DNA from: Sulfurihydrogenibium sp. YO3AOP1
GTDB lineage: Bacteria > Aquificota > Aquificia > Aquificales > Hydrogenothermaceae
Reading direction: 5' to 3'
Assembly: GCF_000020325.1 (NCBI RefSeq)
Contig: NC_010730.1
Coordinates: 951,501 to 1,015,500 of the forward strand
Length of the DNA: 64,000 nt
Notes under the pieces: generated by a model
What the model saw: the letters and a program-made list of their open reading frames with translations, nothing else
Databases searched by the model: none
What the model was told of the DNA's origin: nothing
Shown here: positions 1-64,000 of the stretch, piece by piece
How positions within the stretch are numbered: position 1 is the stretch's first letter
Layout: every line of letters starts with the position of its first letter
Position numbers and translations under genes: made by a program

Positions 1-654
1 ATAATTAATTATCTTAAACAATTTACAGCAGTTATGTTTAATTTTGCAAAGACATTTTTATCAAATGTTATTTTGATTTTTATTGCTATTTTTATTATGG
101 CTATAACCATTTTCTTTCTTTTTAAAGATGGATATAAGTTGTACAATTTGGTTTATTCAATAATTCCTTTAGAAAAAGAAGAAAAAGATTACTTATTTAG
201 TAATTCTTATGCCGCGGTTCAAGCTGTAATTCTTGGTTCTGTATTTGTAGCAATTGCTCAAGCTATAGCATCTTTAATTGGATTTTTGGTTGCTGACGTA
301 GAATACAGTCTTGTTCTTACTTTTCTGACATTTTTTGCTGCATTTATTCCTTTTGGCGGTGCGTCCTTAGTATGGGTTCCGGTAGCTATTTATCTTATGG
401 TCAGCAAAGGTCTTTTAGTAGGAATTCTTTTTGCTGTTTATGGAACTTTTGTAATTAGTACTGTGGATAATATTATCAGACCTATAGTTGTTGGAACTAA
501 AATTGACATGCACCCAATGATAATGTTTTTTGCTATTATTGGTGGATTAAGTACCTTTGGATTTCTTGGCATCTTTATTGCTCCTGTAATCGTTGCATTG
601 ATAGATGCTTTTATTATGCTTTATAAGAAGAGATATGGAATAGAAAATGAGTAA
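1..654 (+). CDS. AI-2E family transporter (PerM/YdiK type), C-terminal part
   Basis: The reading frame is open from base 1, so the gene enters from outside the window and only its last ~217 residues are seen. It shows several long hydrophobic helices, a Phe/Gly-rich stretch (FIPFGGASLVW) and the late segment DNIIRPIVVG, both typical of the C-terminal half of the PerM/AI-2E exporter superfamily. This is an inner-membrane protein. Members are linked to autoinducer export, cation antiport or permease roles, and the sequence does not decide which. It ends in a repeat-filled gap facing the convergent mazG gene. The family call is fairly sure; the substrate is unknown. Confidence 0.8.
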   Translation: MINYLKQFTAVMFNFAKTFLSNVILIFIAIFIMAITIFFLFKDGYKLYNLVYSIIPLEKEEKDYLFSNSYAAVQAVILGSVFVAIAQAIASLIGFLVADVEYSLVLTFLTFFAAFIPFGGASLVWVPVAIYLMVSKGLLVGILFAVYGTFVISTVDNIIRPIVVGTKIDMHPMIMFFAIIGGLSTFGFLGIFIAPVIVALIDAFIMLYKKRYGIENE

Positions 655-1062
655 AATGAGTAATGAGTAAATCATTTAAATAACAAAATCTAAACGTCAG
701 GTGAGAAATTCAATAAAAGTATGAGATTCTTCGCACGGCTTTAGAATGACAGATTTTTATTTTCCTTGTCATCCTGAACGTAGTGAAGGATCTTGTTTTT
801 TAATGTTTTTTAAAAAGAAAAAAAAAGAGATTCTTCGCTTACGCTCAGAATGACACCATTATAACGTTCTCTGTCATCCTGAAGCTGTAAAGCTGAAGGA
901 TCTCATGTTTTAATGCTTTTTAAAAAGAGAAACATGAGATTCTTCGCCGGCTGCAGAATGACAGTGTGGATTTTTACAAGCAGCCTCAGGAAAGAGGAGA
1001 TTCTTCGCCTACTTAGAAATGACAACGTTGATTTTTGCAAGCAGTCTGAGGTGTTTCTTAAA
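655..1062. repeat. cluster of MITE-like palindromic modules
   Basis: The gap between the convergent PerM and mazG genes has no convincing gene. It holds at least six copies of the module GAGATTCTTCGC...CAGAATGAC or its complement GTCATCCTGA...GAAGGATCT, starting near 724, 769, 829, 873, 937 and 997. The left edge begins with CGTCAGGTGAGAAATTC, the family-1 terminus. The right edge has a family-2-like terminus (TTTTTACAAGCAGCCTC near 970 and again near 1035). The 13-base word ATAACAAAATCTA flanks the cluster at about 681-693 and 1063-1075, like a target duplication. Confidence 0.8.
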
Positions 1063-1073
1063 GATAACAAAAT

Positions 1074-1838
1074 CTATCCCACAACACCTTTTGATTCATT
1101 CCAATATTTATCCATCTCTTCTAAACTCATCTCTTCTAACTTTTTACCTTGCTGTTTTACTTTCTGCTCAATGTAATTAAATCTTCTTATGCTTCTGTCT
1201 GTTGCTAAATGAAGTGCTTCTTCTGGGTCTATTTTTAAAAATCTTGCAAGATTGACAAGTGCAGTTAGAATATCTCCGAATTCATGGACTTTTTCTTCGT
1301 ATGTTTTGGCTTCTTTTAACTCTTGTATCTCTTCAAAGACTTTTTCCCATACATCGTTTATGTTTTCCCATTCAAATCCAACCTTTGCCATCCTATCTTG
1401 AACTTTATAAGAACGCAAAAGTGCCGGCATTCTTTTTGGAATTCCCTTTAAAATAGAGCTTTTTTCTTCTTGTTTTATTTGGTGCCACTGTTTTAAAACT
1501 TCTTCGGCATTTTTAGCCTCTGACTCTCCAAAAACATGCGGATGTCTTTTTATAAGCTTTTTTATTAGTCTATCTATTACAGCAACTATATCAAACTTAC
1601 CTTCATCTTTTTTGATTTGGCTATGGAAAACAACCTGTAATAAAACATCTCCAAGCTCTTCTATCATCTTTTCATCATCGTTTTCTTCAATTGCTTCTAA
1701 TAGCTCATAAGCTTCTTCTATGAGATTATTTTTAATAGATTGATTTGTTTGCTCTTTATCCCACGGACATTCTTTTCTTAATCTTTGAACTATCTCGACA
1801 AGCTCTTGAAACTTCTTTCCTTCCTCTTTACATTCCAT
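1074..1838 (-). CDS. mazG: nucleoside triphosphate pyrophosphohydrolase MazG
   Basis: MazG hydrolyses (d)NTPs to (d)NMP and pyrophosphate in the cytosol, cleaning the nucleotide pool and modulating stress signalling. The 254-residue length and duplicated MazG fold match the long bacterial form. The first domain carries CPWDKEQ, then EEAYELLEA and EELGDVLLQVVFH, which supply the metal-binding Glu/Asp residues. A second, more diverged repeat (EFGDILTALVNLARFL) lies near residue 190. It is the last gene of a minus-strand run thyX-ubiB-mazG, with 12 bp between it and ubiB. Its stop abuts the MITE cluster. Confidence 0.93.
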   Translation of the reverse strand: MECKEEGKKFQELVEIVQRLRKECPWDKEQTNQSIKNNLIEEAYELLEAIEENDDEKMIEELGDVLLQVVFHSQIKKDEGKFDIVAVIDRLIKKLIKRHPHVFGESEAKNAEEVLKQWHQIKQEEKSSILKGIPKRMPALLRSYKVQDRMAKVGFEWENINDVWEKVFEEIQELKEAKTYEEKVHEFGDILTALVNLARFLKIDPEEALHLATDRSIRRFNYIEQKVKQQGKKLEEMSLEEMDKYWNESKGVVG

Positions 1839-1850
1839 TGTTAACTCCTC

Positions 1851-3431
1851 TCACTGTCTCACGATCTTGTATAAAAGTATAACAAACATAAAAATTGAAA
1901 TATATAACATTAAGTTTGCCATAAAAGGCTGATTTGACAGATGAAAAAGTGCAGATGAAACTAAAAATGCAAAAAAGATTATAGCCAAAACAATTTTATT
2001 TATCTGATTTTTATAAAATTCTTGAAGTTCTTCTATGTCTTTAAAAATTACTCTAAAAGTAAGTCTTTCTATGTTAAGCGTTTTTATTATTCTGTCTAAT
2101 TTAAATGAAAGGTTGTAATAAAAGTTAGCTATATCCATAGCTTCTTCAAACTTTTCTTTTATATAGTCTTTTGTTGATTTTGTTAAGAATTTCGTAAGTC
2201 TTTCTGTTGGGTTAAAGTTAGGGTCTAAGTATCGGATTAGTCCATCAAGTCCAATAGATGCCTTTCCAAGATATGCTAAGGTTGTAGGAAGGTAAAGATT
2301 ACATTCTCTTACAAGTTCAATGATTTCTAAAACCATATCTTTTAGATTTATGTTTTGAAGTGTCTTGTTGTAGTATCTGTCAATAAAGACTTCTACTAAG
2401 CTTTCAAGCTTCTCAATGTCTGATTTTGGGCTAATCATGCCCATGCCTTCGTAAAAGTTCATAGCTAAGGTTTTGTTTTTGTTGACAACCGCAAATATAT
2501 GCTCGTAAAGTAATCTCTTTTTCTCTTCCGATAACGTTCCTACCATTCCAAAATCTAAAAGGACCAAGGTTTTGTCTTCTTTTATTAGCAGATTTCCTGG
2601 GTGAGGGTCTGCATGGTAAAAGCCGTCATAAAAAACCATCTTATAGTAAGCATCTGTAATAAGTCTTGCTATATCCTGTTTTTCTGATGTTGTCAGTTGT
2701 ATCTGATTTATCTTTTTACCTTCTATAAACTCTAAAACTAATATATTTTTTGTTGAATACTGCGGATAATACTTTGGTATGTAAAACTTTTCATTGAAAT
2801 TTTCAAAGTTTTTTCTAAATGTCTGTATGTTAGATGCTTCTATCTCAAAATCTGCTTCTCTTAAGGTTGTAAACTTATATTGATAGATGACAGATTTTAG
2901 GTTTAGGTCTTTGACAGTTTTAGAATGCCTTTCTAAAAAAGATATGACTTTGTAAAATACTTCCGCATCTAAGGATATCAGCTCTTCTAAGTTTGGTCTT
3001 TTTACTTTTATTGCTACTATTTCGCCTGTTTTTAAAATACCTTTATAAACTTGTGCTATTGATGCAGAGCCAATAGGATTTGGGTCTACATAAGTAAAAA
3101 CCTCTTCTATTTTTTGATTAAGTTCTTTTTCAATGATGTTTTTTATTATTTCAAAATCAACAGGTTTGACGTTGTCTTGAAGTTTTATAAGTTCAAGGAT
3201 TACAGATTGGGGGACTATATCCGGTCTTATGCTTAGCACTTGACCAAGCTTTATGAATGATGGACCAAGTTTTTCTAAGGTTTCTCTAATTCTTTGTGGT
3301 CCAAGGGATGGGTCTGTTTCTATGCCAAAAAGTGCTTTAAAATAATCATAAATATTGTATATTCCAAGCTTTGATAACTCTAAGGTTATATCTTTAAATC
3401 TTTTATAAAGCTTTAGCTTTTTATTAAGCAC
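1851..3431 (-). CDS. ubiB: ABC1/AarF/UbiB-family atypical kinase
   Basis: UbiB-family membrane-linked ATPases/kinases support quinone biosynthesis. Visible hallmarks are the KxGQ motif in FIKLGQVLSIRPDIVP, the Ala-rich nucleotide loop GSASIAQVYKG, the lysine strand VAIKVKRP, the catalytic YHADPHPGNLL and the metal-binding LLDFGMVG. Two hydrophobic helices close the 526-residue protein, as in the family. A GTG start just after the thyX stop is chosen; the two genes are separated by one base and look co-transcribed. Aquificota use demethylmenaquinone or related quinones, so the exact pathway step is open and the symbol denotes the family. Confidence 0.88.
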   Translation of the reverse strand: MLNKKLKLYKRFKDITLELSKLGIYNIYDYFKALFGIETDPSLGPQRIRETLEKLGPSFIKLGQVLSIRPDIVPQSVILELIKLQDNVKPVDFEIIKNIIEKELNQKIEEVFTYVDPNPIGSASIAQVYKGILKTGEIVAIKVKRPNLEELISLDAEVFYKVISFLERHSKTVKDLNLKSVIYQYKFTTLREADFEIEASNIQTFRKNFENFNEKFYIPKYYPQYSTKNILVLEFIEGKKINQIQLTTSEKQDIARLITDAYYKMVFYDGFYHADPHPGNLLIKEDKTLVLLDFGMVGTLSEEKKRLLYEHIFAVVNKNKTLAMNFYEGMGMISPKSDIEKLESLVEVFIDRYYNKTLQNINLKDMVLEIIELVRECNLYLPTTLAYLGKASIGLDGLIRYLDPNFNPTERLTKFLTKSTKDYIKEKFEEAMDIANFYYNLSFKLDRIIKTLNIERLTFRVIFKDIEELQEFYKNQINKIVLAIIFFAFLVSSALFHLSNQPFMANLMLYISIFMFVILLYKIVRQ

Positions 3432-3432
3432 C

Positions 3433-4407
3433 TTAAGAATCCAAGATTTCTTTCATCAATTTAGCAACATTTCTAATTTCCCACTGGGCATGGGGTGTAT
3501 TTCTTTTTTCTATAAAGTCTTTGATCCAACTTAACGTTCCTGAAACTACGATTGTTGTTCTCCTTCCTGTCGGCAAGAAAAATCTTGCATCCTCTCTTTT
3601 TATTTTATACCCATACACAAGCAAATCATATATATACTGTGATAGTTCATCGTGTAGTTTTGCTAGCTCATAGGCTCTAATTTTTGACTTTAATTCTAAA
3701 AATTTAGGCTCAGGGATTTCTTCTTTAAGATTTTTTAAAACTTCATAAATTTCAGCCATTGTTTGATTCATTCCGGAAACATCTACTTCTATCTCTTCTT
3801 GAGATTCTAAAATAGATGGTGGCAAGACTGTATAGTTTTCATCTTCTCTTACATATCTTTGACTTCTTTGTGAGAAATTTAATGCGGTATGGCGAACTAA
3901 CTGATGGGTCATAGCTCTACTAACTCCATCAATAAAAAACACGGCGTAGCCGTCATACTCTTTTTTTAACCCTATAAGAGAAACTGTTAGATCGCCTTCT
4001 GTACGAATCTCTATGGGGTCAACAGGTGTATCATATTCTGCAAGCTTTTCAAAAGCTTTAAAATATTCACTTTCATTAATTTTTAAAAGTTCTTCTAAAT
4101 AGTGTCTTAAAGATACTCCAATCACATCCGGATATTTTGGGTTGTAGTGGGTTTTAAAATAGGTAGCACCAATCCTTAAAGCGTTTTCCTCTCCTACTTT
4201 TTTATACACAAAAGAATGGGCAAAAACAGAAAAATGCTTATAATTTCCAAGCTTAGATAAAAACTCTGCTCTTTTTTGTTTTTCTACTACCCTTGGGTCG
4301 TTTAAAAGAGAATTTAAATCTCCACTGTTATAACAAACCCTTGCCCCAAGAGCTGTAAATGGAAAACTGTCTTTAAAGTCTTCTATAGAAAAGAAATTAA
4401 GCAGCAT
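3433..4407 (-). CDS. thyX: flavin-dependent thymidylate synthase ThyX
   Basis: ThyX methylates dUMP to dTMP using methylenetetrahydrofolate, FAD and NADPH. The core is recognisable: KHFSVFAHSFVY near residue 57, the signature region starting at R172-H173, SQRYV, and the C-terminal LPTGRRTTIVVSGTLSWIKDF block. The protein has 324 residues against about 220-250 for common ThyX; the extra length lies mainly between residues 70 and 160. The usual RHRx7S signature reads R172-H173-T174 with S182, so the third position is Thr instead of Arg. It heads the thyX-ubiB-mazG run. No thyA is seen in this window. Confidence 0.88.
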   Translation of the reverse strand: MLLNFFSIEDFKDSFPFTALGARVCYNSGDLNSLLNDPRVVEKQKRAEFLSKLGNYKHFSVFAHSFVYKKVGEENALRIGATYFKTHYNPKYPDVIGVSLRHYLEELLKINESEYFKAFEKLAEYDTPVDPIEIRTEGDLTVSLIGLKKEYDGYAVFFIDGVSRAMTHQLVRHTALNFSQRSQRYVREDENYTVLPPSILESQEEIEVDVSGMNQTMAEIYEVLKNLKEEIPEPKFLELKSKIRAYELAKLHDELSQYIYDLLVYGYKIKREDARFFLPTGRRTTIVVSGTLSWIKDFIEKRNTPHAQWEIRNVAKLMKEILDS

Positions 4408-4456
4408 TTTTTATCTCCAATGATGTGTTTATATTGTATATATTTTAACTTAAACT

Positions 4457-4636
4457 TATACCTTAGGTGAGAAATTAATGATTTTCATAGAATTTAAAGA
4501 GGAGGAGATCCTTCGGACTTACGTCCTCAGGATGACAGCCAAGGTTGAATGATAAGCATCAGAGATAGCCTTCCTTGTCATCCTACAGCCGGCGAAGAAT
4601 CTCATACTTTTATTGAATTTCTCACCTGACGTATAA
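4457..4636. repeat. family-1 MITE, full-length copy
   Basis: This element of about 178 bp begins TATACCTTAGGTGAGAAATT and ends with the complement of TATACGTCAGGTGAGAAATT. The 20-bp terminal inverted repeats differ at two positions. Inside are two modules: GATCCTTCGGACTTACG...CAGGATGACAG, then GTCATCCTACAGCCGGCGAAGAATCTC. It fills the gap between the divergent thyX and PAS genes, and no ORF fits it. Upstream of the PAS gene only ~65 bp remain for a promoter. Confidence 0.85.
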
Positions 4637-4703
4637 AATTTTGCTAAACTATTATATTAAATTGACGAAAAAGAGGTAAAAATCTTTACGGAGGGAATAT
4701 TTA

Positions 4704-5216
4704 ATGCGACCAAAGATTGAACCTAAACCAATTGAAAAGCCTGTCCCGTCTGACAAGTTTCTTGTATCTAAGACAGATACAAAAGGCATTATCACTTATG
4801 CAAATCCAATATTTATTGAAATTTCTGGATACACAGAGGATGAGTTAATCGGTGCAAATCATAACATTGTTAGACATCCAGATATGCCAAGGACTGTTTT
4901 TAAGCTTCTTTGGGATACTATACAGAAAGGAGATGAAATTTTTGCATATGTAAAAAACATGGCGAAAGATGGCAGTTATTACTGGGTGTTTGGACACGTG
5001 ACTCCAACCTTTGACAGCTCAGGAAAGATCATTGGTTATCAATCAGACAGAAGACCTGTTAGAAATAGAGAGTTTTTAAATGGTGTTATAATTCCATTAT
5101 ACCAAGAGCTAAAAAAAGAAGAGCAAAATGGACTGGATGCAGGAATGAGAAAGCTTGAAGAAACGCTTAATAAAGCTGGAATGTCTTATGAAGAATTCAT
5201 TTTTAAAAACTATTAA
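4704..5216 (+). CDS. PAS-domain redox/energy sensor (Aer/CetB-like, no MCP domain)
   Basis: This is a 170-residue soluble protein with one PAS domain over about residues 20-125. Features such as TDTKGIITYANPIF, GYTEDELIGANHNIVRHPDMP and DGSYYWVFGHVTP match the Aer-type FAD-binding PAS of aerotaxis receptors. No membrane or MCP signalling part is fused to it. A charged coiled tail follows. It stands directly upstream of a membrane MCP without a sensor domain, as in the Campylobacter CetB-CetA pair, so it is inferred to give redox input to that MCP. The start has a good site (CGGAGGG) ten bases upstream. FAD binding is not proven. Confidence 0.82.
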   Translation: MRPKIEPKPIEKPVPSDKFLVSKTDTKGIITYANPIFIEISGYTEDELIGANHNIVRHPDMPRTVFKLLWDTIQKGDEIFAYVKNMAKDGSYYWVFGHVTPTFDSSGKIIGYQSDRRPVRNREFLNGVIIPLYQELKKEEQNGLDAGMRKLEETLNKAGMSYEEFIFKNY

Positions 5217-5220
5217 AAAA

Positions 5221-5328
5221 GTGAGTAAGTGAGACGTAAGTAGGTGAGAAAGTGAAAGATGTATTTACATTATTAAGAAAAGTTTTTAACCACTTCCACT
5301 TATTCACTTTCTCGCTTACTCACTTCAC
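5221..5328. repeat. octamer-array inverted repeat 1 (GTGAGTAA family)
   Basis: The left arm (5221-5258) is a degenerate tandem array of the word GTGAGTAA. The right arm (5290-5328) is the complementary array (TTACTCAC), starting with CCACTTCCACTTA. They could fold into a long hairpin with a loop of about 30 nt, placed between the PAS gene stop and the AAAGGAGG ribosome site of the next MCP. The same design recurs at four further gaps of this cluster. Confidence 0.9.
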
Positions 5329-5343
5329 AAAAGGAGGTAAACA

Positions 5344-6795
5344 ATGACAACACACAAAGTTTCTTCGTTAACTAAAATACAGTATGCCAATATGCTGTCA
5401 ATAGGGATATTTACATTTGCTCTTGTAATTGAAGTTTACAAGCATGGATTTGATTTTATTAGAATCCTTAATATTATCAACTTCTTAACTGCTTGGTATA
5501 TATTTGTTAACATTAAAAAAGTTCAAGGGTTTGTAAGTAGGATAAGTAATGTTGTAAGCAAAGCAGAAAGGGGGGACCTTGAGTCAAGATTAGTAAAAGA
5601 AAAAGAAGGCGGTGAGCTTTTAAAACTTGCTTATGATGTGAATTATTTGTTAGACCAAGTGGATGCATTTTTAAGAGAAGTTCAGAGTCCATTAGAGTAT
5701 GCATCCAAGAGAAAATACTGGAGAAAGGTTATAACTGATGGCTTTACAGGTACGTTTAAATCAGTGGCTGAAAAGCTAAATGTTCCTTTGAAAGCCATAG
5801 AAAATAATGACAGATTTATAGAAAAAACAAAGATGATAGAAGAGCTTTCTCATTTAGGTGGTGGCATACAGGGTAATTTAAAAGTTATTTCAGAAGATTT
5901 AAATAAACTTGTAAGCAAACTTTCTTTAATTAAAGAAGAAAGTAAAAAAACTGTAGATATAGCAGTAGAAGGAAATAAAGAGATAGAAAAGATAGTTAAC
6001 GACTTGTCGCAGGTAATAAAAAATATTGAAGAGTCAAACAGAGTAATACAAAATTTAGCTAAGAAAACAGAAGATATTAGCGTTGTTGTTTCATTGATTA
6101 AAGATATAGCAGACCAAACAAACTTGCTCGCTTTAAACGCAGCAATAGAAGTGGCAAGAGCTGGAGAGATGGGAAGAGGCTTTGCAGTAGTTGCAGACGA
6201 AGTTAGAAAGCTTGCAGAAAGAACCCAAAAGGCAACAGAAGAAGTAACACAAGCAATAGCTGTACTTCAAGAAGAAAGCAAGAATACATTAGCCAAATCA
6301 GAAAAAATGGTAGAAATAACCCAAGCTTCAGCTAAATCAATCACAGGTATGACAGATATCTTAAAAGCTTTCCAAGATACAGCATTAAACAACGAAAAAT
6401 TAACAGAAATCATGGCAACTCAGGCATTCCTATCTTCTAAAAAATTAGACCATATAATATTTAAAAACAATGTTTACTCAAGCGTAACCCAAGAAAAAAT
6501 GACATTTAAATTTACAGACCATTATAATTGTGCGTTTGGCAAATGGTATTACGGCGATGGTGTTAAGGAATTTGATGGAATAACATCATTTAAAGAGATT
6601 GAAAAATATCATGCAAACTTCCACAATGCTTTATACAATATCGTCGAAATAATAGAAAATAATAAAGATATATTAAAACATAAAGAACTGATATTTAAAT
6701 CTTTTGAAACTGCTGAAAAAGAATCTCAAGAACTGTTTAAAGAAATGGATAAAGTTGCTGAAGAGAAAGCGAGAAGGCTTGGAATACAATTTTAG
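5344..6795 (+). CDS. membrane methyl-accepting chemotaxis protein with C-terminal CZB domain (CetA-like)
   Basis: This 483-residue receptor has two closely spaced membrane helices (about residues 13-31 and 38-56) with only a few residues between them, so it has no periplasmic sensor domain. A HAMP-like region follows (about 57-160), then the MCP signalling hairpin with the tip [20 protein letters not shown] near residue 258. A C-terminal CZB zinc-sensing domain follows ([14 protein letters not shown] and ...[11 protein letters not shown]). The pattern matches Aer/CetA receptors, which take input from a separate PAS protein; the PAS gene just upstream is the obvious partner. The tip has EVARAGE where EAARAGE is usual. 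A strong GGAGG site precedes the ATG. Confidence 0.88.
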
Positions 6796-6797
6796 AA

Positions 6798-6915
6798 GTG
6801 AGTAAGTGAATAGGTGAACAAGTGAGTAAGTGGAATTGGTTAGATAATTTTTTTATGTTAAAACCTTATCCACCGTCTCACTTACTCACGTCTCACTTAC
6901 TCACTTATTCACTAC
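6798..6915. repeat. octamer-array inverted repeat 2
   Basis: The left arm (6798-6833) is GTGAGTAA-type octamers starting two bases after the MCP stop. The right arm (6870-6915) is complementary TTACTCAC octamers. It is followed at once by CTCCGAAGGAGG, in which CTCC can pair with GGAG across a GAA loop and so cover the ribosome site of the next gene. Confidence 0.9.
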
Positions 6916-6932
6916 TCCGAAGGAGGTAAGCA

Positions 6933-8420
6933 ATGGGTTTATTTGGCGGATCAAACAAAGAAAGAGAAAGACAGCTTGAAGCACAGCTTGCTGAATGCCA
7001 AAAACAGCTACAAGAATTATCTAAGTTAGAAAAAGGCAGTGATGAGTACGAGGAAAAGTATCTTGAGTTTAAGCAGGCTTTAGACAATCTATCTGAAGAG
7101 GCTGTATTTTTTGCAACAGCAGAGTTTAGAGAAGGAAAAGCGGGCAATGAGATTGTTTATGTCAATAGAAAAGGAAAAGAGATTATAGACAAAATGTCGC
7201 AAGATATCAGGTCTAATTTTGGGATAGAAATCAATTCAAACAACATTATTGGGAAATCTATACATATCTTTCACAAAGACCCAGAAAGGATAAAACAGCT
7301 TTTAAAAGCTTTAAAGCCCGGAGAAGTAAAAAGAAATGCAGATATAAAAGTAGGAAACACTATTATTCAATCAGACAGGTCAGTGATTGCTGATAAAAAT
7401 GGAAATGTAAAATACTACATGACATCAATGAAAGATGTGACAGCCGAAAGATTGATAGAACAAAAAATTATACCTTTAAACGCAAAAAATACAGCGTTAG
7501 CAGTATACAACTCTGTAAAAACACTTATTAATCAAATCATTTTAGACATCTATATTCAAAACCAGCTTCAAAGCTTACTGAATGAAACACACGGTATTGT
7601 TAAAGAAGTAGAATCTTTAAAAGAGACTACAGCAGCAACTCAGAAAAAGATAAAAGATTCTGAAAATGTTTTAAATCTTATTTTGGAGATTTCTGAACAG
7701 ACAAACTTGTTATCATTAAACGCAGCGATTGAAGCGGCAAGAGCTGGAGAGATGGGAAGAGGTTTTGCAGTAGTTGCTGATGAAGTTAGAAAGCTTGCAG
7801 AAAGAACAGGAAAATCTACAGAAGATGTTAGAAAAATAATCTCGGCTGTAATATCAGAAGTATCTCAAACAGCAAACCTTGTAGACAAAGCAGTAGCCAG
7901 AATACTAAAAAATTCAGAAAACTTTGAAACATCTTCCAATGATTTAAAAAGATATGCAACAGAAATAGAAAATTCTTCAAAAAAAACATTCAACGAGCTT
8001 TTAGATTCATGGAATGTATTCAGAGAGTTGAAAGAAACAACAAAAAATGAAAATCTAAAGCTTTATATATATTTAATCGAAAAAATCATAGACCATGCTA
8101 AGTTTATGCTTAACATAGCTGAAGCAGTTGAAAGAAAAGAAATTATCAACGTTGTATCTCATCATGAATGTGATTTAGGTAAATGGTATTACTCTGTTGG
8201 TTCAAAAGAAATAACAATATGCGGAGCAGAAGGAGAAAGGTTATTTAGAGATATTGAAGCTCCACACAAAAATTTACACGATATAGGCAGACAAGTTATG
8301 GAAGCAATGAAAAGAGGAAACATGGACGAGCTTATACAACTGCTTAGCAAAATGTTAGAAGATAGCCAAAATATAATCAATGATTTAGTAAGATTGGGTG
8401 AAAGCTGTATTAGAACGTGA
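6933..8420 (+). CDS. cytoplasmic PAS-containing methyl-accepting chemotaxis protein with CZB domain
   Basis: This is a 495-residue receptor without membrane helices. Order of parts: a coiled N-terminus (about 1-45), a PAS domain (about 50-175, with [12 protein letters not shown] and [13 protein letters not shown]), a short helical connector, and the MCP hairpin with tip [20 protein letters not shown] near residue 255. A CZB domain follows ([15 protein letters not shown], then [13 protein letters not shown]), whose His/Cys residues are the expected zinc ligands. CZB-MCPs sense zinc or oxidants such as HOCl in other bacteria; here that is inference. It is the second of three receptor genes in the block. 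Confidence 0.88.
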
Positions 8421-8461
8421 AACGTTAAACGTTAAACGTTAAAAAAAATGGAGGTAAAGAA

Positions 8462-8719
8462 ATGGAAAACCAAGAAATTAATAAAAACGTAGAAGATATA
8501 AAGAGAATGGTAGATACAATAAAGAAGATAGCTAAGCAAAGCAACTTGCTTGCACTAAATGCAGCTATAGAAGCTGCAAGAGTTGGAGAGATGGGTAAAG
8601 GATTCTCCGTTGTAGCAAGTGAATTTAGAAAGTTAGCAGATGACACCAATAAAATAGCAACAGAAATAGCAATATTAATATCTAATTTGGAAGAAGAACT
8701 TAAAAACGTGAGTAGGTGA
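8462..8719 (+). CDS. stand-alone MCP signalling-tip protein (85 residues)
   Basis: The whole protein is one MCP hairpin: a helix of about 35 residues, the highly conserved tip ([19 protein letters not shown]), then [18 protein letters not shown] and a short return helix. Sensor, membrane, HAMP and adaptation helices are all absent. It has its own ATG and a GGAGG site nine bases upstream, and the sequence is clean, so it looks like a working small gene and not a decayed receptor. It could dock to CheW/CheA and act as an array filler, inhibitor or soluble activator; none of this is shown. The stop codon lies inside the octamer array that follows. Confidence 0.7.
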
Positions 8720-8891
8720 GGAAGTGAGTAGGTGAGTAAGTAAGTGAAGTGAGAAAATGAGTAGGTGGATAAGGATTTTTTAAAAATATGTTAAAACCAA
8801 TTTCACTATCTCACTTTCTCACTTATTCACTTATTCACTTTTTAAAAAACCACTTCCACTTACTCGCTTACTCACATCTCACTTACTCACT
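8708..8891. repeat. octamer-array inverted repeat 3 (longest)
   Basis: The left arm (8708-8774) begins within the last codons of the MCP-tip gene and supplies its TGA stop. The right arm (8801-8891) is a longer complementary array in two blocks, split by TTTAAAAAA. The CCACTTCCACTTA block seen in arrays 1, 4 and 5 is present near 8850. GGAGG for cheV follows at 8900. Confidence 0.9.
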
Positions 8892-8909
8892 TTAAAAAAG
8901 GAGGTTAAA

Positions 8910-9845
8910 ATGGAATACGGATTACCAGAAACCCTTAAGACAGGACAGAACGAATTAGAGATTATAGATTTTAGAATATTTGAGAGAAAAGAAGACGGCA
9001 GTATATACCAATGGATACTTGGGGTTAACGTTGCTAAAGTTAGGGAAGTTTTAAGAATGCCAAAGCTTACAAAAGTTCCTAATATGCCACCAGAGATTGA
9101 AGGAATGGCAGAAATCAGAGGAGAGCTTATTCCCGTTGTTAGTTTGGCAAAATGGATGAAGATTCCAGAAGAAGAAGAGTTTAAAAAATACTTGCTTTTT
9201 ATGGAGTTTTTGAGGGAAAAGGTAGGAGTGATAATTCACGCAGCAAAAAGAATAAGAAGAATTCAGTGGTCTGATATAAAAAAAGCACCTGATATTTTAA
9301 ATACAAGGTTAAATGGGAGAATTACAGGAGTAGTAGATACTGAAGAAGGATTATTATTAATATTAGACTTTGAAGGTATCTTGAATGATATGAACTTACT
9401 TACAGTGTTTAACGTAGGGCCAGACCAAGAAAGAAAAGCCAAAAAGAAATTAAGAATACTTGTTGCTGAAGACTCTGCCGTAGCAAGAAAAATAATAAAA
9501 GATATTTTAGAGAGTGCAGGGCATGAAGTAATAATGACAGAAAGTGGAAAGCAAGCATGGGAAAAGTTAAACGAAATTTTTGAAAAAGCTAAAGCAGAGG
9601 GAAAAAGTGTTAGAGATTACATTGACTTAGTACTAACTGATATTGAAATGCCAGAGATGGACGGTTTGACTTTAACAAACTTGATAAAGCATACAGCAGG
9701 ATTTTTAAATTTACCAGTAATTGTAAACACAACTTTATCCGATGAAGCAAACAAACAGAAAGCTTTTTCAGTTGGAGCTGATGATTATCTTGTTAAATTT
9801 GATGCATCTCATCTTATTGAGTTAGTGGATAAGGTAAGTGAGTAA
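8910..9845 (+). CDS. cheV: CheV: CheW-like adaptor fused to a receiver domain
   Basis: CheV couples receptors to CheA and is tuned by phosphorylation. The N-terminal ~165 residues form a CheW domain (VNVAKVREVLRMP, GMAEIRGELIPVVSLAKWM, ITGVVDTEEGLLLILDFE). Residues from about 176 form a receiver domain, with acidic residues in VAEDSAVARKII, the phospho-acceptor in DLVLTDIEMPEMDG, and a late lysine in GADDYLVKFDASHL. The length of 311 is normal for CheV. The last codons (AAG GTA AGT GAG TAA) are already part of the octamer repeat. No cheR or cheB is seen in the window, so CheV may provide part of the adaptation. Confidence 0.93.
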   Translation: MEYGLPETLKTGQNELEIIDFRIFERKEDGSIYQWILGVNVAKVREVLRMPKLTKVPNMPPEIEGMAEIRGELIPVVSLAKWMKIPEEEEFKKYLLFMEFLREKVGVIIHAAKRIRRIQWSDIKKAPDILNTRLNGRITGVVDTEEGLLLILDFEGILNDMNLLTVFNVGPDQERKAKKKLRILVAEDSAVARKIIKDILESAGHEVIMTESGKQAWEKLNEIFEKAKAEGKSVRDYIDLVLTDIEMPEMDGLTLTNLIKHTAGFLNLPVIVNTTLSDEANKQKAFSVGADDYLVKFDASHLIELVDKVSE

Positions 9846-9943
9846 GTGAATAAGTGAGTAAGTGAATAGGTAAAAAATAATATGAAATATAAAAAAACCA
9901 CTTCCACTTACTCACCTACTCACGTCTCACTTACTCACTTCTC
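9834..9943. repeat. octamer-array inverted repeat 4
   Basis: The left arm (9834-9871) overlaps the end of cheV and gives its TAA stop. The right arm (9898-9943) is the complementary array, beginning CCACTTCCACTTACTCACC. It leads into CTCCGAAGGAGG, the ribosome site of the next gene, which can fold as CTCC-GAA-GGAG. Confidence 0.9.
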
Positions 9944-9957
9944 CGAAGGAGGATAAA

Positions 9958-10314
9958 ATGAGAACGCATAAAGATTTAGATGTATGGAAAAATGGGGTAG
10001 AATTGGTTAAGAAAATATATGTAGCTACTTCAGATTTTCCAAAAGAAGAGATGTATGGTTTAACATCGCAAATAAGAAGAAGTGCTATATCTATTCCAAG
10101 CAATATAGCAGAAGGTTCAGCAAGGAATAGCACAAGGGAGTTTATACAATTTCTTTATTTTGCATTAGGTTCTACTGCAGAATTAGAGACGCAGTTATTA
10201 ATATCAAAAGACCTTGGCTATCTAAAAGACTTGAGTGTATTTAAAGACTTAGAGAAAATAAAAGTTCAGCTTGTAAACCTGATAAAATCATTAAAAAATA
10301 AAATAGGCGAATAA
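9958..10314 (+). CDS. four-helix-bundle protein (23S rRNA intervening-sequence / S23 family)
   Basis: This 118-residue protein fits the TIGR02436-type four-helix bundle family: DLDVWKNGVELVKKIY, PKEEMYGLTSQIRRSAISIP, SNIAEGSARNSTREFIQFLYFA and AELETQLLISKDLGYL are its usual landmarks. The family is widespread, often found beside mobile or intervening sequences, and has no firm function. Here it sits alone between two octamer hairpins in the chemotaxis block, with its own GGAGG site. This suggests either a cargo inserted with the repeats or a helper of the array proteins; context alone does not settle it. Confidence 0.85.
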   Translation: MRTHKDLDVWKNGVELVKKIYVATSDFPKEEMYGLTSQIRRSAISIPSNIAEGSARNSTREFIQFLYFALGSTAELETQLLISKDLGYLKDLSVFKDLEKIKVQLVNLIKSLKNKIGE

Positions 10315-10317
10315 TTG

Positions 10318-10450
10318 GAAGTGAGTAAGCGAGTAGGTGAGTAGGTGAGTGGGTGGGTGTGGTTTTTACATTAATAAAAAATAAAATATGTATCCAACCA
10401 CTTCCACTTATTCACTTATTCACTTACTCACTTATTCACTTATTCACTTC
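10318..10450. repeat. octamer-array inverted repeat 5
   Basis: The left arm (10318-10363) contains GTGAGTAAG and variants ending in GTGGGTGGGTG. The right arm (10397-10450) is complementary, with CCACTTCCACTTATTCAC repeated about six times. It ends at CTCCGAAGGAGG, the cheA ribosome site. A longer open frame runs through this array into cheA but is an artefact of the stop-free TTACTCAC arm. Confidence 0.9.
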
Positions 10451-10466
10451 TCCGAAGGAGGAAAAG

Positions 10467-12425
10467 ATGATACCCAATGAACTAAGAGAATTATTTGATG
10501 AGTTTCTTGTTGAAGCAAGAGAGCATCTTGAAAATTTAGAGAATAAACTTTTAGAGTTAGAAAAAGACCCAGATAATCCAGAGCTTTTGAATGCAGCTTT
10601 TAGAAGCATGCATACACTAAAAGGTGGTGCAGGATTCCTTGGACTAACTGCAATAGTTGAAACAGCACATAAAGCTGAGGATATTCTTGGTAAATTAAAA
10701 GAAGGGAAAATGAAATTCTCTCCTGAAATAGGAGATGTTCTACTAAAAGCAGTTGATTTTATTAAAGAAGCTCTTAGGTTTTATGAAGATGGAGAGTCAG
10801 TAGAACCAGATCCATATTTGATAGAAGAGTTAGAAGCAATTCTGGAAGGCAAAAAGTCAAAAGGCTATGTAGAAAGTGGCAAAGAAACGACTCTAGATAA
10901 ATTATTAAAAAAGTACAACTTGCATCATCTCATTGGTAAGCCAGTAGAAGAGATTTTAGAAGAGTTGGTGCTGCTGCCACCAAGTAAAAGACCGCAAGAA
11001 ATTGTAGATTATATAGATAAAATACTGTCGGGTGAGATTGTAGAGGAAGAAGATACATCATCTATCTTACCGATTTTAGAAGAAGAAGCAACAGAAAGAA
11101 TGCTTGAAATGATAGAAAAAGAAATAACACCAGAGGCTCAAAATAACCCTCCAGATACCAAAAAGGAAGTAAGCCAGGAAGGCCAGACTATTAATGCAGA
11201 AACAAAACCACAAGAGCAAAGAAAAGCACCAGCAAAGAAAGAGGAAGAAGAAAGAGTATTAAGAATAGACGTTCAAAAAATAGAAGACTTGATGAAGCTT
11301 GTTGGGGAGCTTGTTCTTGATAGAAATAGATTGATGAGAGTGGTTGGAGAAATAACTCAAAATATGCAACCTAACAAATACACAGAAGAGCTTGAAAGTG
11401 TTGCATCGTCAATAGATAAAATTGTCGGAGACCTACAACTTGCCGTAATGAAAACAAGAATGCAACCTGTAAAAAGACTATTCCAGAAATTTACAAGAGT
11501 TGTAAGAGACCTGTCAAAGGTTGTAGGAAAGGAAGTTGAGCTGATTATTATTGGCGAAGATACAGAAATGGACAAATCTATTTTAGAAAAGTTAGAAGAA
11601 CCTTTGGTTCACATCATCAGAAATGCATTAGACCATGGTATTGAACCACCAGAAGAAAGAAAAATACTTGGCAAACCACGTGTAGGTAAAATTATATTAA
11701 AAGCATATTATCAAGGAGATAGGGTATATATTGAAATTGAAGATGACGGAAGAGGTATAGACCCGCAAAAGGTGGCACAAAAAGCATTAGAAAAAGGATT
11801 AATCACAAAAGAACAGCTTGAAAAAATGACAGAAAAAGAAATACTTCAACTCGTATTCATACCAGGATTTTCAACCAAAGACCAAGTGTCTGAGATATCA
11901 GGTAGAGGCGTAGGTATGGATGCAGTTATGAATACAGTTTTAAACTTCAGAGGAACGATTGATATTTGGAGTGAGAAAGGTAAAGGAACAAAAATAAGTA
12001 TGGCATTTCCATTAACAGTTGGAATTATAAGGTCTTTACTTGTGAGCGTAAGTGGAAGAAGGTTTGCGATACCAATTTTCTTAGTGACCGAGATTATATC
12101 AGCAGAAAATGTAGACATCAAAAGATTATCAGGCAAAGACGTCTTAATTCTTAGAGAAAAAGCACTTCCACTTATAAATCTATATGAAATGCTAAAAATA
12201 CCACAATCCAACGTTGGCTATGTAATCGTTTGTCTAATCGGAAATCAAAGGGTAGCCTTTACAGTTGAAGATTTATTTGGCGATGAAGAAATAGTTGTAA
12301 AACCTCTTGGAAAGATTTTTGGAGACTTACACGGTATCTCTGGAGCAACTATAACAGGAGATGGAAAGATTGTGTTGATTCTTGATATTGTGGAATTATT
12401 GAAGAATAAAAATTTAAGGATGTAA
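10467..12425 (+). CDS. cheA: chemotaxis histidine kinase CheA
   Basis: CheA autophosphorylates and passes phosphate to CheY and CheV. The ATG at 10467 is chosen because it follows GAAGGAGG directly and opens with MIPNELRELFDEFL, a normal CheA start; an in-frame start at 10353 would translate the repeat array. Domains in the 652 residues: Hpt with H49 in SMHTLKGGAGF (about 1-110), a linker/P2-like region (to about 260), dimerisation helices (RIDVQKIEDLMKLVGELVLD), an HATPase domain with IIRNALDHGIEPPEER, EDDGRGID and GRGVGMDAV, and a C-terminal CheW-like P5 domain. It is followed by cheW 14 bp on. Confidence 0.95.
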   Translation: MIPNELRELFDEFLVEAREHLENLENKLLELEKDPDNPELLNAAFRSMHTLKGGAGFLGLTAIVETAHKAEDILGKLKEGKMKFSPEIGDVLLKAVDFIKEALRFYEDGESVEPDPYLIEELEAILEGKKSKGYVESGKETTLDKLLKKYNLHHLIGKPVEEILEELVLLPPSKRPQEIVDYIDKILSGEIVEEEDTSSILPILEEEATERMLEMIEKEITPEAQNNPPDTKKEVSQEGQTINAETKPQEQRKAPAKKEEEERVLRIDVQKIEDLMKLVGELVLDRNRLMRVVGEITQNMQPNKYTEELESVASSIDKIVGDLQLAVMKTRMQPVKRLFQKFTRVVRDLSKVVGKEVELIIIGEDTEMDKSILEKLEEPLVHIIRNALDHGIEPPEERKILGKPRVGKIILKAYYQGDRVYIEIEDDGRGIDPQKVAQKALEKGLITKEQLEKMTEKEILQLVFIPGFSTKDQVSEISGRGVGMDAVMNTVLNFRGTIDIWSEKGKGTKISMAFPLTVGIIRSLLVSVSGRRFAIPIFLVTEIISAENVDIKRLSGKDVLILREKALPLINLYEMLKIPQSNVGYVIVCLIGNQRVAFTVEDLFGDEEIVVKPLGKIFGDLHGISGATITGDGKIVLILDIVELLKNKNLRM

Positions 12426-12439
12426 ACGGAGGATTTATT

Positions 12440-12913
12440 ATGGAATTGGTAAAAGCAGGAAGTGTAAAACCAGCTGTATATGGTGGCCAGCAAATCAAAA
12501 TACTTGAATTTTTAGGCGTCAAAATTGAAGATGAATTTATAGGAATATCTTTAAAACATGTTCTTGAAATATCAAAAATTTTAGAGATATTTCCAGTTCC
12601 ATTATCTCCTCAGTATATAAAAGGGGTCATAAATCTTAGAGGTGAGATTTTGCCAGTCGTATCTATAAAAGAGATGATAGGAATACCAGAAAAAAAACAA
12701 TCAACAAGATTGATAATTTTAGAAACAAATTTAGATAAATTGGCTGTTATGGTTGATGAAGTTTATGGAGTTGTTAGAATTAGTGAAGATGTACTTGAAC
12801 CAAATCCTATGACCAGCATATACAGCGATTATATTTCCAACGTTGCTCAAACAAAACATGGATTTATTAGTATAATAGATTTAGATAAATTATTTCCTGC
12901 AGTAGAAGGATAG
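12440..12913 (+). CDS. cheW: chemotaxis adaptor CheW
   Basis: This 157-residue single-domain adaptor links receptors to CheA. It contains the typical FLGVKIEDEFIGISLKHVLEI, PLSPQYIKGVINLRGEILPVVSI and KLAVMVDEVYGVVRI strands. The N-terminus has about 20 extra residues before the fold. A GGAGG site lies eight bases before the ATG. Its TAG stop overlaps the GTG start proposed for the next gene by one base, which suggests translational coupling. Confidence 0.95.
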   Translation: MELVKAGSVKPAVYGGQQIKILEFLGVKIEDEFIGISLKHVLEISKILEIFPVPLSPQYIKGVINLRGEILPVVSIKEMIGIPEKKQSTRLIILETNLDKLAVMVDEVYGVVRISEDVLEPNPMTSIYSDYISNVAQTKHGFISIIDLDKLFPAVEG

Positions 12914-13392
12914 TGAGAAGCTTGTTTTTATATAAATTGTTAGAATTTATAAATGACAAGAGAATGGAACTATTTCAAAGCATGTTTTACAACTTGTATG
13001 AAAAATATGATAGGGATTCGGAAAAGTTTATTGAAGATTGGTTTGAAAAATACACTTACATAACTCTTAAAAGATTTTTTAAAGAAGATTTTTTTAAAGA
13101 AGATTTAGATTTGTTTTTCCAAAAAAATAAAAATGTTTTAAAAAGCTATGTAAAAGCATACTGGGCGTTTTGCAATAATCCAAATTCTAAGCCTTATTAT
13201 GTAAAAGAAGCGATGGATTATTTTGGTTTAAAAGAATTGAATATGAAAGAGTTAAAAAAGGTATATAGAGAAATGGTAAAAAAATACCATCCCGATGTTT
13301 ATCCAGATAAAAAAGAAGGAACGATGAAAACGATTGAGATAAACCATTATTATCAAATTTTAAAAACATATATAGAAAAACTGGGAGGCTAA
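12913..13392 (+). CDS. J-domain (DnaJ-like) protein in the chemotaxis operon
   Basis: This 159-residue protein ends in a J-domain. The HPD signature sits in VYREMVKKYHPDVYPDKKEG near residue 138, followed by the helix NHYYQILKTYIEKL. The first ~100 residues are rich in Lys, Asp and Phe, look all-helical and match nothing I recognise. The J-domain implies it can stimulate an Hsp70 ATPase. It lies between cheW and cheZ, overlapping the former and two bases from the latter. The start is uncertain: GTG at 12913 overlaps the cheW stop, and an ATG at 12964 is also possible. Confidence 0.68.
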   Translation: MRSLFLYKLLEFINDKRMELFQSMFYNLYEKYDRDSEKFIEDWFEKYTYITLKRFFKEDFFKEDLDLFFQKNKNVLKSYVKAYWAFCNNPNSKPYYVKEAMDYFGLKELNMKELKKVYREMVKKYHPDVYPDKKEGTMKTIEINHYYQILKTYIEKLGG

Positions 13393-13393
13393 G

Positions 13394-13954
13394 ATGGAAG
13401 ATTTAAAGCAAGTGATAAGAACAATCCTTGAAGAAGTCAAAACTTTAGAAGAGAAGATAGATGAAACAACAAGAAAGGCTCGAGAAATTACACAGATAGT
13501 AGAACCATCAGCAACAGAAAGCTTAAAAGAGGTTATTAAATTTACAGAAGAAAGCTCCAATAAGATTATCTCAGAAATTGATAAAGTTGAAGAAAATTGT
13601 AAAATTATTGATAAAGAAGTATCAGAACTTTTAGCATTAAATCCTATAAACAGTATAAAAGAAAAACTCAGCACAATCAAAGAAAAAAATACAGAAAATA
13701 TCAATATATTAATTAAAGTTTATGAGCTTTTCTCTTTCCAAGATTTATCTTCACAACAAATTAAAGAAGTTATAAATATTCTCGAAGAAACCAAAAAACA
13801 CTTATTAGGAATAGCTGTGGCATCAATAGAGGCATCAGGGGAGCTTTCTAAAGAACAGAAAGAGGTAATATCAGGTAAGGTGCATGAATTTCTAACTGGA
13901 GATAGAATTTTCCAAGAAGAAGTTGATAAATTATTAGAAGAGTTAGGACTATAA
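13394..13954 (+). CDS. cheZ: CheZ-family CheY-P phosphatase (divergent)
   Basis: This is an almost purely helical, coiled-coil protein of 186 residues. Near residue 117 it has FQDLSSQQIKEVINIL, which matches the CheZ active-site helix FQDLTGQxIKR; D117 and Q121 would be the catalytic DxxxQ pair. The C-terminus (VDKLLEELGL) resembles the short CheY-binding tail of CheZ. It directly precedes cheY by 13 bp. CheZ is expected to dephosphorylate CheY-P. Overall identity to proteobacterial CheZ looks low, so the call rests on the motif, the fold and the position. Confidence 0.75.
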   Translation: MEDLKQVIRTILEEVKTLEEKIDETTRKAREITQIVEPSATESLKEVIKFTEESSNKIISEIDKVEENCKIIDKEVSELLALNPINSIKEKLSTIKEKNTENINILIKVYELFSFQDLSSQQIKEVINILEETKKHLLGIAVASIEASGELSKEQKEVISGKVHEFLTGDRIFQEEVDKLLEELGL

Positions 13955-13967
13955 AAGGAGGTATATA

Positions 13968-14360
13968 ATGGGATTTCCAGTGGCATCAAGAATTTTAACA
14001 GTTGATGATATGGCAACAATGAGAAAAATTATAAAGAGTTTATTAAATCAACTTGGTTATACAAATATAGATGAAGCAGAAAATGGTAAAGAGGCTTTAG
14101 CAAAATTAAAACAAAGTAAATATGACCTTGTTTTACTTGATTGGAACATGCCAGAAATGGATGGGATAACACTTCTACAAGAAATAAGAAAAGACACGCA
14201 TCTAAAAGATATTCCAGTAATAATGGTAACAGCAGAAGCAAAAAAGGAAAACGTACTAATAGCTATACAATCAGGAGCTAATAACTATATAGTTAAGCCT
14301 TTTACAGCTGAAACACTAAAAGAAAAATTAGAAAAAGTATGGCAACAGATAAATGGTTAA
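13968..14360 (+). CDS. cheY: chemotaxis response regulator CheY
   Basis: This is a single receiver domain of 130 residues. It has the acidic pocket D13-D14, phospho-acceptor D58 in DLVLLDWNMPEMDG, the Thr in VIMVTAEA, and the Lys in NNYIVKPFTAE. It carries the chemotaxis output to the flagellar switch. It is the last gene of the block and has an AGGAGG site. No flagellar genes are present in the window. Confidence 0.95.
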   Translation: MGFPVASRILTVDDMATMRKIIKSLLNQLGYTNIDEAENGKEALAKLKQSKYDLVLLDWNMPEMDGITLLQEIRKDTHLKDIPVIMVTAEAKKENVLIAIQSGANNYIVKPFTAETLKEKLEKVWQQING

Positions 14361-14470
14361 AGTAGTGAAGGGTGTGGTATAGTGATGAGTGGTGAACGTG
14401 TCTTAATAAAAGATTTTAACGCTTCATGCGTCACACATCACTTTTTCATAACACATCTCGCTTTAAACTA
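14361..14470. repeat. GTGATG-rich imperfect inverted repeat after cheY
   Basis: AAAGTAGTGAAGGGTGTGG and GTGATGAGTGGTG (left) face CATCACTTTTTCATAACAC and AAACTACTTTA (right), so the segment can fold back on itself. It is built of GTGATG-like words related to, but distinct from, the octamer arrays upstream. It may act as a transcript end for the chemotaxis block. There is no clear U-tract, so I do not call a terminator. Confidence 0.5.
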
Positions 14471-14540
14471 CTTTATTCGTCATCCTGAAGACTTTAGTCC
14501 AAAGAAGCTTCTCTTTTAAAGAAGGTGAGTAAGTGAGTAG

Positions 14541-14560
14541 AGGCAATTCATGAATTGCCT
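14541..14560. repeat. 20-bp perfect palindrome AGGCAATTCATGAATTGCCT
   Basis: The sequence is fully self-complementary. The core GGCAATTCATGAATTGCC recurs at 16543-16562, extended to GGGC...GCCC, and imperfectly at 60919-60938. At two of the three sites it is followed by ATACAGTAAATAAGTGA. Octamer-like GTGAGTAAG precedes this copy at 14525. Confidence 0.8.
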
Positions 14561-14700
14561 ATACAGTAAATAAGTGAGAGGTAAAAAGGCGGAGATCCTT
14601 CGCCGCCTTCAGAATAACGCATCATTAACTTTCTTTGTCATCCTGATAGAAGTGAAGGATCTATTTTTTAAGCTTTATAAAATTTCTTAATTTCTCACCA

Positions 14701-14933
14701 ACAGACTGTTCCGAATTTTAACTAAGTCTAAAAATTAATTAATCTTTTGATTGTTACTTTGAAGCAGGCAAAGAGTCTCCTATCGGTGTCATTCTGAAGG
14801 AGTGAAGAATCTCCTGTTTTTTCCAAAAAATCAAAAGAAGAGATCCTTAGGACTTACACCCTCGGGTAACAGCCAAAGTTAAAGTTATATCTACAATTAC
14901 ATTCTATTACATTAAAAAATTTATAACATCCTC
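14701..14933. repeat. family-2 MITE copy with flanking direct repeat
   Basis: The element starts near AGACTGTTCCGAATTTTAAC and ends TTTATAACATCCTC. Inside it carries GTCATTCTGAAGGAGTGAAG and the opposite module GATCCTTAGGACTTACACC. The 11-base word ATTTCTCACCA lies at 14690-14700 and again at 14934-14944, as expected of a target duplication. It shares about 45 bases of its left end (ACTAAGTCTAAAAATT...) with the copy at 62523. Another isolated module pair lies at about 14588-14665. Confidence 0.78.
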
Positions 14934-15032
14934 ATTTCTCACCATTGGATTAGTTAGCTTTTTGACTTTTAGAATAGAAAGATGAATTTGAGAATTCTTA
15001 GGAAGATTTGAATTGAGTTTATTTTTTCATTT

Positions 15033-15110
<78 letters not shown>

Positions 15111-15116
15111 ATGTTA

Positions 15117-15190
<74 letters not shown>

Positions 15191-15217
15191 ACTTACCATA
15201 ATCTGATTTTTTGATAG

Positions 15218-15290
15218 TCGGAGTGGCAGGACTTGAACCTGCGACCCCGTGCTCCCAAGGCACGTGCTCTCCCACCTGAGCTACACTCCG
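15218..15290 (-). tRNA. tRNA-Pro (TGG)
   Basis: The cloverleaf has acceptor CGGAGTG/CACTCCG and anticodon loop CTTGGGA (anticodon TGG), with discriminator A and no encoded CCA. The T loop is TTCAAGT. Confidence 0.95.
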
Positions 15291-15331
15291 TTTTAAAGAG
15301 ATAAATATTATATCACTTTTTAGAAAAAATT

Positions 15332-15859
15332 TCAAGCCCTTTTGAAGTTTTCAATTGATTTAATAATATCAGCCTTAGCTTCGTTAGAATCTTTGAAAGA
15401 TTTAACTTTCACCCATTTTCCAGATTCTAACTCTTTATAGTGTTCAAAGAAATGTTTAATTTTATTTAATGTTGCCTCTGGTAAATCCTTTACTTCTTTT
15501 ATACTGTCAAACGTTGGGTCTAACTTAGAAACTGGAACTGCAATAATTTTTGTATCAATACCTTCTTCATCTTCCATTTCAAGCATACCAATAGGTCTGC
15601 ATCTTATAACACTACCGGGAACAACCGGTTCTCTTGAAATTACCAATACGTCAGTTGGGTCTCCATCATCTGCTAAAGTGTTTGGAATAAATCCATAATT
15701 AAATGGATAATACATTGCTGTAAATAAAAATCTATCTACAAATATAGCTCCACTTTTTTTGTCAACTTCGTATTTAATACCGCTTCCTTGTGGAATTTCA
15801 ATAACTACATAAATATCTTCCGGTGGATTTTTACCTGCTGGTATTAATGAGAGATTCAT
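15332..15859 (-). CDS. ppa: inorganic pyrophosphatase (family I)
   Basis: This soluble enzyme hydrolyses pyrophosphate and drives biosynthesis. The 175-residue length is standard for bacterial family I. Recognisable parts are [39 protein letters not shown] (metal- and PPi-binding Asp cluster) and [20 protein letters not shown] site precedes the ATG. It sits between tRNA-Pro and tRNA-Asn on the same strand. Confidence 0.97.
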
Positions 15860-15898
15860 TTAGTCCTCCATTAGTTTTATAAACGAAAAAATGAAAAG

Positions 15899-15971
15899 CT
15901 CCCGAGGAGGGATTCGAACCCCCGACCAGCCGGTTAACAGCCGGCTGCTCTGCCTGCTGAGCTACTCGGGA
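15899..15971 (-). tRNA. tRNA-Asn (GTT)
   Basis: The cloverleaf has acceptor TCCCGAG/CTCGGGA, anticodon loop CTGTTAA (anticodon GTT) and discriminator G. CCA is not encoded. It lies 40 bp upstream of ppa. Confidence 0.95.
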
Positions 15972-16019
15972 ATAAAAAGATATAAATATTATAATAAATT
16001 TTTAACATAAATGCAACTG

Positions 16020-16862
16020 TTTTTTTGGAGGATGCTTTAAAATTTTTGTAAGTTTACCTTTATCGCATCATCTTAAGGACTTTATTCGAAGAATCTCCTT
16101 TTTTAAAGAAGGTGAATGAACAGAGATTCTTCGCTTACGCTCAGAATGACAAATAAGTAAAAATAAAATGCTTCTCACAAACTCTTTTAACTTTTGCTTA
16201 TTCAATTGCCAAGGTTTAAGATTTAGAATCAGTAAAATGAATAAATATTATAACATAACCTAATTTACTAAGTAATACCTTGCATAGTGTTCCAAAATTC
16301 TTGTAAGCTTACCTTTTCTTGTCATCCTTATGACTTTAGTCTGAAAGATCTTCTATCTTAAAAAGTGAGAAAGGAAGGAGATTCTTCGCCGGCTGCAGAA
16401 TGATAGGCAAGATAATATCTTTATCAAAAAATTTTTTTGGAACAGCCTCATACCTTTTCACTTTTAACATTCTACAGCTACAACTAAGAATCTTGTAATC
16501 TTTTTGATTTCTCACCCCAAGGTATGGGGTTGATGGACGTTGGGGCAATTCATGAATTGCCCTTACGTAAAGGTGAAAGGTAAGAAGTGAAGCGTCTATT
16601 TAATTTGTTATCATCACTCTTCATTTATTCTGAAGGCTTTAGTTTTAGCAAAACTCCAAATTTCTTACTCAAGGTATATTTAACATAAGCTAAGCCTCTT
16701 AATTATCTAAGAGTGTTCCAAAATTCTCGCAAGCTTCCTTTCAGTGTCATCCTGAGGCTGTAAGTCGAAGGATCTCCTTTTTTGATTTTTTGACTTGAAA
16801 AGGAAAGTATAAGATTCTTCGCCGGTTTCAGAATGACGATGTGGATTTTTGCAAGCAGCCTC
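16020..16862. repeat. three family-2 MITE copies and a palindrome, gene-free
   Basis: No gene is supported between tRNA-Asn and tRNA-Ser. The first copy starts near 16026 (GAGGATGCTTTAAAATTTTT). The second runs about 16284-16452, from TGTTCCAAAATTCTTG to GGAACAGCCTC. The third spans about 16711-16862, from GAGTGTTCCAAAATTC to TTTTTGCAAGCAGCCTC; the word TTAATTATCT occurs just before and just after it. Each has the order GTCATCC-module first and GATTCTTCGC-module second, the reverse of family 1. The perfect palindrome GGGCAATTCATGAATTGCCC lies at 16543-16562. Confidence 0.8.
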
Positions 16863-16912
16863 TTAATTATCTTGAGAATGTTTTAAACTGTGCTATAATA
16901 TTATAATGTCTT

Positions 16913-17003
16913 GGAGAGGTGGCTGAGTGGTCGAAAGCGGCTTCCTGCTAAGAAGTTGTCGGGGGTAAAACCCCGACCGCGGGTTCGAATCCCGCCCTCT
17001 CCG
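16913..17003 (+). tRNA. tRNA-Ser (GCT)
   Basis: This 91-nt class II tRNA has acceptor GGAGAGG/CCTCTCC, anticodon loop CTGCTAA (anticodon GCT) and a long variable arm (TCGGGGG...CCCCGA). Discriminator G fits serine. CCA is not encoded. Its 3' end is three bases from the stop of the convergent arsB gene. Confidence 0.95.
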
Positions 17004-17006
17004 CTC

Positions 17007-18314
17007 TTAAAGATTTATCACTAACCAAAGTCCAAATAAAGTAAAAATCAACGTTGGAATTGTCAGAATTATACCAACTTTAAAATAATATCCCCATGAA
17101 ATATTTATTCCTTTATTATTAAGTACATACAACCACAAAAGAGTAGCCAAAGAACCTATCGGTGTTATTTTTGGTCCTAAATCACACCCAATAATGTTTG
17201 AATAAGCCAATATTTTTGCTGTTTGTATAGGTAAGTTTGCTTCTTCTATGGCAAGGTTAACAAGCATTACGGATGGTAAATTGTTCATCACAGAAGATAA
17301 AAACGCTGCTAAAAATCCGGTTGTAAAAATACTTGCAAAATTTCCATACTCTGCTGACTTGGCTATAATTTCAGCTAAGATATTGGTAAAATCTGCATTT
17401 TTTAGACCATAGACTACAACATACATTCCAACCGAGAAAACAACAATATGCCATGGTGTCTCTTTTGTTAAAACAAACTTTAAATCAATAACTCTTTCTT
17501 TTAATGAAGCGATGGCAAAAATTACAGCTCCAAGTCCGATTATAACGGAAGTCGGAATTTTATAATGTTCTCCTACAAAGAAAGCAACTAATAAAAATGC
17601 AGAGATAATCCATGTAAGCTTAAATAGAAATTTGTCTTTTATGGCGTATTTTGGTGGTTTGTCTTCCATGGCTTCTAAATCAATTTTCTTTATTAAATCT
17701 TTTCTGAAAAATAGATAGGTAAAAATTATGGTTGCAACAAAAGAAAAGATATTTACAAAAACCATTACAGAAGCATATTCAAAAAATCCTATCTTAAAAA
17801 AGTCTGCTGTAAGTATGTTTACAAGATTAGAAATTACAAACGGTAGGCTTGTTGTATCTGCTACAAATCCACTTCCCATTATGTATGGAAGCATATATTT
17901 TTGACTTAGTCCAAGATGTTTTATCTTTTGATAAACAATTGGTGTTAGAATTAATGCTGCTCCATCGTTTGCAAAGAATGCAGAGATTGAAGCTCCAAGA
18001 AGTAAAAGATATATAAATAAAACTCTTCCATCGCCCTTTGAAAGCTCTATCATATGCAGTGCAGCCCATTCAAAAAATCCAATTTTATCAAGAATGATTG
18101 ATATAAAAATGATTCCCAAGAATGCTAAGGTTGGGTCCCAAACTATCTCTACAACCCTGTAAACATCCTTTATTGATACTACACCAAGAATTAATGCTAA
18201 AATTGCCCCAACCGTTGCAGTCCACCCAATGCCTATATTAAATGGCTTTTTTATGATAAAAAATAATACAATGAAGAATAAAAGATAAGAGATTAGATTA
18301 CTCATTTCTTTCAC
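17007..18314 (-). CDS. arsB: ArsB-type arsenite/anion efflux permease
   Basis: This 435-residue polytopic inner-membrane protein has about 11-12 hydrophobic helices and fits the ArsB/NhaD ion-transporter superfamily. Polar in-membrane stretches such as FFANDGAALILTP, SVMNNLPSVMLVNLA and GCDLGPKITPIGSLATLLW are typical of ArsB. It exports arsenite, using the membrane potential or an ATPase partner; no arsA is seen. A GTG start overlapping the arsC stop is given, and an ATG nine bases further in (18305) is equally possible. It is the last gene of the ars operon. Confidence 0.9.
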   Translation of the reverse strand: MKEMSNLISYLLFFIVLFFIIKKPFNIGIGWTATVGAILALILGVVSIKDVYRVVEIVWDPTLAFLGIIFISIILDKIGFFEWAALHMIELSKGDGRVLFIYLLLLGASISAFFANDGAALILTPIVYQKIKHLGLSQKYMLPYIMGSGFVADTTSLPFVISNLVNILTADFFKIGFFEYASVMVFVNIFSFVATIIFTYLFFRKDLIKKIDLEAMEDKPPKYAIKDKFLFKLTWIISAFLLVAFFVGEHYKIPTSVIIGLGAVIFAIASLKERVIDLKFVLTKETPWHIVVFSVGMYVVVYGLKNADFTNILAEIIAKSAEYGNFASIFTTGFLAAFLSSVMNNLPSVMLVNLAIEEANLPIQTAKILAYSNIIGCDLGPKITPIGSLATLLWLYVLNNKGINISWGYYFKVGIILTIPTLIFTLFGLWLVINL

Positions 18315-18736
18315 TCAATCTCTTTTATAAGCTTTTCAACTTTTTCTTTGATTTGGTCTTTTATTTTTCTAAATGCTTGGAGCTTAGCGTCTTCAGTTGG
18401 TCCGATTACTCTTGCTGGGTCTGGTAGTCCCCAATGCTCAGTTTTTGCTCCCGGTACAACCGGACAAGTTTCTGCAGCATCTCCGCAGAGTGTAATAACA
18501 TAATCAACTTCATTTATAGGAATTTCATTAATATGTTTAGAGTACTGCTGTGATATATCAATGCCATCTTCAGCCATTACCTTTATTGCCAATGGATGAA
18601 CATAGCCTGATGGATTAGAACCTGCTGAGTAGATTTCGACATCTTTTCCATACAGCTTAGCAAAATATTTTCCATACCCTTCTGCCATTTGAGACCTTGC
18701 AGAGTTTCCTGTGCAGATAAAAGCTATCTTTTTCAT
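18311..18736 (-). CDS. arsC: arsenate reductase ArsC (thioredoxin-coupled, LMW-PTPase fold)
   Basis: This enzyme reduces arsenate to arsenite for export. The 141-residue protein has the P-loop CTGNSARS with nucleophile C8 and the redox pair C84 and C91 in TLCGDAAETCPVV, the three-cysteine relay of the Staphylococcus/Bacillus type. A thioredoxin-like gene in the same operon could serve as its reductant. It overlaps the permease gene upstream and arsB downstream by four bases or fewer, so translation is likely coupled. Confidence 0.96.
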   Translation of the reverse strand: MKKIAFICTGNSARSQMAEGYGKYFAKLYGKDVEIYSAGSNPSGYVHPLAIKVMAEDGIDISQQYSKHINEIPINEVDYVITLCGDAAETCPVVPGAKTEHWGLPDPARVIGPTEDAKLQAFRKIKDQIKEKVEKLIKEIE

Positions 18737-19701
18737 CTTAAACCCCCAAATATGATATTAAATAAATATCCGGCTATAATGATGGATACAGAAACAATGC
18801 CTGCAAATATAGCAATAAGTTTTGGCTTCATTATCTGTTTTAAGATTACAAATTCTGGAAATGATAAAGCTGTGGTAGCCATCATAAAGGCTAATGCAGT
18901 ACCTATTGGCACACCTTTATCTATTAATGCTTGAATAACCGGCAAAATACCGGCAGAGTTAGAATATAGAGGAACGCCTATGATTACAGCTAATGGCACA
19001 GATAAAAACCCGGCTGAATTCATAATGCTTTTTATTGCTTCTTCTGGTACATATCCATGGATAAAGCTACCTATTCCTATTGCAACGATTATGTAAATTG
19101 AGATTTTTCTTAGAATATCTTTTACATTATTTTTTGCAAACTCTATCCTTTCTTTAAAAGTCATCGGTTTTTCTTCTGTTTCTCCAAAAGAAAGTTCAAA
19201 AACATAATCTTCTATAAGATGTCTTGGGTTTAATTTTTCAATAAAAAACCCGCTTATTATAGCAACTGCTACACCAAACACAACATAAGCCAAAGCAACT
19301 TGAAAACCAAAAGATGCAAACAACAATCCAAGTGCAACTTCATTAACCATTGGAGAAGATACTAAAAACGCAAACGCAGCTCCAAGCGGAATTCCTGCTT
19401 CTACAAACCCAATAAACATTGGAACAGCAGAACAAGAACAAAAAGGTGTAAAAATACCAAGAATGGCAGCCAATGGAATTGCAATAGCTTTATGCTTAGA
19501 TAAAATCTTCCTTGTTTTTTCAAGTGGAAAATAACTTCTGATAAAAGATACTACAAAGATTATTAGCGTTAAAAGTGTAAAGATTTTTAAAGTATCATAA
19601 ATAAAAAAGTGTGCTACTTCGTATGATTTATCACTTAGATTTAAAATGTTTTTTGTTATAAAATTAGCTATGCTGTCGTAAATTTCAAACATCTTAATCA
19701 C
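18733..19701 (-). CDS. DUF318/YraQ-type permease of the ars operon
   Basis: This 322-residue integral membrane protein has about eight helices. It contains the family's two-part repeat with FCSCSAVPMFIGFVEAGIPLG near residue 85 and PLYSNSAGILPVIQALIDKGVP near residue 255. The vicinal Cys residues (CSCS) suggest soft-metal or arsenical handling. Relatives include ArsP, which exports organoarsenicals, and predicted heavy-metal permeases. Position between a thioredoxin and arsC supports arsenic or related metalloid efflux; the exact substrate is unknown. Confidence 0.82.
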   Translation of the reverse strand: MIKMFEIYDSIANFITKNILNLSDKSYEVAHFFIYDTLKIFTLLTLIIFVVSFIRSYFPLEKTRKILSKHKAIAIPLAAILGIFTPFCSCSAVPMFIGFVEAGIPLGAAFAFLVSSPMVNEVALGLLFASFGFQVALAYVVFGVAVAIISGFFIEKLNPRHLIEDYVFELSFGETEEKPMTFKERIEFAKNNVKDILRKISIYIIVAIGIGSFIHGYVPEEAIKSIMNSAGFLSVPLAVIIGVPLYSNSAGILPVIQALIDKGVPIGTALAFMMATTALSFPEFVILKQIMKPKLIAIFAGIVSVSIIIAGYLFNIIFGGLR

Positions 19702-19939
19702 CTGTGACTAATTCTTCAATTATTTGTGGTGCAGGGATTGGCGTTCCAATATGTTTTACTTTGCCATCAACTACTAAGACAGGTGTTTTCATAGTTTTAT
19801 ATTTAGCCAACTCTCTAACATCTATAATTTTTTCAACCTCTGCTGGAATATTTTTGGATTTTACTATTGTACTTACTACATTATAAAGAAGCTCACAGTT
19901 ATTGCAGTTAGAAGCACTGATTATTTGAATTTTTTTCAT
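19694..19939 (-). CDS. small thioredoxin-fold redox protein (CxxC)
   Basis: The ATG at 19939 is chosen because GGAGGAG lies just upstream and the protein then opens MKKIQIISAS; an in-frame start further upstream would lie in the end of arsR. The 81-residue protein has C12-NN-C15 and the cis-Pro region TPVLVVDGKV, matching the TM0996/MTH895 family of small disulfide proteins. It overlaps arsR by four bases (ATGA) and the permease by eight. It may reduce ArsC or carry metalloid; both are inference from context. Confidence 0.85.
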   Translation of the reverse strand: MKKIQIISASNCNNCELLYNVVSTIVKSKNIPAEVEKIIDVRELAKYKTMKTPVLVVDGKVKHIGTPIPAPQIIEELVTGD

Positions 19940-20262
19940 TGTTTCTCCTCCTGATTTATAATACAGCATCCTATTTCTTCTTTATCTAACTTTATCTCTT
20001 TTATAAATTCTAAGACAGCGTTTAAAAGCGGATTTTCTCTGTTTAGTGAACAATGAACCCATCTACCAACCTTTTTACAGGTAATAACATTAGCTTCTTT
20101 TAAAACTCTGATATGGAAAGATACATGGGGTTGAGACAGATTTAACAATCTCATGAAATCGCAAACACAAAGCTCGGAATTATCCATAAGCATTCTGACT
20201 ATCTTTAATCTGCTTTCATCTGATAAGCTATGAAAAAACTGTTTCAACTCTTTCTCTTTCAT
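19936..20262 (-). CDS. arsR: ArsR-family metalloid-responsive repressor
   Basis: This is a 108-residue winged-helix regulator. The metal-site helix reads ELCVCDFMRLLNLSQPHVSFHIRVLKEA. C32 and C34 are in the ArsR positions, while the third ligand of E. coli ArsR (C37) is Met here. Extra cysteines occur in VITCKKVGRWVHC and a CC pair near the C-terminus. It heads the operon arsR-trx-permease-arsC-arsB. It should release the operon promoter on As(III) binding. An inverted repeat lies 37-50 bases upstream of its start. Confidence 0.93.
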   Translation of the reverse strand: MKEKELKQFFHSLSDESRLKIVRMLMDNSELCVCDFMRLLNLSQPHVSFHIRVLKEANVITCKKVGRWVHCSLNRENPLLNAVLEFIKEIKLDKEEIGCCIINQEEKQ

Positions 20263-20298
20263 AATTTAATATTGTATAAAAAATTTTTTATATAAATA

Positions 20299-20312
20299 AT
20301 GATTTATATCAT
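20299..20312. promoter_or_regulatory. candidate ArsR operator ATGATTTATATCAT
   Basis: Perfect 5-bp arms ATGAT/ATCAT with a 4-bp centre lie in a very AT-rich stretch upstream of arsR. ArsR/SmtB operators are AT-rich imperfect palindromes of about this kind placed near the promoter. A TATACAAT box lies between it and the arsR start. No direct evidence beyond symmetry and position. Confidence 0.4.
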
Positions 20313-20321
20313 ATAAAAATA

Positions 20322-20545
20322 CGTCAGTTGAGAAATTCAATAAAAGTAGGAGATTCTTCGCTTGCTACAGAATGAAGATGTGAGAGTGTTCCAAAATTTT
20401 TATAAGTTTAACTTGTCCGTCATCCTGAAGCCAAAGGCTGAAGGATCTTATCTTTTAAAAATTGAGAAAGAAGGAGATTCTTCGCTTCGCTCAGAATGAC
20501 TATGTTGGTTTTTTTAAACAGTCTCAGATTCTTCGCTTAGCTGCA
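20322..20545. repeat. mixed MITE remnants between ars and mfd
   Basis: The left part begins ATACGTCAGTTGAGAAATTC (family-1 end) followed by GAGATTCTTCGCTTGC. It then runs into a family-2 sequence: GTGTTCCAAAATTTTT near 20384, GTCATCCTGAAGCC, GATTCTTCGCTTCG, and a terminus TTTTTTTAAACAGTCTC near 20525. One element seems to have landed in another. The right edge touches the 3' end of mfd. Confidence 0.75.
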
Positions 20546-20557
20546 GTATGGTATCTA

Positions 20558-23374
20558 TCACTTTTGACTCTTTACGCCTTCCAATATTTTCTCTTTTAGC
20601 TCTTCTAAGCTTTCTACCTGGAAAATGATTTTTTCTTTTTCAATTTTGACTGGATTTAGATTTTCTATAAGCTTTAATATTACTTCTGGATTTGTTTGGT
20701 CTGATAGTTGTAAGTAAGCTAAATCTGATTTCATATGAAGTTTTTTTATTTTTAACCGGGATAGTAACTTTTTTATCTCTGAGATAACTAAGTATAAATC
20801 AAATGCTTTTGGTAAATCATTGTAAAATTCTTTTAAGTATTTTCTTAATTTTTCTATCTCTTCATAATCTTCTGCTTTTGACACAGCCATGTATATATTT
20901 AACCTTTCAGTCGGGTCTTTAATAAAATCTTGTGGAATGTAATAATCAAAATCTATCTCTATTTCGGCTTCAAACTCTTTCTCTCCCCTTTCTTCGTTGA
21001 TAGCTTCTTTTAAAAGTTTAACGTAGTAATCAAAGCCTAAGGATTTTATAAAACCGCTTTGCTCAACCCCGAGAATATTCCCTGGTCCTCTTATTTGCAT
21101 ATCTTCAATAGATACTTTTAAGCCTGAGCCCGGCCTTGTTAGTTTTAAAAGTGTATCTATTCTTCTTTTTGCATCTTTTGTTATTTCTTTTGGAACTATC
21201 AAATAGCAGTAAGCTTGAATATTACCTCTTCCGACCCTTCCTCTTAAATGATAAAGCTGTGCAAGTCCAAACAAATCAGCTCTATCTACGATTAAAGTAT
21301 TGGCTGTTGGAATATCTATTCCTGTTTCAATAATAGAAGTAGAAATTAAAACGTTTGTTTTCCCTTCTAAGAAATCAATAATCTTTTTTTCAATCTCGGA
21401 AGGCTTCATTTTACCATGTATAAAGTCTACTTTTGCCTTTTTGACTAAGTTTTTTAAAAAATCTGCTGTTTCTTTGATTGTCTCTATTCTGTTATGTAGA
21501 TAAAAAACCTGTCCGTTTCTGTCTATTTCAAATTCAATGGCTTTTTTTATAAGCTCTTCATCAAAATTTGAAACATATGTTTTTATCTCATACCTTCCCT
21601 CCGGTGGTGTGTTTAAAACTGATATATCTTTTAGTCCTGAAAGTGCCATGTTTAATGTTCTTGGAATTGGCGTTGCAGTTAAGTATAAAGTATCTACACT
21701 TTCTCTTATCTGTCTTATTTTTTCTTTTGCTTTTACTCCAAATCTATGCTCTTCATCAATCACAAGGAGCTCAAGCTTATTAAAAGATAGGTTAGTATGT
21801 AAGATTTTATGAGTTGCTACCAAAACGTCTATTTTTCCTTCTTCAAAAGCTTTTATTGTATTATCATTTTCCTTTTTTGATTTTAATCTTGAAAGATTTT
21901 TTACGATTATTCCATAAGGTTCAAGCCTTTCTTTTAATTTTTTATAATGCTGATAAGCAAGGACAGTAGTTGGAACCAAAAGCAGAGCTTGGTATCCATT
22001 TATTACAGATATAAAAATACCTCTGATGGCTACTTCGGTTTTACCAAAGCCAACATCTCCACATATTAGCCTTTCCATTGGCTTTGGCTTTAAAAAATCG
22101 CTTTTTATGTCTTTTATGGCTTTTATCTGGTCTGGTGTTTCTACAAATGGAAACTCTCTTTCAAACTTGCTTATTAGCTCATCATCTGTTTTTAATGGTG
22201 GTCTGTATATATTTTGTCTTTTTGAATAGATCTCTAACAGATTTTTTGCAATATTTTTTAAAGACTCTTTAACTTTTTTCTTTAGATTTCTCCAAGAAGT
22301 ACCGCCGATTTTATCAATCTGAATGATAGAATCGGTTTTGTATTTATGAATTTTATCAAAATGAAGATATGATACATAAACCTTCTCACCGCCTGAATAC
22401 TCAAGAATCATAAAATCATAAACTTTTCCTCTAATCTCTCTTGTCTCTATCCCTCTGTAGATACCTATTCCAAAATCTTCATGAATTATATAATCACCTT
22501 CCTTTAAAGGCTCAACATCTAACTCTAACTTTTCTTCAACCTCTAGCAGGAAAGCCGTTTTTTCATTAAGTAGTACAAGTTCTTTTTTTAATGGAATTTT
22601 ATAGACAGCAAACTCTTGTGTAATATCTTTTATAGTTCCAACCTCAGGATTAGAAAATTTTGAGAAAAATTGACCCTTGATAGGTAAATTTAAGTCTTCA
22701 TAGATATCTAAGGTGTAAATATCGTTTTTTAAATAATCTCTAAAAAAGGTACTTTCTTCATCTTCAAAAATAAGTGGCGTTTGTGATTTGATGTTAAAGT
22801 CATAAAGTGGCAGAATGGATATTTCTTCTATTTCTTTTCTTGTTAAGATTTTTGATTTTAAAAAGATGTTTTCTATTGTATCACCGAAAAAATCTATATC
22901 TACTATGCCTACCTTTGGAATGTTGATAGATAAAAAGCCACCTCTTACAGAAAATTCTCCTTCATTTTCTGGAAATTCTTCTCTTATGTATCCAAGTTTA
23001 TAAAGTTTTTCTATCAAAAATTCTCTGTTTAACTCCCCGCTTTTCTTTATATTGATAATGTCTTTTAAGAAATTTTCTTTTGTTCTAACCTTTACATTTA
23101 AAGCATCTTTGGAAAATACTAAAATCCAATTTTTTCCTGCTAAGATTTTATAGATAGCATAATTTCTCTCAATCTGACTTAAAAGGTCAAGTTTTTCTTG
23201 AGAAGATGGAAAATGAATAATTTCAAGGTCTTTTTTAAAGAAATCTTTATAAGCCTTAAGATTTAAAAAGCTTTCTTTTGCAGACTTTTCAGAGTCTGTT
23301 ATCAAAAATAAAGGCTTCTCTTTTTGAATAAGTAAATATTCACAATATGAACTGTTGCCTGTGTATACTTTCAT
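20558..23374 (-). CDS. mfd: transcription-repair coupling factor Mfd
   Basis: Mfd removes stalled RNA polymerase and recruits UvrA. The 938-residue protein has a shortened UvrB-like N-terminal region. Next come the RNA-polymerase-interaction Tudor domain (EGDYIIHEDFGIGIYRGIE) and the translocase with Walker A GDVGFGKTEVAIR, DEEHRFG, TATPIPRTLNMAL and GRVGRG. A C-terminal TRCF domain follows. Typical Mfd has about 1100-1200 residues; most of the loss is N-terminal, as in some thermophiles. Gene order gives no operon partner. Confidence 0.95.
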   Translation of the reverse strand: MKVYTGNSSYCEYLLIQKEKPLFLITDSEKSAKESFLNLKAYKDFFKKDLEIIHFPSSQEKLDLLSQIERNYAIYKILAGKNWILVFSKDALNVKVRTKENFLKDIINIKKSGELNREFLIEKLYKLGYIREEFPENEGEFSVRGGFLSINIPKVGIVDIDFFGDTIENIFLKSKILTRKEIEEISILPLYDFNIKSQTPLIFEDEESTFFRDYLKNDIYTLDIYEDLNLPIKGQFFSKFSNPEVGTIKDITQEFAVYKIPLKKELVLLNEKTAFLLEVEEKLELDVEPLKEGDYIIHEDFGIGIYRGIETREIRGKVYDFMILEYSGGEKVYVSYLHFDKIHKYKTDSIIQIDKIGGTSWRNLKKKVKESLKNIAKNLLEIYSKRQNIYRPPLKTDDELISKFEREFPFVETPDQIKAIKDIKSDFLKPKPMERLICGDVGFGKTEVAIRGIFISVINGYQALLLVPTTVLAYQHYKKLKERLEPYGIIVKNLSRLKSKKENDNTIKAFEEGKIDVLVATHKILHTNLSFNKLELLVIDEEHRFGVKAKEKIRQIRESVDTLYLTATPIPRTLNMALSGLKDISVLNTPPEGRYEIKTYVSNFDEELIKKAIEFEIDRNGQVFYLHNRIETIKETADFLKNLVKKAKVDFIHGKMKPSEIEKKIIDFLEGKTNVLISTSIIETGIDIPTANTLIVDRADLFGLAQLYHLRGRVGRGNIQAYCYLIVPKEITKDAKRRIDTLLKLTRPGSGLKVSIEDMQIRGPGNILGVEQSGFIKSLGFDYYVKLLKEAINEERGEKEFEAEIEIDFDYYIPQDFIKDPTERLNIYMAVSKAEDYEEIEKLRKYLKEFYNDLPKAFDLYLVISEIKKLLSRLKIKKLHMKSDLAYLQLSDQTNPEVILKLIENLNPVKIEKEKIIFQVESLEELKEKILEGVKSQK

Positions 23375-23393
23375 AGTATGCTATTTTATACAT

Positions 23394-23584
23394 TAAATTA
23401 ATATACCTTGGGTGAGAAATTAGGGATTTTTATAAAATTTAAAAAGGAGATCCTTCGGACTTACGCCCTCAGGATGACAGGAAAAGGTTGAATGATAAAC
23501 ATTAAAGGAAGGATAACCTATTCCGTCATTCTGAGCGAAGCGAAGAATCTCCTGTTTTTGTTGAATTTCTCACCCGACGTATAG
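23394..23584. repeat. family-1 MITE, full-length, with ~30-bp direct repeats
   Basis: It opens TATACCTTGGGTGAGAAATT and closes with the complement of TATACGTCGGGTGAGAAATT, with the two inward-facing modules inside. The sequence from the mfd start outward (ATAGTATG...TACATTAAATTAATATA, about 23373-23404) is repeated almost exactly after the element (about 23581-23612), so the insertion duplicated about 30 bases. Confidence 0.85.
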
Positions 23585-23631
23585 TATGTTAAATTATACA
23601 TTAAATTAATATAAGCATTTTATCAAAAATT

Positions 23632-23707
23632 TACATACCTTGGGTAAGAAATTAGTGGTTTTTATAGAATTTAAAAATGTGATCCTTCGAACTTACGTCC
23701 TCAGGAT
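23632..23707. repeat. half family-1 MITE interrupted by IS110
   Basis: A second family-1 element starts ATACCTTGGGTAAGAAATTAG and reaches the module GATCCTTCGAACTTACG...CAGGATG. There it stops at the junction with the IS110-type end (TTCTATGTTAAATG). Intact modules elsewhere continue ATGACAG. Confidence 0.82.
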
Positions 23708-24058
23708 GTTCTATGTTAAATGTCAAGTACAAAAATTTTCATCAAATGGTCTTCTGCTTTTTAATACACCATATGCTTGCCTTAATAACTTATGTGCTAC
23801 AGCCACTAATGCTAACTTTTTAGCCTTACCTTTACTTACTAATCTTTCGTATAATTCTCTGCAGTATTTGTTAAACCTTATTGCTGATAATGCTGCCATG
23901 TATAATATCTTTCTTACATATGGATTTCCCATCTTCTTTATCCAGCCACTTTTCTTTACACATGCTGCACTTTCATATGGGCTTGGACTGATTCCTATAA
24001 AACTCGATATATCTTTTACACTCTTGAATCTTTCAAAATTTCCACATACTGATATTAT

Positions 24059-25358
24059 GGGAGTTAAAATAATGTTGTGTCTAAATAAAATTATAAGGAG
24101 GAGTAGTAATGGATAAGAAAGAATACTTTGAAAAAAATATTAGACAGATCTACCGAAGAATTAGTAAAAGAACTTTTCCCAAACGGTATAACAACTCAAG
24201 AAGAAAAGATAGGTATAAGAAAGCTTTTAGAATCTGTTGTGGAACTGATTATGAATCAGGAAAGAAATTTCTTTCTTGAAAATGATAAAGACAACAAAGC
24301 AAACGGATAATATGAAAGAAGTCTAAATACAGGTTCTTTCAAGCTTAACATAAATGTCCCAAGAGATAGAAAGGGTAGATTTAGACCACAAATATTACCT
24401 GGCCCATACAAAAGAGTTAATGAAGATTATTTAGACCTTCTTATGAGTTTAGTATCCAATGGATACTCAGAAAGCAAGATAGATTCTACATTAAAAAGCT
24501 TAGGCTTAAGCTATTCAAACAACATATGGATATAATTAAAAAACAGCTTATAGAAAGACTTGAGTGATTTCAAAACAAGAGAGCTTCCATCAGATGTATT
24601 TGTACTGTATATAGACGCATACCGCTGTGATATAAAAGAAAAAAACAAAATAAGAAAAGCTTCTGTCTATGTAGTTCTTGGAATAGATTTACAAGGAAAT
24701 AAGGATATATTTGGATTTTATACATTTTTCAGTAGTGAAAATAAAGCAGACTGGATAAAAGTATTCAATGATTTAATAGATAGAGGACTAAAAAGGGTAA
24801 TGCTTATAGTAAGTGATGATTTTCCTGGAATATCAAAAGCCATAGAAACACTATTTCCTTTTACAGACCATCAGCTATGTTTAGTCCATTTACAAAGAAA
24901 TGTCAAAAGTCAAATGGGTAAGGAAGATTCGCAAACATTTAACAAAGAGCTGAAAAACATAAAAGAAAACAGCTTAGATTATGAAGATGGATTAGAAAAA
25001 TTAGATGATTTATGTAGTAGATTTAAATCTAAATATCCAAGCTTTATAAAACATATTCAATCTAACAAAGAGAGATACTTATGTTTTTTAAAAATATCCA
25101 GAAAATCTAAGAAAACACATATACACAACAAATCCAGTTGAAAGTGTTAATAGCATGATAGAGAAGGTAAGAATAAATTTAGGTGGATATTTTCAATCTG
25201 TGGACATTCTTGAGGTAAATCTGCTTATCCAGAAAGATAATTTAAAGAATGGAAAATTGAATAAGTCTATACCTGCTTTTAAAGGAGCTTCTTATGAAAT
25301 TTTACAATTGTTTAATAAAAAGTTTTCAATCCAGACACAAAATTATTGACAAGTCTCC
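24059..25358 (+). mobile_element. IS256-family element, copy A
   Basis: The element is about 1.3 kb, bounded by GGGAGTTAAAATAATGTTGT on the left and the complement of GGAGACTTGTCAATAATTTT on the right. Both continue into TTGTGTCT, so they are imperfect inverted termini. It is inserted in the IS110 transposase gene. Two more copies, on the opposite strand, lie at 26774-28070 and 52331-53629. Confidence 0.85.
24109..25349 (+). pseudogene. IS256 (Mutator-type) transposase, multiply frame-shifted, copy A
   Basis: Pieces of the DDE transposase are visible in several frames: an N-terminal part (ELVKELFPNGITTQEEK), the centre with VLYIDAYRCDIKEKNKIRKASVYVVLGIDLQG and LIVSDDFPGISKAIETLFP, then DHQLCLVHLQRN, and the C-terminal NSMIEKVRINLGGYF. 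Breaks are an extra A in GAAAAAAAT near 24130, further damage before 24310, a UGA after RLE near 24565, and an extra A near 25092. Inactive. Confidence 0.88.
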
Positions 25359-26047
25359 ATATACTGATATTATCATTCCTATAGTCCTATCACTTATACC
25401 AGGTATACTTTTTAAAAGTTTGTATTCCTCTTGATAATTCTTCTTAGACAATTCTTTTATCTCTTTCTCAAGTTCTTTTATACTCTTTTCTATTTTTCTA
25501 ATTAGCTCATCGTAATATTCTAAATTCTCTTTCAGTTTTTTCATTGGTACATGACTTAATGATTCTCTTTTGTTTTTTAACATTGTAAGCTGCTGTTGTA
25601 AGTCTTCTAATATCTTTAGTTTTACTTCTATTTCTTTTTCTACCTCTGATTTTGGTTTATAAAGCTCTCCATCGAAAAACGTTCTTCCATATTCTGCTAT
25701 AAAGAATGAATCAGCTTTATCTGTTTTAACTCTTGTCATTTTAGCTTCCATAAATTTCTTTATTGAAAATGGATTTATTACTGCTACATTATAGTCATTT
25801 TCATACAGATAATTAGCAAGCTTTAAATGGTAAACTCCCGTATGCTCCATTATGATAAGCATATCTGACTTTTTAAACTTCTTCAAAAATGGCTTTATTT
25901 TCATTTCAAACTCAACCGGGTCAGATTTAACTTCAAAATTTTCTTTTTGTTATCATACAAAACTGTAGCAGTGAATGAGTTTTTAGATACATCAACTCCT
26001 ATAACAATTTTGTAGCTGTTCATAATAGTACTTCCTTTTATAAATAC

Positions 26048-26773
26048 TGTATAAGCTAAAAGAAATATGGGAAAACATAATATAAGAATTTAAAATTATG
26101 AAAATCGGGGGATAAAGATGAGAAAGAGAATAGGAACATCTACCTACATTCAGAGAATTAATACACTTGAAAGAAAGCTTTTAAAACAAGTAAAAGAATT
26201 AGATGATGTTATGGAAAAACATCCAGAAATAATCTTTAGATTGCAAGTTGTAGAGTTTGCTTTAAAACATTCAGTGAAGATTGCAGTTGAAGCTTTTGGT
26301 GTATCAAAATCTACCATATACAGATGGATTAAAGAGTATAAAAGCAGTAATAACAATCTCGTATCTCTTAAAAATCGTTATATATCAAAAAAAGGAATGA
26401 AATTAGAAAAATTACAAAAAATAACAGAAAAACATAAACAATTAGTTTTAGAAATAAGAAAGAAACATCCTAAGCTTGGGAAAGAAAAAATAAAGGTTTT
26501 ACTTGATAAACTCTGCAAGCAGCACAATATTCCTACGATATCTGCAAGTTCAATTGGAAATATAATAAAAATGCTTAAAGAGGAAAGGAAGTTAAATCAT
26601 GAGTACGCCAGGCAAAGAATCACAATCAACGGAAGAACTGGAAAGCTAACAATAAAAGAAAGTAGAAAGAAAACAAAGAAAGATAGATATAAAGACAAAA
26701 AACCAACAAAACCAGGAGAATTGGTACAAATAGATACAAAGCATGAATATGTAAATGGTAGAAAAGTTTATAT
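26048..26773 (+). mobile_element. rve-type IS (IS481-like), 5' part only
   Basis: It begins TGTATAAGCTAAAAG, the same left end as the copy at 51605, and is cut by an IS256-type end after ...GAAAAGTTTATAT. It is almost identical to 51605-52330. Together with the following IS256 copy it forms a 2.02-kb block repeated in direct orientation at 51605-53629. Confidence 0.82.
26118..26773 (+). pseudogene. rve-superfamily transposase, C-terminally truncated by IS256
   Basis: About 219 true residues remain: an N-terminal helix-turn-helix region (VKIAVEAFGVSKSTIYRWIKEYKS), a second DNA-binding part (KHPKLGKEKIKVLLDKL), and the start of the DDE core (PGELVQIDTKHEYVNGRKVYI with the first Asp). The frame then runs into IS256 sequence (LRLVNNFVSGLKTFY) and stops. 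The missing catalytic part can be read at 53662-54192. The start follows CGGGGGATAAAG. Confidence 0.82.
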
Positions 26774-28070
26774 CTTGAGACTTGTCAATAATTTTGTGTC
26801 TGGACTGAAAACTTTTTATTAAACAATTGTAAAATTTCATAAGAAGCTCCTTTAAAAGCAGGTATAGGTTTTTTCCATTTTCCATTCTTTAAATTATCTC
26901 TCTGTATAAGCAGATTTATCTCAAGAATGTCTACAGATTGAAAATATCCGCCTAAATTTATTCTTACTTTCTCTATCATGCTATTAACACTTTCAACTGG
27001 ATTTGTTGTGTATATGTGCTTTCTTAGATTTTCTGGATATTTTAAAAAACATAAGTATCTCTCTTTGTTAGATTGAATATGTTTTATAAAGCTTGGATAT
27101 TTAGATTTAAATCTACTACATAAATCATCTAATTTTTCTAATCCATCTTCATAATCTAAGCTGTTTTCTTTTATGTTTTTTAATTCTTTGTTAAATACTT
27201 GTGAATCTTCTTTATCCATCTGATTTCTAACGTTTCTTTGTAAATGGACTAAACATAGCTGATGGTCTGTATAAGGAAACAGTGTTTCTATGGCTTTTGA
27301 TATTCCAGGAAAATCATCACTTACTATAAGCATTATCCTTTTTAGTCCTCTATCTATTAAATCATTGAATACTTTTATCCAGTCTGCTTTGTTTTCACTA
27401 CTGAAAAATGTGTAAAATCCAAATATATCTTTATTTCCTTGTAAATCTATTCCAAGAACTACATAGACAGAAGCTTTTCTGATTTTGTTTTTCTCTTTTA
27501 TATCACAGTGGTATGCATCTATATACAGTACAAATGCATCCGATGGAAGCTCTCTTGTTTTAAAGCCACTCAAGTCTTTCTATAAGCTGTTTTTTGATTG
27601 CATCCATATGTTGTTTTGAGTAGTTTAAGCCCAAGCTTTTTAATGTAGAATCTATCTTGCTTTCTGAGTATCCATTGGATACCAAACTCATAAGAAGGTC
27701 TATATAATCTTCATCAACTCTTTTGTAAGGGTCAGGTAATATTTGTGGTCTAAATTTACCCTTTCTATCTCTTGGAACATTTATGTTAAGCTTGAAAGAA
27801 CCAGTATTTAGGCTTCTTTCATAATACCCGTTTGCTTTGTTATCATCGTCATTTTCAAGAAGAAATTTCTTTCTTGGTTCATAATCAGTTCCACAACAGA
27901 TTCTAAAAGTTTTCTTATACCTATCTTTTCTTGAGTTGTTATACCGTTTGGGAAAAGTTCTTTTACTAATTCTTCGGTAGATCTGTCTAATATTTTTTCA
28001 AAGTATTCTTTCTTATCCATTACTATTCCTCCTTATAATTTTATTTAGACACAACATTATTTTAACTCCC
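26774..28070 (-). mobile_element. IS256-family element, copy B
   Basis: This copy has the same ends as copy A, in opposite orientation. Its left flank is the rve-type IS and its right flank an IS110 3' fragment, so the two sides come from different parents. Recombination between IS256 copies is the simplest explanation. Confidence 0.85.
26785..28020 (-). pseudogene. IS256 transposase, copy B (longest C-terminal ORF)
   Basis: The C-terminal 262 residues are open from SGFKTRELPSDAF through VLYIDAYHCDIKEK, LIVSDDFPGISKAIETLFP and KYPENLRKHIYTTNPVES to the end, so the A-run error of copies A and C is absent here. The N-terminal part is broken after ERNFFL by a missing base, and the RLE-W-L-stop frame change is present near 27570. 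No full-length protein can be read without frameshifting. Confidence 0.88.
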
Positions 28071-28410
28071 GTATAGGAAATTTTGAAAGACTTAAGAGTG
28101 TAAAAGATGCATCAAGTTTTATAGGAATCAATCCAAGTCCATATGAAAGTGCAGCATGTGTAAAGAAAAGTGGTTCAATAAAAAAGATGGGAAATCCATA
28201 TGCAAGGAAAATATTATACATGGCAGCATTATCAGCAATAAGGTTTAATAAATACTGTAAGGAATTATATGAAAGATTAGTAAGTAAAGGTAAGGCTAAA
28301 AAGTTAGCATTAGTAGCTGTAGCACATAAGTTATTAAGGCAGGCATATGGTGTATTAAAGAATAAAAGACCATTTGATGAAAATTTTTGTACTTGACATT
28401 TAACATAGAA
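28071..28410 (+). mobile_element. IS110-family 3' fragment, inserted in a MITE module
   Basis: It starts directly after the IS256 terminus with GTATAGGAAATTTTGAAAG and ends TTAACATAGAA beside CATTCTGAGCGAAGCG. It encodes the last ~110 residues of an IS110 transposase (28071-28396: FKRVK-like start, GINPSPYESAACVKKSGS, MGNPYARKILYMAALSA, ...FDENFCT). The sequence differs from the other copy at several sites, so it is a separate copy. Its 3' end abuts the same module base as the first copy. Confidence 0.82.
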
Positions 28411-28545
28411 CATTCTGAGCGAAGCGAAGAATCTCCTTTTTTCTCTTTATTTTTCAACTGTCATAAAAATAAAGAGATCCTTTAGCTTTGAAGCCTCGAG
28501 ATGGCAAGGAAAGGTAAACTTACAAAACCCTTGAAACATCTTTAA
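28411..28545. repeat. family-2 MITE fragment beside IS110
   Basis: It opens inside the module (CATTCTGAGCGAAGCGAAG), continues with GAGATCCTTTAGC and GCCTCGAGATGGCA, and ends near AAACTTACAAAACCCTTGAA, the family-2 terminus. The remaining bases to the nadA stop hold nothing recognisable. Confidence 0.72.
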
Positions 28546-28564
28546 TTTTCGCAATTCATCTCAC

Positions 28565-29491
28565 TTAAGCTACTGCCAACATTCTTTCAAGAGGAATAAC
28601 AGCTTTCTGTATGATTTCCGATGGTAGAATAATTTCGTTTGTTTCTTTTTCAAGAACTTCTAAGACTTTATCAAGTGTATTCTTTTTCATATCGCAACAG
28701 TGAACCGTTCCACAATAATCAGCAGACTGAGGGAATACATAATTTTTGTTTGGATTTTTCTTTTTAAGTGCGTGTAGTATTCCGACTTCTGTACCAATTA
28801 TAACAGTGTCAGCATCGCAAGTTGTTGCATATTCTATAATTTGTGTTGTGCTACCTACAAAGTCAGCAATTTCTACTGTATCCGTATTACACTCTGGATG
28901 AACAGCAATTTTTGCCTCCGGATATCTTTGTTTTAATTCAAGTAATGTTTCTTTTGATAAATTAAAATGTGGAGGGCAAAATCCTTTCCATAAAATAAAC
29001 TCTTTTTCCGGTACTTGTCTTGCAATATAACTTCCGAGAAATTGGTCAGGAACAAAGATTATTTTTTTCGCATCAAGAGATTTTACAACTTTAACAGCAT
29101 TTCTTGAGGTTACGATAACGTCAGAAACTGTTTTTACATCAGCGTTTGTATTTATATAAGACACTACAACAGCATCCGGATGCTCTTGTTTTAATTTTTT
29201 AACGCCTTCTAAGGTTGCCATGTCTGCCATAGGACAGCCACTTTCTGGATTTGGATGTAAAACTTTTTTAGTCGGATTTAGTATTTTTGCGGTCTCTGCC
29301 ATGAATCTAACACCGCAGAAAACAATAATATCAGCATCTGATTTTTGAGCTATTCTTGATAATTCTAAGGAATCACCGATAAAATCAGCTATATCTTGTA
29401 TCTCCGGTCTTTGATAATAATGAGCAAGGATTATTGCGTTTTTTTCTTTTCTAAGTTTATTTATTTTTTCAATGAGTTCGTTATTGTTCAC
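28565..29491 (-). CDS. nadA: quinolinate synthase NadA
   Basis: NadA condenses iminoaspartate with dihydroxyacetone phosphate to quinolinate on the route to NAD; it holds an oxygen-sensitive 4Fe-4S cluster. GTG at 29491 is chosen because AAGGAGG lies eight bases upstream; the 308-residue length then fits the family. Landmarks are AIILAHYYQRPEIQDIADF, FCGVRFMAETAKIL, HPNPESGCPMADMA, HPECNTDTVEIAD and the CGTVHCCDMKKNTL block. Conserved Cys residues in these segments include the cluster ligands. It stands alone between the IS island and a rhodanese gene. Confidence 0.96.
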   Translation of the reverse strand: MNNNELIEKINKLRKEKNAIILAHYYQRPEIQDIADFIGDSLELSRIAQKSDADIIVFCGVRFMAETAKILNPTKKVLHPNPESGCPMADMATLEGVKKLKQEHPDAVVVSYINTNADVKTVSDVIVTSRNAVKVVKSLDAKKIIFVPDQFLGSYIARQVPEKEFILWKGFCPPHFNLSKETLLELKQRYPEAKIAVHPECNTDTVEIADFVGSTTQIIEYATTCDADTVIIGTEVGILHALKKKNPNKNYVFPQSADYCGTVHCCDMKKNTLDKVLEVLEKETNEIILPSEIIQKAVIPLERMLAVA

Positions 29492-29612
29492 AAACAAACC
29501 TCCTTGTTGTTTATAAAAAATCAAACAGTGTTATAAAATTGCATAATAATTTAAGCTAAAAGTAAAAAATTTTCAAGCACTATCGCTAATATTATACGAT
29601 AGATGACATCTA

Positions 29613-30536
29613 TCACCTTCTGTATTTTTCTGCTTCTAATGGTAAGCTTTCATCATTACCCCATTCATACCAGCTTCCTGTATAGATTTTTAGATTTTTA
29701 GCTCCTAAATATTTAAGGGGGATAAAGACGAATGAAGACCTATTGCCAATGGTACAGTAAAGAATGATTTTTTTATTTAAATCTAAGTTTATCTTCTTTA
29801 TATCCTTTTCAAGAATTTCTATAGGCTTGTAGGTTGAACCTTTACCCTCAAACCATCTCCAATAGACAAACTTAGCCCCCGGTATATGACCAGACCTTTT
29901 AATCTCATTCATTTCCTGTCTTCCTGTAAATTCTAAAAATGTTCTTGTATCTACCAAGATTGTGTTGTCATCAACCCCGTTAATATAGTTCTTTACATAT
30001 TGCAATACTTCTTCTTTTGAAGCTACAACTTCATACCTTGGCTTTGCAGTGTATTTAGCTTTTTTCTTGATTGCATCATCTTGATTTGAGATAGGCAGAT
30101 TCTCTTTTTTCCAGTTTTCAAGACCACCATCAAGAATTAAAAGTTTGTTTTCATCATGACCCATGCTGTAAAGCAAAAACCACATGTAAGATGCTTTATT
30201 TGGAAGATTTTTTGAGTAGTAGATTATAACTTTATCATTGTTGCTAATCCCATTTTCAGAAAACAGCTTTTCAGCAGTTTTTGGACAAAGTGGTAAGTAT
30301 TTACACTTTTGCTTTTCATTATTTTTTATTGCTACATCTTGAACTGCCAAAACATCAATATTGACTGAACCGGGAATATGTTCATTCATGTAGGTTTGAT
30401 TATCTTCTGTATCTATAAATACTGTGTTTTTATCATTTAGTAGTTTGTAGGCATCTTGTGGAGAGATTAAAGGAAGTCTGTTTTGTGCGTAAGAAAAGCT
30501 AAAAACTAACAAAATCATATATACTATTTTTAACAT
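29613..30536 (-). CDS. exported tandem-rhodanese sulfurtransferase
   Basis: The ATG at 30536 is chosen because AGGAG lies upstream and gives a clean signal peptide (MLKIVYMILLVFSFSYAQ). Two rhodanese domains follow. The first (about 25-145) lacks the active-site Cys: its loop reads IIYYSKNLPNKASY. The second (about 170-300) has YCTIGNRSSFVF, so the Cys loop is intact. This is the normal pattern for thiosulfate or mercaptopyruvate sulfurtransferases. It probably acts in the periplasm and fits a sulfur-oxidising lifestyle. Confidence 0.9.
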   Translation of the reverse strand: MLKIVYMILLVFSFSYAQNRLPLISPQDAYKLLNDKNTVFIDTEDNQTYMNEHIPGSVNIDVLAVQDVAIKNNEKQKCKYLPLCPKTAEKLFSENGISNNDKVIIYYSKNLPNKASYMWFLLYSMGHDENKLLILDGGLENWKKENLPISNQDDAIKKKAKYTAKPRYEVVASKEEVLQYVKNYINGVDDNTILVDTRTFLEFTGRQEMNEIKRSGHIPGAKFVYWRWFEGKGSTYKPIEILEKDIKKINLDLNKKIILYCTIGNRSSFVFIPLKYLGAKNLKIYTGSWYEWGNDESLPLEAEKYRR

Positions 30537-30597
30537 CCTGAAACTCCTAAGCAAAATTGTTGACAATAAAATTTAGTTTAAAAGGAACTGTAAAAAC

Positions 30598-31713
30598 ATG
30601 ACTAACATCAAAGATTTAGAAAGTTATATGAAAATTGCTTTAGATTTGGCAAAAATTAGAAAAGGATTAACCCATCCTAACCCAACCGTTGGAGCTGTTA
30701 TTGTAAAAGATGGAAAAATAATAGGTAAAGGCTATCATACCAAAGCAGGCATGCCCCATGCAGAAAGAGAAGCAATAAAAGACGCAAAAGAAAAAGGATA
30801 TGATTTAAAAGGTTCTACTATGTTTGTAACCCTTGAACCATGCTGTCATTATGGAAGGACGCCCCCCTGCACAAACGCAATCATTGAAGAGGGTATCTCA
30901 GAGATTGTAATCGGAGTATTAGACCAAAATCCGGTAGTAAAAGGTCAAGGAGTAAATATACTAAAATCTCATGGTATTAAAGTAATTACAGGTGTTTTAG
31001 AAAAAGAATGCGAGAAGATAAATGAAGATTTTTTTACATACATAAAAGAAAAAAGACCATTTGTCCATCTAAAAGTAGCTCAAAGCTTTGATGGAAAAAT
31101 AGCCACAAAAACAGGTGATTCTAAATGGATAACATCTGAAAAATCAAGACAATTTGCCCATCAGCTAAGAAAAGAAGCATCAGCCATTCTCGTTGGCACA
31201 AATACAGCTTTAAAAGATAATCCAGCCTTAACAGTTAGACACGTAGAAACAGAAAAACAACCAGTAAGAATTTTGATAGACAAAAGATTAAAAGTCCCGC
31301 CAACTTATAACATTTATAACAATGAAGCTAAAACCATTGTGATAACTTCTAAATTAGCCAGTCAAGAAAATCTTAAAAGATTATCAGAAAAAGAAAATGT
31401 TGAAATTGTGTTTTTAGATTTAGATGAAAATGAGAATTTTAAGATTGATGATATTCTTAAAACGCTATACGCGAGAGAAATAGTTCATCTTTTGGTTGAA
31501 GGTGGTAGAGGAGTAATAACAGACTTAATAAAAGAAAGAAAGTTTGATAAAATCTCAATTTTTACAGCACCTATATTGATAGGTGATGATGGAATCTCTT
31601 GGCTTGGCTATCTTGGAATTGAAAAAATTCAAGACAGCTTAAAGCTCAAGGTTGAAGATTTTAAGGTTTTAGACAAGGATTTTTATTTTGAGTGTTATCC
31701 AGTAAGCTTTTAA
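30598..31713 (+). CDS. ribD: bifunctional riboflavin deaminase/reductase RibD
   Basis: This enzyme does the second and third steps of riboflavin synthesis from GTP. The N-terminal deaminase (about 1-145) has the zinc site HAEREAI and PCCHYGRTPPC. The C-terminal reductase (about 146-371) has LKVAQSFDGKIA, SKWITSEKSR, ILVGTNTALKDNPALTVR and HLLVEGGRGV. The 371-residue length is standard. It is transcribed divergently from the rhodanese gene, with 61 bp between them. Confidence 0.97.
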   Translation: MTNIKDLESYMKIALDLAKIRKGLTHPNPTVGAVIVKDGKIIGKGYHTKAGMPHAEREAIKDAKEKGYDLKGSTMFVTLEPCCHYGRTPPCTNAIIEEGISEIVIGVLDQNPVVKGQGVNILKSHGIKVITGVLEKECEKINEDFFTYIKEKRPFVHLKVAQSFDGKIATKTGDSKWITSEKSRQFAHQLRKEASAILVGTNTALKDNPALTVRHVETEKQPVRILIDKRLKVPPTYNIYNNEAKTIVITSKLASQENLKRLSEKENVEIVFLDLDENENFKIDDILKTLYAREIVHLLVEGGRGVITDLIKERKFDKISIFTAPILIGDDGISWLGYLGIEKIQDSLKLKVEDFKVLDKDFYFECYPVSF

Positions 31714-31729
31714 TGATTGATGAATGATA

Positions 31730-31925
31730 GGTTTAAGATTTTGAAATACTAACTTTTACTTGACCGTTTGACCACTGTCTATTCTTTGCTAATTTTAGAA
31801 AGTTTCAACTTCTCATAGACAAAACGGAAATGTGACGGGTGATGAGGGATGTGTGATGTGTAGAAAAACTTTATCAACGTATTATCTCTAACTTCTCACT
31901 ATCTCACCTACTCACTTTCTCACTC
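31730..31925. repeat. GTGA-rich repeat region at the ribD/pdxA junction
   Basis: The gap between the convergent ribD and pdxA holds GTGACGGGTGATGAGGGATG and GTGATGTGTAG (about 31834-31862), then an octamer array in the TTACTCAC orientation (about 31889-31925). The latter overlaps the last codons of pdxA. No terminator or gene is evident. Confidence 0.7.
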
Positions 31926-32880
31926 TCTTCAACAAAATAGCCAGCTCAACAGCTTCTATTGTAGATGATGGGTCTGCTATGTTTTTGCCTGCAATATCAT
32001 AACCTGTTCCATGGTCAGGAGATGTTCTTATAAAAGGAAGTCCAAGAGTTATATTTACAGCTTTTCTAAAACAAAGAAGTTTTAAAGGAATCAGTCCTTG
32101 GTCGTGATACATTGCAACATAAATATCAAAATCTTTGTATCTATTAAACGCAGTATCGGGAGATAACGGGTCTGTTATCTCAATACCATCTTCTCTCAAT
32201 GTTTTTACAGCCGGAAGAATTATATTTTGCTCTTCATTGCCTATATTTCCATTGTCAGATGCATGGGGATTTAGCCCAAGAATTGCAATTTTTGGCTTAG
32301 AAATGCCAAACTTTTCTTTAAACTCTCTGTTTATAAGTCTTACTTTTGAAATTATCTTTTCCTTGGTAATTTGACTTGGAACATCTTTTAGTGGAATATG
32401 GGTTGTAATGAGGGCTACTTTTAACTTTTTACACATTAAGACCATTGCATACTCTTTAGCACCGCTTACTTCTGCTAAATAATCTGTGTGTCCTGCATAA
32501 GGAAAACCACTTTCCATAATCCATTGCTTGGAAATAGGAAGAGTAATCAAAGCATCTGCTTTCTTTTCTAAAACATCTTTAACTGCATTTTCAAGATAAA
32601 CAACAGAAGCTTTTCCGGTTTCTTTAGAAGAGCTTCCAAATTCAACATCTAAATCATAAAGATTTATAAGATATATTCCGGATTTTACAACGTCATTTAT
32701 AGATTTTATCTCTTTTATGTTTAAATCTACGCCTGTTAGTTTTTTTGCCTTTTCTAAAGCTTTTTTTGAGCCGTAGATGACATATGAAATGTTTCTTTTT
32801 GGAAGTTTATTTAAAGCTTTAAGAAGAATTTCTGAATTTATTCCTGATGGGTCACCAAGAGTGATAGCAAGTTTTACCAA
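31912..32880 (-). CDS. pdxA: 4-hydroxythreonine-4-phosphate dehydrogenase PdxA
   Basis: PdxA makes the aminoketone used by PdxJ for pyridoxine phosphate. Landmarks are [42 protein letters not shown], metal ligands in TTHIPLKDV and [14 protein letters not shown], and [18 protein letters not shown] start overlapping the dsrH-like stop is used. The final codons (AGA GTG AGA AAG TGA) are made of the octamer repeat. It closes an operon of sulfur-relay genes, an unusual partnership. Confidence 0.95.
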
Positions 32881-33116
32881 ACAACCACCTTGTTTGATTT
32901 TTCTATGAGATTTAATATCTCTTCATAATCAAGGAGTTTACTTTCTTGAATCTTAATTCCTCTTGCTATTACATCTTCTTTGCAAGCATACCAATTATCA
33001 ATGGAAGGTTGTCTAAGAACGCCATCTTGGATTAAGATTAAAACGTCATTATCTCCGATAATGTCTAAGATTGGAAAATCTGCAGGTTTTTTTATTAAGA
33101 ATACTGTATCTACCAT
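32874..33116 (-). CDS. TusB/DsrH-like sulfur-relay protein
   Basis: This 80-residue protein has the DsrE-superfamily fold and the DsrH-like strand [14 protein letters not shown] Cys (WYACKED) stands near the position used for persulfide transfer in TusB/DsrH. It overlaps both neighbours by seven bases. With the next two genes it probably forms a DsrEFH/TusBCD-like complex. Identity to known DsrH is low, so the name denotes the family only. Confidence 0.78.
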
Positions 33117-33463
33117 GTTAGCACTACCTCTGCAGATTTAAGAATTTGACAAATCTCATCTTTTGTTTTTATCTGTATTTCTACAGGAAATTCTTTTAGC
33201 TTTATGATTCCTCTTTCGCTTAAAGACTCTTTTTCAGCTATGATGGTTGCATTTAGCATGCCAAGAGCTTCTATAGATTTATCAGAAGAGGGAACGCCAA
33301 TCATTTCTGACTTCCAATCTGTCAGAGCAAACACGCCATCTTTTATGAAGATTACATAAACTTTATGGTCCATAGCCATTCCGACAGCTTGCCTTAACGC
33401 CTCAAAAGTTTTCCAACTAAACGGGTTTGATTTTATCAAGCTTACAGCTTTTTTCTTTGCCAT
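33110..33463 (-). CDS. DsrF/TusC-like sulfur-relay protein
   Basis: This 117-residue DsrE-superfamily protein has SNPFSWKTFEALRQAVGMAM and VYVIFIKDGVFALTDWKSE, the motif layout of TusC/DsrF. It has one Cys near the C-terminus (DEICQILKSA). It is encoded nine bases after the dsrE-like gene and overlaps the dsrH-like gene, so the three subunits are likely made together. Confidence 0.82.
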   Translation of the reverse strand: MAKKKAVSLIKSNPFSWKTFEALRQAVGMAMDHKVYVIFIKDGVFALTDWKSEMIGVPSSDKSIEALGMLNATIIAEKESLSERGIIKLKEFPVEIQIKTKDEICQILKSAEVVLTW

Positions 33464-33472
33464 TTTTACATC

Positions 33473-33775
33473 CTAAGATAAGCTTATGACTTTTTCACTT
33501 TCAGAAATGAGCTTAGAAAGTCCATACATACTGCTACTTTCAGCCCAAGATTGTGGCTCAATCTTTCTTTGGTTAGCATTATGGGCACAGTAGTATATCT
33601 TTGCTCCCTCTTCTGCCAACTTTTTAACATCATCGTGAAGTAAACAGTAGGTTCCATTTGCCATAAAAAATATGCTCACTTTATCGTTTCTTTTTAATCC
33701 AGCTCTTGCAAATTTTACTAAGGTATTAAAATCTGCTGAATAAGGATTGCTTGCCATTATTAAAAGTAATTTCAT
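33473..33775 (-). CDS. DsrE/TusD-like sulfur-relay protein
   Basis: This 100-residue protein has LLLIMASNPYSADFNTLVKFARAGL and IFFMANGTYCLLHDDVKKL, then IYYCAHNANQRK. The latter Cys lies where DsrE/TusD carries its active persulfide Cys. The ATG overlaps the tusA stop by four bases. Expected role: accept sulfane sulfur from TusA or hand it on. Confidence 0.85.
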   Translation of the reverse strand: MKLLLIMASNPYSADFNTLVKFARAGLKRNDKVSIFFMANGTYCLLHDDVKKLAEEGAKIYYCAHNANQRKIEPQSWAESSSMYGLSKLISESEKVISLS

Positions 33776-34005
33776 TTTACCTTTCTCACCAATACTTCCC
33801 AGAGGTTTTCACCGATTTGATTTACAGCTAAAACTTCTTGACCTTCCATTTCCATGCTTTTTGGCACATTTTCAACCGATGGCTTGTAATCTAAAATAAC
33901 TCTTAAAACTTGACCTTTATCCATCTGTTCAATAATGAGCTTACTTTTTACAAAGGTAAACGGGCAAACCTCACCTTTTAAGTCAAGTTCTCTATCTATC
34001 TGCAT
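33772..34005 (-). CDS. tusA: TusA-family sulfur carrier
   Basis: This 77-residue protein starts with DRELDLKGEVCPFTFVKSKLIIEQM, the TusA/SirA signature, with the persulfide-carrying Cys in CPxxxxK position. It is encoded 9 bp after the MoeB/ThiF gene. In sulfur oxidisers TusA feeds DsrEFH and heterodisulfide-reductase-type systems; in others it serves tRNA thiolation or molybdopterin. Which applies here cannot be read from the sequence. Confidence 0.92.
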   Translation of the reverse strand: MQIDRELDLKGEVCPFTFVKSKLIIEQMDKGQVLRVILDYKPSVENVPKSMEMEGQEVLAVNQIGENLWEVLVRKVK

Positions 34006-34014
34006 ATCTCACCT

Positions 34015-34833
34015 CTAAAAATGAACTTCACAAGCTTGGTCGTACTCTATAAGCTCTTTTATCGTCGGATTTTCTCCGCATAGATTACACTTTTTATCTT
34101 TTCTTAATTTTACGGTTCTAAACTCTGTTGTTAAAGCATCAAATACCAACAGCTTGCCAACCAAAGGCTCACCAATTCCAAGAATAAGCTTTAATGCTTC
34201 ATTTGCCTGAAGAGTTCCCATGATTCCACCTACTACACCAAGCAAGCCAGCCTCTTGACAACTTGGTACTAAACCCGGTGGTGGTGGCTCAGGAAATAGA
34301 CATCTATAACATGGTGAAGTTTCTTTATTTCTGTAATCAAAGGTTGTAAGCTGACCTTCAAATCTAAGTATTGCAGCAGATACCAAAGGTTTTCCAAGCA
34401 TATAACATGCATCGTTAACCAAAAATCTTGTTGGAAAGTTATCCGAACCATCTAAAACAATATCATAATCTTTTATGATATCTAAAACATTTGATTTATC
34501 AATCTTTTGATTGTAAGGAATTACTTTTACGTCAGGGTTTAATGCCTCTATTGTCATCTTTGCAGATTCTACCTTTGGAATACCGACTCTTGAAGTGTTG
34601 TGTAATATCTGTCTTTGTAAGTTAGAAAAATCTACAACATCAAAATCAACTATTCCGATTGTTCCAACCCCTGCAGCTGCTAAATAGTATAAAGATGGAG
34701 AACCAAGTCCACCGGCACCGATAACAAGCACCTTAGCATCTAAAAGCTTCTTTTGACCTACACCACCAACTTCCGGAAGTATTATATGTCTACTGTATCT
34801 CTTAATCTGCTCTTCTGTAAACTGAAAAGACAT
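34015..34833 (-). CDS. moeB: MoeB/ThiF/HesA-family adenylyltransferase
   Basis: This 272-residue E1-like enzyme adenylates the C-terminus of a sulfur-carrier protein (MoaD or ThiS type). It has the nucleotide loop GAGGLGSPSLYYLAAAGVG, DFDVVDFSNLQRQ, DGSDNFPTRFLVND, two zinc-binding CxxC pairs (CYRC and CNLC) and a Cys in PSCQEAGLLG. It heads the operon moeB-tusA-dsrE-dsrF-dsrH-pdxA. No MoaD/ThiS gene is beside it, so the substrate is uncertain and the symbol is the closest family name. Confidence 0.88.
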   Translation of the reverse strand: MSFQFTEEQIKRYSRHIILPEVGGVGQKKLLDAKVLVIGAGGLGSPSLYYLAAAGVGTIGIVDFDVVDFSNLQRQILHNTSRVGIPKVESAKMTIEALNPDVKVIPYNQKIDKSNVLDIIKDYDIVLDGSDNFPTRFLVNDACYMLGKPLVSAAILRFEGQLTTFDYRNKETSPCYRCLFPEPPPPGLVPSCQEAGLLGVVGGIMGTLQANEALKLILGIGEPLVGKLLVFDALTTEFRTVKLRKDKKCNLCGENPTIKELIEYDQACEVHF

Positions 34834-34918
34834 TTTAGTCTCACCTCTCTAAATTACAATTAAATAATTATACCACTTTTGATATAATTTATTATATCCA
34901 ATATATTGGAGTTATAGT

Positions 34919-35695
34919 ATGATTAACAGCGGTGATCTAAAAACATTTAGTCTCATAGATATACTCCAAATTATCAAAGAAGGCGAAAAGAACTGTATTT
35001 TAGCCATCGAAAATAACGACAATGTATATGGAATATACTTTAAAGGTGGCGATCCGGTCTATGTAAGAAAAGTTAAACGAAGCTTTTTCCTTTACATGGA
35101 TTTAGATTTTGAATCTGTTTTAAAAAGAGACAAAATTTCAAAGCAAGATATTTTTAAAAATTTCGCAGCCTTACTGCCCATAATCTTAAAATTTAAAGAA
35201 GGCAAGTTTTCTATAACATCAGGTTTTATAAAATACTCTGAAGACATAAAGCCATTAATCAATACAGAAAAGCTCATCATTCTCCTTTCAAGAAATTTAA
35301 GCTTAGAAGAAGTAAACAGAAAAATTACAGACCTTGAACTGATTTTTGAAAAAACAGAAAAAGCTCAAGAACTGTCAGAATTAGCAGACCTTAGCAGTCA
35401 AGAAAGAGAAATATTAGTTCTTGTAGATGGAAAAAATAAAGTAAGCGATATTATCGCTAAAATTCATTTTAATAGAATCTTGAAAGATGAAAATATCTTA
35501 AATATAAATGACGAAGAACATGTTAAAAAGCTGTATGAAGACAGCGAGCTGTTAGTAAAAAGAGCATTATATGGATTTTTGGCAAGCGGTATAATAAGAA
35601 AATTAAGAAACATTAAAAAACCAGAATCTATAATAGAAAGAATTCTATCTTATATAGAATCAAAACCTATTAAAGAAAGTTTAAAAGAAATCTAA
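34919..35695 (+). CDS. DUF4388 (PATAN) domain protein
   Basis: This 258-residue protein starts with the DUF4388/PATAN pattern SGDLKTFSLIDILQIIKEGEKNCILAIEN...GIYFKGGDPVYV over about residues 1-110. A helical second half includes LSSQEREILVLVDGKNKVSDI, a winged-helix-like segment often linked to PATAN proteins. PATAN domains occur in regulatory and motility proteins. It is divergent from moeB and 14 bp ahead of proA, but no functional link to proline synthesis is known. Confidence 0.75.
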   Translation: MINSGDLKTFSLIDILQIIKEGEKNCILAIENNDNVYGIYFKGGDPVYVRKVKRSFFLYMDLDFESVLKRDKISKQDIFKNFAALLPIILKFKEGKFSITSGFIKYSEDIKPLINTEKLIILLSRNLSLEEVNRKITDLELIFEKTEKAQELSELADLSSQEREILVLVDGKNKVSDIIAKIHFNRILKDENILNINDEEHVKKLYEDSELLVKRALYGFLASGIIRKLRNIKKPESIIERILSYIESKPIKESLKEI

Positions 35696-35709
35696 AAAGG
35701 AGTAGAAAG

Positions 35710-37050
35710 ATGGACAGCAGACAGTATGCAGAGAATATTGCAAAAAAAGCGAAAAATACGGTAAGAAAATTATCATCATTAACTACAAAAACAAAAAATG
35801 ATGCTTTACTAAGGACAGCAGAATTGCTATTAGAAAGAAAAAGTCAAATCATAGAAGAAAATAAAAAAGATTTAGAGCTTGCTGAAAAGAAAGGATATTC
35901 AAAAGCTCTGCTTGATAGACTTGCTTTAGATGATAAAAGAATAAATCAGATGGTTCAGGTTTTAAAAGATGTTGCAGCATTGCCAGACCCGGTAGGCGAG
36001 ATAATCAACATGTGGACAAGACCAAACGGCTTAAAAGTTGGTCAAATGAGAGTACCACTTGGAGTGATTTTGATTATATACGAAGCAAGACCAAACGTTA
36101 CAATAGAAGCTGCATCTCTGTGTATGAAATCTTCAAACGCAGTGATTTTAAAAGGTGGAAGTGAGACAATTAATTCAAACAGGATATTGGTTGACATAAT
36201 CAAACAAGCTTGCAGAGAGACTTGTTTTCCAGAAGAAGCAGTTCAGTTTGTAGATACAACAGATAGGGAAGTTGTAAACCATTTATTGAAGCTTGAAGGA
36301 TTAATAGATGTGGCAATTCCAAGAGGTGGTGAAAGCTTAATCAGAGCAGTGGCAGAAAATTCAAAAATTCCAGTAATCAAGCATTATAAAGGTGTTTGTA
36401 ATCTTTATGTTGATGATGAAGCAGACATGGAAAAAGCTTTAAATATTGCCTACAATGCAAAAGTACAAAGACCATCTGTATGTAATGCTATAGAAAATCT
36501 TGTAGTTCATAAAAAAATTGCAGATAAATTCCTACCGGAGATTGCCTACTACTTCGGAAAAGCAGGCGTTGAAATGAGATGTGATGAATACAGCTACAAT
36601 CTGCTAATAAACCATCCAAAAGCAAAAGATACAGAAATAGTTCCGGCAAAAGAAGAGGATTATTATGAAGAGTTTTTAGACTTGATAATTGCTGTAAAAG
36701 TAGTAGATAGCTTAGATGAAGCAATAGACTTTATAGAAAAGTATGGTTCTCACCATTCAGACGCAATAGTTACAGAAAACTATACAAAAGGAATGAAGTT
36801 TATCCAAGATGTAGACAGTGCGGCTGTTTATATTAATGCATCTACAAGATTTACAGATGGAAATGAGTTTGGGCTTGGTGCAGAGATGGGAATTTCAACT
36901 GACAAAATTCATGCAAGAGGACCAATGGCATTAAAAGAGTTAACTATTCCTAAATTTATAGTGTTTGGAAATGGCCAACTTAGAGAAAATGTAGGAATAC
37001 CAAAAGATGAAAGTGAAATAAAGATAGATACAAATGCATGTAGTTTGTAA
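35710..37050 (+). CDS. proA: gamma-glutamyl phosphate reductase ProA
   Basis: ProA reduces glutamyl-5-phosphate to the semialdehyde in proline synthesis. Landmarks are PLGVILIIYEARPNVTIEAASLC, KGGSETINSN, AIPRGGESLI, the catalytic Cys in QRPSVCNAIENLVVH, and the C-terminal FGLGAEMGISTDKIHARGP. The 446-residue length is slightly above the usual ~415-430. The TAA stop overlaps the ATG of the following gene remnant. No proB is seen in the window. Confidence 0.97.
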   Translation: MDSRQYAENIAKKAKNTVRKLSSLTTKTKNDALLRTAELLLERKSQIIEENKKDLELAEKKGYSKALLDRLALDDKRINQMVQVLKDVAALPDPVGEIINMWTRPNGLKVGQMRVPLGVILIIYEARPNVTIEAASLCMKSSNAVILKGGSETINSNRILVDIIKQACRETCFPEEAVQFVDTTDREVVNHLLKLEGLIDVAIPRGGESLIRAVAENSKIPVIKHYKGVCNLYVDDEADMEKALNIAYNAKVQRPSVCNAIENLVVHKKIADKFLPEIAYYFGKAGVEMRCDEYSYNLLINHPKAKDTEIVPAKEEDYYEEFLDLIIAVKVVDSLDEAIDFIEKYGSHHSDAIVTENYTKGMKFIQDVDSAAVYINASTRFTDGNEFGLGAEMGISTDKIHARGPMALKELTIPKFIVFGNGQLRENVGIPKDESEIKIDTNACSL

Positions 37051-37570
37051 TGTCAAAACAGATATTTGATATAACAGTTAGAGATGTATCAAAAGAGCTG
37101 ATTGGATAAGAGGGATATTGCTAATTCTTGGATTAAGACCTAAATTGAAAAAAGAATTTCAAAGATTGATAGATAAGGAGGAAATAAAAATACCAATAAC
37201 CATAAGAATAAGAAGAGATTTAATAGAAGATTTGCCAGTAATAGGAGAGCTACTAAGAGAAGCTGAAAGAGAAGCTATTGAGAAGGGGGTTAAGAAAGGT
37301 TTAAAGAAAGGTTTAAAAAAAGGTTTAAAAGAAGGTTTACAAAAAGGTATGCAGAAAGGAATTAAAGAAGGATTGCAGAAAGGTCTACAAGAAGGCCTCG
37401 TTAAAGCAAAACAAGAAGATATAATTAAAGTCTTAGAGACAAAATTTGGAAAATTAAATAAAACAATTAACAGTAAAATCAAGAAAATAAACGATCTAAA
37501 TAAATTGGAAGCTTTACTTTTAGAAGCTGTAAAATCTGAGAGTTTAGAAGAGTTTAAAGCAAAATTATAA
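37050..37570 (+). pseudogene. remnant of an Rpn-family (PD-(D/E)XK nuclease/transposase-like) gene
   Basis: A 19-codon opening (MSKQIFDITVRDVSKELIG, then a stop at 37107-37109) resembles the start of Rpn/DUF4351-type proteins. After a gap, an open frame (37118-37570) gives the typical C-terminal half: IPITIRIRRDLIEDLPVI, then a run of KGLKKGLKEG-like repeats, then a coiled end. The catalytic middle (about 150-200 residues) is missing, so an internal deletion with frame loss is inferred. The 3' half could still be translated. Confidence 0.7.
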
Positions 37571-37584
37571 AGACTGGAGCTTTT

Positions 37585-38373
37585 ATGAAATCAATAAATG
37601 AGTTTTTTAAAGCCAAGGAAGAAAATAAGAAAATAACTGTTATTTCAACTTACGACTATTGGTCTGCCAAATTATGCGAAGAGGCTGGAATAGATGCTAT
37701 TCTTGTTGGAGACTCTTTATCTATGGTAGTTCAAGGGAATGATTCCACCTTACCTGTTAGCTTAGATGAGATGATTTATCATACAAAAGCCGTAAGAAGA
37801 GGAGCACCTAATACGTTTATTATAGTTGATATGCCGTTTTTAACCTATCATACAACCGTCGAAGAAGCTGTTAAAAATGCAGGAAGGGTATTAAAAGAAA
37901 CAGGAGCTAACGCAGTCAAACTTGAAGGTGGAGAGCAGATAGCAAAAGCCGTAGAAAGGTTAACATCTCTTGGAATTCCTGTAATGGGACATCTTGGACT
38001 TACTCCACAGTTTGTAAATATCCTTGGCGGTTATAAAGTTCAAGGAAAAAGTCAAGATAGTAGAGAAAAAATAAAAAAAGATGCTAAAATTCTTCAAGAA
38101 GCTGGATGTTTTTCGATAGTTTTAGAAGCTGTACCCGCAGACCTTGCTAAAGAAATAACAGAAAGTTTAAAAATTCCAACCATTGGAATAGGAGCCGGAA
38201 AGTTTACAGATGGGCAAGTTTTAGTTTTTCATGATTTGATAGGAATCTTTCCAAAAACTCCAAAATTTGTAAAAAGATATTTAGAAGCTGGAAATCTGAT
38301 AAAACAAGCACTTTCACAGTTTAAAGATGAAGTCTTAAAGGAAGATTTTCCAAGCAAAGAACATGAATATTAA
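37585..38373 (+). CDS. panB: 3-methyl-2-oxobutanoate hydroxymethyltransferase PanB
   Basis: PanB makes ketopantoate, the first step to pantothenate and CoA. Landmarks are ISTYDYWSAKLCEEAGIDAILVGDSL, VVQGNDSTLPVSLDEMIYHTKAV, KLEGGEQIAKAVERL, PVMGHLGLTPQ and TIGIGAGKFTDGQVLVFHDLIG. The 262 residues match the family. It overlaps the next gene by 11 bases. Confidence 0.97.
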   Translation: MKSINEFFKAKEENKKITVISTYDYWSAKLCEEAGIDAILVGDSLSMVVQGNDSTLPVSLDEMIYHTKAVRRGAPNTFIIVDMPFLTYHTTVEEAVKNAGRVLKETGANAVKLEGGEQIAKAVERLTSLGIPVMGHLGLTPQFVNILGGYKVQGKSQDSREKIKKDAKILQEAGCFSIVLEAVPADLAKEITESLKIPTIGIGAGKFTDGQVLVFHDLIGIFPKTPKFVKRYLEAGNLIKQALSQFKDEVLKEDFPSKEHEY

Positions 38374-38950
38374 CATTTCAACAAAATTAGATGATGCTAT
38401 TGATGTAATAAAACACGGTGGAATAGTAATTACTAAAACAGATACTATCTACGGAATTCTTGCTAATGCTTTAGATAAAGAAGCTGTAGAAAAGGTTTAT
38501 TTAATCAAAGAAAGAGAAAAAGATAAGCCATTTATAATTTTAATTCCAAATACTAAATTTTTAAAAAAAATCAAAGTTAAGGAAAATCCACAAGCTGAAA
38601 AAATTTTAAATCTTAAAGGAATCACTGTAATTTTTGATGTTAATGATCCAAATAACGAGCTTGAATATCTACACAGAGGAACAAAAACCTTAGCATTTAG
38701 AATTCCGGATGATCCAGAGTTTCTAAGCTTTTTAAACAAATTAGATACTCCAATAGTAGCACCAAGCGCAAATCCATCTGGTCTAAAACCGGCTGAAGAT
38801 ATAAATAAAGCAATAGAGTACTTTAAAGACAAAGTAGATTTATATATAGACAGAGGAAAGTCTGAGACAAATATCCCATCAACAATAGTTAAGGTTGAAA
38901 ACTCAAAAATAAAAATTTTAAGGCAAGGTTCGAAACAGATAGATTTATAG
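38363..38950 (+). CDS. tsaC: threonylcarbamoyl-AMP synthase (Sua5/YrdC/TsaC family)
   Basis: This enzyme makes threonylcarbamoyl-AMP for the t6A modification of ANN-decoding tRNAs. The 195-residue protein has the YrdC-fold motifs GGIVITKTDTIYGILANAL, KVYLIKEREKDKPFIILIP, LAFRIPDDPEFL and TPIVAPSANPSGLKPAE. No C-terminal Sua5 domain follows, so it is the short TsaC form. It is translationally coupled to panB. Confidence 0.93.
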   Translation: MNINISTKLDDAIDVIKHGGIVITKTDTIYGILANALDKEAVEKVYLIKEREKDKPFIILIPNTKFLKKIKVKENPQAEKILNLKGITVIFDVNDPNNELEYLHRGTKTLAFRIPDDPEFLSFLNKLDTPIVAPSANPSGLKPAEDINKAIEYFKDKVDLYIDRGKSETNIPSTIVKVENSKIKILRQGSKQIDL

Positions 38951-39005
38951 TGAGAAGCGAGAGATTGGTAGATGTTTTTTTACATCAACCTTAACTAATC
39001 AATTA

Positions 39006-39491
39006 TCACTCATCTTGATTACTATTGCAAATTTTTAAAAATTTTTCATAGGTATCTTTATATTCAGGTTTGTTTTCTATATTTTTAATCTGGTTTAAAT
39101 AATATTTCGCATTTTTACAATCCTTTATTTCTAAAAATACGTATCCTAAGTTATTTAAAACATCGTCATTTTTATTTATCTCTAAAGCTTTTTTAAAAAA
39201 TTCTATAGATTTTTCTACATCACCTTTCTTGTAATAAAGATTGCCAAGGTTAAAGTATGCTAAATAAAAATTTTTATCTTTCTTTAAAGCTTTTAAAAAT
39301 TCTTTTTCTGCTAAATCGTATTCTCCTTTTTTGTAATAAACAACTCCAAGGTCGTTATGTTCTTTAGCTGATAATGGGTCATCGTATACTATAATTTTTG
39401 GAAGTGAACACGAAGAAAGCAAAAAGCACGAGACACTAAACAATATTATTCTTGGTAAACTACTAAAATCACCTTTCCTAATTTTCCCCAT
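39006..39491 (-). CDS. TPR lipoprotein next to a C39-type peptidase
   Basis: This 161-residue protein has a short hydrophobic leader and lipobox (FLLSSC) followed by about three tetratricopeptide repeats (YKKGEYDLAEKEFLKALKKD, YKKGDVEKSIEFFKKALEIN and LEIKDCKNAKYYLNQI). Its proposed start lies 46 bases inside the peptidase gene; a TTG later in frame is possible and would shorten the overlap. In Pseudomonas PA2778-like proteins a C39 peptidase and TPRs are fused in one chain, so these two genes look like the split version. Confidence 0.8.
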   Translation of the reverse strand: MGKIRKGDFSSLPRIILFSVSCFLLSSCSLPKIIVYDDPLSAKEHNDLGVVYYKKGEYDLAEKEFLKALKKDKNFYLAYFNLGNLYYKKGDVEKSIEFFKKALEINKNDDVLNNLGYVFLEIKDCKNAKYYLNQIKNIENKPEYKDTYEKFLKICNSNQDE

Positions 39492-39940
39492 TTATCTAAG
39501 AATTCTCCATAAGACATATTTTTTCTCTCTTCATATCCATCATTTATTATAAATCCATTGTCATTATAACCTATTATAACAACATAATGGGGCTTTGTAA
39601 TAAACAAATAACCATAATCCAACAATGCAATTACCGGCTTTCTTTCGTCTATAAATTTCTTGATTTCATCTATATCTGATTTTTTAAGAATAGTCTTAAA
39701 TCCTTTTTCTTTAGCAAAATTTTCTAAATCTGTGATTAGTGCACCTTTTAGATTTCTTGCATATACTGATTTTGCAATTTCTTCTTGAGATATATTTTGT
39801 CCATAATATTTTAATACTGATGATAAAGAAGCTGGACCACAAAATTCACTTTTTTGTCTTTCAAAAGGTACATTTAAAACCTCTCCCCCGTAAGAGAGGG
39901 AGAAGAGTAAAAAAGAAATAAACAAAAATTTTTTAATCAT
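39446..39940 (-). CDS. exported C39-like cysteine peptidase (PA2778 family)
   Basis: This 164-residue protein has a signal peptide (KKFLFISFLLFSLSYG). The papain-like core follows, with Cys in KSEFCGPASLSSVLKYYG, His in KPHYVVIIGYND and the Asn/Asp region FIINDGYEE. The C39 family includes double-glycine leader peptidases, but no ABC transporter is fused here. It lies nine bases after a PA2779-like gene, the usual partner of PA2778 in other bacteria. Substrate unknown. Confidence 0.83.
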   Translation of the reverse strand: MIKKFLFISFLLFSLSYGGEVLNVPFERQKSEFCGPASLSSVLKYYGQNISQEEIAKSVYARNLKGALITDLENFAKEKGFKTILKKSDIDEIKKFIDERKPVIALLDYGYLFITKPHYVVIIGYNDNGFIINDGYEERKNMSYGEFLDKWGKLGKVILVVYQE

Positions 39941-39948
39941 TCATAAGA

Positions 39949-40347
39949 TTATCTTATAATTATCTCTTTGTTTAAAAGTTTCAATATAACAATTACTAAT
40001 AAAACAATAATAAGAACCCCTATTGCTGCTCCAATTGCATCACCGCCGGCTAAAACCTTATCGGAAGCCTGAGCTAACATATGGATTTGATTGTCAGACA
40101 TTTTTGACAATTTTTCTTTAACTTCTTCATCTGTCAATCCATATGCTTTCAGTTTTTCTTTAACAAGCTTATTCTCTAATGCCTTTTGAATTTTGTTAAT
40201 TTCTTCTTCTCTTTGGTTTATAACTTGATTTTGATTTTCTGAGAAAATACTATCAACCATTGCAGCCGGAGCTGAAGAGGTTGATAATAAAGTCATATAA
40301 CCTGCTAATGCAATCGCTATTCCTGATTTTTTTAACTTAATTAACAT
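39949..40347 (-). CDS. PA2779-family small membrane protein
   Basis: The 132-residue protein has an N-terminal hydrophobic segment with an Ala-rich cleavage-like site (SSAPAAMV). A charged helix follows with LKAYGLTDEEVKEKLSKMSDNQIHMLAQ, the PA2779-family signature. The C-terminal membrane helix (AIGVLIIVLLVIVILKLL) ends in a short basic tail. It is the first gene of a three-gene cassette with the C39 peptidase and TPR lipoprotein. An AGGAGG site precedes the ATG. Function is not known. Confidence 0.82.
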   Translation of the reverse strand: MLIKLKKSGIAIALAGYMTLLSTSSAPAAMVDSIFSENQNQVINQREEEINKIQKALENKLVKEKLKAYGLTDEEVKEKLSKMSDNQIHMLAQASDKVLAGGDAIGAAIGVLIIVLLVIVILKLLNKEIIIR

Positions 40348-40465
40348 ATTTTTACCTCCTAATTTTTTATTAGTAGTATTATAGCAAAATATAAAAGTTA
40401 TAGGTAAAATGCACAGGTTTAGCTATATAAGCTCATTATTCATATGTAATATGTAATAAGTCTTA

Positions 40466-40646
40466 AATACGTCAGGTGAAAAATTCAATAAAAGTAGGAG
40501 ATTCTTCGCTTCGCTCAGAATGACGAATAAGATTACCCTTCCTTTATGCTTATCATTCAACCTTTCGCTGTCATTCTGAGGACTTAAGTCCGAAGGATCT
40601 CCTTTTTAGATTTTATAAAAATCCCTAATTTCTCGCCCAAGGTATA
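40466..40646. repeat. family-1 MITE, full-length, with ~26-bp direct repeats
   Basis: It starts ATACGTCAGGTGAAAAATTC and ends with the complement of TATACCTTGGGCGAGAAAT, with two inward modules (GAGATTCTTCGCTTCGCTC... and GTCATTCTGAGGACTTAAG...). AATAAGTCTTAAAT with similar upstream bases occurs just before (about 40441-40468) and shortly after (about 40644-40670), an imperfect target duplication. Confidence 0.85.
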
Positions 40647-40678
40647 TGAAATGTGCAATAAGTCTTAAATTTCAACTC

Positions 40679-41472
40679 TCAATTAAGATAAGGGCTTAAA
40701 TAAAAATATACACCATTTCCACTTTTATCGTGTATATATCCACAACTACTATTATTTTTAAGCATTTTGTCTTTTACAAAAGACAGTTTATTAGCAGGAG
40801 TGCTTAAAACTATACTACAAACTCTATCGGAATTTATAGAGCTGTAGTTATTATATTGAAAAGCTTCAAAATCGGTTTCGTTGCTTTCAAAAACTACTAT
40901 TTTATCGCTTATGTTAAAAAACCTTGAATCTACGTTAGTGCCAGGATTTAGTATTACAAGCTTACCTTTTGAATTAACATATGTATAAATACTGTTATAG
41001 TAAGAATATTTTTTAATGTTGTTAGAAACCTCATCGATAAAAAATCCGTCTATCTTGTCAGTTCCGTATAATGAAAGCCATTTATTTATGTCGCTTGTAA
41101 CACTGGAAAGACTTCTTTTCCCATATCTTGTATAAACATATCCAATAACATAAAAGCCTTTTGCTTTCAACTTATTGATTGCATCTATATAGTTAGCATC
41201 TACCGAATTCCCTGGACCATTATTTGGATTAATTATTACATAGACAATTTTAGATGTACTTAGATTATAAAGCTTGTCCCACTCAGATTGATATTGTCCA
41301 ACCGGATAGGAGTACATTGGAATTACATAAGACGTTAGGTCAGTTAGATTAATGCTGTTTGAAAACAATTTAGTGTCTGTTGGCATATACTACTGCCAGA
41401 TGATGAAATTCCCCCTTCGCCACCACATGATACCAAAAAAACAAAAATCACCATTAAAAAAACCTTTTTCAT
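40679..41472 (-). pseudogene. spherulin-4-like (glycosidase-fold) lipoprotein gene with a frameshift after the signal
   Basis: An ATG at 41472 overlaps the rad50 stop, follows GGAGGTGG and encodes a good lipoprotein signal (MKKVFLMVIFVFLVSCGG). The main frame (40679-41386, 235 residues) is one base out. It has the spherulation-specific family 4 pattern: YVIPMYSYPVGQYQSEWDKL, IVYVIINPNNGPG, KGFYVIGYVYTRYG, KIDGFFIDEVS and KLVILNPGT. The family has a TIM-barrel fold related to glycosidases. Two T7 runs and a G5 run lie in the leader and could be slippage sites. It is either a pseudogene, a phase-variable gene, or a sequence error. Confidence 0.68.
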
Positions 41473-44144
41473 TCTACCACCTCCACTCTACCTTTATTAA
41501 CTTTATATATTAAATCAGCTCTATCTTCTACCTCCTCATCGTGAGTTATAACTATTAGCTGTTTTAAAAAATTTTTTTCTTTAAAGTCTCCAAGTAAATC
41601 TATAAGCTCCCTCTTTCTTTCTTGGTCTAAATGAATTGTTGGCTCATCTAAGATTAAAAAGTCTGTCTTTTCATTAAAAAGTCTTGCTATTGCCAATCTT
41701 AACGCTATTGCAAGTGCTATTCTTTGTCCACCGCTTAAAGCTTCACTGGAAACCTCTATATTACTTGCTCCGACCTCTAAAGCATCAAAGATAATATCAT
41801 ATTTTTCTGTAAATCTTAGTCTTGAAAATTGAGTAAATCCAAACTTTTCAAAAAGCTCTTCTGTATACTTAGGTAGTAAGTATAATGCCTTTTCTTCAAG
41901 CACTTTGCATACATAATCTATAGATTCTATAGCTTTGCTGTATTTCTCAAGCTTTATTTTCAAAGTTTCTATCTCTTGCTCTTTATTTTTTAGCTCTTCG
42001 ATAGATTTTTCATAATTATTAATTTCATTCTTCAAGCTACCTATTTTTCCGGATAGTTCTAAAAGCTCTTTTTGATAATTATCTTCTTTTTCTTTAAGAA
42101 ATTCTTTTTCTTTTAATAGCTTGTCTAACTCTATTTTATCTAACTTTTCTCTTAGTTCTAAGAGTTTTTTATTTTTATTTTCAAGCTCTGCTTCAAATTT
42201 TTTTATGTTTTCTTTAATTTTACTCTCTTCTTCAATTTCTTGCTTTGCTTTTAAATACTCTTCTCTATACGGCTTTAATTCTTCAATTTTCTCTTTTGTT
42301 TCTCTTAGCTTAATTTCAATCTCTTCTTTTGACGATGCAGAAAAATCTATTTGTTTTAATAGGTTGTTTATCTTCTCTGAAAGTTCTTTAATTTCTTTAT
42401 TTAGGTTTTCATAGCTTTTTTGAATATTTTTTGATTGTAGATTTTTAAAAAATCCATAATCTTTTTGATGTTCTTTTATAAACTGGTCAATTTCTTCTTT
42501 CTGTTTCCTCAAATTTTCTTCATTTTTTAGCTTATGAGTAAAAATGTTAAATTTTTCTCTTGCTTGCTTTAATTCGTCTTCTTTTTCTTTTATTGATTTA
42601 TAAATTGGCTCTAATTCGGTTAATAACTCTTTTATTTTATCTTGCTTTTCCTTTTCTTCTTTTGAAGATTTTAGTTTTTCGTCTAACTCTTTATACTCTT
42701 TTCTTTTTATTTCAATTGCTTGTTCAAGCTCTTTAATTAGCTCTTCTTTTTGATGTTCTTCGATTGGTCTTAGACAGGTTGGACATTTTCCTTCCAGCTT
42801 CTGGATACTTTCTAAACTTTCTCTTAAAGCCTTACCTTCAGTTCTAACTTGGCTTAATTTATCTTCCAACTCTTTTATCTCTTTTTCTAACTGCTGAAGT
42901 TTTAATTTATTAGCTTCTTTATATTCTTTTATCATTAAAGGATTTAGTTTTAGAGTCTGGAATTTTTGATATATCTTAGTCAGGTCATCTACAATTGCCA
43001 TATATTCTTGTTTCTTTTTTTGGATATCTGAATTTATCTTCTCAATTTGTTTGTTTAGCTGTGAGATTTCACCTTTAATTTGGTTTATTTCAGCCAATTT
43101 TGATTCAATTTGCTTTAAAGAGTTTTGTTTCTCTTCAAACTCTTTAGCTTTGTCTTTATAGCTTTCTAAAAATTTTAAATCTTCTTCAAGCTGTTTGATT
43201 GATTCTTCTTTGCTTTCTTTTGTAATGATTAACTTTTCTATTTGGCTTAGAATCTGACTTTTCTTTTCAAGATTTTCAAGTTGGTTAAATTTACTTTCTA
43301 ATTCTGAAAACTTAGCCTTTAAACTTTCAATCTCTTTCAGCTGATTTTCATAATTTTCAATATTTGCTTTTATGTTTTTTATACTTTCTTCTAACTTTCC
43401 AATTTCTGATTGTAAGTATGAAGCTTGTTTTTCTTGGTCTTCTATTTCTTTTAATTTTTGCTTGATATTATTTAGCTTTTGGTTTAGGCCTTCGTAATTT
43501 TTTAATAAAATCTCTAATTGATTGTTTAATTCTTCAAGATATTGCTGAATCTGAATTTTGTCAGTTTTTAAAATATCTTCCTGCAAGATATCTAACCTTG
43601 TTTTTACTCTTTTTTGATTTTCTTTAAACTGTTCTTGAATTTTTCTGTAAAGATTTATGTTTAAAAGGTCTTCTATGATTTTTTTTCTTTCAGATGGCTT
43701 TTCTCTAAGAATCCCTTCTATTTCACCTTGTTTTATTAAGACCGATGTAAAAAATGTTTTTTTAGTCAGTCTTGTTATTTTTGGAAGAATTTTATTTACC
43801 TCTTTTTGATAATACGGTCTAAATCTGCCATTTTCATATATAAAAATTTCTGAATTTGTATTTACATTTTTTCCTGTTTTATTTATCTCTTTTATTACTT
43901 TATAAAGTCCATCTTTTGTTTCAAATTCAAGCTCTACCTTTGCCTGTCTTCTTCCCCATTTAATTAAGTCTTTAAGATTTCCTTTATCTGAATCTCCAAA
44001 AAACGCAAATTGAATAGCTTCAATGATTGAACTTTTCCCTGACCCATTTTCACCAATAATTGCAGTTATACCATTTGGAGAAAATTCTAATTGAGTATCT
44101 TCATGTATTAAAAAGTTTTTTAGAACAATCTTTTTCAATATCAT
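41469..44144 (-). CDS. Rad50/SbcC-type SMC-like ATPase
   Basis: This 891-residue protein has the ABC-ATPase halves of Rad50 at its ends: Walker A in GENGSGKSSIIEAIQFAFFG, signature LSGGQRIALAIALRLAIARL and Walker B DFLILDEPTIHLDQ. Between them are two long coiled coils and a zinc hook (GKCPTCLRPI) near the middle. Such ATPases work with an Mre11/SbcD nuclease on DNA ends. No such nuclease gene is visible in the window, which is unusual since the pair is normally adjacent. It overlaps the upstream thiamine-binding gene by four bases. Confidence 0.92.
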   Translation of the reverse strand: MILKKIVLKNFLIHEDTQLEFSPNGITAIIGENGSGKSSIIEAIQFAFFGDSDKGNLKDLIKWGRRQAKVELEFETKDGLYKVIKEINKTGKNVNTNSEIFIYENGRFRPYYQKEVNKILPKITRLTKKTFFTSVLIKQGEIEGILREKPSERKKIIEDLLNINLYRKIQEQFKENQKRVKTRLDILQEDILKTDKIQIQQYLEELNNQLEILLKNYEGLNQKLNNIKQKLKEIEDQEKQASYLQSEIGKLEESIKNIKANIENYENQLKEIESLKAKFSELESKFNQLENLEKKSQILSQIEKLIITKESKEESIKQLEEDLKFLESYKDKAKEFEEKQNSLKQIESKLAEINQIKGEISQLNKQIEKINSDIQKKKQEYMAIVDDLTKIYQKFQTLKLNPLMIKEYKEANKLKLQQLEKEIKELEDKLSQVRTEGKALRESLESIQKLEGKCPTCLRPIEEHQKEELIKELEQAIEIKRKEYKELDEKLKSSKEEKEKQDKIKELLTELEPIYKSIKEKEDELKQAREKFNIFTHKLKNEENLRKQKEEIDQFIKEHQKDYGFFKNLQSKNIQKSYENLNKEIKELSEKINNLLKQIDFSASSKEEIEIKLRETKEKIEELKPYREEYLKAKQEIEEESKIKENIKKFEAELENKNKKLLELREKLDKIELDKLLKEKEFLKEKEDNYQKELLELSGKIGSLKNEINNYEKSIEELKNKEQEIETLKIKLEKYSKAIESIDYVCKVLEEKALYLLPKYTEELFEKFGFTQFSRLRFTEKYDIIFDALEVGASNIEVSSEALSGGQRIALAIALRLAIARLFNEKTDFLILDEPTIHLDQERKRELIDLLGDFKEKNFLKQLIVITHDEEVEDRADLIYKVNKGRVEVVE

Positions 44145-44455
44145 TTCTTAACTTCTTTGCCAAGTTTTTCTTCCACTGATTTAATTTTTCCTTCTATTCT
44201 ATTTTGTGGATTCTTTCTAATATCCATTTTGATAACAGTATAAACTCTATTGCAATCTGGCTCAAGCTGTTTGTATGCTTTATGTATAACTTCAAGGGCT
44301 TCTTCCATAGTGTTGGTCTCAAAAACTGTTCCCATTGGAGTAAGTCTGTAAGGTATACCTGATTCATCTATCATTTTAATTATTCTGCTAACATAAGGAC
44401 TTACGCTTTCTCCTTTATCTGTTGGAAACATTGAAAACTCTACTAAAAACGACAT
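44141..44455 (-). CDS. MTH1187/YqgV-family thiamine-binding protein
   Basis: This small 104-residue ferredoxin-like-fold protein has VEFSMFPTDKGESVSPYVSRIIKMIDESG, PYRLTPMGTVFE and CNRVYTVIKMDIRK, as in the DUF77/MTH1187 family that binds thiamine or its precursors. It is translationally coupled to the Rad50-like gene by an ATGA overlap. The role is likely in thiamine or HMP handling; the link to DNA repair is probably only co-transcription. Confidence 0.85.
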   Translation of the reverse strand: MSFLVEFSMFPTDKGESVSPYVSRIIKMIDESGIPYRLTPMGTVFETNTMEEALEVIHKAYKQLEPDCNRVYTVIKMDIRKNPQNRIEGKIKSVEEKLGKEVKK

Positions 44456-44490
44456 GGCTTTTTCCTCTAAATTAAGATTTTATTATTATA

Positions 44491-44663
44491 ACAATACGTC
44501 GAGTGAGAAATTCAACAAAAACATGAGATTCTTCGCTTTGCTCAGAATGACAAATAAGGTAATTATTAACATGCTTTCGTTTTCTCCGTCATCCTGAGGA
44601 CGTAAGTCCGAAGGATCTCCTTTTATAAAATTATATAAAAATCACTAATTTCTCATCCAAGGT
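44491..44663. repeat. family-1 MITE, full-length, with ~21-bp direct repeats
   Basis: It begins AATACGTCGAGTGAGAAATT and ends CTCATCCAAGGTG, with modules GAGATTCTTCGCTTTGCTC and GTCATCCTGAGGACGTAAG inside. TTAAGAT-TTATTATTATAACAAT occurs at 44472-44495 and, in slightly shorter form, at 44665-44685. This is a third family-1 copy with a long direct duplication. Confidence 0.83.
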
Positions 44664-44683
44664 GTTAAGATATTATTATAACA

Positions 44684-44866
44684 ATTTTTAAGATAGATTA
44701 AGAAATGTATGTGTAAAGCAAGCTTACTTTTGTTTGGCATCCCGAGGACTTTCTGATGGACTTCCTCTTTAAAAAGTTGAGAAAGCGAAAGACTAAAAGG
44801 CAAAGATTCTACTCTCTGTGCCAAAATGACGATATTGATTTTTGCAAGCATTCTCGTGATATATAA
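44684..44866. repeat. degenerate family-2 MITE before dnaN
   Basis: Traces of the family-2 order are visible: CAAGCTTAC, GGCATCCCGAGGAC, TTAAAAAGTTGAGAAAG, AAGATTCTACTC...AAAATGACGATATTGA and the terminus TTTTTGCAAGCATTCTC. It has more mutations than other copies. The 135 bases from here to dnaN hold no further gene; a promoter for dnaN probably lies there but no clear -35/-10 pair stands out. Confidence 0.68.
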
Positions 44867-45001
44867 AAGAAAATTCCAATACCCAACGTTTGCGAAGAAT
44901 TTGGTGTAGAATACTGGGATTTATATTAGAATCATCTTTAAAGCCCTACCCTTAAAAATGGTAAAATAAATATATTAAATTATTTTTTCAGAGGTTTAAC
45001 G

Positions 45002-46090
45002 ATGAAATTAAAAGCCTATAAAAAAGACCTGCAGGAAGCGTTTAAGAAAGTTATATCAGAAAAGAAAACAGCACTTCCTATCTTAACAAATTTCTTATTA
45101 AAAGCTGAAGATGGAAAACTAACAGTTTACGGAACAGACTTGGAAGTATATACTTCATACTGGATACCTGCAGATGTTGAAGAAGAAGGTTCTCTTTGTG
45201 TAAACTCAAAAAAGATATCAGATATATCAAAAGTTTTAGCACAAAATGAAGCCTTGCTTTATACAGATGGAGAAACTTTAAAAATCACATCAGGAAAAAC
45301 AAAATATAGCCTACCAACCTTTGAAGCTGATGATTTTCCATTGCCTGAAGCCTTTCCATCTGATTTAGCAGTATCAATAAGTGGTAAAGAACTTTTAAAA
45401 GGAATATCTAAAACGATTTATGCTGTTTCAAAGGATGAAAGTAGATTTGCTTTAAATGGTGTTTGTTTTTCCTTTATTAAAGGAAAGCTTGATTTTGTAG
45501 CAACTGATGGTCATAGGCTTGCTTTATACTCTACTGAAATTACTGGAAAAGGACTTGAAGGTAAGTATATCGTTCCACAAAAAGCGTTAAATGAGATTAA
45601 AAAACTTGTAAGTGATGTTGAAGATGTAGAAGTGGCAGTCTCCGGAAGTAGTATATTCTTTAAAGGTTCAAATTATGTTTTATCTGCAAGATTGCTTGAA
45701 GGTGTTTTCCCAGACTATACTCAAGTTATTCCAAATAGCTTTAATATTGAAATAGTCTTATCTAAATCGGAATTGATAGACTCTATAAAGAGAGTTATCA
45801 TTGCAGAAGAAAATGAAAATAAGCCTATAAAGTTGAAATTACTTGATAATAAACTGATTATATCTACACCGCCAACAAGCGATACTTACGCAGAAGATGA
45901 AATAGAAGTAAATTATGATGGCGAGGAGTTTGAGATTGGCTTTAATGGAAAATACATTCTTGAAGCTGTAGATGAGATAGAAGATAAAAACATAGTTGCA
46001 AAATTTATAAATAAAGACTCTCAAACTGTTATTATTCCTGAAAATCCAGAAGAGAGATATTTAGCAGTAGTAATGCCAATGACGATTTAA
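45002..46090 (+). CDS. dnaN: DNA polymerase III beta sliding clamp
   Basis: The 362-residue ring clamp tethers the replicative polymerase. Three repeated clamp folds are visible. Landmarks are EKKTALPILTNFLLKAEDGKL, YGTDLEVYTSYW, ESRFALNGVCF with ATDGHRLALYS, GVFPDYTQVIP, and a C-terminal NPEERYLAVVMPMTI. It precedes gyrB by 17 bp, part of a common replication-gene arrangement, but dnaA is not in the window. Confidence 0.97.
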   Translation: MKLKAYKKDLQEAFKKVISEKKTALPILTNFLLKAEDGKLTVYGTDLEVYTSYWIPADVEEEGSLCVNSKKISDISKVLAQNEALLYTDGETLKITSGKTKYSLPTFEADDFPLPEAFPSDLAVSISGKELLKGISKTIYAVSKDESRFALNGVCFSFIKGKLDFVATDGHRLALYSTEITGKGLEGKYIVPQKALNEIKKLVSDVEDVEVAVSGSSIFFKGSNYVLSARLLEGVFPDYTQVIPNSFNIEIVLSKSELIDSIKRVIIAEENENKPIKLKLLDNKLIISTPPTSDTYAEDEIEVNYDGEEFEIGFNGKYILEAVDEIEDKNIVAKFINKDSQTVIIPENPEERYLAVVMPMTI

Positions 46091-46104
46091 CTTGGAGGTT
46101 ATGA

Positions 46105-48546
<2,442 letters not shown>

Positions 48547-48556
48547 GAGGTTATAG

Positions 48557-49321
48557 TTGAGATTAAAGTTTTTAATAGTCTTGTTGCTTGGGGTTTTCTT
48601 TTTTGATAAAAGTTTTTCACAGGAGCCTAAATATTATGGCTGGGATTTTAAAGTAATAAAAATAAAAGACCATTACTATCTACTTAACCAAGAGGTTTTT
48701 AAGCCTAGAGAAAATGGAGAGTTTGGAGAAAATTATATATACAAAGTAGAAGAGGATACTAATTTTGTTGATTTGGCTTATAAATTAAAAGTTAGCTATT
48801 ATGAATTAAAAGAAGCTAACAAATCTGTCGATCCTTTCAAAGTAGAAAAAGGAACGGTGATCACGATTCCTTTAAAGAAAAAACTTCCGGAGAATTTTAA
48901 CTATAATACTGTTTACGTGTCTTTAAAAGATAAAAGGTTGTATTATCCAATAAAATTGGAAGATGGTGATTATGTAATAACTTTTCCTGTTGGCACAGGA
49001 GACGAAGAATATCCAACTCCAACCGGTGAGTTTGCTATAACAGAGAAAAAAATCAATCCTGATTGGATAGTTCCACCAAGTGCAAGGGCTAATAATCCAA
49101 AATTGCCACCGGTTGTACCTTTTGGAAGTCCGGAAAATGGTCTTGGAACCAGAGCTTTAAGATTAAACGAAAGTTCCTACATGATTCATGGAACAAGTAA
49201 AAGAAGTGAAAAAGGTGTAGGCATGAAAATCTCTTACGGATGTATAGTCATGAGAAATAAAGATATAGAAAGATTATATGATTTAGTAGATTTAAACACA
49301 AAGGTTATCATATTTGAGTGA
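48557..49321 (+). CDS. exported LysM L,D-transpeptidase (YkuD family)
   Basis: This 254-residue protein has a signal peptide (KFLIVLLLGVFFFDKSFSQ), a LysM peptidoglycan-binding domain (about 55-105, YKVEEDTNFVDLAYKLKVSY) and a YkuD domain (about 115-254). The YkuD domain contains PTGEFAITEKK, the catalytic motif start MIHGTSKR and SYGCIVMRN with the active Cys. It forms 3-3 peptidoglycan cross-links or attaches lipoproteins in the periplasm. A TTG start follows AGAGGTTATAG, ten bases after the gyrB stop. Confidence 0.92.
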   Translation: MRLKFLIVLLLGVFFFDKSFSQEPKYYGWDFKVIKIKDHYYLLNQEVFKPRENGEFGENYIYKVEEDTNFVDLAYKLKVSYYELKEANKSVDPFKVEKGTVITIPLKKKLPENFNYNTVYVSLKDKRLYYPIKLEDGDYVITFPVGTGDEEYPTPTGEFAITEKKINPDWIVPPSARANNPKLPPVVPFGSPENGLGTRALRLNESSYMIHGTSKRSEKGVGMKISYGCIVMRNKDIERLYDLVDLNTKVIIFE

Positions 49322-49367
49322 AAAGTTTGTTTATAAAATATTATAAAATTTATAAAAGGAGTTGTAA

Positions 49368-49847
49368 ATGAGAAAAAAAACTTTAATTTACGTGCTATTT
49401 TTAACTATTTTCATAAATATAGGATTTGCCATGTCTGAAAAAAAGCAAAGTACAGATGTCAAACCTTCCAAAAATCAAAATGCTGAAGTAAAAGAAATAG
49501 TAAATATACCAGGATTGATATTTAAAACAGATAAACAGGTTTACTCAAAAGCAGAGCAAGTTTGTTTTACATTAGAAAATCAATCTCAAGCAGAGTACAT
49601 ACTTCCATCTTTAGCACCTTATGCAATTTTTAATAAAGAAAAGCCGGAAGTTGCTATTTACTCTCCTGTATCAGCCCAAGTTATAACACCTTTAAAACCA
49701 AAGGAAGTTAAAAAATGGTGCTGGGATCAAAAAGATATAGAAGGAAAAGAAGTTTCGTCGGGAGATTATTTTGTTAGATTAACAATTTTTGATAAATCAG
49801 GAAAAGTAAGCTTTCTAAAGGCAGATTTTACTATCAAGCTTAAATGA
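49368..49847 (+). CDS. exported BsuPI-like (immunoglobulin-fold) protein
   Basis: This 159-residue protein has a signal peptide (TLIYVLFLTIFINIGFA) and a polar linker. One beta-rich domain from about residue 50 carries VCFTLENQSQAEYILPS, LKPKEVKKWCWDQKD and SSGDYFVRLTIFD, matching the BsuPI-type proteinase-inhibitor/FlgD-like Ig pattern. Two Cys residues could form a disulfide. It overlaps murJ by four bases (ATGA). A role in the cell envelope is inferred from location and export; inhibitor activity is not shown. Confidence 0.72.
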   Translation: MRKKTLIYVLFLTIFINIGFAMSEKKQSTDVKPSKNQNAEVKEIVNIPGLIFKTDKQVYSKAEQVCFTLENQSQAEYILPSLAPYAIFNKEKPEVAIYSPVSAQVITPLKPKEVKKWCWDQKDIEGKEVSSGDYFVRLTIFDKSGKVSFLKADFTIKLK

Positions 49848-51349
49848 AATTTCTAAAAAACACTTTTATATTTTCTATAGCCACACTAATCAGTAGAGTT
49901 TTAGGATATTTGAGGGATGCGGTTGTAGCTTACTACTTTGGAGCAAATCCGGCTACAGATGCTTTCTACGTTGCTTGGAGGCTTCCAAACACCCTCAGAC
50001 AGCTTGTAGCTGAAGGAAGCTTCAACGCTGCATTTATTCCAATCTATACTCAAGAGTACTCAAAATCTTCCGAAAATGCAAAATGGTATGCATCATCATT
50101 GTTTACATATTACACGATAGTTTTGATAGTACTGACTTTATTAGTCATAATTTTTGCTCCTTACTTTGTAAAAATCATAGCTCCCGGATTTGCCAACAAA
50201 GGAAATTTTGACCTTACTGTTGAGCTTGTAAGATGGATTTTTCCTTATCTAATTTTGATAGGTTGGACATCATTCTATATGGCTTTATTAAACACTAAGG
50301 ATAGATTTTTTATTCCGGCAGTAGCACCGGCACTGCTAAATCTTGCCTTTGTGATTACCTCAGTATTTTTGTCATACTCGATGGGAATATACTCATTGGC
50401 AGCTGGGGCTTTACTTGGTGGATTTTTACAGCTAATAATACAATTTCCTCTTGCAATCAAGGAAGGGTTAATCGTAAAACCAACCTTTACAATCCACCCT
50501 GAAATTAAAACAACACTAAAAAAACTTGGGCCGGCGTTTTTATCCTTTGGAGTAAGCCAATTTGCCTTTGTAATAGATACAGTTTTAGCATCTTTTTTAA
50601 TGGCCGGAGCGGTTACTTATCTGTATTATGGAAATAGAATATTTCAGCTTCCACTTGGCGTTTTTATCATTGGACTCGGAAATGCTCTCTTAGTGTCTCT
50701 CTCAAAAAATTATGCAAATAAAGATTTTGAAACTTTTAGAAAAGACCTTACCTTGAGCCTGAAATTTTCTATCTTTATCTCAATGCCAGCAACCATTGGA
50801 ATGATTTTTCTTGGCAAAGAAATCATAGATGTTTTATTAGTAAGAGGTGCTTTTAACGAAAAAGATGCTCAGCTAACATACTACGCTTTGATTGGTTATG
50901 GTCTTGGACTTCTTGGATACTCTTTAACAAGACCATTCAAAAGTGCCTTTTTTGCAATGGGAGACACTAAAACACCCCTTTACTCAACCATGATTGGGAT
51001 TATGGGAAGTATTATCTCTGCTATTGTTTTAACATTTATCTTAAACTTTGGCGTTTTTGGTCTTGCCTTTGCTTCATCTCTCGGTGGATATATAAACACA
51101 ATCTATCTTTACAAGCATTTTAAAATGAAGATAGATTTAAAAGAAATTTTTAAGACATTTATAAAAGTATCCATTGCCGGCTTTATTATGATTCTCTTTA
51201 TAGAGGCTTTAAAGTTTTTTGTTTTTAATACGTTTATAGTTGTATTTGTTGGGATTTTAATAAGTAGCATTGTATATTTGTTTGTTAATTATTTATTGAA
51301 AGAAGATACAACGATTTTGTTTGTTAATATTGTTAAGAGAAAGTTGTAA
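49844..51349 (+). CDS. murJ: lipid II flippase MurJ (MviN)
   Basis: MurJ moves lipid II across the inner membrane for peptidoglycan growth. The 501-residue protein has about 14 hydrophobic helices and the MOP-superfamily motifs SRVLGYLRDAVVAYYFGANPATDAF, RLPNTLRQLVAEGSFNAAFIPIY, and YYGNRIFQLPLGVFIIGLGNALLVSLS. It follows an L,D-transpeptidase and an exported protein, so a cell-wall cluster is plausible. Repeats and a composite IS lie downstream. Confidence 0.95.
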   Translation: MKFLKNTFIFSIATLISRVLGYLRDAVVAYYFGANPATDAFYVAWRLPNTLRQLVAEGSFNAAFIPIYTQEYSKSSENAKWYASSLFTYYTIVLIVLTLLVIIFAPYFVKIIAPGFANKGNFDLTVELVRWIFPYLILIGWTSFYMALLNTKDRFFIPAVAPALLNLAFVITSVFLSYSMGIYSLAAGALLGGFLQLIIQFPLAIKEGLIVKPTFTIHPEIKTTLKKLGPAFLSFGVSQFAFVIDTVLASFLMAGAVTYLYYGNRIFQLPLGVFIIGLGNALLVSLSKNYANKDFETFRKDLTLSLKFSIFISMPATIGMIFLGKEIIDVLLVRGAFNEKDAQLTYYALIGYGLGLLGYSLTRPFKSAFFAMGDTKTPLYSTMIGIMGSIISAIVLTFILNFGVFGLAFASSLGGYINTIYLYKHFKMKIDLKEIFKTFIKVSIAGFIMILFIEALKFFVFNTFIVVFVGILISSIVYLFVNYLLKEDTTILFVNIVKRKL

Positions 51350-51399
51350 ATTTAAATTTTGTTTAAGTTAAAATAGATATGGGAATATTTATGATAGAT

Positions 51400-51604
51400 T
51401 TCAAAAAGAATTATTGAGATTCTTCGCTGTAGCTTTAGAATGATACATTATTAACTTTTGTCATCGTATATTCCTGAGGACTTTAGCCGAAGGATCTTCT
51501 TCTTAAGTTTTATAAAAATCCTCAATTTTTCACACAAGATATTTGAGTGTGATATACATGATAAGATATAGCAAAAAATTTTTTAAAACAGCCTCATACA
51601 CAAT
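51400..51604. repeat. MITE fragments before the composite IS
   Basis: GAGATTCTTCGCTG...AGAATGATAC (about 51417) and GTCATCGTATATTCCTGAGG...CGAAGGATCT (about 51459) are module copies. They are followed by a family-1-like end (TTTTTCACACAAGATA near 51527-51543) and a family-2-like end (TTTTTTAAAACAGCCTCATAC near 51580). The rve-type IS begins at once after. Confidence 0.72.
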
Positions 51605-51674
51605 TGTATAAGCTAAAAGAAATATGGGAAAATATAATATAAGAATTTAAAATTATGAAAATCGGGGGATAAAG

Positions 51675-52330
51675 ATGAGAAAGAGAATAGGAGCATCTAC
51701 CTACATTCAGAGAATTAATACACTTGAAAGAAAGCTTTTAAAACAAGTAAAAGAATTAGATGATGTTATGGAAAAACATCCAGAAATAATCTTTAGATTG
51801 CAAGTTGTAGAGTTTGCTTTAAAACATTCAGTGAAGATTGCAGTTGAAGCTTTTGGTGTATCAAAATCTACCATATACAGATGGATTAAAGAGTATAAAA
51901 GCAGTAATAACAATCTCGTATCTCTTAAAAATCGTTATATATCAAAAAAAGGAATGAAATTAGAAAAATTACAAAAAATAACAGAAAAACATAAACAATT
52001 AGTTTTAGAAATAAGAAAGAAACATCCTAAGCTTGGGAAAGAAAAAATAAAGGTTTTACTTGATAAACTCTGCAAGCAGCACAATATTCCTACGATATCT
52101 GCAAGTTCAATTGGAAATATAATAAAAATGCTTAAAGAGGAAAGGAAGTTAAATCATGAGTACGCCAGGCAAAGAATCTCAATCAACGGAAGAACTGGAA
52201 AGCTAACAATAAAAGAAAGTAGAAAGAAAACAAAGAAAGATAGATATAAAGACAAAAAACCAACAAAACCAGGAGAATTGGTACAAATAGATACAAAGCA
52301 TGAATATGTAAATGGTAGAAAAGTTTATAT
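51675..52330 (+). pseudogene. rve-superfamily transposase, 5' part, second copy
   Basis: It is nearly identical to 26118-26773, with few base changes (for example Ala for Thr at residue 7). The IS256 junction falls at the same base after GRKVYI. It contains the helix-turn-helix and the first catalytic Asp only. Confidence 0.82.
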
Positions 52331-53629
52331 CTTGAGACTTGTCAATAATTTTGTGTCTGGACTGAAAACTTTTTATTAAACAATTGTAAAATTTCATAAG
52401 AAGCTCCTTTAAAAGCAGGTATAGGTTTTTTCCATTTTCCATTCTTTAAATTATCTCTCTGTATAAGCAGATTTATCTCAAGAATGTCTACAGATTGAAA
52501 ATATCCACCTAAATTTATTCTTACCTTCTCTATCATGCTATTAACACTTTCAACTGGATTTGTTGTGTATATGTGTTTTCTTAGATTTTCTGGATATTTT
52601 TAAAAAACATAAGTATCTCTCTTTGTTAGATTGAATATGTTTTATAAAGCTTGGATATTTAGATTTAAATCTACTACATAAATCATCTAATTTTTCTAAT
52701 CCATCTTCATAATCTAAGCTGTTTTCTTTTATGTTTTTTAATTCTTTGTTAAATACTTGTGAATCTTCTTTATCCATCTGATTTCTAACGTTTCTTTGTA
52801 AATGGACTAAACATAGCTGATGGTCTGTAAAAGGAAACAGTGTTTCTATGGCTTTTGATATCCCAGGAAAATCATCACTTACTATAAGCATTATCCTTTT
52901 TAGTCCTCTATCTATTAAATCATTGAATACTTTTATCCAGTCTGCTTTGTTTTCACTACTGAAAAATGTGTAAAATCCAAATATATCTTTATTTCCTTGT
53001 AAATCTATTCCAAGAACTACATAAACAGAAGCTTTCCTAATTTTGTTTTTTTCTTTTATATCACAGTGATATGCATCTATATACAGTACAAATGCATCCG
53101 ATGGAAGCTCTCTTGTTTTAAAGCCACTCAAGTCTTTCTATAAGCTGTTTTTTGATTGCATCCATATGTTGTTTTGAGTAGTTTAAGCCCAAGCTTTTTA
53201 ATGTAGAATCTATCTTGCTTTCTGAGTATCCATTGGATACCAAACTCATAAGAAGGTCTATATAATCTTCATTAACTCTTTTATAAGGGTCAGGTAATAT
53301 TTGTGGTCTAAATTTACCCTTTCTATCTCTTGGGACATTTATGTTAAGCTTGAAAGAACCAGTATTTAGGCTTCTTTCATAATACCCATTTGCTTTGTTA
53401 TCATCGTCATTTTCAAGGAAGAAATTTCTTTCCTGATTCATAATCAGTTCCACAACAGATTCTAAAAGTTTTCTTATACCTATCTTTTCTTGAGTTGTTA
53501 TACCGTTTGGGAAAAGTTCTTTTACTAATTCTTCGGTAGATCTGTCTAATATTTTTTCAAAGTATTCTTTCTTATCCATTACTATTCCTCCTTATAATTT
53601 TATTTAGACACAACATTATTTTAACTCCC
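52331..53629 (-). mobile_element. IS256-family element, copy C
   Basis: This 1.3-kb copy on the minus strand has ends as in copies A and B. Its left junction equals that of copy B, while the right junction is in a different part of the host transposase gene. Confidence 0.85.
52342..53579 (-). pseudogene. IS256 transposase, copy C
   Basis: The N-terminal frame is the best of the three copies: 153 residues from MDKKEYFEKILDRS through FKLNINVPRDRKGKF to QLIERLEWL, then stop. The next frame overlaps it (from SGFKTRELPSDAF) and runs 193 residues, until an extra A near 52600 ends it (FLKISRKSKKTHIHN). The C-terminal part is in a third frame. A +1 shift at GAG-T-GGC would join the first two frames. 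Confidence 0.88.
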
Positions 53630-54323
53630 TCTGCAAAAGTTCAATTGGAAATATAATAAAAATGCTTAAAGAGGAAAGGAAGTTAAATCATGAGTACGCC
53701 AGGCAAAGAATCTCAATCAACGGAAGAACTGGAAAGCTAATAGTGAAAGAAGATAAAAAGAAAACAAAGAAAGATAGATATAAAGACAAAAAACCAACAA
53801 AACCAGGAGAATTGGTACAAATAGATACAAAGCATGAATATGTAAATGGTAGAAAAGTTTATATATTTGTAGCCAAGGATGTAAAAACAAGAATCTCTTT
53901 TACTTTTGCATATGACAGGCTAAACAGTAAAAACGCAAAGGACTTTTTAGAGAAATTAATAAAAGCAATACCATTTGAGATAAAAGGTATACAAACAGAT
54001 AATGGCAGTGAATTCTTAGGCGAGTTTAGCAAAGCAGCAGAGAAAAAAGAAATAAAACATTATTTTAACTATCCAAGATATCCAAAAGGACAAGCATATG
54101 TAGAGAGAATGAATAGGACATTACAGGATGAATTTATCATGTACTACGAAGATTATGAATTAAAAGATGTTTATGAGTTTAATAAAAAATGATGGAGTAT
54201 ATGCTATGGTATAACATAGAAAGACCTCATCATAGTTTAAACAAAAAATCACCTATTGCATACTTTTGTGATATTATAAATTCAAGAAAATCGGAATTTT
54301 CCCAAACTGGTATGACCTATACA
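53630..54323 (+). pseudogene. rve-superfamily transposase, 3' part
   Basis: The open frame 53662-54192 holds the DDE core: first Asp in QIDTKHEYV, second in IQTDNGSEFLGEF and Glu in QAYVERMNRTLQDEF. A missing base in an A-run near 54185 moves the end (MEYMLWYNIERPHHSLNKKSPIAYF) to another frame. It lacks the N-terminal DNA-binding region and cannot work alone. Confidence 0.84.
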
Positions 54324-54387
54324 ATAAATTTACAAGCTTAAAAAAATCCTGTATAATATTACAGAATTAAATATAATGGAGGAGCAA

Positions 54388-55011
54388 ATGGAACAGCATG
54401 TTATAATGGCTCTTACAGTGTTAATAGTGGTTCCGGTTATATTTACTATTTTTGCAAAAAAGCCATCATTAATACCGACACCTATTCAAAACGTATTTGA
54501 GATATACATAGAATTTATAGATAATCTTATAAAAGAAAATATGGGTGAAAAAGGTAGAAAATACTTTCCATTGATAGCATCAATTGGATTGTTTGTATTC
54601 TTTGGAAACTTGCTTGGAATTATACCAGGTTTAGAATCTCCAACAGCAAACTTAAACACAACAATGGCTCTTGCTCTTTTAGTGTTCTTTATATACAACT
54701 TTGAAGGCATTAGAGAAAATGGTATTGGCTATTTTAAACACTTTTTAGGTCCTGTTCCTGCAATGGCTCCGGTATTTGTTATCATAGAACTTCTTAGCCA
54801 TCTTAGCAGACCAGTAACATTGGCTCTTCGTCTTTTTGCAAACATGACAGGTGGTGAGCTTATAAGCGTTGTTTTAATCATGCTTGTTCCATTCCTAATT
54901 CCAATGCCAGTTATGCTAATTCACTTAATAGCTGTATTCTTGCAAACATACGTTTTTGTAGTCTTGACAACTGTTTACATCGCTGGTGCTATTACTCATG
55001 CTGAACATTAA
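54388..55011 (+). CDS. atpB: F1Fo ATP synthase subunit a
   Basis: Subunit a forms the proton half-channels beside the c-ring. The ATG at 54388 is chosen: an earlier ATG (54376) sits in ATGGAGGAG, which is itself the ribosome site. The 207-residue protein has about five helices, with the essential Arg in SRPVTLALRLFANMTGGEL and a conserved C-terminal helix VFLQTYVFVVLTTVYI. It is followed by a Usp-like gene and atpE. The composite IS upstream leaves only about 65 bp for a native promoter. Confidence 0.95.
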   Translation: MEQHVIMALTVLIVVPVIFTIFAKKPSLIPTPIQNVFEIYIEFIDNLIKENMGEKGRKYFPLIASIGLFVFFGNLLGIIPGLESPTANLNTTMALALLVFFIYNFEGIRENGIGYFKHFLGPVPAMAPVFVIIELLSHLSRPVTLALRLFANMTGGELISVVLIMLVPFLIPMPVMLIHLIAVFLQTYVFVVLTTVYIAGAITHAEH

Positions 55012-55023
55012 TGGAGGATAATA

Positions 55024-55425
55024 ATGGTTGAAATAAAAAAGATTTTTATAAACTTTCAGTTTAACAACATCTCTTTAAAAGCCTTAGAAATTGCAAAAGA
55101 CTTAGCTAATAAATATAACAGTCAGCTTGTCATTTTCCATGAAATAGAAGATGTGTATATGATGAAAAAATTTGCAGTAAGCTTTGGATTGCCTGTTCCA
55201 CCGGATATTGAAGAAAAAAATAAAACCTCTGCTAAAAATAGGATAGAAGATTTATTAACCGATTTTTCTAAGGATGTTAAAATAATAGTCGATATATCAG
55301 ACAGTGTAAAAAATTCACTTCCAAAATTTGTTAAAGAGGAAAGCCCAGATCTGGTTATAATAACGGAAGATTACGAATACTTAGCTAAAAAAATAGAATC
55401 AAATGTCTTTATTGTAAAAAAATAA
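55024..55425 (+). CDS. universal stress protein (UspA) family, between atpB and atpE
   Basis: The 133-residue protein has the start KKIFINFQFNNISLKALEIAKDLANKY, the middle ITDFSKDVKIIVDISDSV-like region and the end PDLVIITEDYEYLA of the UspA fold. The classic ATP-binding G-2x-G-9x-G(S/T) loop near the C-terminus is not clearly present, so it may be a non-ATP-binding form. Spacing of 12 and 25 bp to its neighbours implies one transcript with the ATP synthase genes. Confidence 0.78.
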   Translation: MVEIKKIFINFQFNNISLKALEIAKDLANKYNSQLVIFHEIEDVYMMKKFAVSFGLPVPPDIEEKNKTSAKNRIEDLLTDFSKDVKIIVDISDSVKNSLPKFVKEESPDLVIITEDYEYLAKKIESNVFIVKK

Positions 55426-55450
55426 TTACTTATAGGAGGTTGTATTAATA

Positions 55451-55795
55451 ATGGTTAAGTTCTCAAAAGTGTTGATGTTGATGGTTTTAGCAGGAACGGT
55501 TTCTGCTGCGTTTGCTGCAGAAGGTGACCCAATGGCAAGAGCTGTATTTTACGGTGCGTTAGCTATCGGCGCTGGCGTTGCTATCGGTGCAGCTGCAGGT
55601 GGTGGTGCTGCTGGTCTTGGAAATGCAATCAGAGGTGTTCTTGAAGGAATGGCAAGAAACCCTAACATGGGTCCAAAATTATTAACAACTATGTTCATTG
55701 GTATGGCATTAATAGAAACGTTCGTTCTCTATGCATTACTTATCGCAATTATATTTATCTTTACTGGTATTTTCGATTCAAAAGCAGGCTTCTAA
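55451..55795 (+). CDS. atpE: F1Fo ATP synthase subunit c with N-terminal signal peptide
   Basis: The 114-residue precursor opens with a signal peptide ([22 protein letters not shown]). A two-helix c subunit follows: a Gly/Ala-rich first helix, the polar loop EGMARNP, and a second helix with the ion-binding E89 in [16 protein letters not shown]. The residues around it suit protons better than sodium. A signal peptide on subunit c is known from Aquifex and relatives. A hairpin terminator follows. Confidence 0.95.
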
Positions 55796-55821
55796 GATAA
55801 ATTTTAGCTTAAAAATTTGTT

Positions 55822-55852
55822 GGCAGCCATAAAAGGCTGCCTTATTTTATTT
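55822..55852 (+). terminator. intrinsic terminator after atpE
   Basis: GGCAGCC and GGCTGCC form a perfect 7-bp GC-rich stem around the loop ATAAAA, followed by TTATTTTATTTT. It lies 26 bases after the atpE stop and just before rpmH. Some read-through into rpmH would be possible. Confidence 0.9.
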
Positions 55853-55870
55853 TATAGGAGGTGTATAGAA

Positions 55871-56017
55871 ATGGCAAATATGAAAGCAAAATCTCATTTA
55901 TCAAATAAGAAAAGAAAGAGAGCTTCTGGATTTCTTGCAAGAATGAAAACTAAAGCCGGAAGAAAAATCTTAGCAAGAAGAAGAGCAAAAGGAAGAAAAC
56001 GCATCGCTATCAAGTAA
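55871..56017 (+). CDS. rpmH: 50S ribosomal protein L34
   Basis: This small, very basic protein of 48 residues has the L34 core [30 protein letters not shown]. The ATG at 55871 is chosen for the ATAGGAGGTG site upstream; an in-frame start at 55817 would pass through the terminator region. The N-terminus ([13 protein letters not shown]) differs from the usual MKRTYQPS. It heads rpmH-rnpA-yidD-yidC-mnmE, and its stop is directly followed by the rnpA ATG. Confidence 0.95.
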
Positions 56018-56346
56018 ATGATCACATTAAAAAAAAAGACATACAAAATGTTTTTTCTAATAAACAAATTGTAGATAATGAAGATTTTTTAGTGGTTTAC
56101 CTGAAAAACGATCAAGAAAAATCAAGGTATGCTTTTGTAGCTTCAAAAAAAAACTTTAAAAAATCCGTAGATAGAAATAGAGCAAAAAGACTACTAAGAG
56201 AAGCCGTAAGGCTTCGTCTTAACTTATTAGATAATCTTAAATATGATATGATTTTTATAGCAAAAAAAAGTATTTTAAATAAAAAAATTTATGATATCCT
56301 ATCTCAACTTAACACAGTAATAGGAAAGCTAAAAAATAATGATTAA
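56018..56346 (+). CDS. rnpA: ribonuclease P protein component, apparent frameshift in an A9 run
   Basis: RnpA helps the RNase P RNA mature tRNA 5' ends. From the ATG at 56018 the frame gives MITLKKK, then an A9 tract (56029-56037). One base out of frame, the typical RnpA text continues: DIQNVFSNKQIVDNEDFLVVYLKND, RYAFVASKKNFKKSVDRNRAKRLLREAVRL. One A more (or two fewer) would restore a normal ~109-residue RnpA. Without the shift, only a GTG at 56092 could start a truncated 84-residue form lacking part of the first strand. Transcriptional slippage, real damage, or a sequence error are all possible. Confidence 0.85.
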
Positions 56347-56548
56347 AAGGTTATTTATTAACGTAATAAGATTTTATCAAAAATACATCTCACCTATTAA
56401 AGGGCAGAGTTGCAGATTTCATCCGACTTGCTCAGAGTATGCAGTTTTATCTATTGAAAAGTATGGAATTATAAAAGGCTCATTAAAAGCTATCTGGAGA
56501 ATACTTAGATGTAATCCTTTTTCAAAGGGTGGCGTTGATTATCCTTAA
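56339..56548 (+). CDS. yidD: membrane protein insertion efficiency factor YidD
   Basis: The 69-residue protein has the YidD signature IRFYQKYISPIKGQSCRFHPTCSEYAVLSIEKYG and RILRCNPFSKGGVDYP. It overlaps the rnpA end by eight bases and lies 18 bp before yidC, the standard order. It aids YidC-dependent insertion at the membrane. Confidence 0.96.
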   Translation: MIKRLFINVIRFYQKYISPIKGQSCRFHPTCSEYAVLSIEKYGIIKGSLKAIWRILRCNPFSKGGVDYP

Positions 56549-56566
56549 AACATTAGAGGTGAAAAG

Positions 56567-58114
56567 ATGGAACAACAAGATATGCAAAAGAGGTTTATGA
56601 TATTTTTTGGAGCAGTTGCACTGCTTCTAATATCTTTTTCTCTAATCAGTCAATATTTTTTTAAAGACAGTACTCAAAATCAAAAAAATCAAACTCAGCA
56701 GACTCAAAGAGAGGTTGCGGCTCCTATTAAACAAATTAGCGGAAGTTATGACCTTGTCTTAACTGGCGAAAGAGTAAATACTGATAATTTAAAAGATTTG
56801 GTTAGAATTAAAACAAAGGAAGGCTATATAGAGTTTAGTAATATCGGCGGTAGAATAGTATCAGCTTTTGATAACAGATATAATGTTGATATTATTCCTG
56901 AATTTTCTAAATCTAATAAAGTTTTTCCTGGAGAAATTATAACCACAGATATAAATACTACAAAACTTTTAAACTTTTCAAAATATGAATCAAAAATTCA
57001 AGATAATAAAATCTTATTTTACTTGAAAAATGAAAATGTAGAAGTTGAAAAAACTTATACAATTAACGATGATAATACTATAACAGTTGACATTAAAACC
57101 AAAGGTCTTGAAAATGTAGGATTAGCATATTTAACAGGTATAACTTTAAAATCTGAGGGAACTTTTGGACACAATGGACCTATCATTAAGACTGACAAGG
57201 AAATTATAAAAATAAACAACGATATTAATACTATTCAAACAATCAGAGATAAAATACTTTGGGCTGGTCAAGAAAATAAATATTTTATGCAGATTCTGTC
57301 GATTAAAGGTGGCATAAACACTGTTTATATAGTTCCGGTTGCAAAAGATACTACCGTTGTTTTATCTGAAATCCCAGCATCTTTTGAAGGATTTAATTAT
57401 TTAGGTCCAAAACTCTACTCACTTCTTGGAGAAATTACAGATAAGTATCAAAAGCTTTGGAATGTAGATTTAAATTTAAGAAGTTCTGTTGATTTTGGCT
57501 TCTTTGGTATTCTTGGAAAACCTTTATTCCTACTGCTTCATTTTATATATGACTTTGTCCATAACTGGGGGTTGGCAATCATTGTCTTAACTGTATTATT
57601 AAGACTTGTGTTATTCCCGCTTAATCACAAATCTCTAAAAGCAATGAAAAAAATGGCAGACCTTGCTCCAGAAATGGAAAAACTTAAGAAAAAATATGCA
57701 AAAGACCCACAAAAACTACAAGAAGAAATTATGAAGCTGTACGCAGAAGCTGGAGCAAATCCAATGAGTGGATGCTTGCCAATTCTTGCTCAAATCCCTA
57801 TATTCATAGCATTATACAATGTTTTAATGGTAACAGTTGAGTTAAAAAATGCTCCGTTTATGCTTTGGATAAAAGACCTTTCAGATAAAGACCCTTACTA
57901 TGTTTTACCAATCTTAATGGGACTATCAATGGTTGCTCAGCAGTTTATAACTCCAAGCTCTGATAAAAATCAAAGAATGATCATGTATATTATGGCTGGT
58001 GTGTTTACATTTATGTTTATGAATTTTCCATCAGGACTTGTTTTATACTGGCTAACGAATAATATATTAGGATTAATTCAAAGTGTTATTATTAACAAAT
58101 CAATGAAAAAATGA
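56567..58114 (+). CDS. yidC: membrane protein insertase YidC
   Basis: The 515-residue Gram-negative-type insertase has an N-terminal membrane helix, a Gln-rich linker, a large periplasmic beta-domain (about 60-310) and a C-terminal five-helix core. The core includes FVHNWGLAIIVLTVLLRLVLFPLNHKSLKAMKKM, GANPMSGCLPILAQIPIFIALYNVL and LVLYWLTNNILGLIQ. It overlaps mnmE by four bases (ATGA). Confidence 0.96.
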   Translation: MEQQDMQKRFMIFFGAVALLLISFSLISQYFFKDSTQNQKNQTQQTQREVAAPIKQISGSYDLVLTGERVNTDNLKDLVRIKTKEGYIEFSNIGGRIVSAFDNRYNVDIIPEFSKSNKVFPGEIITTDINTTKLLNFSKYESKIQDNKILFYLKNENVEVEKTYTINDDNTITVDIKTKGLENVGLAYLTGITLKSEGTFGHNGPIIKTDKEIIKINNDINTIQTIRDKILWAGQENKYFMQILSIKGGINTVYIVPVAKDTTVVLSEIPASFEGFNYLGPKLYSLLGEITDKYQKLWNVDLNLRSSVDFGFFGILGKPLFLLLHFIYDFVHNWGLAIIVLTVLLRLVLFPLNHKSLKAMKKMADLAPEMEKLKKKYAKDPQKLQEEIMKLYAEAGANPMSGCLPILAQIPIFIALYNVLMVTVELKNAPFMLWIKDLSDKDPYYVLPILMGLSMVAQQFITPSSDKNQRMIMYIMAGVFTFMFMNFPSGLVLYWLTNNILGLIQSVIINKSMKK

Positions 58115-59454
58115 ACAAAGATACAATCGTAGCAAATGCAACCCCACTAATTCCATCAGCAATTTCAATAGTTAGGATTAGTGGGGATAAAGCTTTAGAA
58201 ATAGGTAGAAAAATATTCTCTCTGCCGGAAAACATAACTCCAAGAAAAGTTTATTTTGGTAAAATTTTTAACAATAAAGGTGAAATTATTGACGAAGGTT
58301 TATTCGTATACTTTCAAAAGCCAAAAAGCTTTACTGGTGAAGACCTTGTAGAGATTTACCCCCACGGAAGCGTTCCTGTTGTAAAAAGCATATTAGAAGC
58401 TTGTTTTATGTATGGTGCAAGATTAGCAAGACCGGGTGAATTTACAGAAAGAGCTTTTTTAAATGGAAAAATTGATCTATTACAAGCAGAAGCTATAGCA
58501 GACCTAATCAATGCAAAATCTGAAAGAGCAGCAAAAATTGCAGTCTCTATACTGGAAGGAAAATTATCTAAACAGATAAACATTTTAAGAGAAAAGCTGA
58601 TAAATCTTATATCTTTAATAGAAGCTGAGATCAATTTTCCTGAAGATGTTGAAGAGATAGACAGTAGTCTTATTATTTCTCAGTTAGAAGAGGTAAAATC
58701 TCAAATAGATAAACTTTTAGCAAGCTATAAAAAAGGAAATCTTATAAAAGAAGGTATTAAGCTTGCAATCGTTGGAAGACCAAATGTTGGAAAATCCTCT
58801 TTATTTAATGCACTTGTTGGCTATGAAAGAGCAATAGTTTCTGAAATACAAGGAACTACAAGAGATTTTATAGAAGAAAGCCTTAAAATAAAAGATATTC
58901 CAGTTATTTTACTTGATACAGCGGGGCTTAGAGATACAGAAGATAAAATAGAAAAAATAGGCATAGAAAAAGCACAAGAGAAAATAAATGAAGCTGATAT
59001 TATCTTATTTGTGATAGATGCATCCTCTGGTTTTACAGAAGAAGATAAAAAAATTTATGATAAAATTAAAGATAAGCCACATATAATTGTAGTAAATAAA
59101 TCTGATTTAAACAACAAACCTATTGATTTTTTTGAAAAATATGATAACATTGTATATACAAGTATTATAAACAATCAAGGAATAAAAGAGTTAGAAGAAA
59201 AAATCATAACATCCTTAGGAATCATAGAAAAAGAAGATGATCTCTTCATAAACCTAAGACAATCGACTTTACTAAAGCAAGCAAAAGAAAAAATAGAGGA
59301 GATAGAAAATCATATTAACTATTTAATCAATAATAAAGAAATATTAATGATTTACATTCAAGAGGCTTTAAATTACTTAGATGAAGTCGTAGGGGCTATA
59401 TCAACAGAAGATGTTTTAGATAATATCTTTAGTAAATTCTGCATAGGTAAATAA
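58111..59454 (+). CDS. mnmE: tRNA modification GTPase MnmE (TrmE)
   Basis: MnmE with MnmG modifies wobble U34 of certain tRNAs. The 447-residue protein has the folate-binding N-terminal domain ([20 protein letters not shown]), a helical domain and an inserted G domain. The G domain has [39 protein letters not shown] and NKSD. The invariant C-terminal CIGK supplies the reactive Cys. It ends the rpmH-mnmE run. Confidence 0.96.
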
Positions 59455-59476
59455 TCAACTAATTAAAGGAGGTCTC

Positions 59477-60748
59477 ATGGTAGACTTATCAACCATCACA
59501 CCTGAATCATTGAAAGAAAAAACATTGGCAGAATTAAAAAAATTAGCTGAAGAGATCGGTGTAGAAAAAATAACAGGACTAAAAAAAGATGAGCTTATAG
59601 AAAAAATCATAGAGAAAAAGGAAGAAAAAGAAGGTTTAGTCAAGATAAATGGTGTTTTAGAAATCCTTCCTGAAGGTTTTGGATTTATTAGATTTCTTGA
59701 AAACAATTACGCACCAAGTCCACAAGATATATATGTTTCACCTTCTCAGATAAAAAGATTTGGACTTAAAACCGGAGATACAATTATCGGAGTAGCAAGG
59801 AATCCAAAGGAAGGTGAAAAATACAGAGCATTAGTCAGAATAGATAGAGTTGGAAGTCTTCCGGTAGAAGAGTTAAAGAAAAGACCATCTTTTGATAAGC
59901 TTATCCCATACCATCCAACAGAAAGATTGAATTTAGAATACGACCCATCTGATTTATCAACTAGGGTTGTTAGCCTTGTAGCACCTATTGGTAAAGGCCA
60001 AAGAGGATTGATAGTTGCACCGCCTAAAGCCGGTAAAACAGTTTTAATCCAAAGAATAGCAAAAGCTATAATAAAGAACCATCCAGAAATTCATTTAATA
60101 ATCCTTCTTATAGATGAAAGGCCTGAAGAAGTTACAGAAATGAGAAGAATAGTAGGCTCCGGGGCAGAAGTAGTAGCATCTACGTTTGATGAACCACCAG
60201 AAAGACACATACAAATCTCTGAGCTTGTAATTGAAAAAGCAAAAAGGATAGTAGAGGAAGGTAGAGATGTTGTGATCTTACTTGACTCAATGACAAGGCT
60301 TGCAAGAGCTTCAAACGCTGTTACACCACCATCCGGTAGAGTTTTATCCGGTGGTATTGAAGCAACGGCATTACAAAGACCTAAAAAATTCTTTGGGGCA
60401 GCTCGTAATATAGAAAACGGCGGAAGTCTTACAATTCTCTCAACAGCTCTTGTGGAAACTGGTTCAAGAATGGACGATGTAATATTTGAAGAATTTAAAG
60501 GAACTGGCAATATGGAGCTTTACTTAGACAGAAGATTAATGGAAAGAAGAATTTTTCCAGCAATAAATATAAGTAAGTCTGGAACAAGAAAAGAGGAACT
60601 TTTACTGGAAGACTGGCAACTGCAAAGATTATGGGTATTGCGTAAATTCTTATCTACAATGGATGAAGTTGAAGCAATGGAATTTTTGTTAAGCAAACTT
60701 TCCAAATTTAAGACAAATGACGAGTTTTTAAGGTCTATGAATGCTTGA
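59477..60748 (+). CDS. rho: transcription termination factor Rho
   Basis: The 423-residue hexameric helicase has an N-terminal Rho_N helix bundle ([20 protein letters not shown]), a cold-shock-like RNA-binding domain ([14 protein letters not shown], then [18 protein letters not shown]), and the RecA-like ATPase. The ATPase has [37 protein letters not shown] and the Q-loop/R-loop region. It lies 22 bp after mnmE with its own GGAGG site. Confidence 0.97.
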
Positions 60749-60785
60749 GAATGAATACAGTATAAAAATTATTGATGTCTGACCA

Positions 60786-61030
60786 TCTCGTTTACTTACT
60801 GGAAGTGTTCTAAAATTCCAGTTAGTTGTATAATGTATGCGTAAAATGAGTTTGTTTTTGTCTGTCATCCTGAGGACTTTAGTCCGAAGGATCTTCTCTT
60901 TTAAAAACAAGAAAGTAGAGGCAATTCATGAATTGTCCATACAGTAAATAAGTGAAATGTAAAGGACGGAGATTCTTCGCCGGCTGCAGAATGACGATAT
61001 TGATTTTTGGAATAGTCTTACTACTTACTT
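60786..61030. repeat. family-2 MITE with palindrome, between rho and rpmE
   Basis: The copy starts near GGAAGTGTTCTAAAATTCC and runs through GTCATCCTGAGGACTTTAGTC...GAAGGATCTTC. It contains the imperfect palindrome GGCAATTCATGAATTGTCC (60919-60938) and ATACAGTAAATAAGTGA, then GAGATTCTTCGCCGGCTGCAG and ends near TTTTTGGAATAGTCTTAC. An open frame from 60952 into rpmE is a by-product of this repeat. Confidence 0.78.
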
Positions 61031-61098
61031 CTTGCGCAACATATAAATTTGATATAATATTTAATTCAAAATTTTTTAAAAATTTAGGAGGTATAAAA

Positions 61099-61293
61099 TT
61101 GAAACAAGGAATTCACCCAGAATTAAAATTAACTAAATTTGTTTGTGGTTGTGGAAATGAGTTTGAGATTTATACTGTAAAAGGTGGAACTATACATTTG
61201 GAAGTATGTAATAATTGCCATCCTTTCTATGCTGGAAAATTAAGAATCAAGCCAAAATTCTTAGAACTTCAAGGGCAAGCTTCAGAAAAATAA
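61099..61293 (+). CDS. rpmE: 50S ribosomal protein L31 (zinc-binding form)
   Basis: TTG at 61099 is chosen for the TTAGGAGG site eight bases upstream, giving the normal start MKQGIHPEL; the longer in-frame extension lies in repeat DNA. The 64-residue protein has zinc ligands in CGCG and CNNCHPFYAGK. It is followed by prfA after three bases, a common pairing. Confidence 0.95.
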   Translation: MKQGIHPELKLTKFVCGCGNEFEIYTVKGGTIHLEVCNNCHPFYAGKLRIKPKFLELQGQASEK

Positions 61294-61296
61294 TAG

Positions 61297-62379
61297 ATGG
61301 ATAAAAAGTTTTTAGTCCAATTAGAAAGCATAGAAGAAAAAGTAAAAAAGCTTGAAGAGTTGATGGCTGATCCGGAAGTTTTAAAGGATCAGTCTAAAAT
61401 TCAGTCTATAGCAAAAGAACACAAAGAACTATCAGAAATTTTAAATCTTTATAATGAATATAAAAAAGTAAGTAGACAAATAGAAGAAGTAAAACAACTT
61501 CTAAACTCTACTCCTGATGATGATTTACGCGAATTGGCAGAAGAAGAGTTAGAATCTTTAAAAAAACAGCAGGAAGATTTAGAGAAAAAAATAGAGATAG
61601 CACTTCTACCAAAAGACCCTAACGATGAAAAAAACGTTATCTTAGAAATAAGACAAGGGGCAGGTGGAGACGAAGCATCTTTATTTGCTGCTGAGCTTTT
61701 TAGAATGTATCAAAGATACGCTGAAAGACACGGCTGGAAAACAGAAATTTTAAGCTTACATCCAACAGAAAAAGGCGGTATAAAAGAAGTTATAGCCTTA
61801 ATTAAAGGTAAAGGTGCATACTCAAGATTAAAGTATGAAAGCGGTGTTCATAGGGTTCAAAGGGTGCCAGAAACTGAATCTTCTGGTAGAATTCATACTT
61901 CGACTGTTACAGTGGCTGTTTTGCCAGAAGCTGAAGAGGTTGATATAGAAATAAAACCAGAAGAGTTGAAGATAGAGACTATGAGAGCTGGCGGAGCTGG
62001 TGGTCAACATGTAAACACTACCGATTCAGCTGTTAGAATTACACACATTCCCACAGGAATGGTAGTTACATGCCAAGATGAAAGGTCTCAGCTTCAAAAT
62101 AAAATGAAGGCTATGCAGATTTTAAGAGCAAGACTTAAAGATTATTATGAAAGGCTTGAAAAAGAAAAGATTGCAAAGGAAAGAAAAGAACAGGTTGGAA
62201 CCGGTGAAAGAAGTGAAAAGATAAGAACTTACAACTTTCCACAAAACAGAGTTACTGACCATAGAGTAAACTATACTTCTTATAGAATCAACGATATTAT
62301 GGATGGGGATTTAGACGAAATTATAGATGTGTTGATCGCAAAAGAAAACGAAGAAAAATTAGCAAATTTAGAAATTTAA
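61297..62379 (+). CDS. prfA: peptide chain release factor 1
   Basis: RF1 releases peptides at UAA and UAG. The 360-residue protein has an N-terminal coiled domain, the codon-reading PxT-type tripeptide (PET in RVQRVPETESSGRIHTSTV) and the catalytic GGQ in AGGAGGQHVNTTDSAVR. The PET tripeptide (not SPF) makes this RF1 and not RF2. It is co-oriented with rpmE. Confidence 0.97.
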   Translation: MDKKFLVQLESIEEKVKKLEELMADPEVLKDQSKIQSIAKEHKELSEILNLYNEYKKVSRQIEEVKQLLNSTPDDDLRELAEEELESLKKQQEDLEKKIEIALLPKDPNDEKNVILEIRQGAGGDEASLFAAELFRMYQRYAERHGWKTEILSLHPTEKGGIKEVIALIKGKGAYSRLKYESGVHRVQRVPETESSGRIHTSTVTVAVLPEAEEVDIEIKPEELKIETMRAGGAGGQHVNTTDSAVRITHIPTGMVVTCQDERSQLQNKMKAMQILRARLKDYYERLEKEKIAKERKEQVGTGERSEKIRTYNFPQNRVTDHRVNYTSYRINDIMDGDLDEIIDVLIAKENEEKLANLEI

Positions 62380-62398
62380 AATAAATTTTTAAATACAT

Positions 62399-62472
62399 GC
62401 GCCCATAGCTCAATTGGATAGAGCATGTGACTACGGATCACAAGGTTGGGGGTTCGAGTCCCTCTGGGCGCA
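62399..62472 (+). tRNA. tRNA-Arg (ACG)
   Basis: This 74-nt cloverleaf has acceptor GCGCCCA/TGGGCGC, anticodon loop CTACGGA (anticodon ACG, expected to be deaminated to ICG) and T loop TTCGAGT. CCA is not encoded. It lies 20 bases after prfA. Confidence 0.95.
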
Positions 62473-62522
62473 CTTATTACAGTGTAATATTTCCTAAACT
62501 AATATGACTTTATACATTCACT

Positions 62523-62765
62523 GAGGGTGCTTTAAAATTTTAACTAAGTCTAAAAATTGATTAACCTTTTGATCATTATTATAAAGCCGTGTAAAGAATC
62601 TCCGCTTATGCCTCTACAGTGTCATTCTGAACGAAGTGAAGAATCTCCTGTTTTTCTCTTCAAAAAATCAAAAAAGTGATCCTTCGGACTTACGTCCTCA
62701 GGATGATGAGAAAAAGTAAGTTAACATATACATTCTACAACTTACCAAAATTTTAGAACATTCTC
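62523..62765. repeat. family-2 MITE, complete, with exact 10-bp target duplication
   Basis: The 243-bp element starts GAGGGTGCTTTAAAATTTT and ends with the complement of GAGAATGTTCTAAAATTTT. It is flanked by TACATTCACT at 62513-62522 and 62766-62775. It contains GTCATTCTGAACGAAGTGAAG and GATCCTTCGGACTTACGTC. This is the cleanest evidence in the window that these repeats move as transposon-like units. It lies just upstream of the helicase promoter. Confidence 0.88.
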
Positions 62766-62774
62766 TACATTCAC

Positions 62775-62802
62775 TTGCAATATTCAAAATATAGTGTATA
62801 CT
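62775..62802 (+). promoter_or_regulatory. sigma-70-type promoter of the DEAD-box gene
   Basis: TTGCAA (62775-62780) and TATACT (62797-62802) are separated by 16 bases. Transcription should start near 62809, giving a leader of about 190 nt. The first base of the -35 box is the last base of the MITE target duplication. Confidence 0.7.
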
Positions 62803-62808
62803 ATATAG

Positions 62809-62998
62809 AGTGAAAAGAGGAAAGGAATCCTCTAAAAATAGGAAAATATTATGGAACCCGGGAGTCGGGATTTCGGAGCTTAAAATATAAAATATTATAA
62901 AATCTTTCCAAATCCCACACTTCTAAGTCCTTACTAAAATCCTTAAAATCAGAGCATTTCTTTTCCTCTTTAAAAAAATTTTTTAAGGAGGCATTTTT
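62809..62998 (+). promoter_or_regulatory. long structured 5' leader of the DEAD-box helicase gene
   Basis: This ~190-nt stretch has no ORF but strong self-complementarity. GAGGA pairs with TCCTC near its start. GGGATTTCGGA pairs with TCCAAATCCC across ~35 bases. The early AAAGAGGAAA is complementary to TTTCCTCTTT close to the ribosome site. Alternative pairings of the purine-rich segment could mask or expose translation. Leaders of this length are known for cold-inducible DEAD-box genes; the mechanism here is inferred. Confidence 0.55.
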
Positions 62999-64000
62999 AT
63001 GTCAAATCAAGGTAAAACATTCAAGGATTTAAATCTATCAAAGGAGACTTTAAAATCCTTAGACGAATTAGGTTATTCTAAACCTACAGAAATTCAAGAA
63101 AAAGCAATTCCGGCAGTTATGACCGGAAAGGATTTGGTAGCACAAGCACAAACAGGTACAGGAAAAACTGCAGCTTTTGGAGTACCGATTGTTGAAAAAG
63201 TAAATCCAAAACAAAAGAAAGTTCAAGCATTAATCTTGGTTCCTACAAGAGAGTTAGCAATTCAAGTAGCTAAGGAAATTAAAGAACTTGGAAAAAACAA
63301 AAAAGTTTATACCTTAGCAGTTTACGGCGGTAAATCTATTAGCCATCAAATAAACTTTTTAAAGAAAGGTTCGGATGTGGTAGTAGTTGGTACACCAGGA
63401 AGAGTTAGAGATTTATTAGAAAGAGGCGTTTTAAATCTTGATAATGTAAAAATGTTTGTTTTAGACGAAGCAGATAGAATGCTTGAAATGGGATTTATAG
63501 ACGATATTGAAGAGATTATGTCTTACCTTCCAGAAGATAGACAAAATTTATTATTCTCAGCAACTATGCCAAAAGAGATTTTAGATTTAGCTGAAGAGTT
63601 TTTAAATGAGAATTATGAAACAATAAGAGTTAAGCCAGATGAAGTGACTGTTGAAAAGATAAAACAAATCATTTACAGAGTAAATCCAAGAGATAAGTTT
63701 AAGAAATTAACAGAAGTTTTATCTCAAAATGAGGCAGAAAAAGTAATTATTTTTACACAAACTAAAATCGAAGCTGACGAGCTTGCAGAAAGATTGAATG
63801 AAGAAGGCTTTAATGCAAGTGCTATTCATGGTGATTTTTCTCAAAAGAAAAGAGAAACTGTTTTACATAATTTTAGAACAGGCAAATTAAAAATTCTTGT
63901 AGCTACGGATGTTGCAGCAAGAGGACTTGATATAAAAGGTGTTGACCTTGTTATAAATTATGGTTTACCAAGAGATGCAGAAAGTTATATCCATAGAATA
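62999..64000 (+). CDS. deaD: DEAD-box RNA helicase (DeaD/CsdA type), N-terminal part
   Basis: The gene runs off the window end, with 334 residues visible. Motifs in order are the Q motif (FKDLNLSKETLKSLDELGYSKPTEIQ), I AQTGTGKT, Ia PTRELAIQ, II DEAD in VLDEADRMLEMGF, III SAT, then IFTQTKIEADELAERL and IHGDFSQKKRE, V ATDVAARGLDIKG, and the beginning of VI (ESYIHRI). ATG at 62999 follows AAGGAGGCATTTTT. It unwinds RNA in ribosome assembly or mRNA decay. The exact subfamily needs the missing C-terminus. Confidence 0.95.
   Translation, partial: MSNQGKTFKDLNLSKETLKSLDELGYSKPTEIQEKAIPAVMTGKDLVAQAQTGTGKTAAFGVPIVEKVNPKQKKVQALILVPTRELAIQVAKEIKELGKNKKVYTLAVYGGKSISHQINFLKKGSDVVVVGTPGRVRDLLERGVLNLDNVKMFVLDEADRMLEMGFIDDIEEIMSYLPEDRQNLLFSATMPKEILDLAEEFLNENYETIRVKPDEVTVEKIKQIIYRVNPRDKFKKLTEVLSQNEAEKVIIFTQTKIEADELAERLNEEGFNASAIHGDFSQKKRETVLHNFRTGKLKILVATDVAARGLDIKGVDLVINYGLPRDAESYIHRI

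Follow-up and report, generated by a model that had tools for sequence, protein, structure and literature searches.

Inverted short-repeat arrays at gene junctions of Sulfurihydrogenibium and their association with IVP-family genes

Introduction

What are the long inverted arrays that separate consecutive chemotaxis genes in Sulfurihydrogenibium sp. YO3AOP1, and do they belong to the genes around them? The window (the whole analyzed stretch of 64,000 nucleotides, positions 951,501 to 1,015,500 of contig NC_010730.1) carries a chemotaxis cluster with the gene order PAS gene, receptor 1, receptor 2, small MCP-like ORF, cheV (encoding a CheW domain and a receiver domain), IVP gene, cheA, cheW-like gene, DnaJ-like ORF, cheZ-like gene and receiver protein gene, where the names DnaJ-like and receiver protein were read from translations only. 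A previous sequence-only reading of this region described five octamer-array hairpins, tied them to the chemotaxis cluster and suggested that they either exchange repeat units or are selected as RNA or DNA structures. Below we examine the arrays in the window, in the rest of the genome and in relatives, and then analyze the flanks of IVP genes across bacteria. The four-helix-bundle (IVP) gene is the informative part of the locus, which the sequence-only reading did not recognize.

Results

Octamer-array hairpins in the chemotaxis cluster

Octamers of the GTGAGTAA type, organized as inverted arrays, form five long hairpins in five gene junctions between positions 5219 and 10441. The hairpins and related features of the window are as follows.

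5219..5325, + strand: array hairpin 1, junction of the PAS gene and receptor 1; fold z = -5.3
5290..5302, + strand: CCACTTCCACTTA block in the inner right arm; also at 8850, 9898 and 10398
6797..6913, + strand: array hairpin 2, junction of receptor 1 and receptor 2; fold z = -8.4
6915..6926, + strand: CTCCGAAGGAGG, right-edge mini-hairpin shared between junctions, with the Shine-Dalgarno sequence of the next gene inside; also at 9941-9952 and 10450-10461
8414..8443, + strand: AACGTTA heptamer array after receptor 2
8708..8890, + strand: array hairpin 3, junction of the small MCP-like ORF and cheV; compound, with two right arms; fold z = -9.8
9837..9939, + strand: array hairpin 4, junction of cheV and the IVP gene; the array gives cheV its stop codon; fold z = -8.3
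9958..10314, + strand: IVP (four-helix-bundle) gene, 118 aa; PF05635 and TIGR02436, E = 8e-37
10319..10441, + strand: array hairpin 5, junction of the IVP gene and cheA; fold z = -11.4
14478..14617, no strand assigned: copy of a palindromic repeat dispersed in the genome (type A); GTGAGTAA units occupy its centre, in a context unlike that of the hairpins
31894..31928, - strand: one-armed octamer array that contributes the stop codon of pdxA, at the 3' end of the gene

The five inverted arrays are real, since no shuffled sequence folded as well as any of them and the array motif occurs 51 times in the window against 1.4 expected from Markov sequences. The block said to be kept in four of them was recovered as CCACTTCCACTTA, which is missing from hairpin 2. 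The claim that an array follows both large receptors holds for the gap after receptor 1; the gap after receptor 2 (8421-8461) contains AACGTTA heptamers and no octamer hairpin. This heptamer array is of the kind found in sister strains, and an orthologous array is present in the relative G005. Upstream of hairpin 3 is instead a distinct MCP-like ORF of 85 aa that extends at its end into the array.

The hairpins are consistently placed between a stop codon and a Shine-Dalgarno sequence. The left arm (GTGAGTAA-type) has stops in all frames and closes the upstream gene, and the right arm (TTACTCAC-type) has none; both properties result from the unit sequence itself. No intrinsic terminator was detected on the + strand between 4700 and 14700 in a scan limited to loops of 3-8, and inspection by eye revealed no T-run after the right arms. 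Among Rfam models, only plant and animal microRNA families were hit, far below their gathering scores, because of the bare hairpin shape.

Arrays elsewhere in the genome

The search of the single 1,838,442-bp contig with GTGARTARGTGARTAR, allowing up to one mismatch, gave 101 matches in about 60 places, compared to 26 for the reversed pattern. Most of these matches consist of two to four units located midway in a different dispersed palindromic repeat of about 120-140 nt (type A), for which a search by sequence text returned no match. Outside the cluster, exact matches of 12-15 nt (a criterion that may miss more diverged hairpins) identified two intergenic two-armed hairpins, at the flaG/fliD junction and at the junction of a T2SSE ATPase gene with a pilT-like gene, and two more that lie within a ribonucleotide reductase gene. 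At the pilT-like junction CTCCGAAGGAGG is found again, in addition to its three occurrences at hairpins of the window. Seven 20-kb stretches elsewhere in this genome contained no array at the stricter threshold.

Thus, local clustering is genuine for true two-armed forms, which are few (five here and rare elsewhere), but the arrays as such are not confined to the cluster. The two smaller copies previously noted at pdxA and near 14525 are likewise present, but the former is one-armed and the latter belongs to the type A repeat. The proposed specific tie to chemotaxis is not supported, as flagellar, pilus and nucleotide-metabolism genes hold the same elements and relatives keep the gene order without the hairpins.

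Comparison of the junctions in relatives

Comparison of the same gaps across relatives revealed that they differ both in the presence of an array and in its unit; the repeat units in the genus are GTGARTAR (8 nt) and ACGTNNA (7 nt). G004 and G006 carry no array at these junctions, and their genes abut or overlap there. Junction 1 holds ACGTGAA/ACGTTAA heptamer arrays of about 45 nt in G005 and G002, and none in G004 and G006. At junction 2 the same heptamer type is found in G005 and no array in G004, while junction 3 of G005 retains a short, one-armed left array only. The block composed of hairpin 4, the IVP gene and hairpin 5 is missing as a whole from G005, and hairpins 4 and 5 are also missing from G004 and G006. 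Outside the cluster, the fliD hairpin is not present in G004 and G001, and the pilT-like hairpin is not present in G006.

Therefore, array positions are common to relatives and the repeat unit is not. The heptamer and octamer arrays at junctions 1 and 2 belong to strains that are 95-98% identical in the flanking genes (G005 and the window genome), which supports the earlier suggestion that arrays exchange units. The relatives that lack hairpins at the same junctions indicate that the arrays are not chemotaxis regulators by nature. No counterpart of the window IVP gene was found in any of the six remaining genomes of the genus. In two of these relatives, G002 (100% complete) and G005 (a fragmented assembly, 82% complete), arrays are present and an IVP gene was not detected; arrays thus persist without it, perhaps after a loss of the gene from these genomes or because it is dispensable.

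In-frame arrays in ribonucleotide reductase

Two hairpin arrays lie within the ribonucleotide reductase ORF without breaking its reading frame; their translations are VERETSDVKREELSPNEKNTSHLLTYSPTHS and VSKRESEKVKSEELNPNEKTPTHLLTYSPTHP. Insert 2 is absent from every relative read, and insert 1 is absent from all except G005, where it occupies the same codon and has a similar loop. The right arm of insert 1 is heptameric in G005 (ACGTCTC) and octameric in the window genome, and this octamer arm has 26 exact bases in common with hairpin 2 of the window. Hence the arm of insert 1 is rewritten in place, with the loop and the reading frame kept, a second case of unit exchange. The loop is similar between inserts 1 and 2 and the arms differ. 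The arms of insert 1 no longer match well (fold z = -1.1), so the hairpin is not strictly maintained; insert 2 retains its fold (z = -5.2). Selection as RNA or DNA structures, the other option of the sequence-only reading, would fit the very stable folds of the intercistronic hairpins but not the unmatched arms of insert 1. Neither coding insertion showed a target-site duplication.

IVP genes and their flanks across bacteria

IVP is the protein family encoded in the intervening sequences of 23S rRNA. The window IVP gene is located between cheV and cheA, outside 23S rRNA, and is adjoined by full hairpins on both sides. This genome has a second IVP copy, which follows a heptamer hairpin and is flanked by cas6 and a Cas_CXXC_CXXC gene. 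Among 136 Aquificota genomes, 5 carry an IVP gene, and all five Aquificota copies with flanks read are situated between short arrays, whose unit differs in nearly every case.

Protein similarity alone served to select 80 loci in GTDB genomes, from a wide range of bacterial phyla and including two archaeal records. We analyzed 83 loci other than the window copy (79 of the GTDB loci and 4 Aquificota copies), a sample weighted towards Bacteroidota and relatives of the window copy. Flank arrays exceeded the 95th shuffle percentile in 68 loci (82%) and the 99th percentile in 50 (MWU p = 2e-47), and the remaining 15 loci had no significant array at the 95th percentile. The controls (shuffles and distant stretches) address chance and local composition, not a preference of IVP genes for array-rich genomes. 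The best period was 7, 8 or 14 in 149 of 166 flanks (90%), compared to 22% in shuffles. Where both flanks had a period of 7 or 8, the upstream and downstream periods agreed in 45 pairs and disagreed in 4. The flanks also tend to be complementary: the median Smith-Waterman score of the upstream flank against the complement of the downstream flank is 19, versus 9 for mismatched loci and 10 in the direct orientation, and unit similarity across the two flanks is 0.76 versus 0.51. The units share a common GT[GAT]A core followed by three or four variable bases, above the column-shuffled null.

Arrays number 15 per 10 kb in the 300 nt next to an IVP gene; the figure drops to about 1 between 0.3 and 4 kb and to 0.08 in distant regions taken from 15 of these genomes, an approximately 190-fold difference between near and distant regions. 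Beyond 500 nt from any IVP-like ORF the density is 0.92 per 10 kb, so ORF-less arrays cluster loosely near IVP genes, as they do in the window. Arrays far from the IVP gene are closer to the IVP arrays of their own locus than to those of other loci. In random stretches of IVP-positive Aquificota genomes there are almost no arrays, with no excess at the stricter threshold; IVP therefore does not spread arrays genome-wide in those genomes. In 16 IVP-bearing genomes that were checked, the number of IVP copies varies from 1 to 16.

The neighbours of IVP genes are mostly co-oriented with them (71 of 77 upstream and 67 of 76 downstream, versus 139 of 189 in the background). The occupied sites include groES/groEL, sdhA/sdhB, cysD/cysN, guaB/guaA and split-metH junctions, the names being read from translated protein ends. 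Overall, the link between IVP genes and arrays is present in bacteria of many phyla. A literature search for IVP genes tied to arrays found none; most subscription journals were outside its reach, so novelty is not proven.

The solved relatives of IVP (2gsc and 2rld) have five chains each. A TRAP-like register of exactly five units per array, one per IVP subunit, was considered and rejected: the median is indeed 5, but the spread is broad and biased by the detection threshold. Two of five IVPs match the model of Avd, a related family from diversity-generating retroelements, weakly and below the family cut-off.

Discussion

A candidate intercistronic insertion element

We lean towards the simplest interpretation, in which the five hairpins derive from a small insertion element akin to the intervening sequences (IVSs) of 23S rRNA; the full form of this element would carry IVP, and the hairpins would be copies without the ORF. 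Its directly observed parts are the presence or absence of arrays relative to relatives, unit replacement in place, the association of arrays with IVP genes, the location at operon junctions and the in-frame coding insertions. The full-length form would consist of an array of GTNA-N3/4 units, the IVP gene and a complementary array, and would occupy gaps within co-transcribed gene sets, chiefly where one gene stops and the next starts. Pairing of the two arms in the transcript could give a long stem. The left arm, in which stops in all three frames are frequent, would end the upstream gene; the right arm (TTACTCAC-type) would remain open and be followed by a Shine-Dalgarno sequence, allowing translation to restart, and such closure and restart would make the insert tolerable at little cost. 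The units appear to be replaced faster than the flanking genes mutate, either by exchange between arrays of the same genome, possibly through ectopic conversion, or by some unknown templated process; as a result, genomes would tend to have their own unit 'dialect'. By analogy with rRNA IVSs, the stems may be cut by RNase III, and the IVP protein, a probable pentamer, may bind the arrays or help to spread them. Several observations speak against this model. The main one is the presence of arrays in G002 and G005, in which no IVP gene was detected. In addition, 15 of the 83 IVP loci have no significant array, most octamer runs in this genome are inside the different dispersed repeat, the two coding insertions show no target-site duplication, one coding copy has unmatched arms, and random stretches of IVP-positive Aquificota genomes hold almost no arrays.

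A broader version of this proposal, which we put forward tentatively as possible rather than probable, is that IVP outside rRNA is the coding part of a widespread intercistronic mobile element with rewritable array ends of 7-8-nt units. The IVP ring protein would then recognize GTNA units and assist in the creation, spread or exchange of arrays, among them ORF-less hairpins within genes and at neighbouring junctions.

Comparison with known systems

The rRNA IVSs of Coxiella, Leptospira and other bacteria have a PF05635 protein (IVP or S23p) and complementary ends around the ORF. The window locus has the IVP-family ORF, and complementary ends are found for the family as a whole. In the Coxiella IVS, tandem GACAGAT heptamers that vary in copy number by strain directly precede the IVP start codon, and the IVS is cut by RNase III in vitro (PMC4990558). 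In contrast to rRNA IVSs, which occupy helix 25 or 45 of 23S rRNA, the elements described here are found between or inside protein-coding genes, most window copies are ORF-less, and the arms are tandem arrays with a unit varying by genome.

The Rickettsia palindromic elements are similarly palindromic and in frame in protein genes (cf. review PMC10969869), and the ribonucleotide reductase inserts resemble them in being in frame, open and absent in relatives. However, families of these elements keep their sequence and peptide, whereas the arms here are variable tandem arrays with neither conserved. MITEs and REP-BIME elements share with the hairpins a small size, a palindromic and mostly non-coding nature and dispersal; the hairpins differ in having no fixed ends, target duplication or identified transposase.

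Alternative explanations

One alternative, which we consider unlikely, is that the arrays are host intergenic repeats arising by slippage and ectopic conversion and tolerated at operon junctions, into or near which IVP genes hitchhike. The model for it is TAACTGA, a direct repeat of Beggiatoaceae, Cyanobacteria and Bacteroidetes for which no linked gene was described and which, like the arrays here, forms short tandem arrays that contain stop codons and lie at gene junctions just upstream of start codons, patchily distributed and absent in some close relatives (MacGregor 2015, PMC4679880). That repeat has one unit in direct orientation; the present arrays comprise 7-mers and 8-mers of many sequences (GTGARTAR and ACGTNNA in this genus), often inverted and linked to IVP. 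The arrays of G002 and G005, in which no IVP gene was detected, and the 29 loci with arrays well away from any IVP-like ORF are what host repeats would produce. They would not account for the steep rise in array density near IVP genes, nor for IVP flanks that tend to match in period and unit while being inversely oriented, a pattern not expected from insertion into a single direct array.

Selection of the hairpins as cis-regulatory RNA structures, setting gene dosage in the chemotaxis operon via mRNA processing, stabilization or attenuation between cistrons, would be in line with their very stable folds, their position between stop codon and Shine-Dalgarno sequence, the shared hairpin CTCCGAAGGAGG and the occurrence of several sites in motility genes. 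We nevertheless regard it as improbable, given that relatives lack hairpins at the same junctions, that the same elements are found inside the ribonucleotide reductase gene, and that neither a terminator-like T-run on the + strand nor an Rfam family at gathering score was detected.

Finally, the hairpins could be of the MITE or REP type, mobilized by a transposase encoded at another locus, and IVP an incidental passenger. Such elements would also be palindromic, dispersed and mostly intergenic with in-frame coding copies, and the different dispersed palindromic repeat of this genome does hold the same units. This origin is very improbable for arms that are variable, with no fixed terminal inverted repeat or target-site duplication seen, and for elements whose position and loop are kept while the unit varies by site and strain.

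Implications

IVP genes are common 'hypothetical' genes without a settled function, and their array frame, if general, gives them a concrete candidate binding target. We know of no account of how rRNA intervening sequences move. Should the array-framed IVP gene at operon junctions prove to be the general form, the rRNA cases would become one special case of it. The link between IVP genes and arrays could also tie together isolated reports of unusual heptamer repeats between genes, and the in-place change of unit at a fixed site in an essential gene, ribonucleotide reductase, provides a clean natural example of fast array rewriting.

Dispersed and tandem repeats

The GTGA octamers that build the array hairpins also form the centre of a near-palindromic repeat, which is laid out at 14478-14617 as GTCATCCTGAGG..CGAAGGATCTCC - GTGA units - GGAGATTCTTCGC..CAGAATGAC and is also carried by some tens of places in the Sulfurihydrogenibium genome (stretches L036-L093). 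Repeats of this type possibly constitute a separate MITE-like family.

Window 14478-14617: near-palindromic repeat
Window ~929-1051: further copy
Window ~14540-14570, and stretches L042, L043, L076, L078 and L088: smaller palindrome GGCAATTCATGAATTGCC or near variant
Window 26655-26699: tandem repeat, consensus AAAGAAAGATAGAAAGAAAGAC
Window 52212-52256: tandem repeat, same consensus
G000:C1:684.6-685.1 kb (L094:1593-2140): second genomic copy of the IVP (23S rRNA intervening-sequence protein) gene

The smaller palindrome recurs within or adjoining the GTGA runs of the dispersed repeat, as if nested in it. The two tandem repeats, spaced 25.5 kb apart, are possibly parts of a duplicated element.

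IVP genes

The second IVP copy is flanked by cas6 and a Cas_CXXC_CXXC gene. It is preceded by an ACGTGAA-type hairpin, and the array downstream of it is translated into the N-terminus of the next protein (SHVSPLTSHVSR).

Other genomes (G151:C126, G136:C1, G148:C18 and others) possess up to 16 IVP genes, in some cases locally clustered with several of them within 10 kb. Four Flavobacteriia-type records (L159, L173, L183, L198) have an IVP element between the apparent homocysteine and pterin domains of metH; E. coli metH encodes both domains in one protein.

Follow-up and report, generated by a model that had tools for sequence, protein, structure and literature searches.

IS621 of Escherichia coli, a member of the IS110 group of insertion sequences, is RNA-guided and targets a repetitive extragenic palindrome (REP) (PMC11208160). 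In their own hosts, ISPsy8, ISPa11, ISPpu9, ISPpu10, ISRm22 and ISRm19 are specific for REP sequences as insertion sites (Tobes and Pareja 2006, PMC1525189), and ISPpu10 appears among the elements with a predicted bridge RNA in PMC11208160. We compared these systems with an IS110 element of Sulfurihydrogenibium sp. YO3AOP1, which has two copies in the window, the whole stretch of 64,000 nucleotides analysed here. With a probability of about 0.93, we read it as an IS621-like IS110 element whose left end would encode a bridge RNA that pairs with a REP-like palindrome through one loop and has a second, donor loop, with exchange at a shared core.

The element and its copies in the window

The element was 1263 bp long without the repeated CAT. 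Its non-coding left end comprised 262 nt before the ATG, and on the right the stop codon was followed by CATTTAACATAGAA, 14 nt in length. A long left end, a short right end and no long sub-terminal inverted repeats constitute the end layout of the IS110 group (IS621-like). Membership of the IS1111 group was considered and rejected, the right non-coding end being just 14 nt. Only ATA/TAT was seen around the donor core, and the junction of right and left end (RE–LE) would read AGAACATCGTA, including AGAA-CAT-CGTA. The transposase contained both domains of the IS110 family, the RuvC-like DEDD domain at the N-terminus (PF01548, E = 8.3e-23) and the Transposase_20 domain with its conserved Ser at the C-terminus (PF02371, E = 4.9e-22), and its closest solved relatives were IS621 (E = 4.9e-37) followed by ISCro4 (E = 1.6e-36). 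The residues D, E, D..D and S, which we take to be catalytic, aligned with those of IS621 (motif starts: GVDVSK 9, IMEHTG 58, KTDKAD 100 and YESAAC 245).

The following features were located in the window:

23447–23553, no strand: intact module, unoccupied, carrying two target sites inverted to each other (outer limits approximate)
23700–23708, minus strand: target right half beside the left IS110 copy, CATCCTGAG read on the minus strand (sequence, flank tables)
23709–24058, minus strand: left IS110 copy, 3' part, element positions 914–1263 (blastn against a full-length copy)
24058–25358, minus strand in the reference orientation: IS256/mutator-type element splitting the left IS110 copy (blastn; transposase ORF 24560–25141 reads on the plus strand)
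25356–26048, minus strand: left IS110 copy, 5' part, element positions 237–931 (blastn; PF01548 match)
26118–26822, plus strand: truncated helix-turn-helix ORF between both IS256 copies (ORF list; HTH_28/HTH_23 matches)
26777–28070, plus strand: second IS256-type element, abutting the right IS110 remnant (blastn; transposase ORF reads on the minus strand)
28071–28410, plus strand: right IS110 copy, 3' part only, element positions 923–1263 (blastn)
28411–28436, plus strand: target right half beside the right IS110 copy, CAT+TCTGAGCGAAGCGAAGAATCTCC (sequence, flank tables)

Both IS110 copies were damaged. The left one retained positions 237–1263, split by the IS256-type element, and its 5' part encoded the transposase start and the DEDD domain; the right one retained positions 923–1263. 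The non-coding left end was therefore absent from both (positions 1–236, predicted to encode the bridge RNA, from the left copy and 1–922 from the right). The transposase ORF of the second IS256-type element (26785–27573, minus strand) matched PF00872 with E = 1.5e-46, and the helix-turn-helix ORF is probably part of a third transposable element. In the intact module, the target sites were CTCAGGATGACA at 23468–23479 and GTCATTCTGAG at 23525–23535.

The original prediction held that the 3' ends of both copies abut the same base of a dispersed module, that intact modules continue past this junction, and that the two insertions were independent. All of this was borne out. The last base of the left copy was 23709 (minus strand) and the adjoining bases 23700–23708 read CTCAGGATG, with the shared CAT at 23706–23708; the last base of the right copy was 28410 (plus strand), followed by CATTCTGAG at 28411–28419; and all 25 right ends in the genome were placed likewise. 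Intact modules ran on past the junction as CAGRATGAC, and the window contained 12 occurrences of the half-site CTCAGRATGAC where 0.03 were expected. The flanks of the left and right copy differed, so these are separate insertion sites.

Insertion sites and distribution of the module

The target sequence of the element, within the dispersed palindrome, was TGTCATCCTGA. In the YO3AOP1 genome (G000), the 25 right ends (24 exact copies of the 14-base end and one with a substitution) all abutted CAT+YCTGAG, 23 exactly and two with one mismatch. The 24 transposase matches that reached the C-terminus paired one to one with 24 of these ends, so the set of ends was picked independently of the flanks; the 25th belonged to a 40-bp remnant (L017). 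In two sister genomes of the same genus, searched with up to two mismatches to an 18-base end, 22/22 (G002) and 16/16 (G005) right ends lay in the same palindrome. Thirteen matches with three mismatches (seven in G002, six in G005), all outside the extracted stretches, were left out of the counts; as a control, the reversed pattern yielded 10 and 11 matches, respectively, at up to three mismatches.

The original prediction had called for copies from related genomes to be aligned by their flanks, and none of the resulting 63 right ends lay in unrelated sequence. The target was exact at 48 of them, had one mismatch at 10 and two at one (59/63 with at most two mismatches to YCTGAG, L101 being scored at its second, true end), and was one base short at four. 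At these four (CATCTG or CATCTA; L059, L088, L090 and L104), the second palindrome arm still followed. It was missing at L005 and poor at L087, which also read CAC in place of CAT, the single hint in the sequences that the core may be CA.

All 63 right ends occupied one position and one polarity of the module, asymmetrically, at the edge of one arm. Palindromic repeats generally tolerate insertion, and the element might insert widely, with only the insertions in neutral repeats lasting. We regard this explanation as extremely improbable, since neutral survival would scatter the insertions rather than concentrate them at one position and polarity, and IS256 elements inside IS110 copies do have variable boundaries.

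On the left side, searched in the three genomes without using GTCAT, the flank was GTCAT in 48/50 cases, GCCAT in one (L059) and GGCTC in one (counts after removal of a spurious row, L008, and merging of L024 with L016, which shared an identical 30-base flank). The GGCTC flank belonged to a degenerate 640-bp copy in G005 (L098/L130) with the module on its right side. When the two flanks were joined and CAT counted once, 19 of 22 YO3AOP1 copies matched an unoccupied, paralogous module across the joint with 69–86% identity; the other three of the 25 had no left end. For L005, L021 and L030, no module match across the joint was found in the extracted stretches, and a search for orthologous empty sites in the sister species gave module-level matches only. 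CAT was common to the target, the left end and the right end. At the level of paralogous modules, the element thus displayed the scarless insertion at a short core shared by target and donor that is a feature of the IS110 group (IS621-like).

The YO3AOP1 genome contained 221 TGTCATYCTGAG sites, against none for the reversed pattern. These sites were counted as unoccupied because insertion splits the pattern, and they outnumbered occupied ones by approximately 9 to 1. A 12-base pattern was used for this genome and an 11-base pattern for G002 (208 sites) and G005 (239 sites). Within the genus, the three genomes with 208–239 sites carried the element, and the four with 0–1 site had no close copy (G006: a 33% match). 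A survey of 136 genomes from the phylum found the palindrome in six: the three Sulfurihydrogenibium genomes and three of one distant genus from another family of the same class, with 58, 21 and 7 module matches.

The co-occurrence of module and element within the genus is what would be expected if the module were a by-product of the element, left by excision or spread by the recombinase. This is very improbable, since only one of the three module-bearing genomes of the distant genus had a Transposase_20 match (a single one, in G123, out of four genomes of that genus searched), and the module was present on twelve viral contigs with no relative of the IS110 transposase in the stretches examined. 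The large excess of unoccupied sites in YO3AOP1 also argues against it. Because modules occur in genomes without the IS, the element uses the dispersed repeat but did not create it. A RAYT, the Y1 (TnpA_REP) transposase that spreads REPIN repeats in its own genome, was considered as the mover of the module; a Y1_Tnp gene was present in one of the three module-bearing Sulfurihydrogenibium genomes (one in G000; none found in the drafts G002 and G005, which have as many modules).

A search of genome contigs for relatives of the element gave 18 loci, all in Sulfurihydrogenibium yellowstonense SS-5, with records near YO3AOP1 itself possibly omitted. No relatives at useful identity were seen outside the genus: none of the plasmid matches reached 60% identity (36.2% being the maximum among the best 10 of 1589), and those from other genera among 100 relatives searched were at 24–42%.

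The predicted bridge RNA and its guides

Away from the window, YO3AOP1 had 26 left ends, 24 of them with a readable target loop. The complete left end of L022 folded into two stem-loops at −62.2 kcal/mol, compared with −38.5 kcal/mol for shuffled sequences (z = −6.18; 0/200). Loop 1 contained TGTCAT on its 5' side and TCAGGATG on its 3' side, the longest left-end matches to the target in sense and antisense, respectively. Loop 2 contained AGAACAT and TACGATG, the longest sense and antisense matches to the donor junction. Single guide pairs were modestly unlikely by chance (target 75/5000 shuffles, donor 93/5000), and all four kinds of guide, in order and with at least 6 nt each, arose in 10/40000 shuffles. 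A consensus fold of 24 distinct left-end rows showed no base pair in which both partners had clearly changed; compensatory changes were uninformative because the left ends were too uniform. Truncated left ends (L011, L066, L128 and L129) were left out of this fold and of the polymorphism counts below. No Rfam family matched window positions 22000–30000, a stretch without an IS110 left end.

By sequence and fold, the left end is thus a predicted bridge RNA with a target loop and a donor loop carrying guides for both strands, and the expectation of a conserved fold with a target loop was confirmed: loop 1 matched both strands of TGTCATCCTGA. The proposal that the element reads the module as its target is likewise supported by these matches and the 63 right ends in the palindrome. 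Very probably, judging from these sequences, the element chooses its targets by RNA pairing, as IS621 does.

What the present analysis establishes is the insertion sites, the fold, the matches of the four guides, the protein family and, at species level, the guide/target agreement described below. The circle, the transcription of the RNA, the pairing in vivo and the catalysis are proposed by homology to IS621. The element would excise as a circle with the RE–LE junction ATAGAA-CAT-CGTAT, and RNA from the 262-nt left end would act as the bridge RNA. Loop 1 would pair via NNNTGTCAT with one strand of TGTCAT-YCTGA and via TCAGRATG (variant GTAGRATG) with the other, while loop 2 would use AGAACAT and TACGATG to pair with the donor junction. 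The DEDD/Ser recombinase would then swap strands at the shared core, within CAT and probably at CA, leaving TGTCAT on the left side of the product and CATYCTGAG on its right side.

The guides varied. The three bases before TGTCAT were TTC, GAC, GTT, TAT, CTT or CAC (TCT in L032), and the right guide occurred as CAGGATG, CAGAATG, GTAGAATG, GTAGGATG and TTAGGATG. In G000 (20 copies), 6/19 positions of the target guide were polymorphic, compared with 1/14 of the donor guide and 14/229 others (target vs. others, p = 0.002). The corresponding target-guide and other values were 2/19 and 3/229 in G002 (six copies, p = 0.05) and 2/19 and 10/229 in G005 (nine copies, p = 0.23).

Opposite the variable target base, the guide had G or A at a ratio of 15:7 in G000 (17:7 once L024 and L032 were added), 8:3 in G002 and 0:9 in G005; L029, L068 and L032 had no scored guide in this main table, and L024 and L032 were scored in the copy-by-copy test. 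The occupied targets had C or T at 19:6, 15:5 and 2:12, respectively, with two unclassified each in G002 and G005. G005 differed from the other two genomes in its targets (p = 6.7e-5) and its guides (p = 1.3e-4, or 2.1e-4 in an alternative count). Both target variants were common in each genome: unoccupied sites among those listed had C:T ratios of 59:41 in G000, 40:60 in G002 and 26:23 in G005 (counted by eye for 100 of 221, 100 of 208 and 49 of 239 sites), and of 14:17, 7:8 and 10:3 within the extracted stretches alone. Compared with the listed unoccupied sites, occupied sites were shifted toward the genome's own guides in G002 (p = 0.006) and G005 (p = 0.014); in G000 the comparison gave p = 0.17. 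Copy by copy, 24 of 28 paired copies were scorable and formed 12 G-C, 3 G-T, 4 A-C and 5 A-T pairs, an agreement of 17/24 that was not significant (p = 0.10; YO3AOP1 alone, p = 0.60). The sequences support a right-guide base that appears to co-vary with the targets at the species level only, across three species.

Some transposases recognise strong palindromes as hairpins, and the target here is a strong palindrome. The transposase or a host protein might therefore recognise the palindrome or its hairpin, the left-end RNA having another role, such as regulation; the shortness of the guide matches and the non-significant copy-by-copy agreement would fit this. We nevertheless consider protein recognition very improbable. 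The four guide matches occur in the IS621 order, rarely reproduced by shuffling, and differences in target use between sister species follow the guide base. Insertion is asymmetric with respect to the palindrome, and the L005 target has no second arm. The relative IS621, moreover, is RNA-guided (PMC11208160).

For the outer left-guide bases, all 11 readable guides in G002 were TTC, and the flanks matched it better at 14 occupied sites than at 15 unoccupied modules from extracted stretches (means of 2.14 vs. 1.0 of 3, p = 0.001, one of 15 comparisons). In G005, unoccupied sites fitted the CTT guide better than occupied ones did (1.92 vs. 0.9, p = 0.008). The idea that each copy's outer bases suit its own flank found no support against shuffled pairings in G000 (P = 0.28) or G005 (P = 0.33), and across species the results were mixed. 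The variable outer bases, together with the G or A facing the variable target position, led us to consider that IS110 guides are diverging within genomes and between sister species with target use shifting along, a natural, stepwise reprogramming of a bridge recombinase in progress on a repeat that has two variants. We offer this tentatively, as somewhat less likely than its opposite.

Comparison with known elements

A literature search by genus name, limited in its reach, returned no account of the present element, and a paper on Aquificales non-coding RNAs (PMC4227106) made no mention of it in 12 of 16 matching places. The element would add a Sulfurihydrogenibium member, with informative natural guide variation, to the IS621-like bridge recombinases, and the genus suggests that enzyme and RNA are perhaps heat-stable. 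The 25, 22 and 16 mapped insertions, with two target variants and several guides, constitute a natural test of guide positions in vivo, and the element is an example of an IS living on a dispersed repeat.

The IS1111-group elements with seekRNA resemble it in having a transposase of the DEDD type and a non-coding RNA with matches to both strands of the target, but in them the long non-coding region is found downstream of the transposase, and sub-terminal inverted repeats, usually of 11–13 bp, are present (PMC11187229); neither feature occurs here. The REP-targeting elements of PMC1525189, from Pseudomonas and Sinorhizobium hosts, share with it the specific insertion into REP sequences. With IS621 (PMC11208160), the element shares a long left non-coding end and a short right end, a left-end RNA with the target loop first and the donor loop second, and ATA...TAT around the donor core. 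It differs in its target (TGTCAT-YCTGA, compared with ATCAGGC-CT-AC), in its core (within CAT and probably CA, compared with CT), in its host, Sulfurihydrogenibium (Aquificota), and in the coexistence of several guide variants in one genome. Because RNA-guided REP targeting is already known for IS621, the element is not a novel kind; on the evidence of its insertion sites and predicted RNA, it joins the IS621-like, REP-targeting bridge-RNA elements.

IS256-type elements associated with IS110 copies

An IS256-type element lies in or beside 12 of the 25 IS110 copies of the genome, being inside the copy or, in the case of L019, merely abutting it. The copies concerned were:

L010, L011, L014, L016, L018, L019, L020, L021, L026, L028, L029 and L032

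In all 12, the IS256-type element pointed the same way with respect to the IS110 3' part next to it. Six of the 5' boundaries in these copies clustered at IS110 positions 724–758. A simple 8-base overlap was found only in L010 and L028, and most of the other IS256-bearing copies had lost segments of IS110.

Possible inversion in the window

Within window positions 24058–28070, the IS110 5' part overlapped by 9 positions with the 3' part of the right copy versus 18 with that of the left copy. Because of this difference in overlap, the sequence hints that an inversion may have occurred between the two inverted IS256 copies. A third IS256-type copy was observed apart from the IS110 stretches detected in the window:

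52334–53629, IS256-type copy

Y1 transposase and palindromes elsewhere

The genome encoded one Y1 (PF01797) transposase gene (L138, G000:C1:1433445-1433807), and a search of six further genomes from the genus detected no such gene. A metagenome viral contig (L173, 8593–8969) carried the palindrome five times at a spacing of approximately 87 bases. G125, a genome from a distant genus within the same class, had 21 palindrome matches, every one of them confined to approximately 26 kb (L185, G125:C1:240593-266920) and not dispersed.
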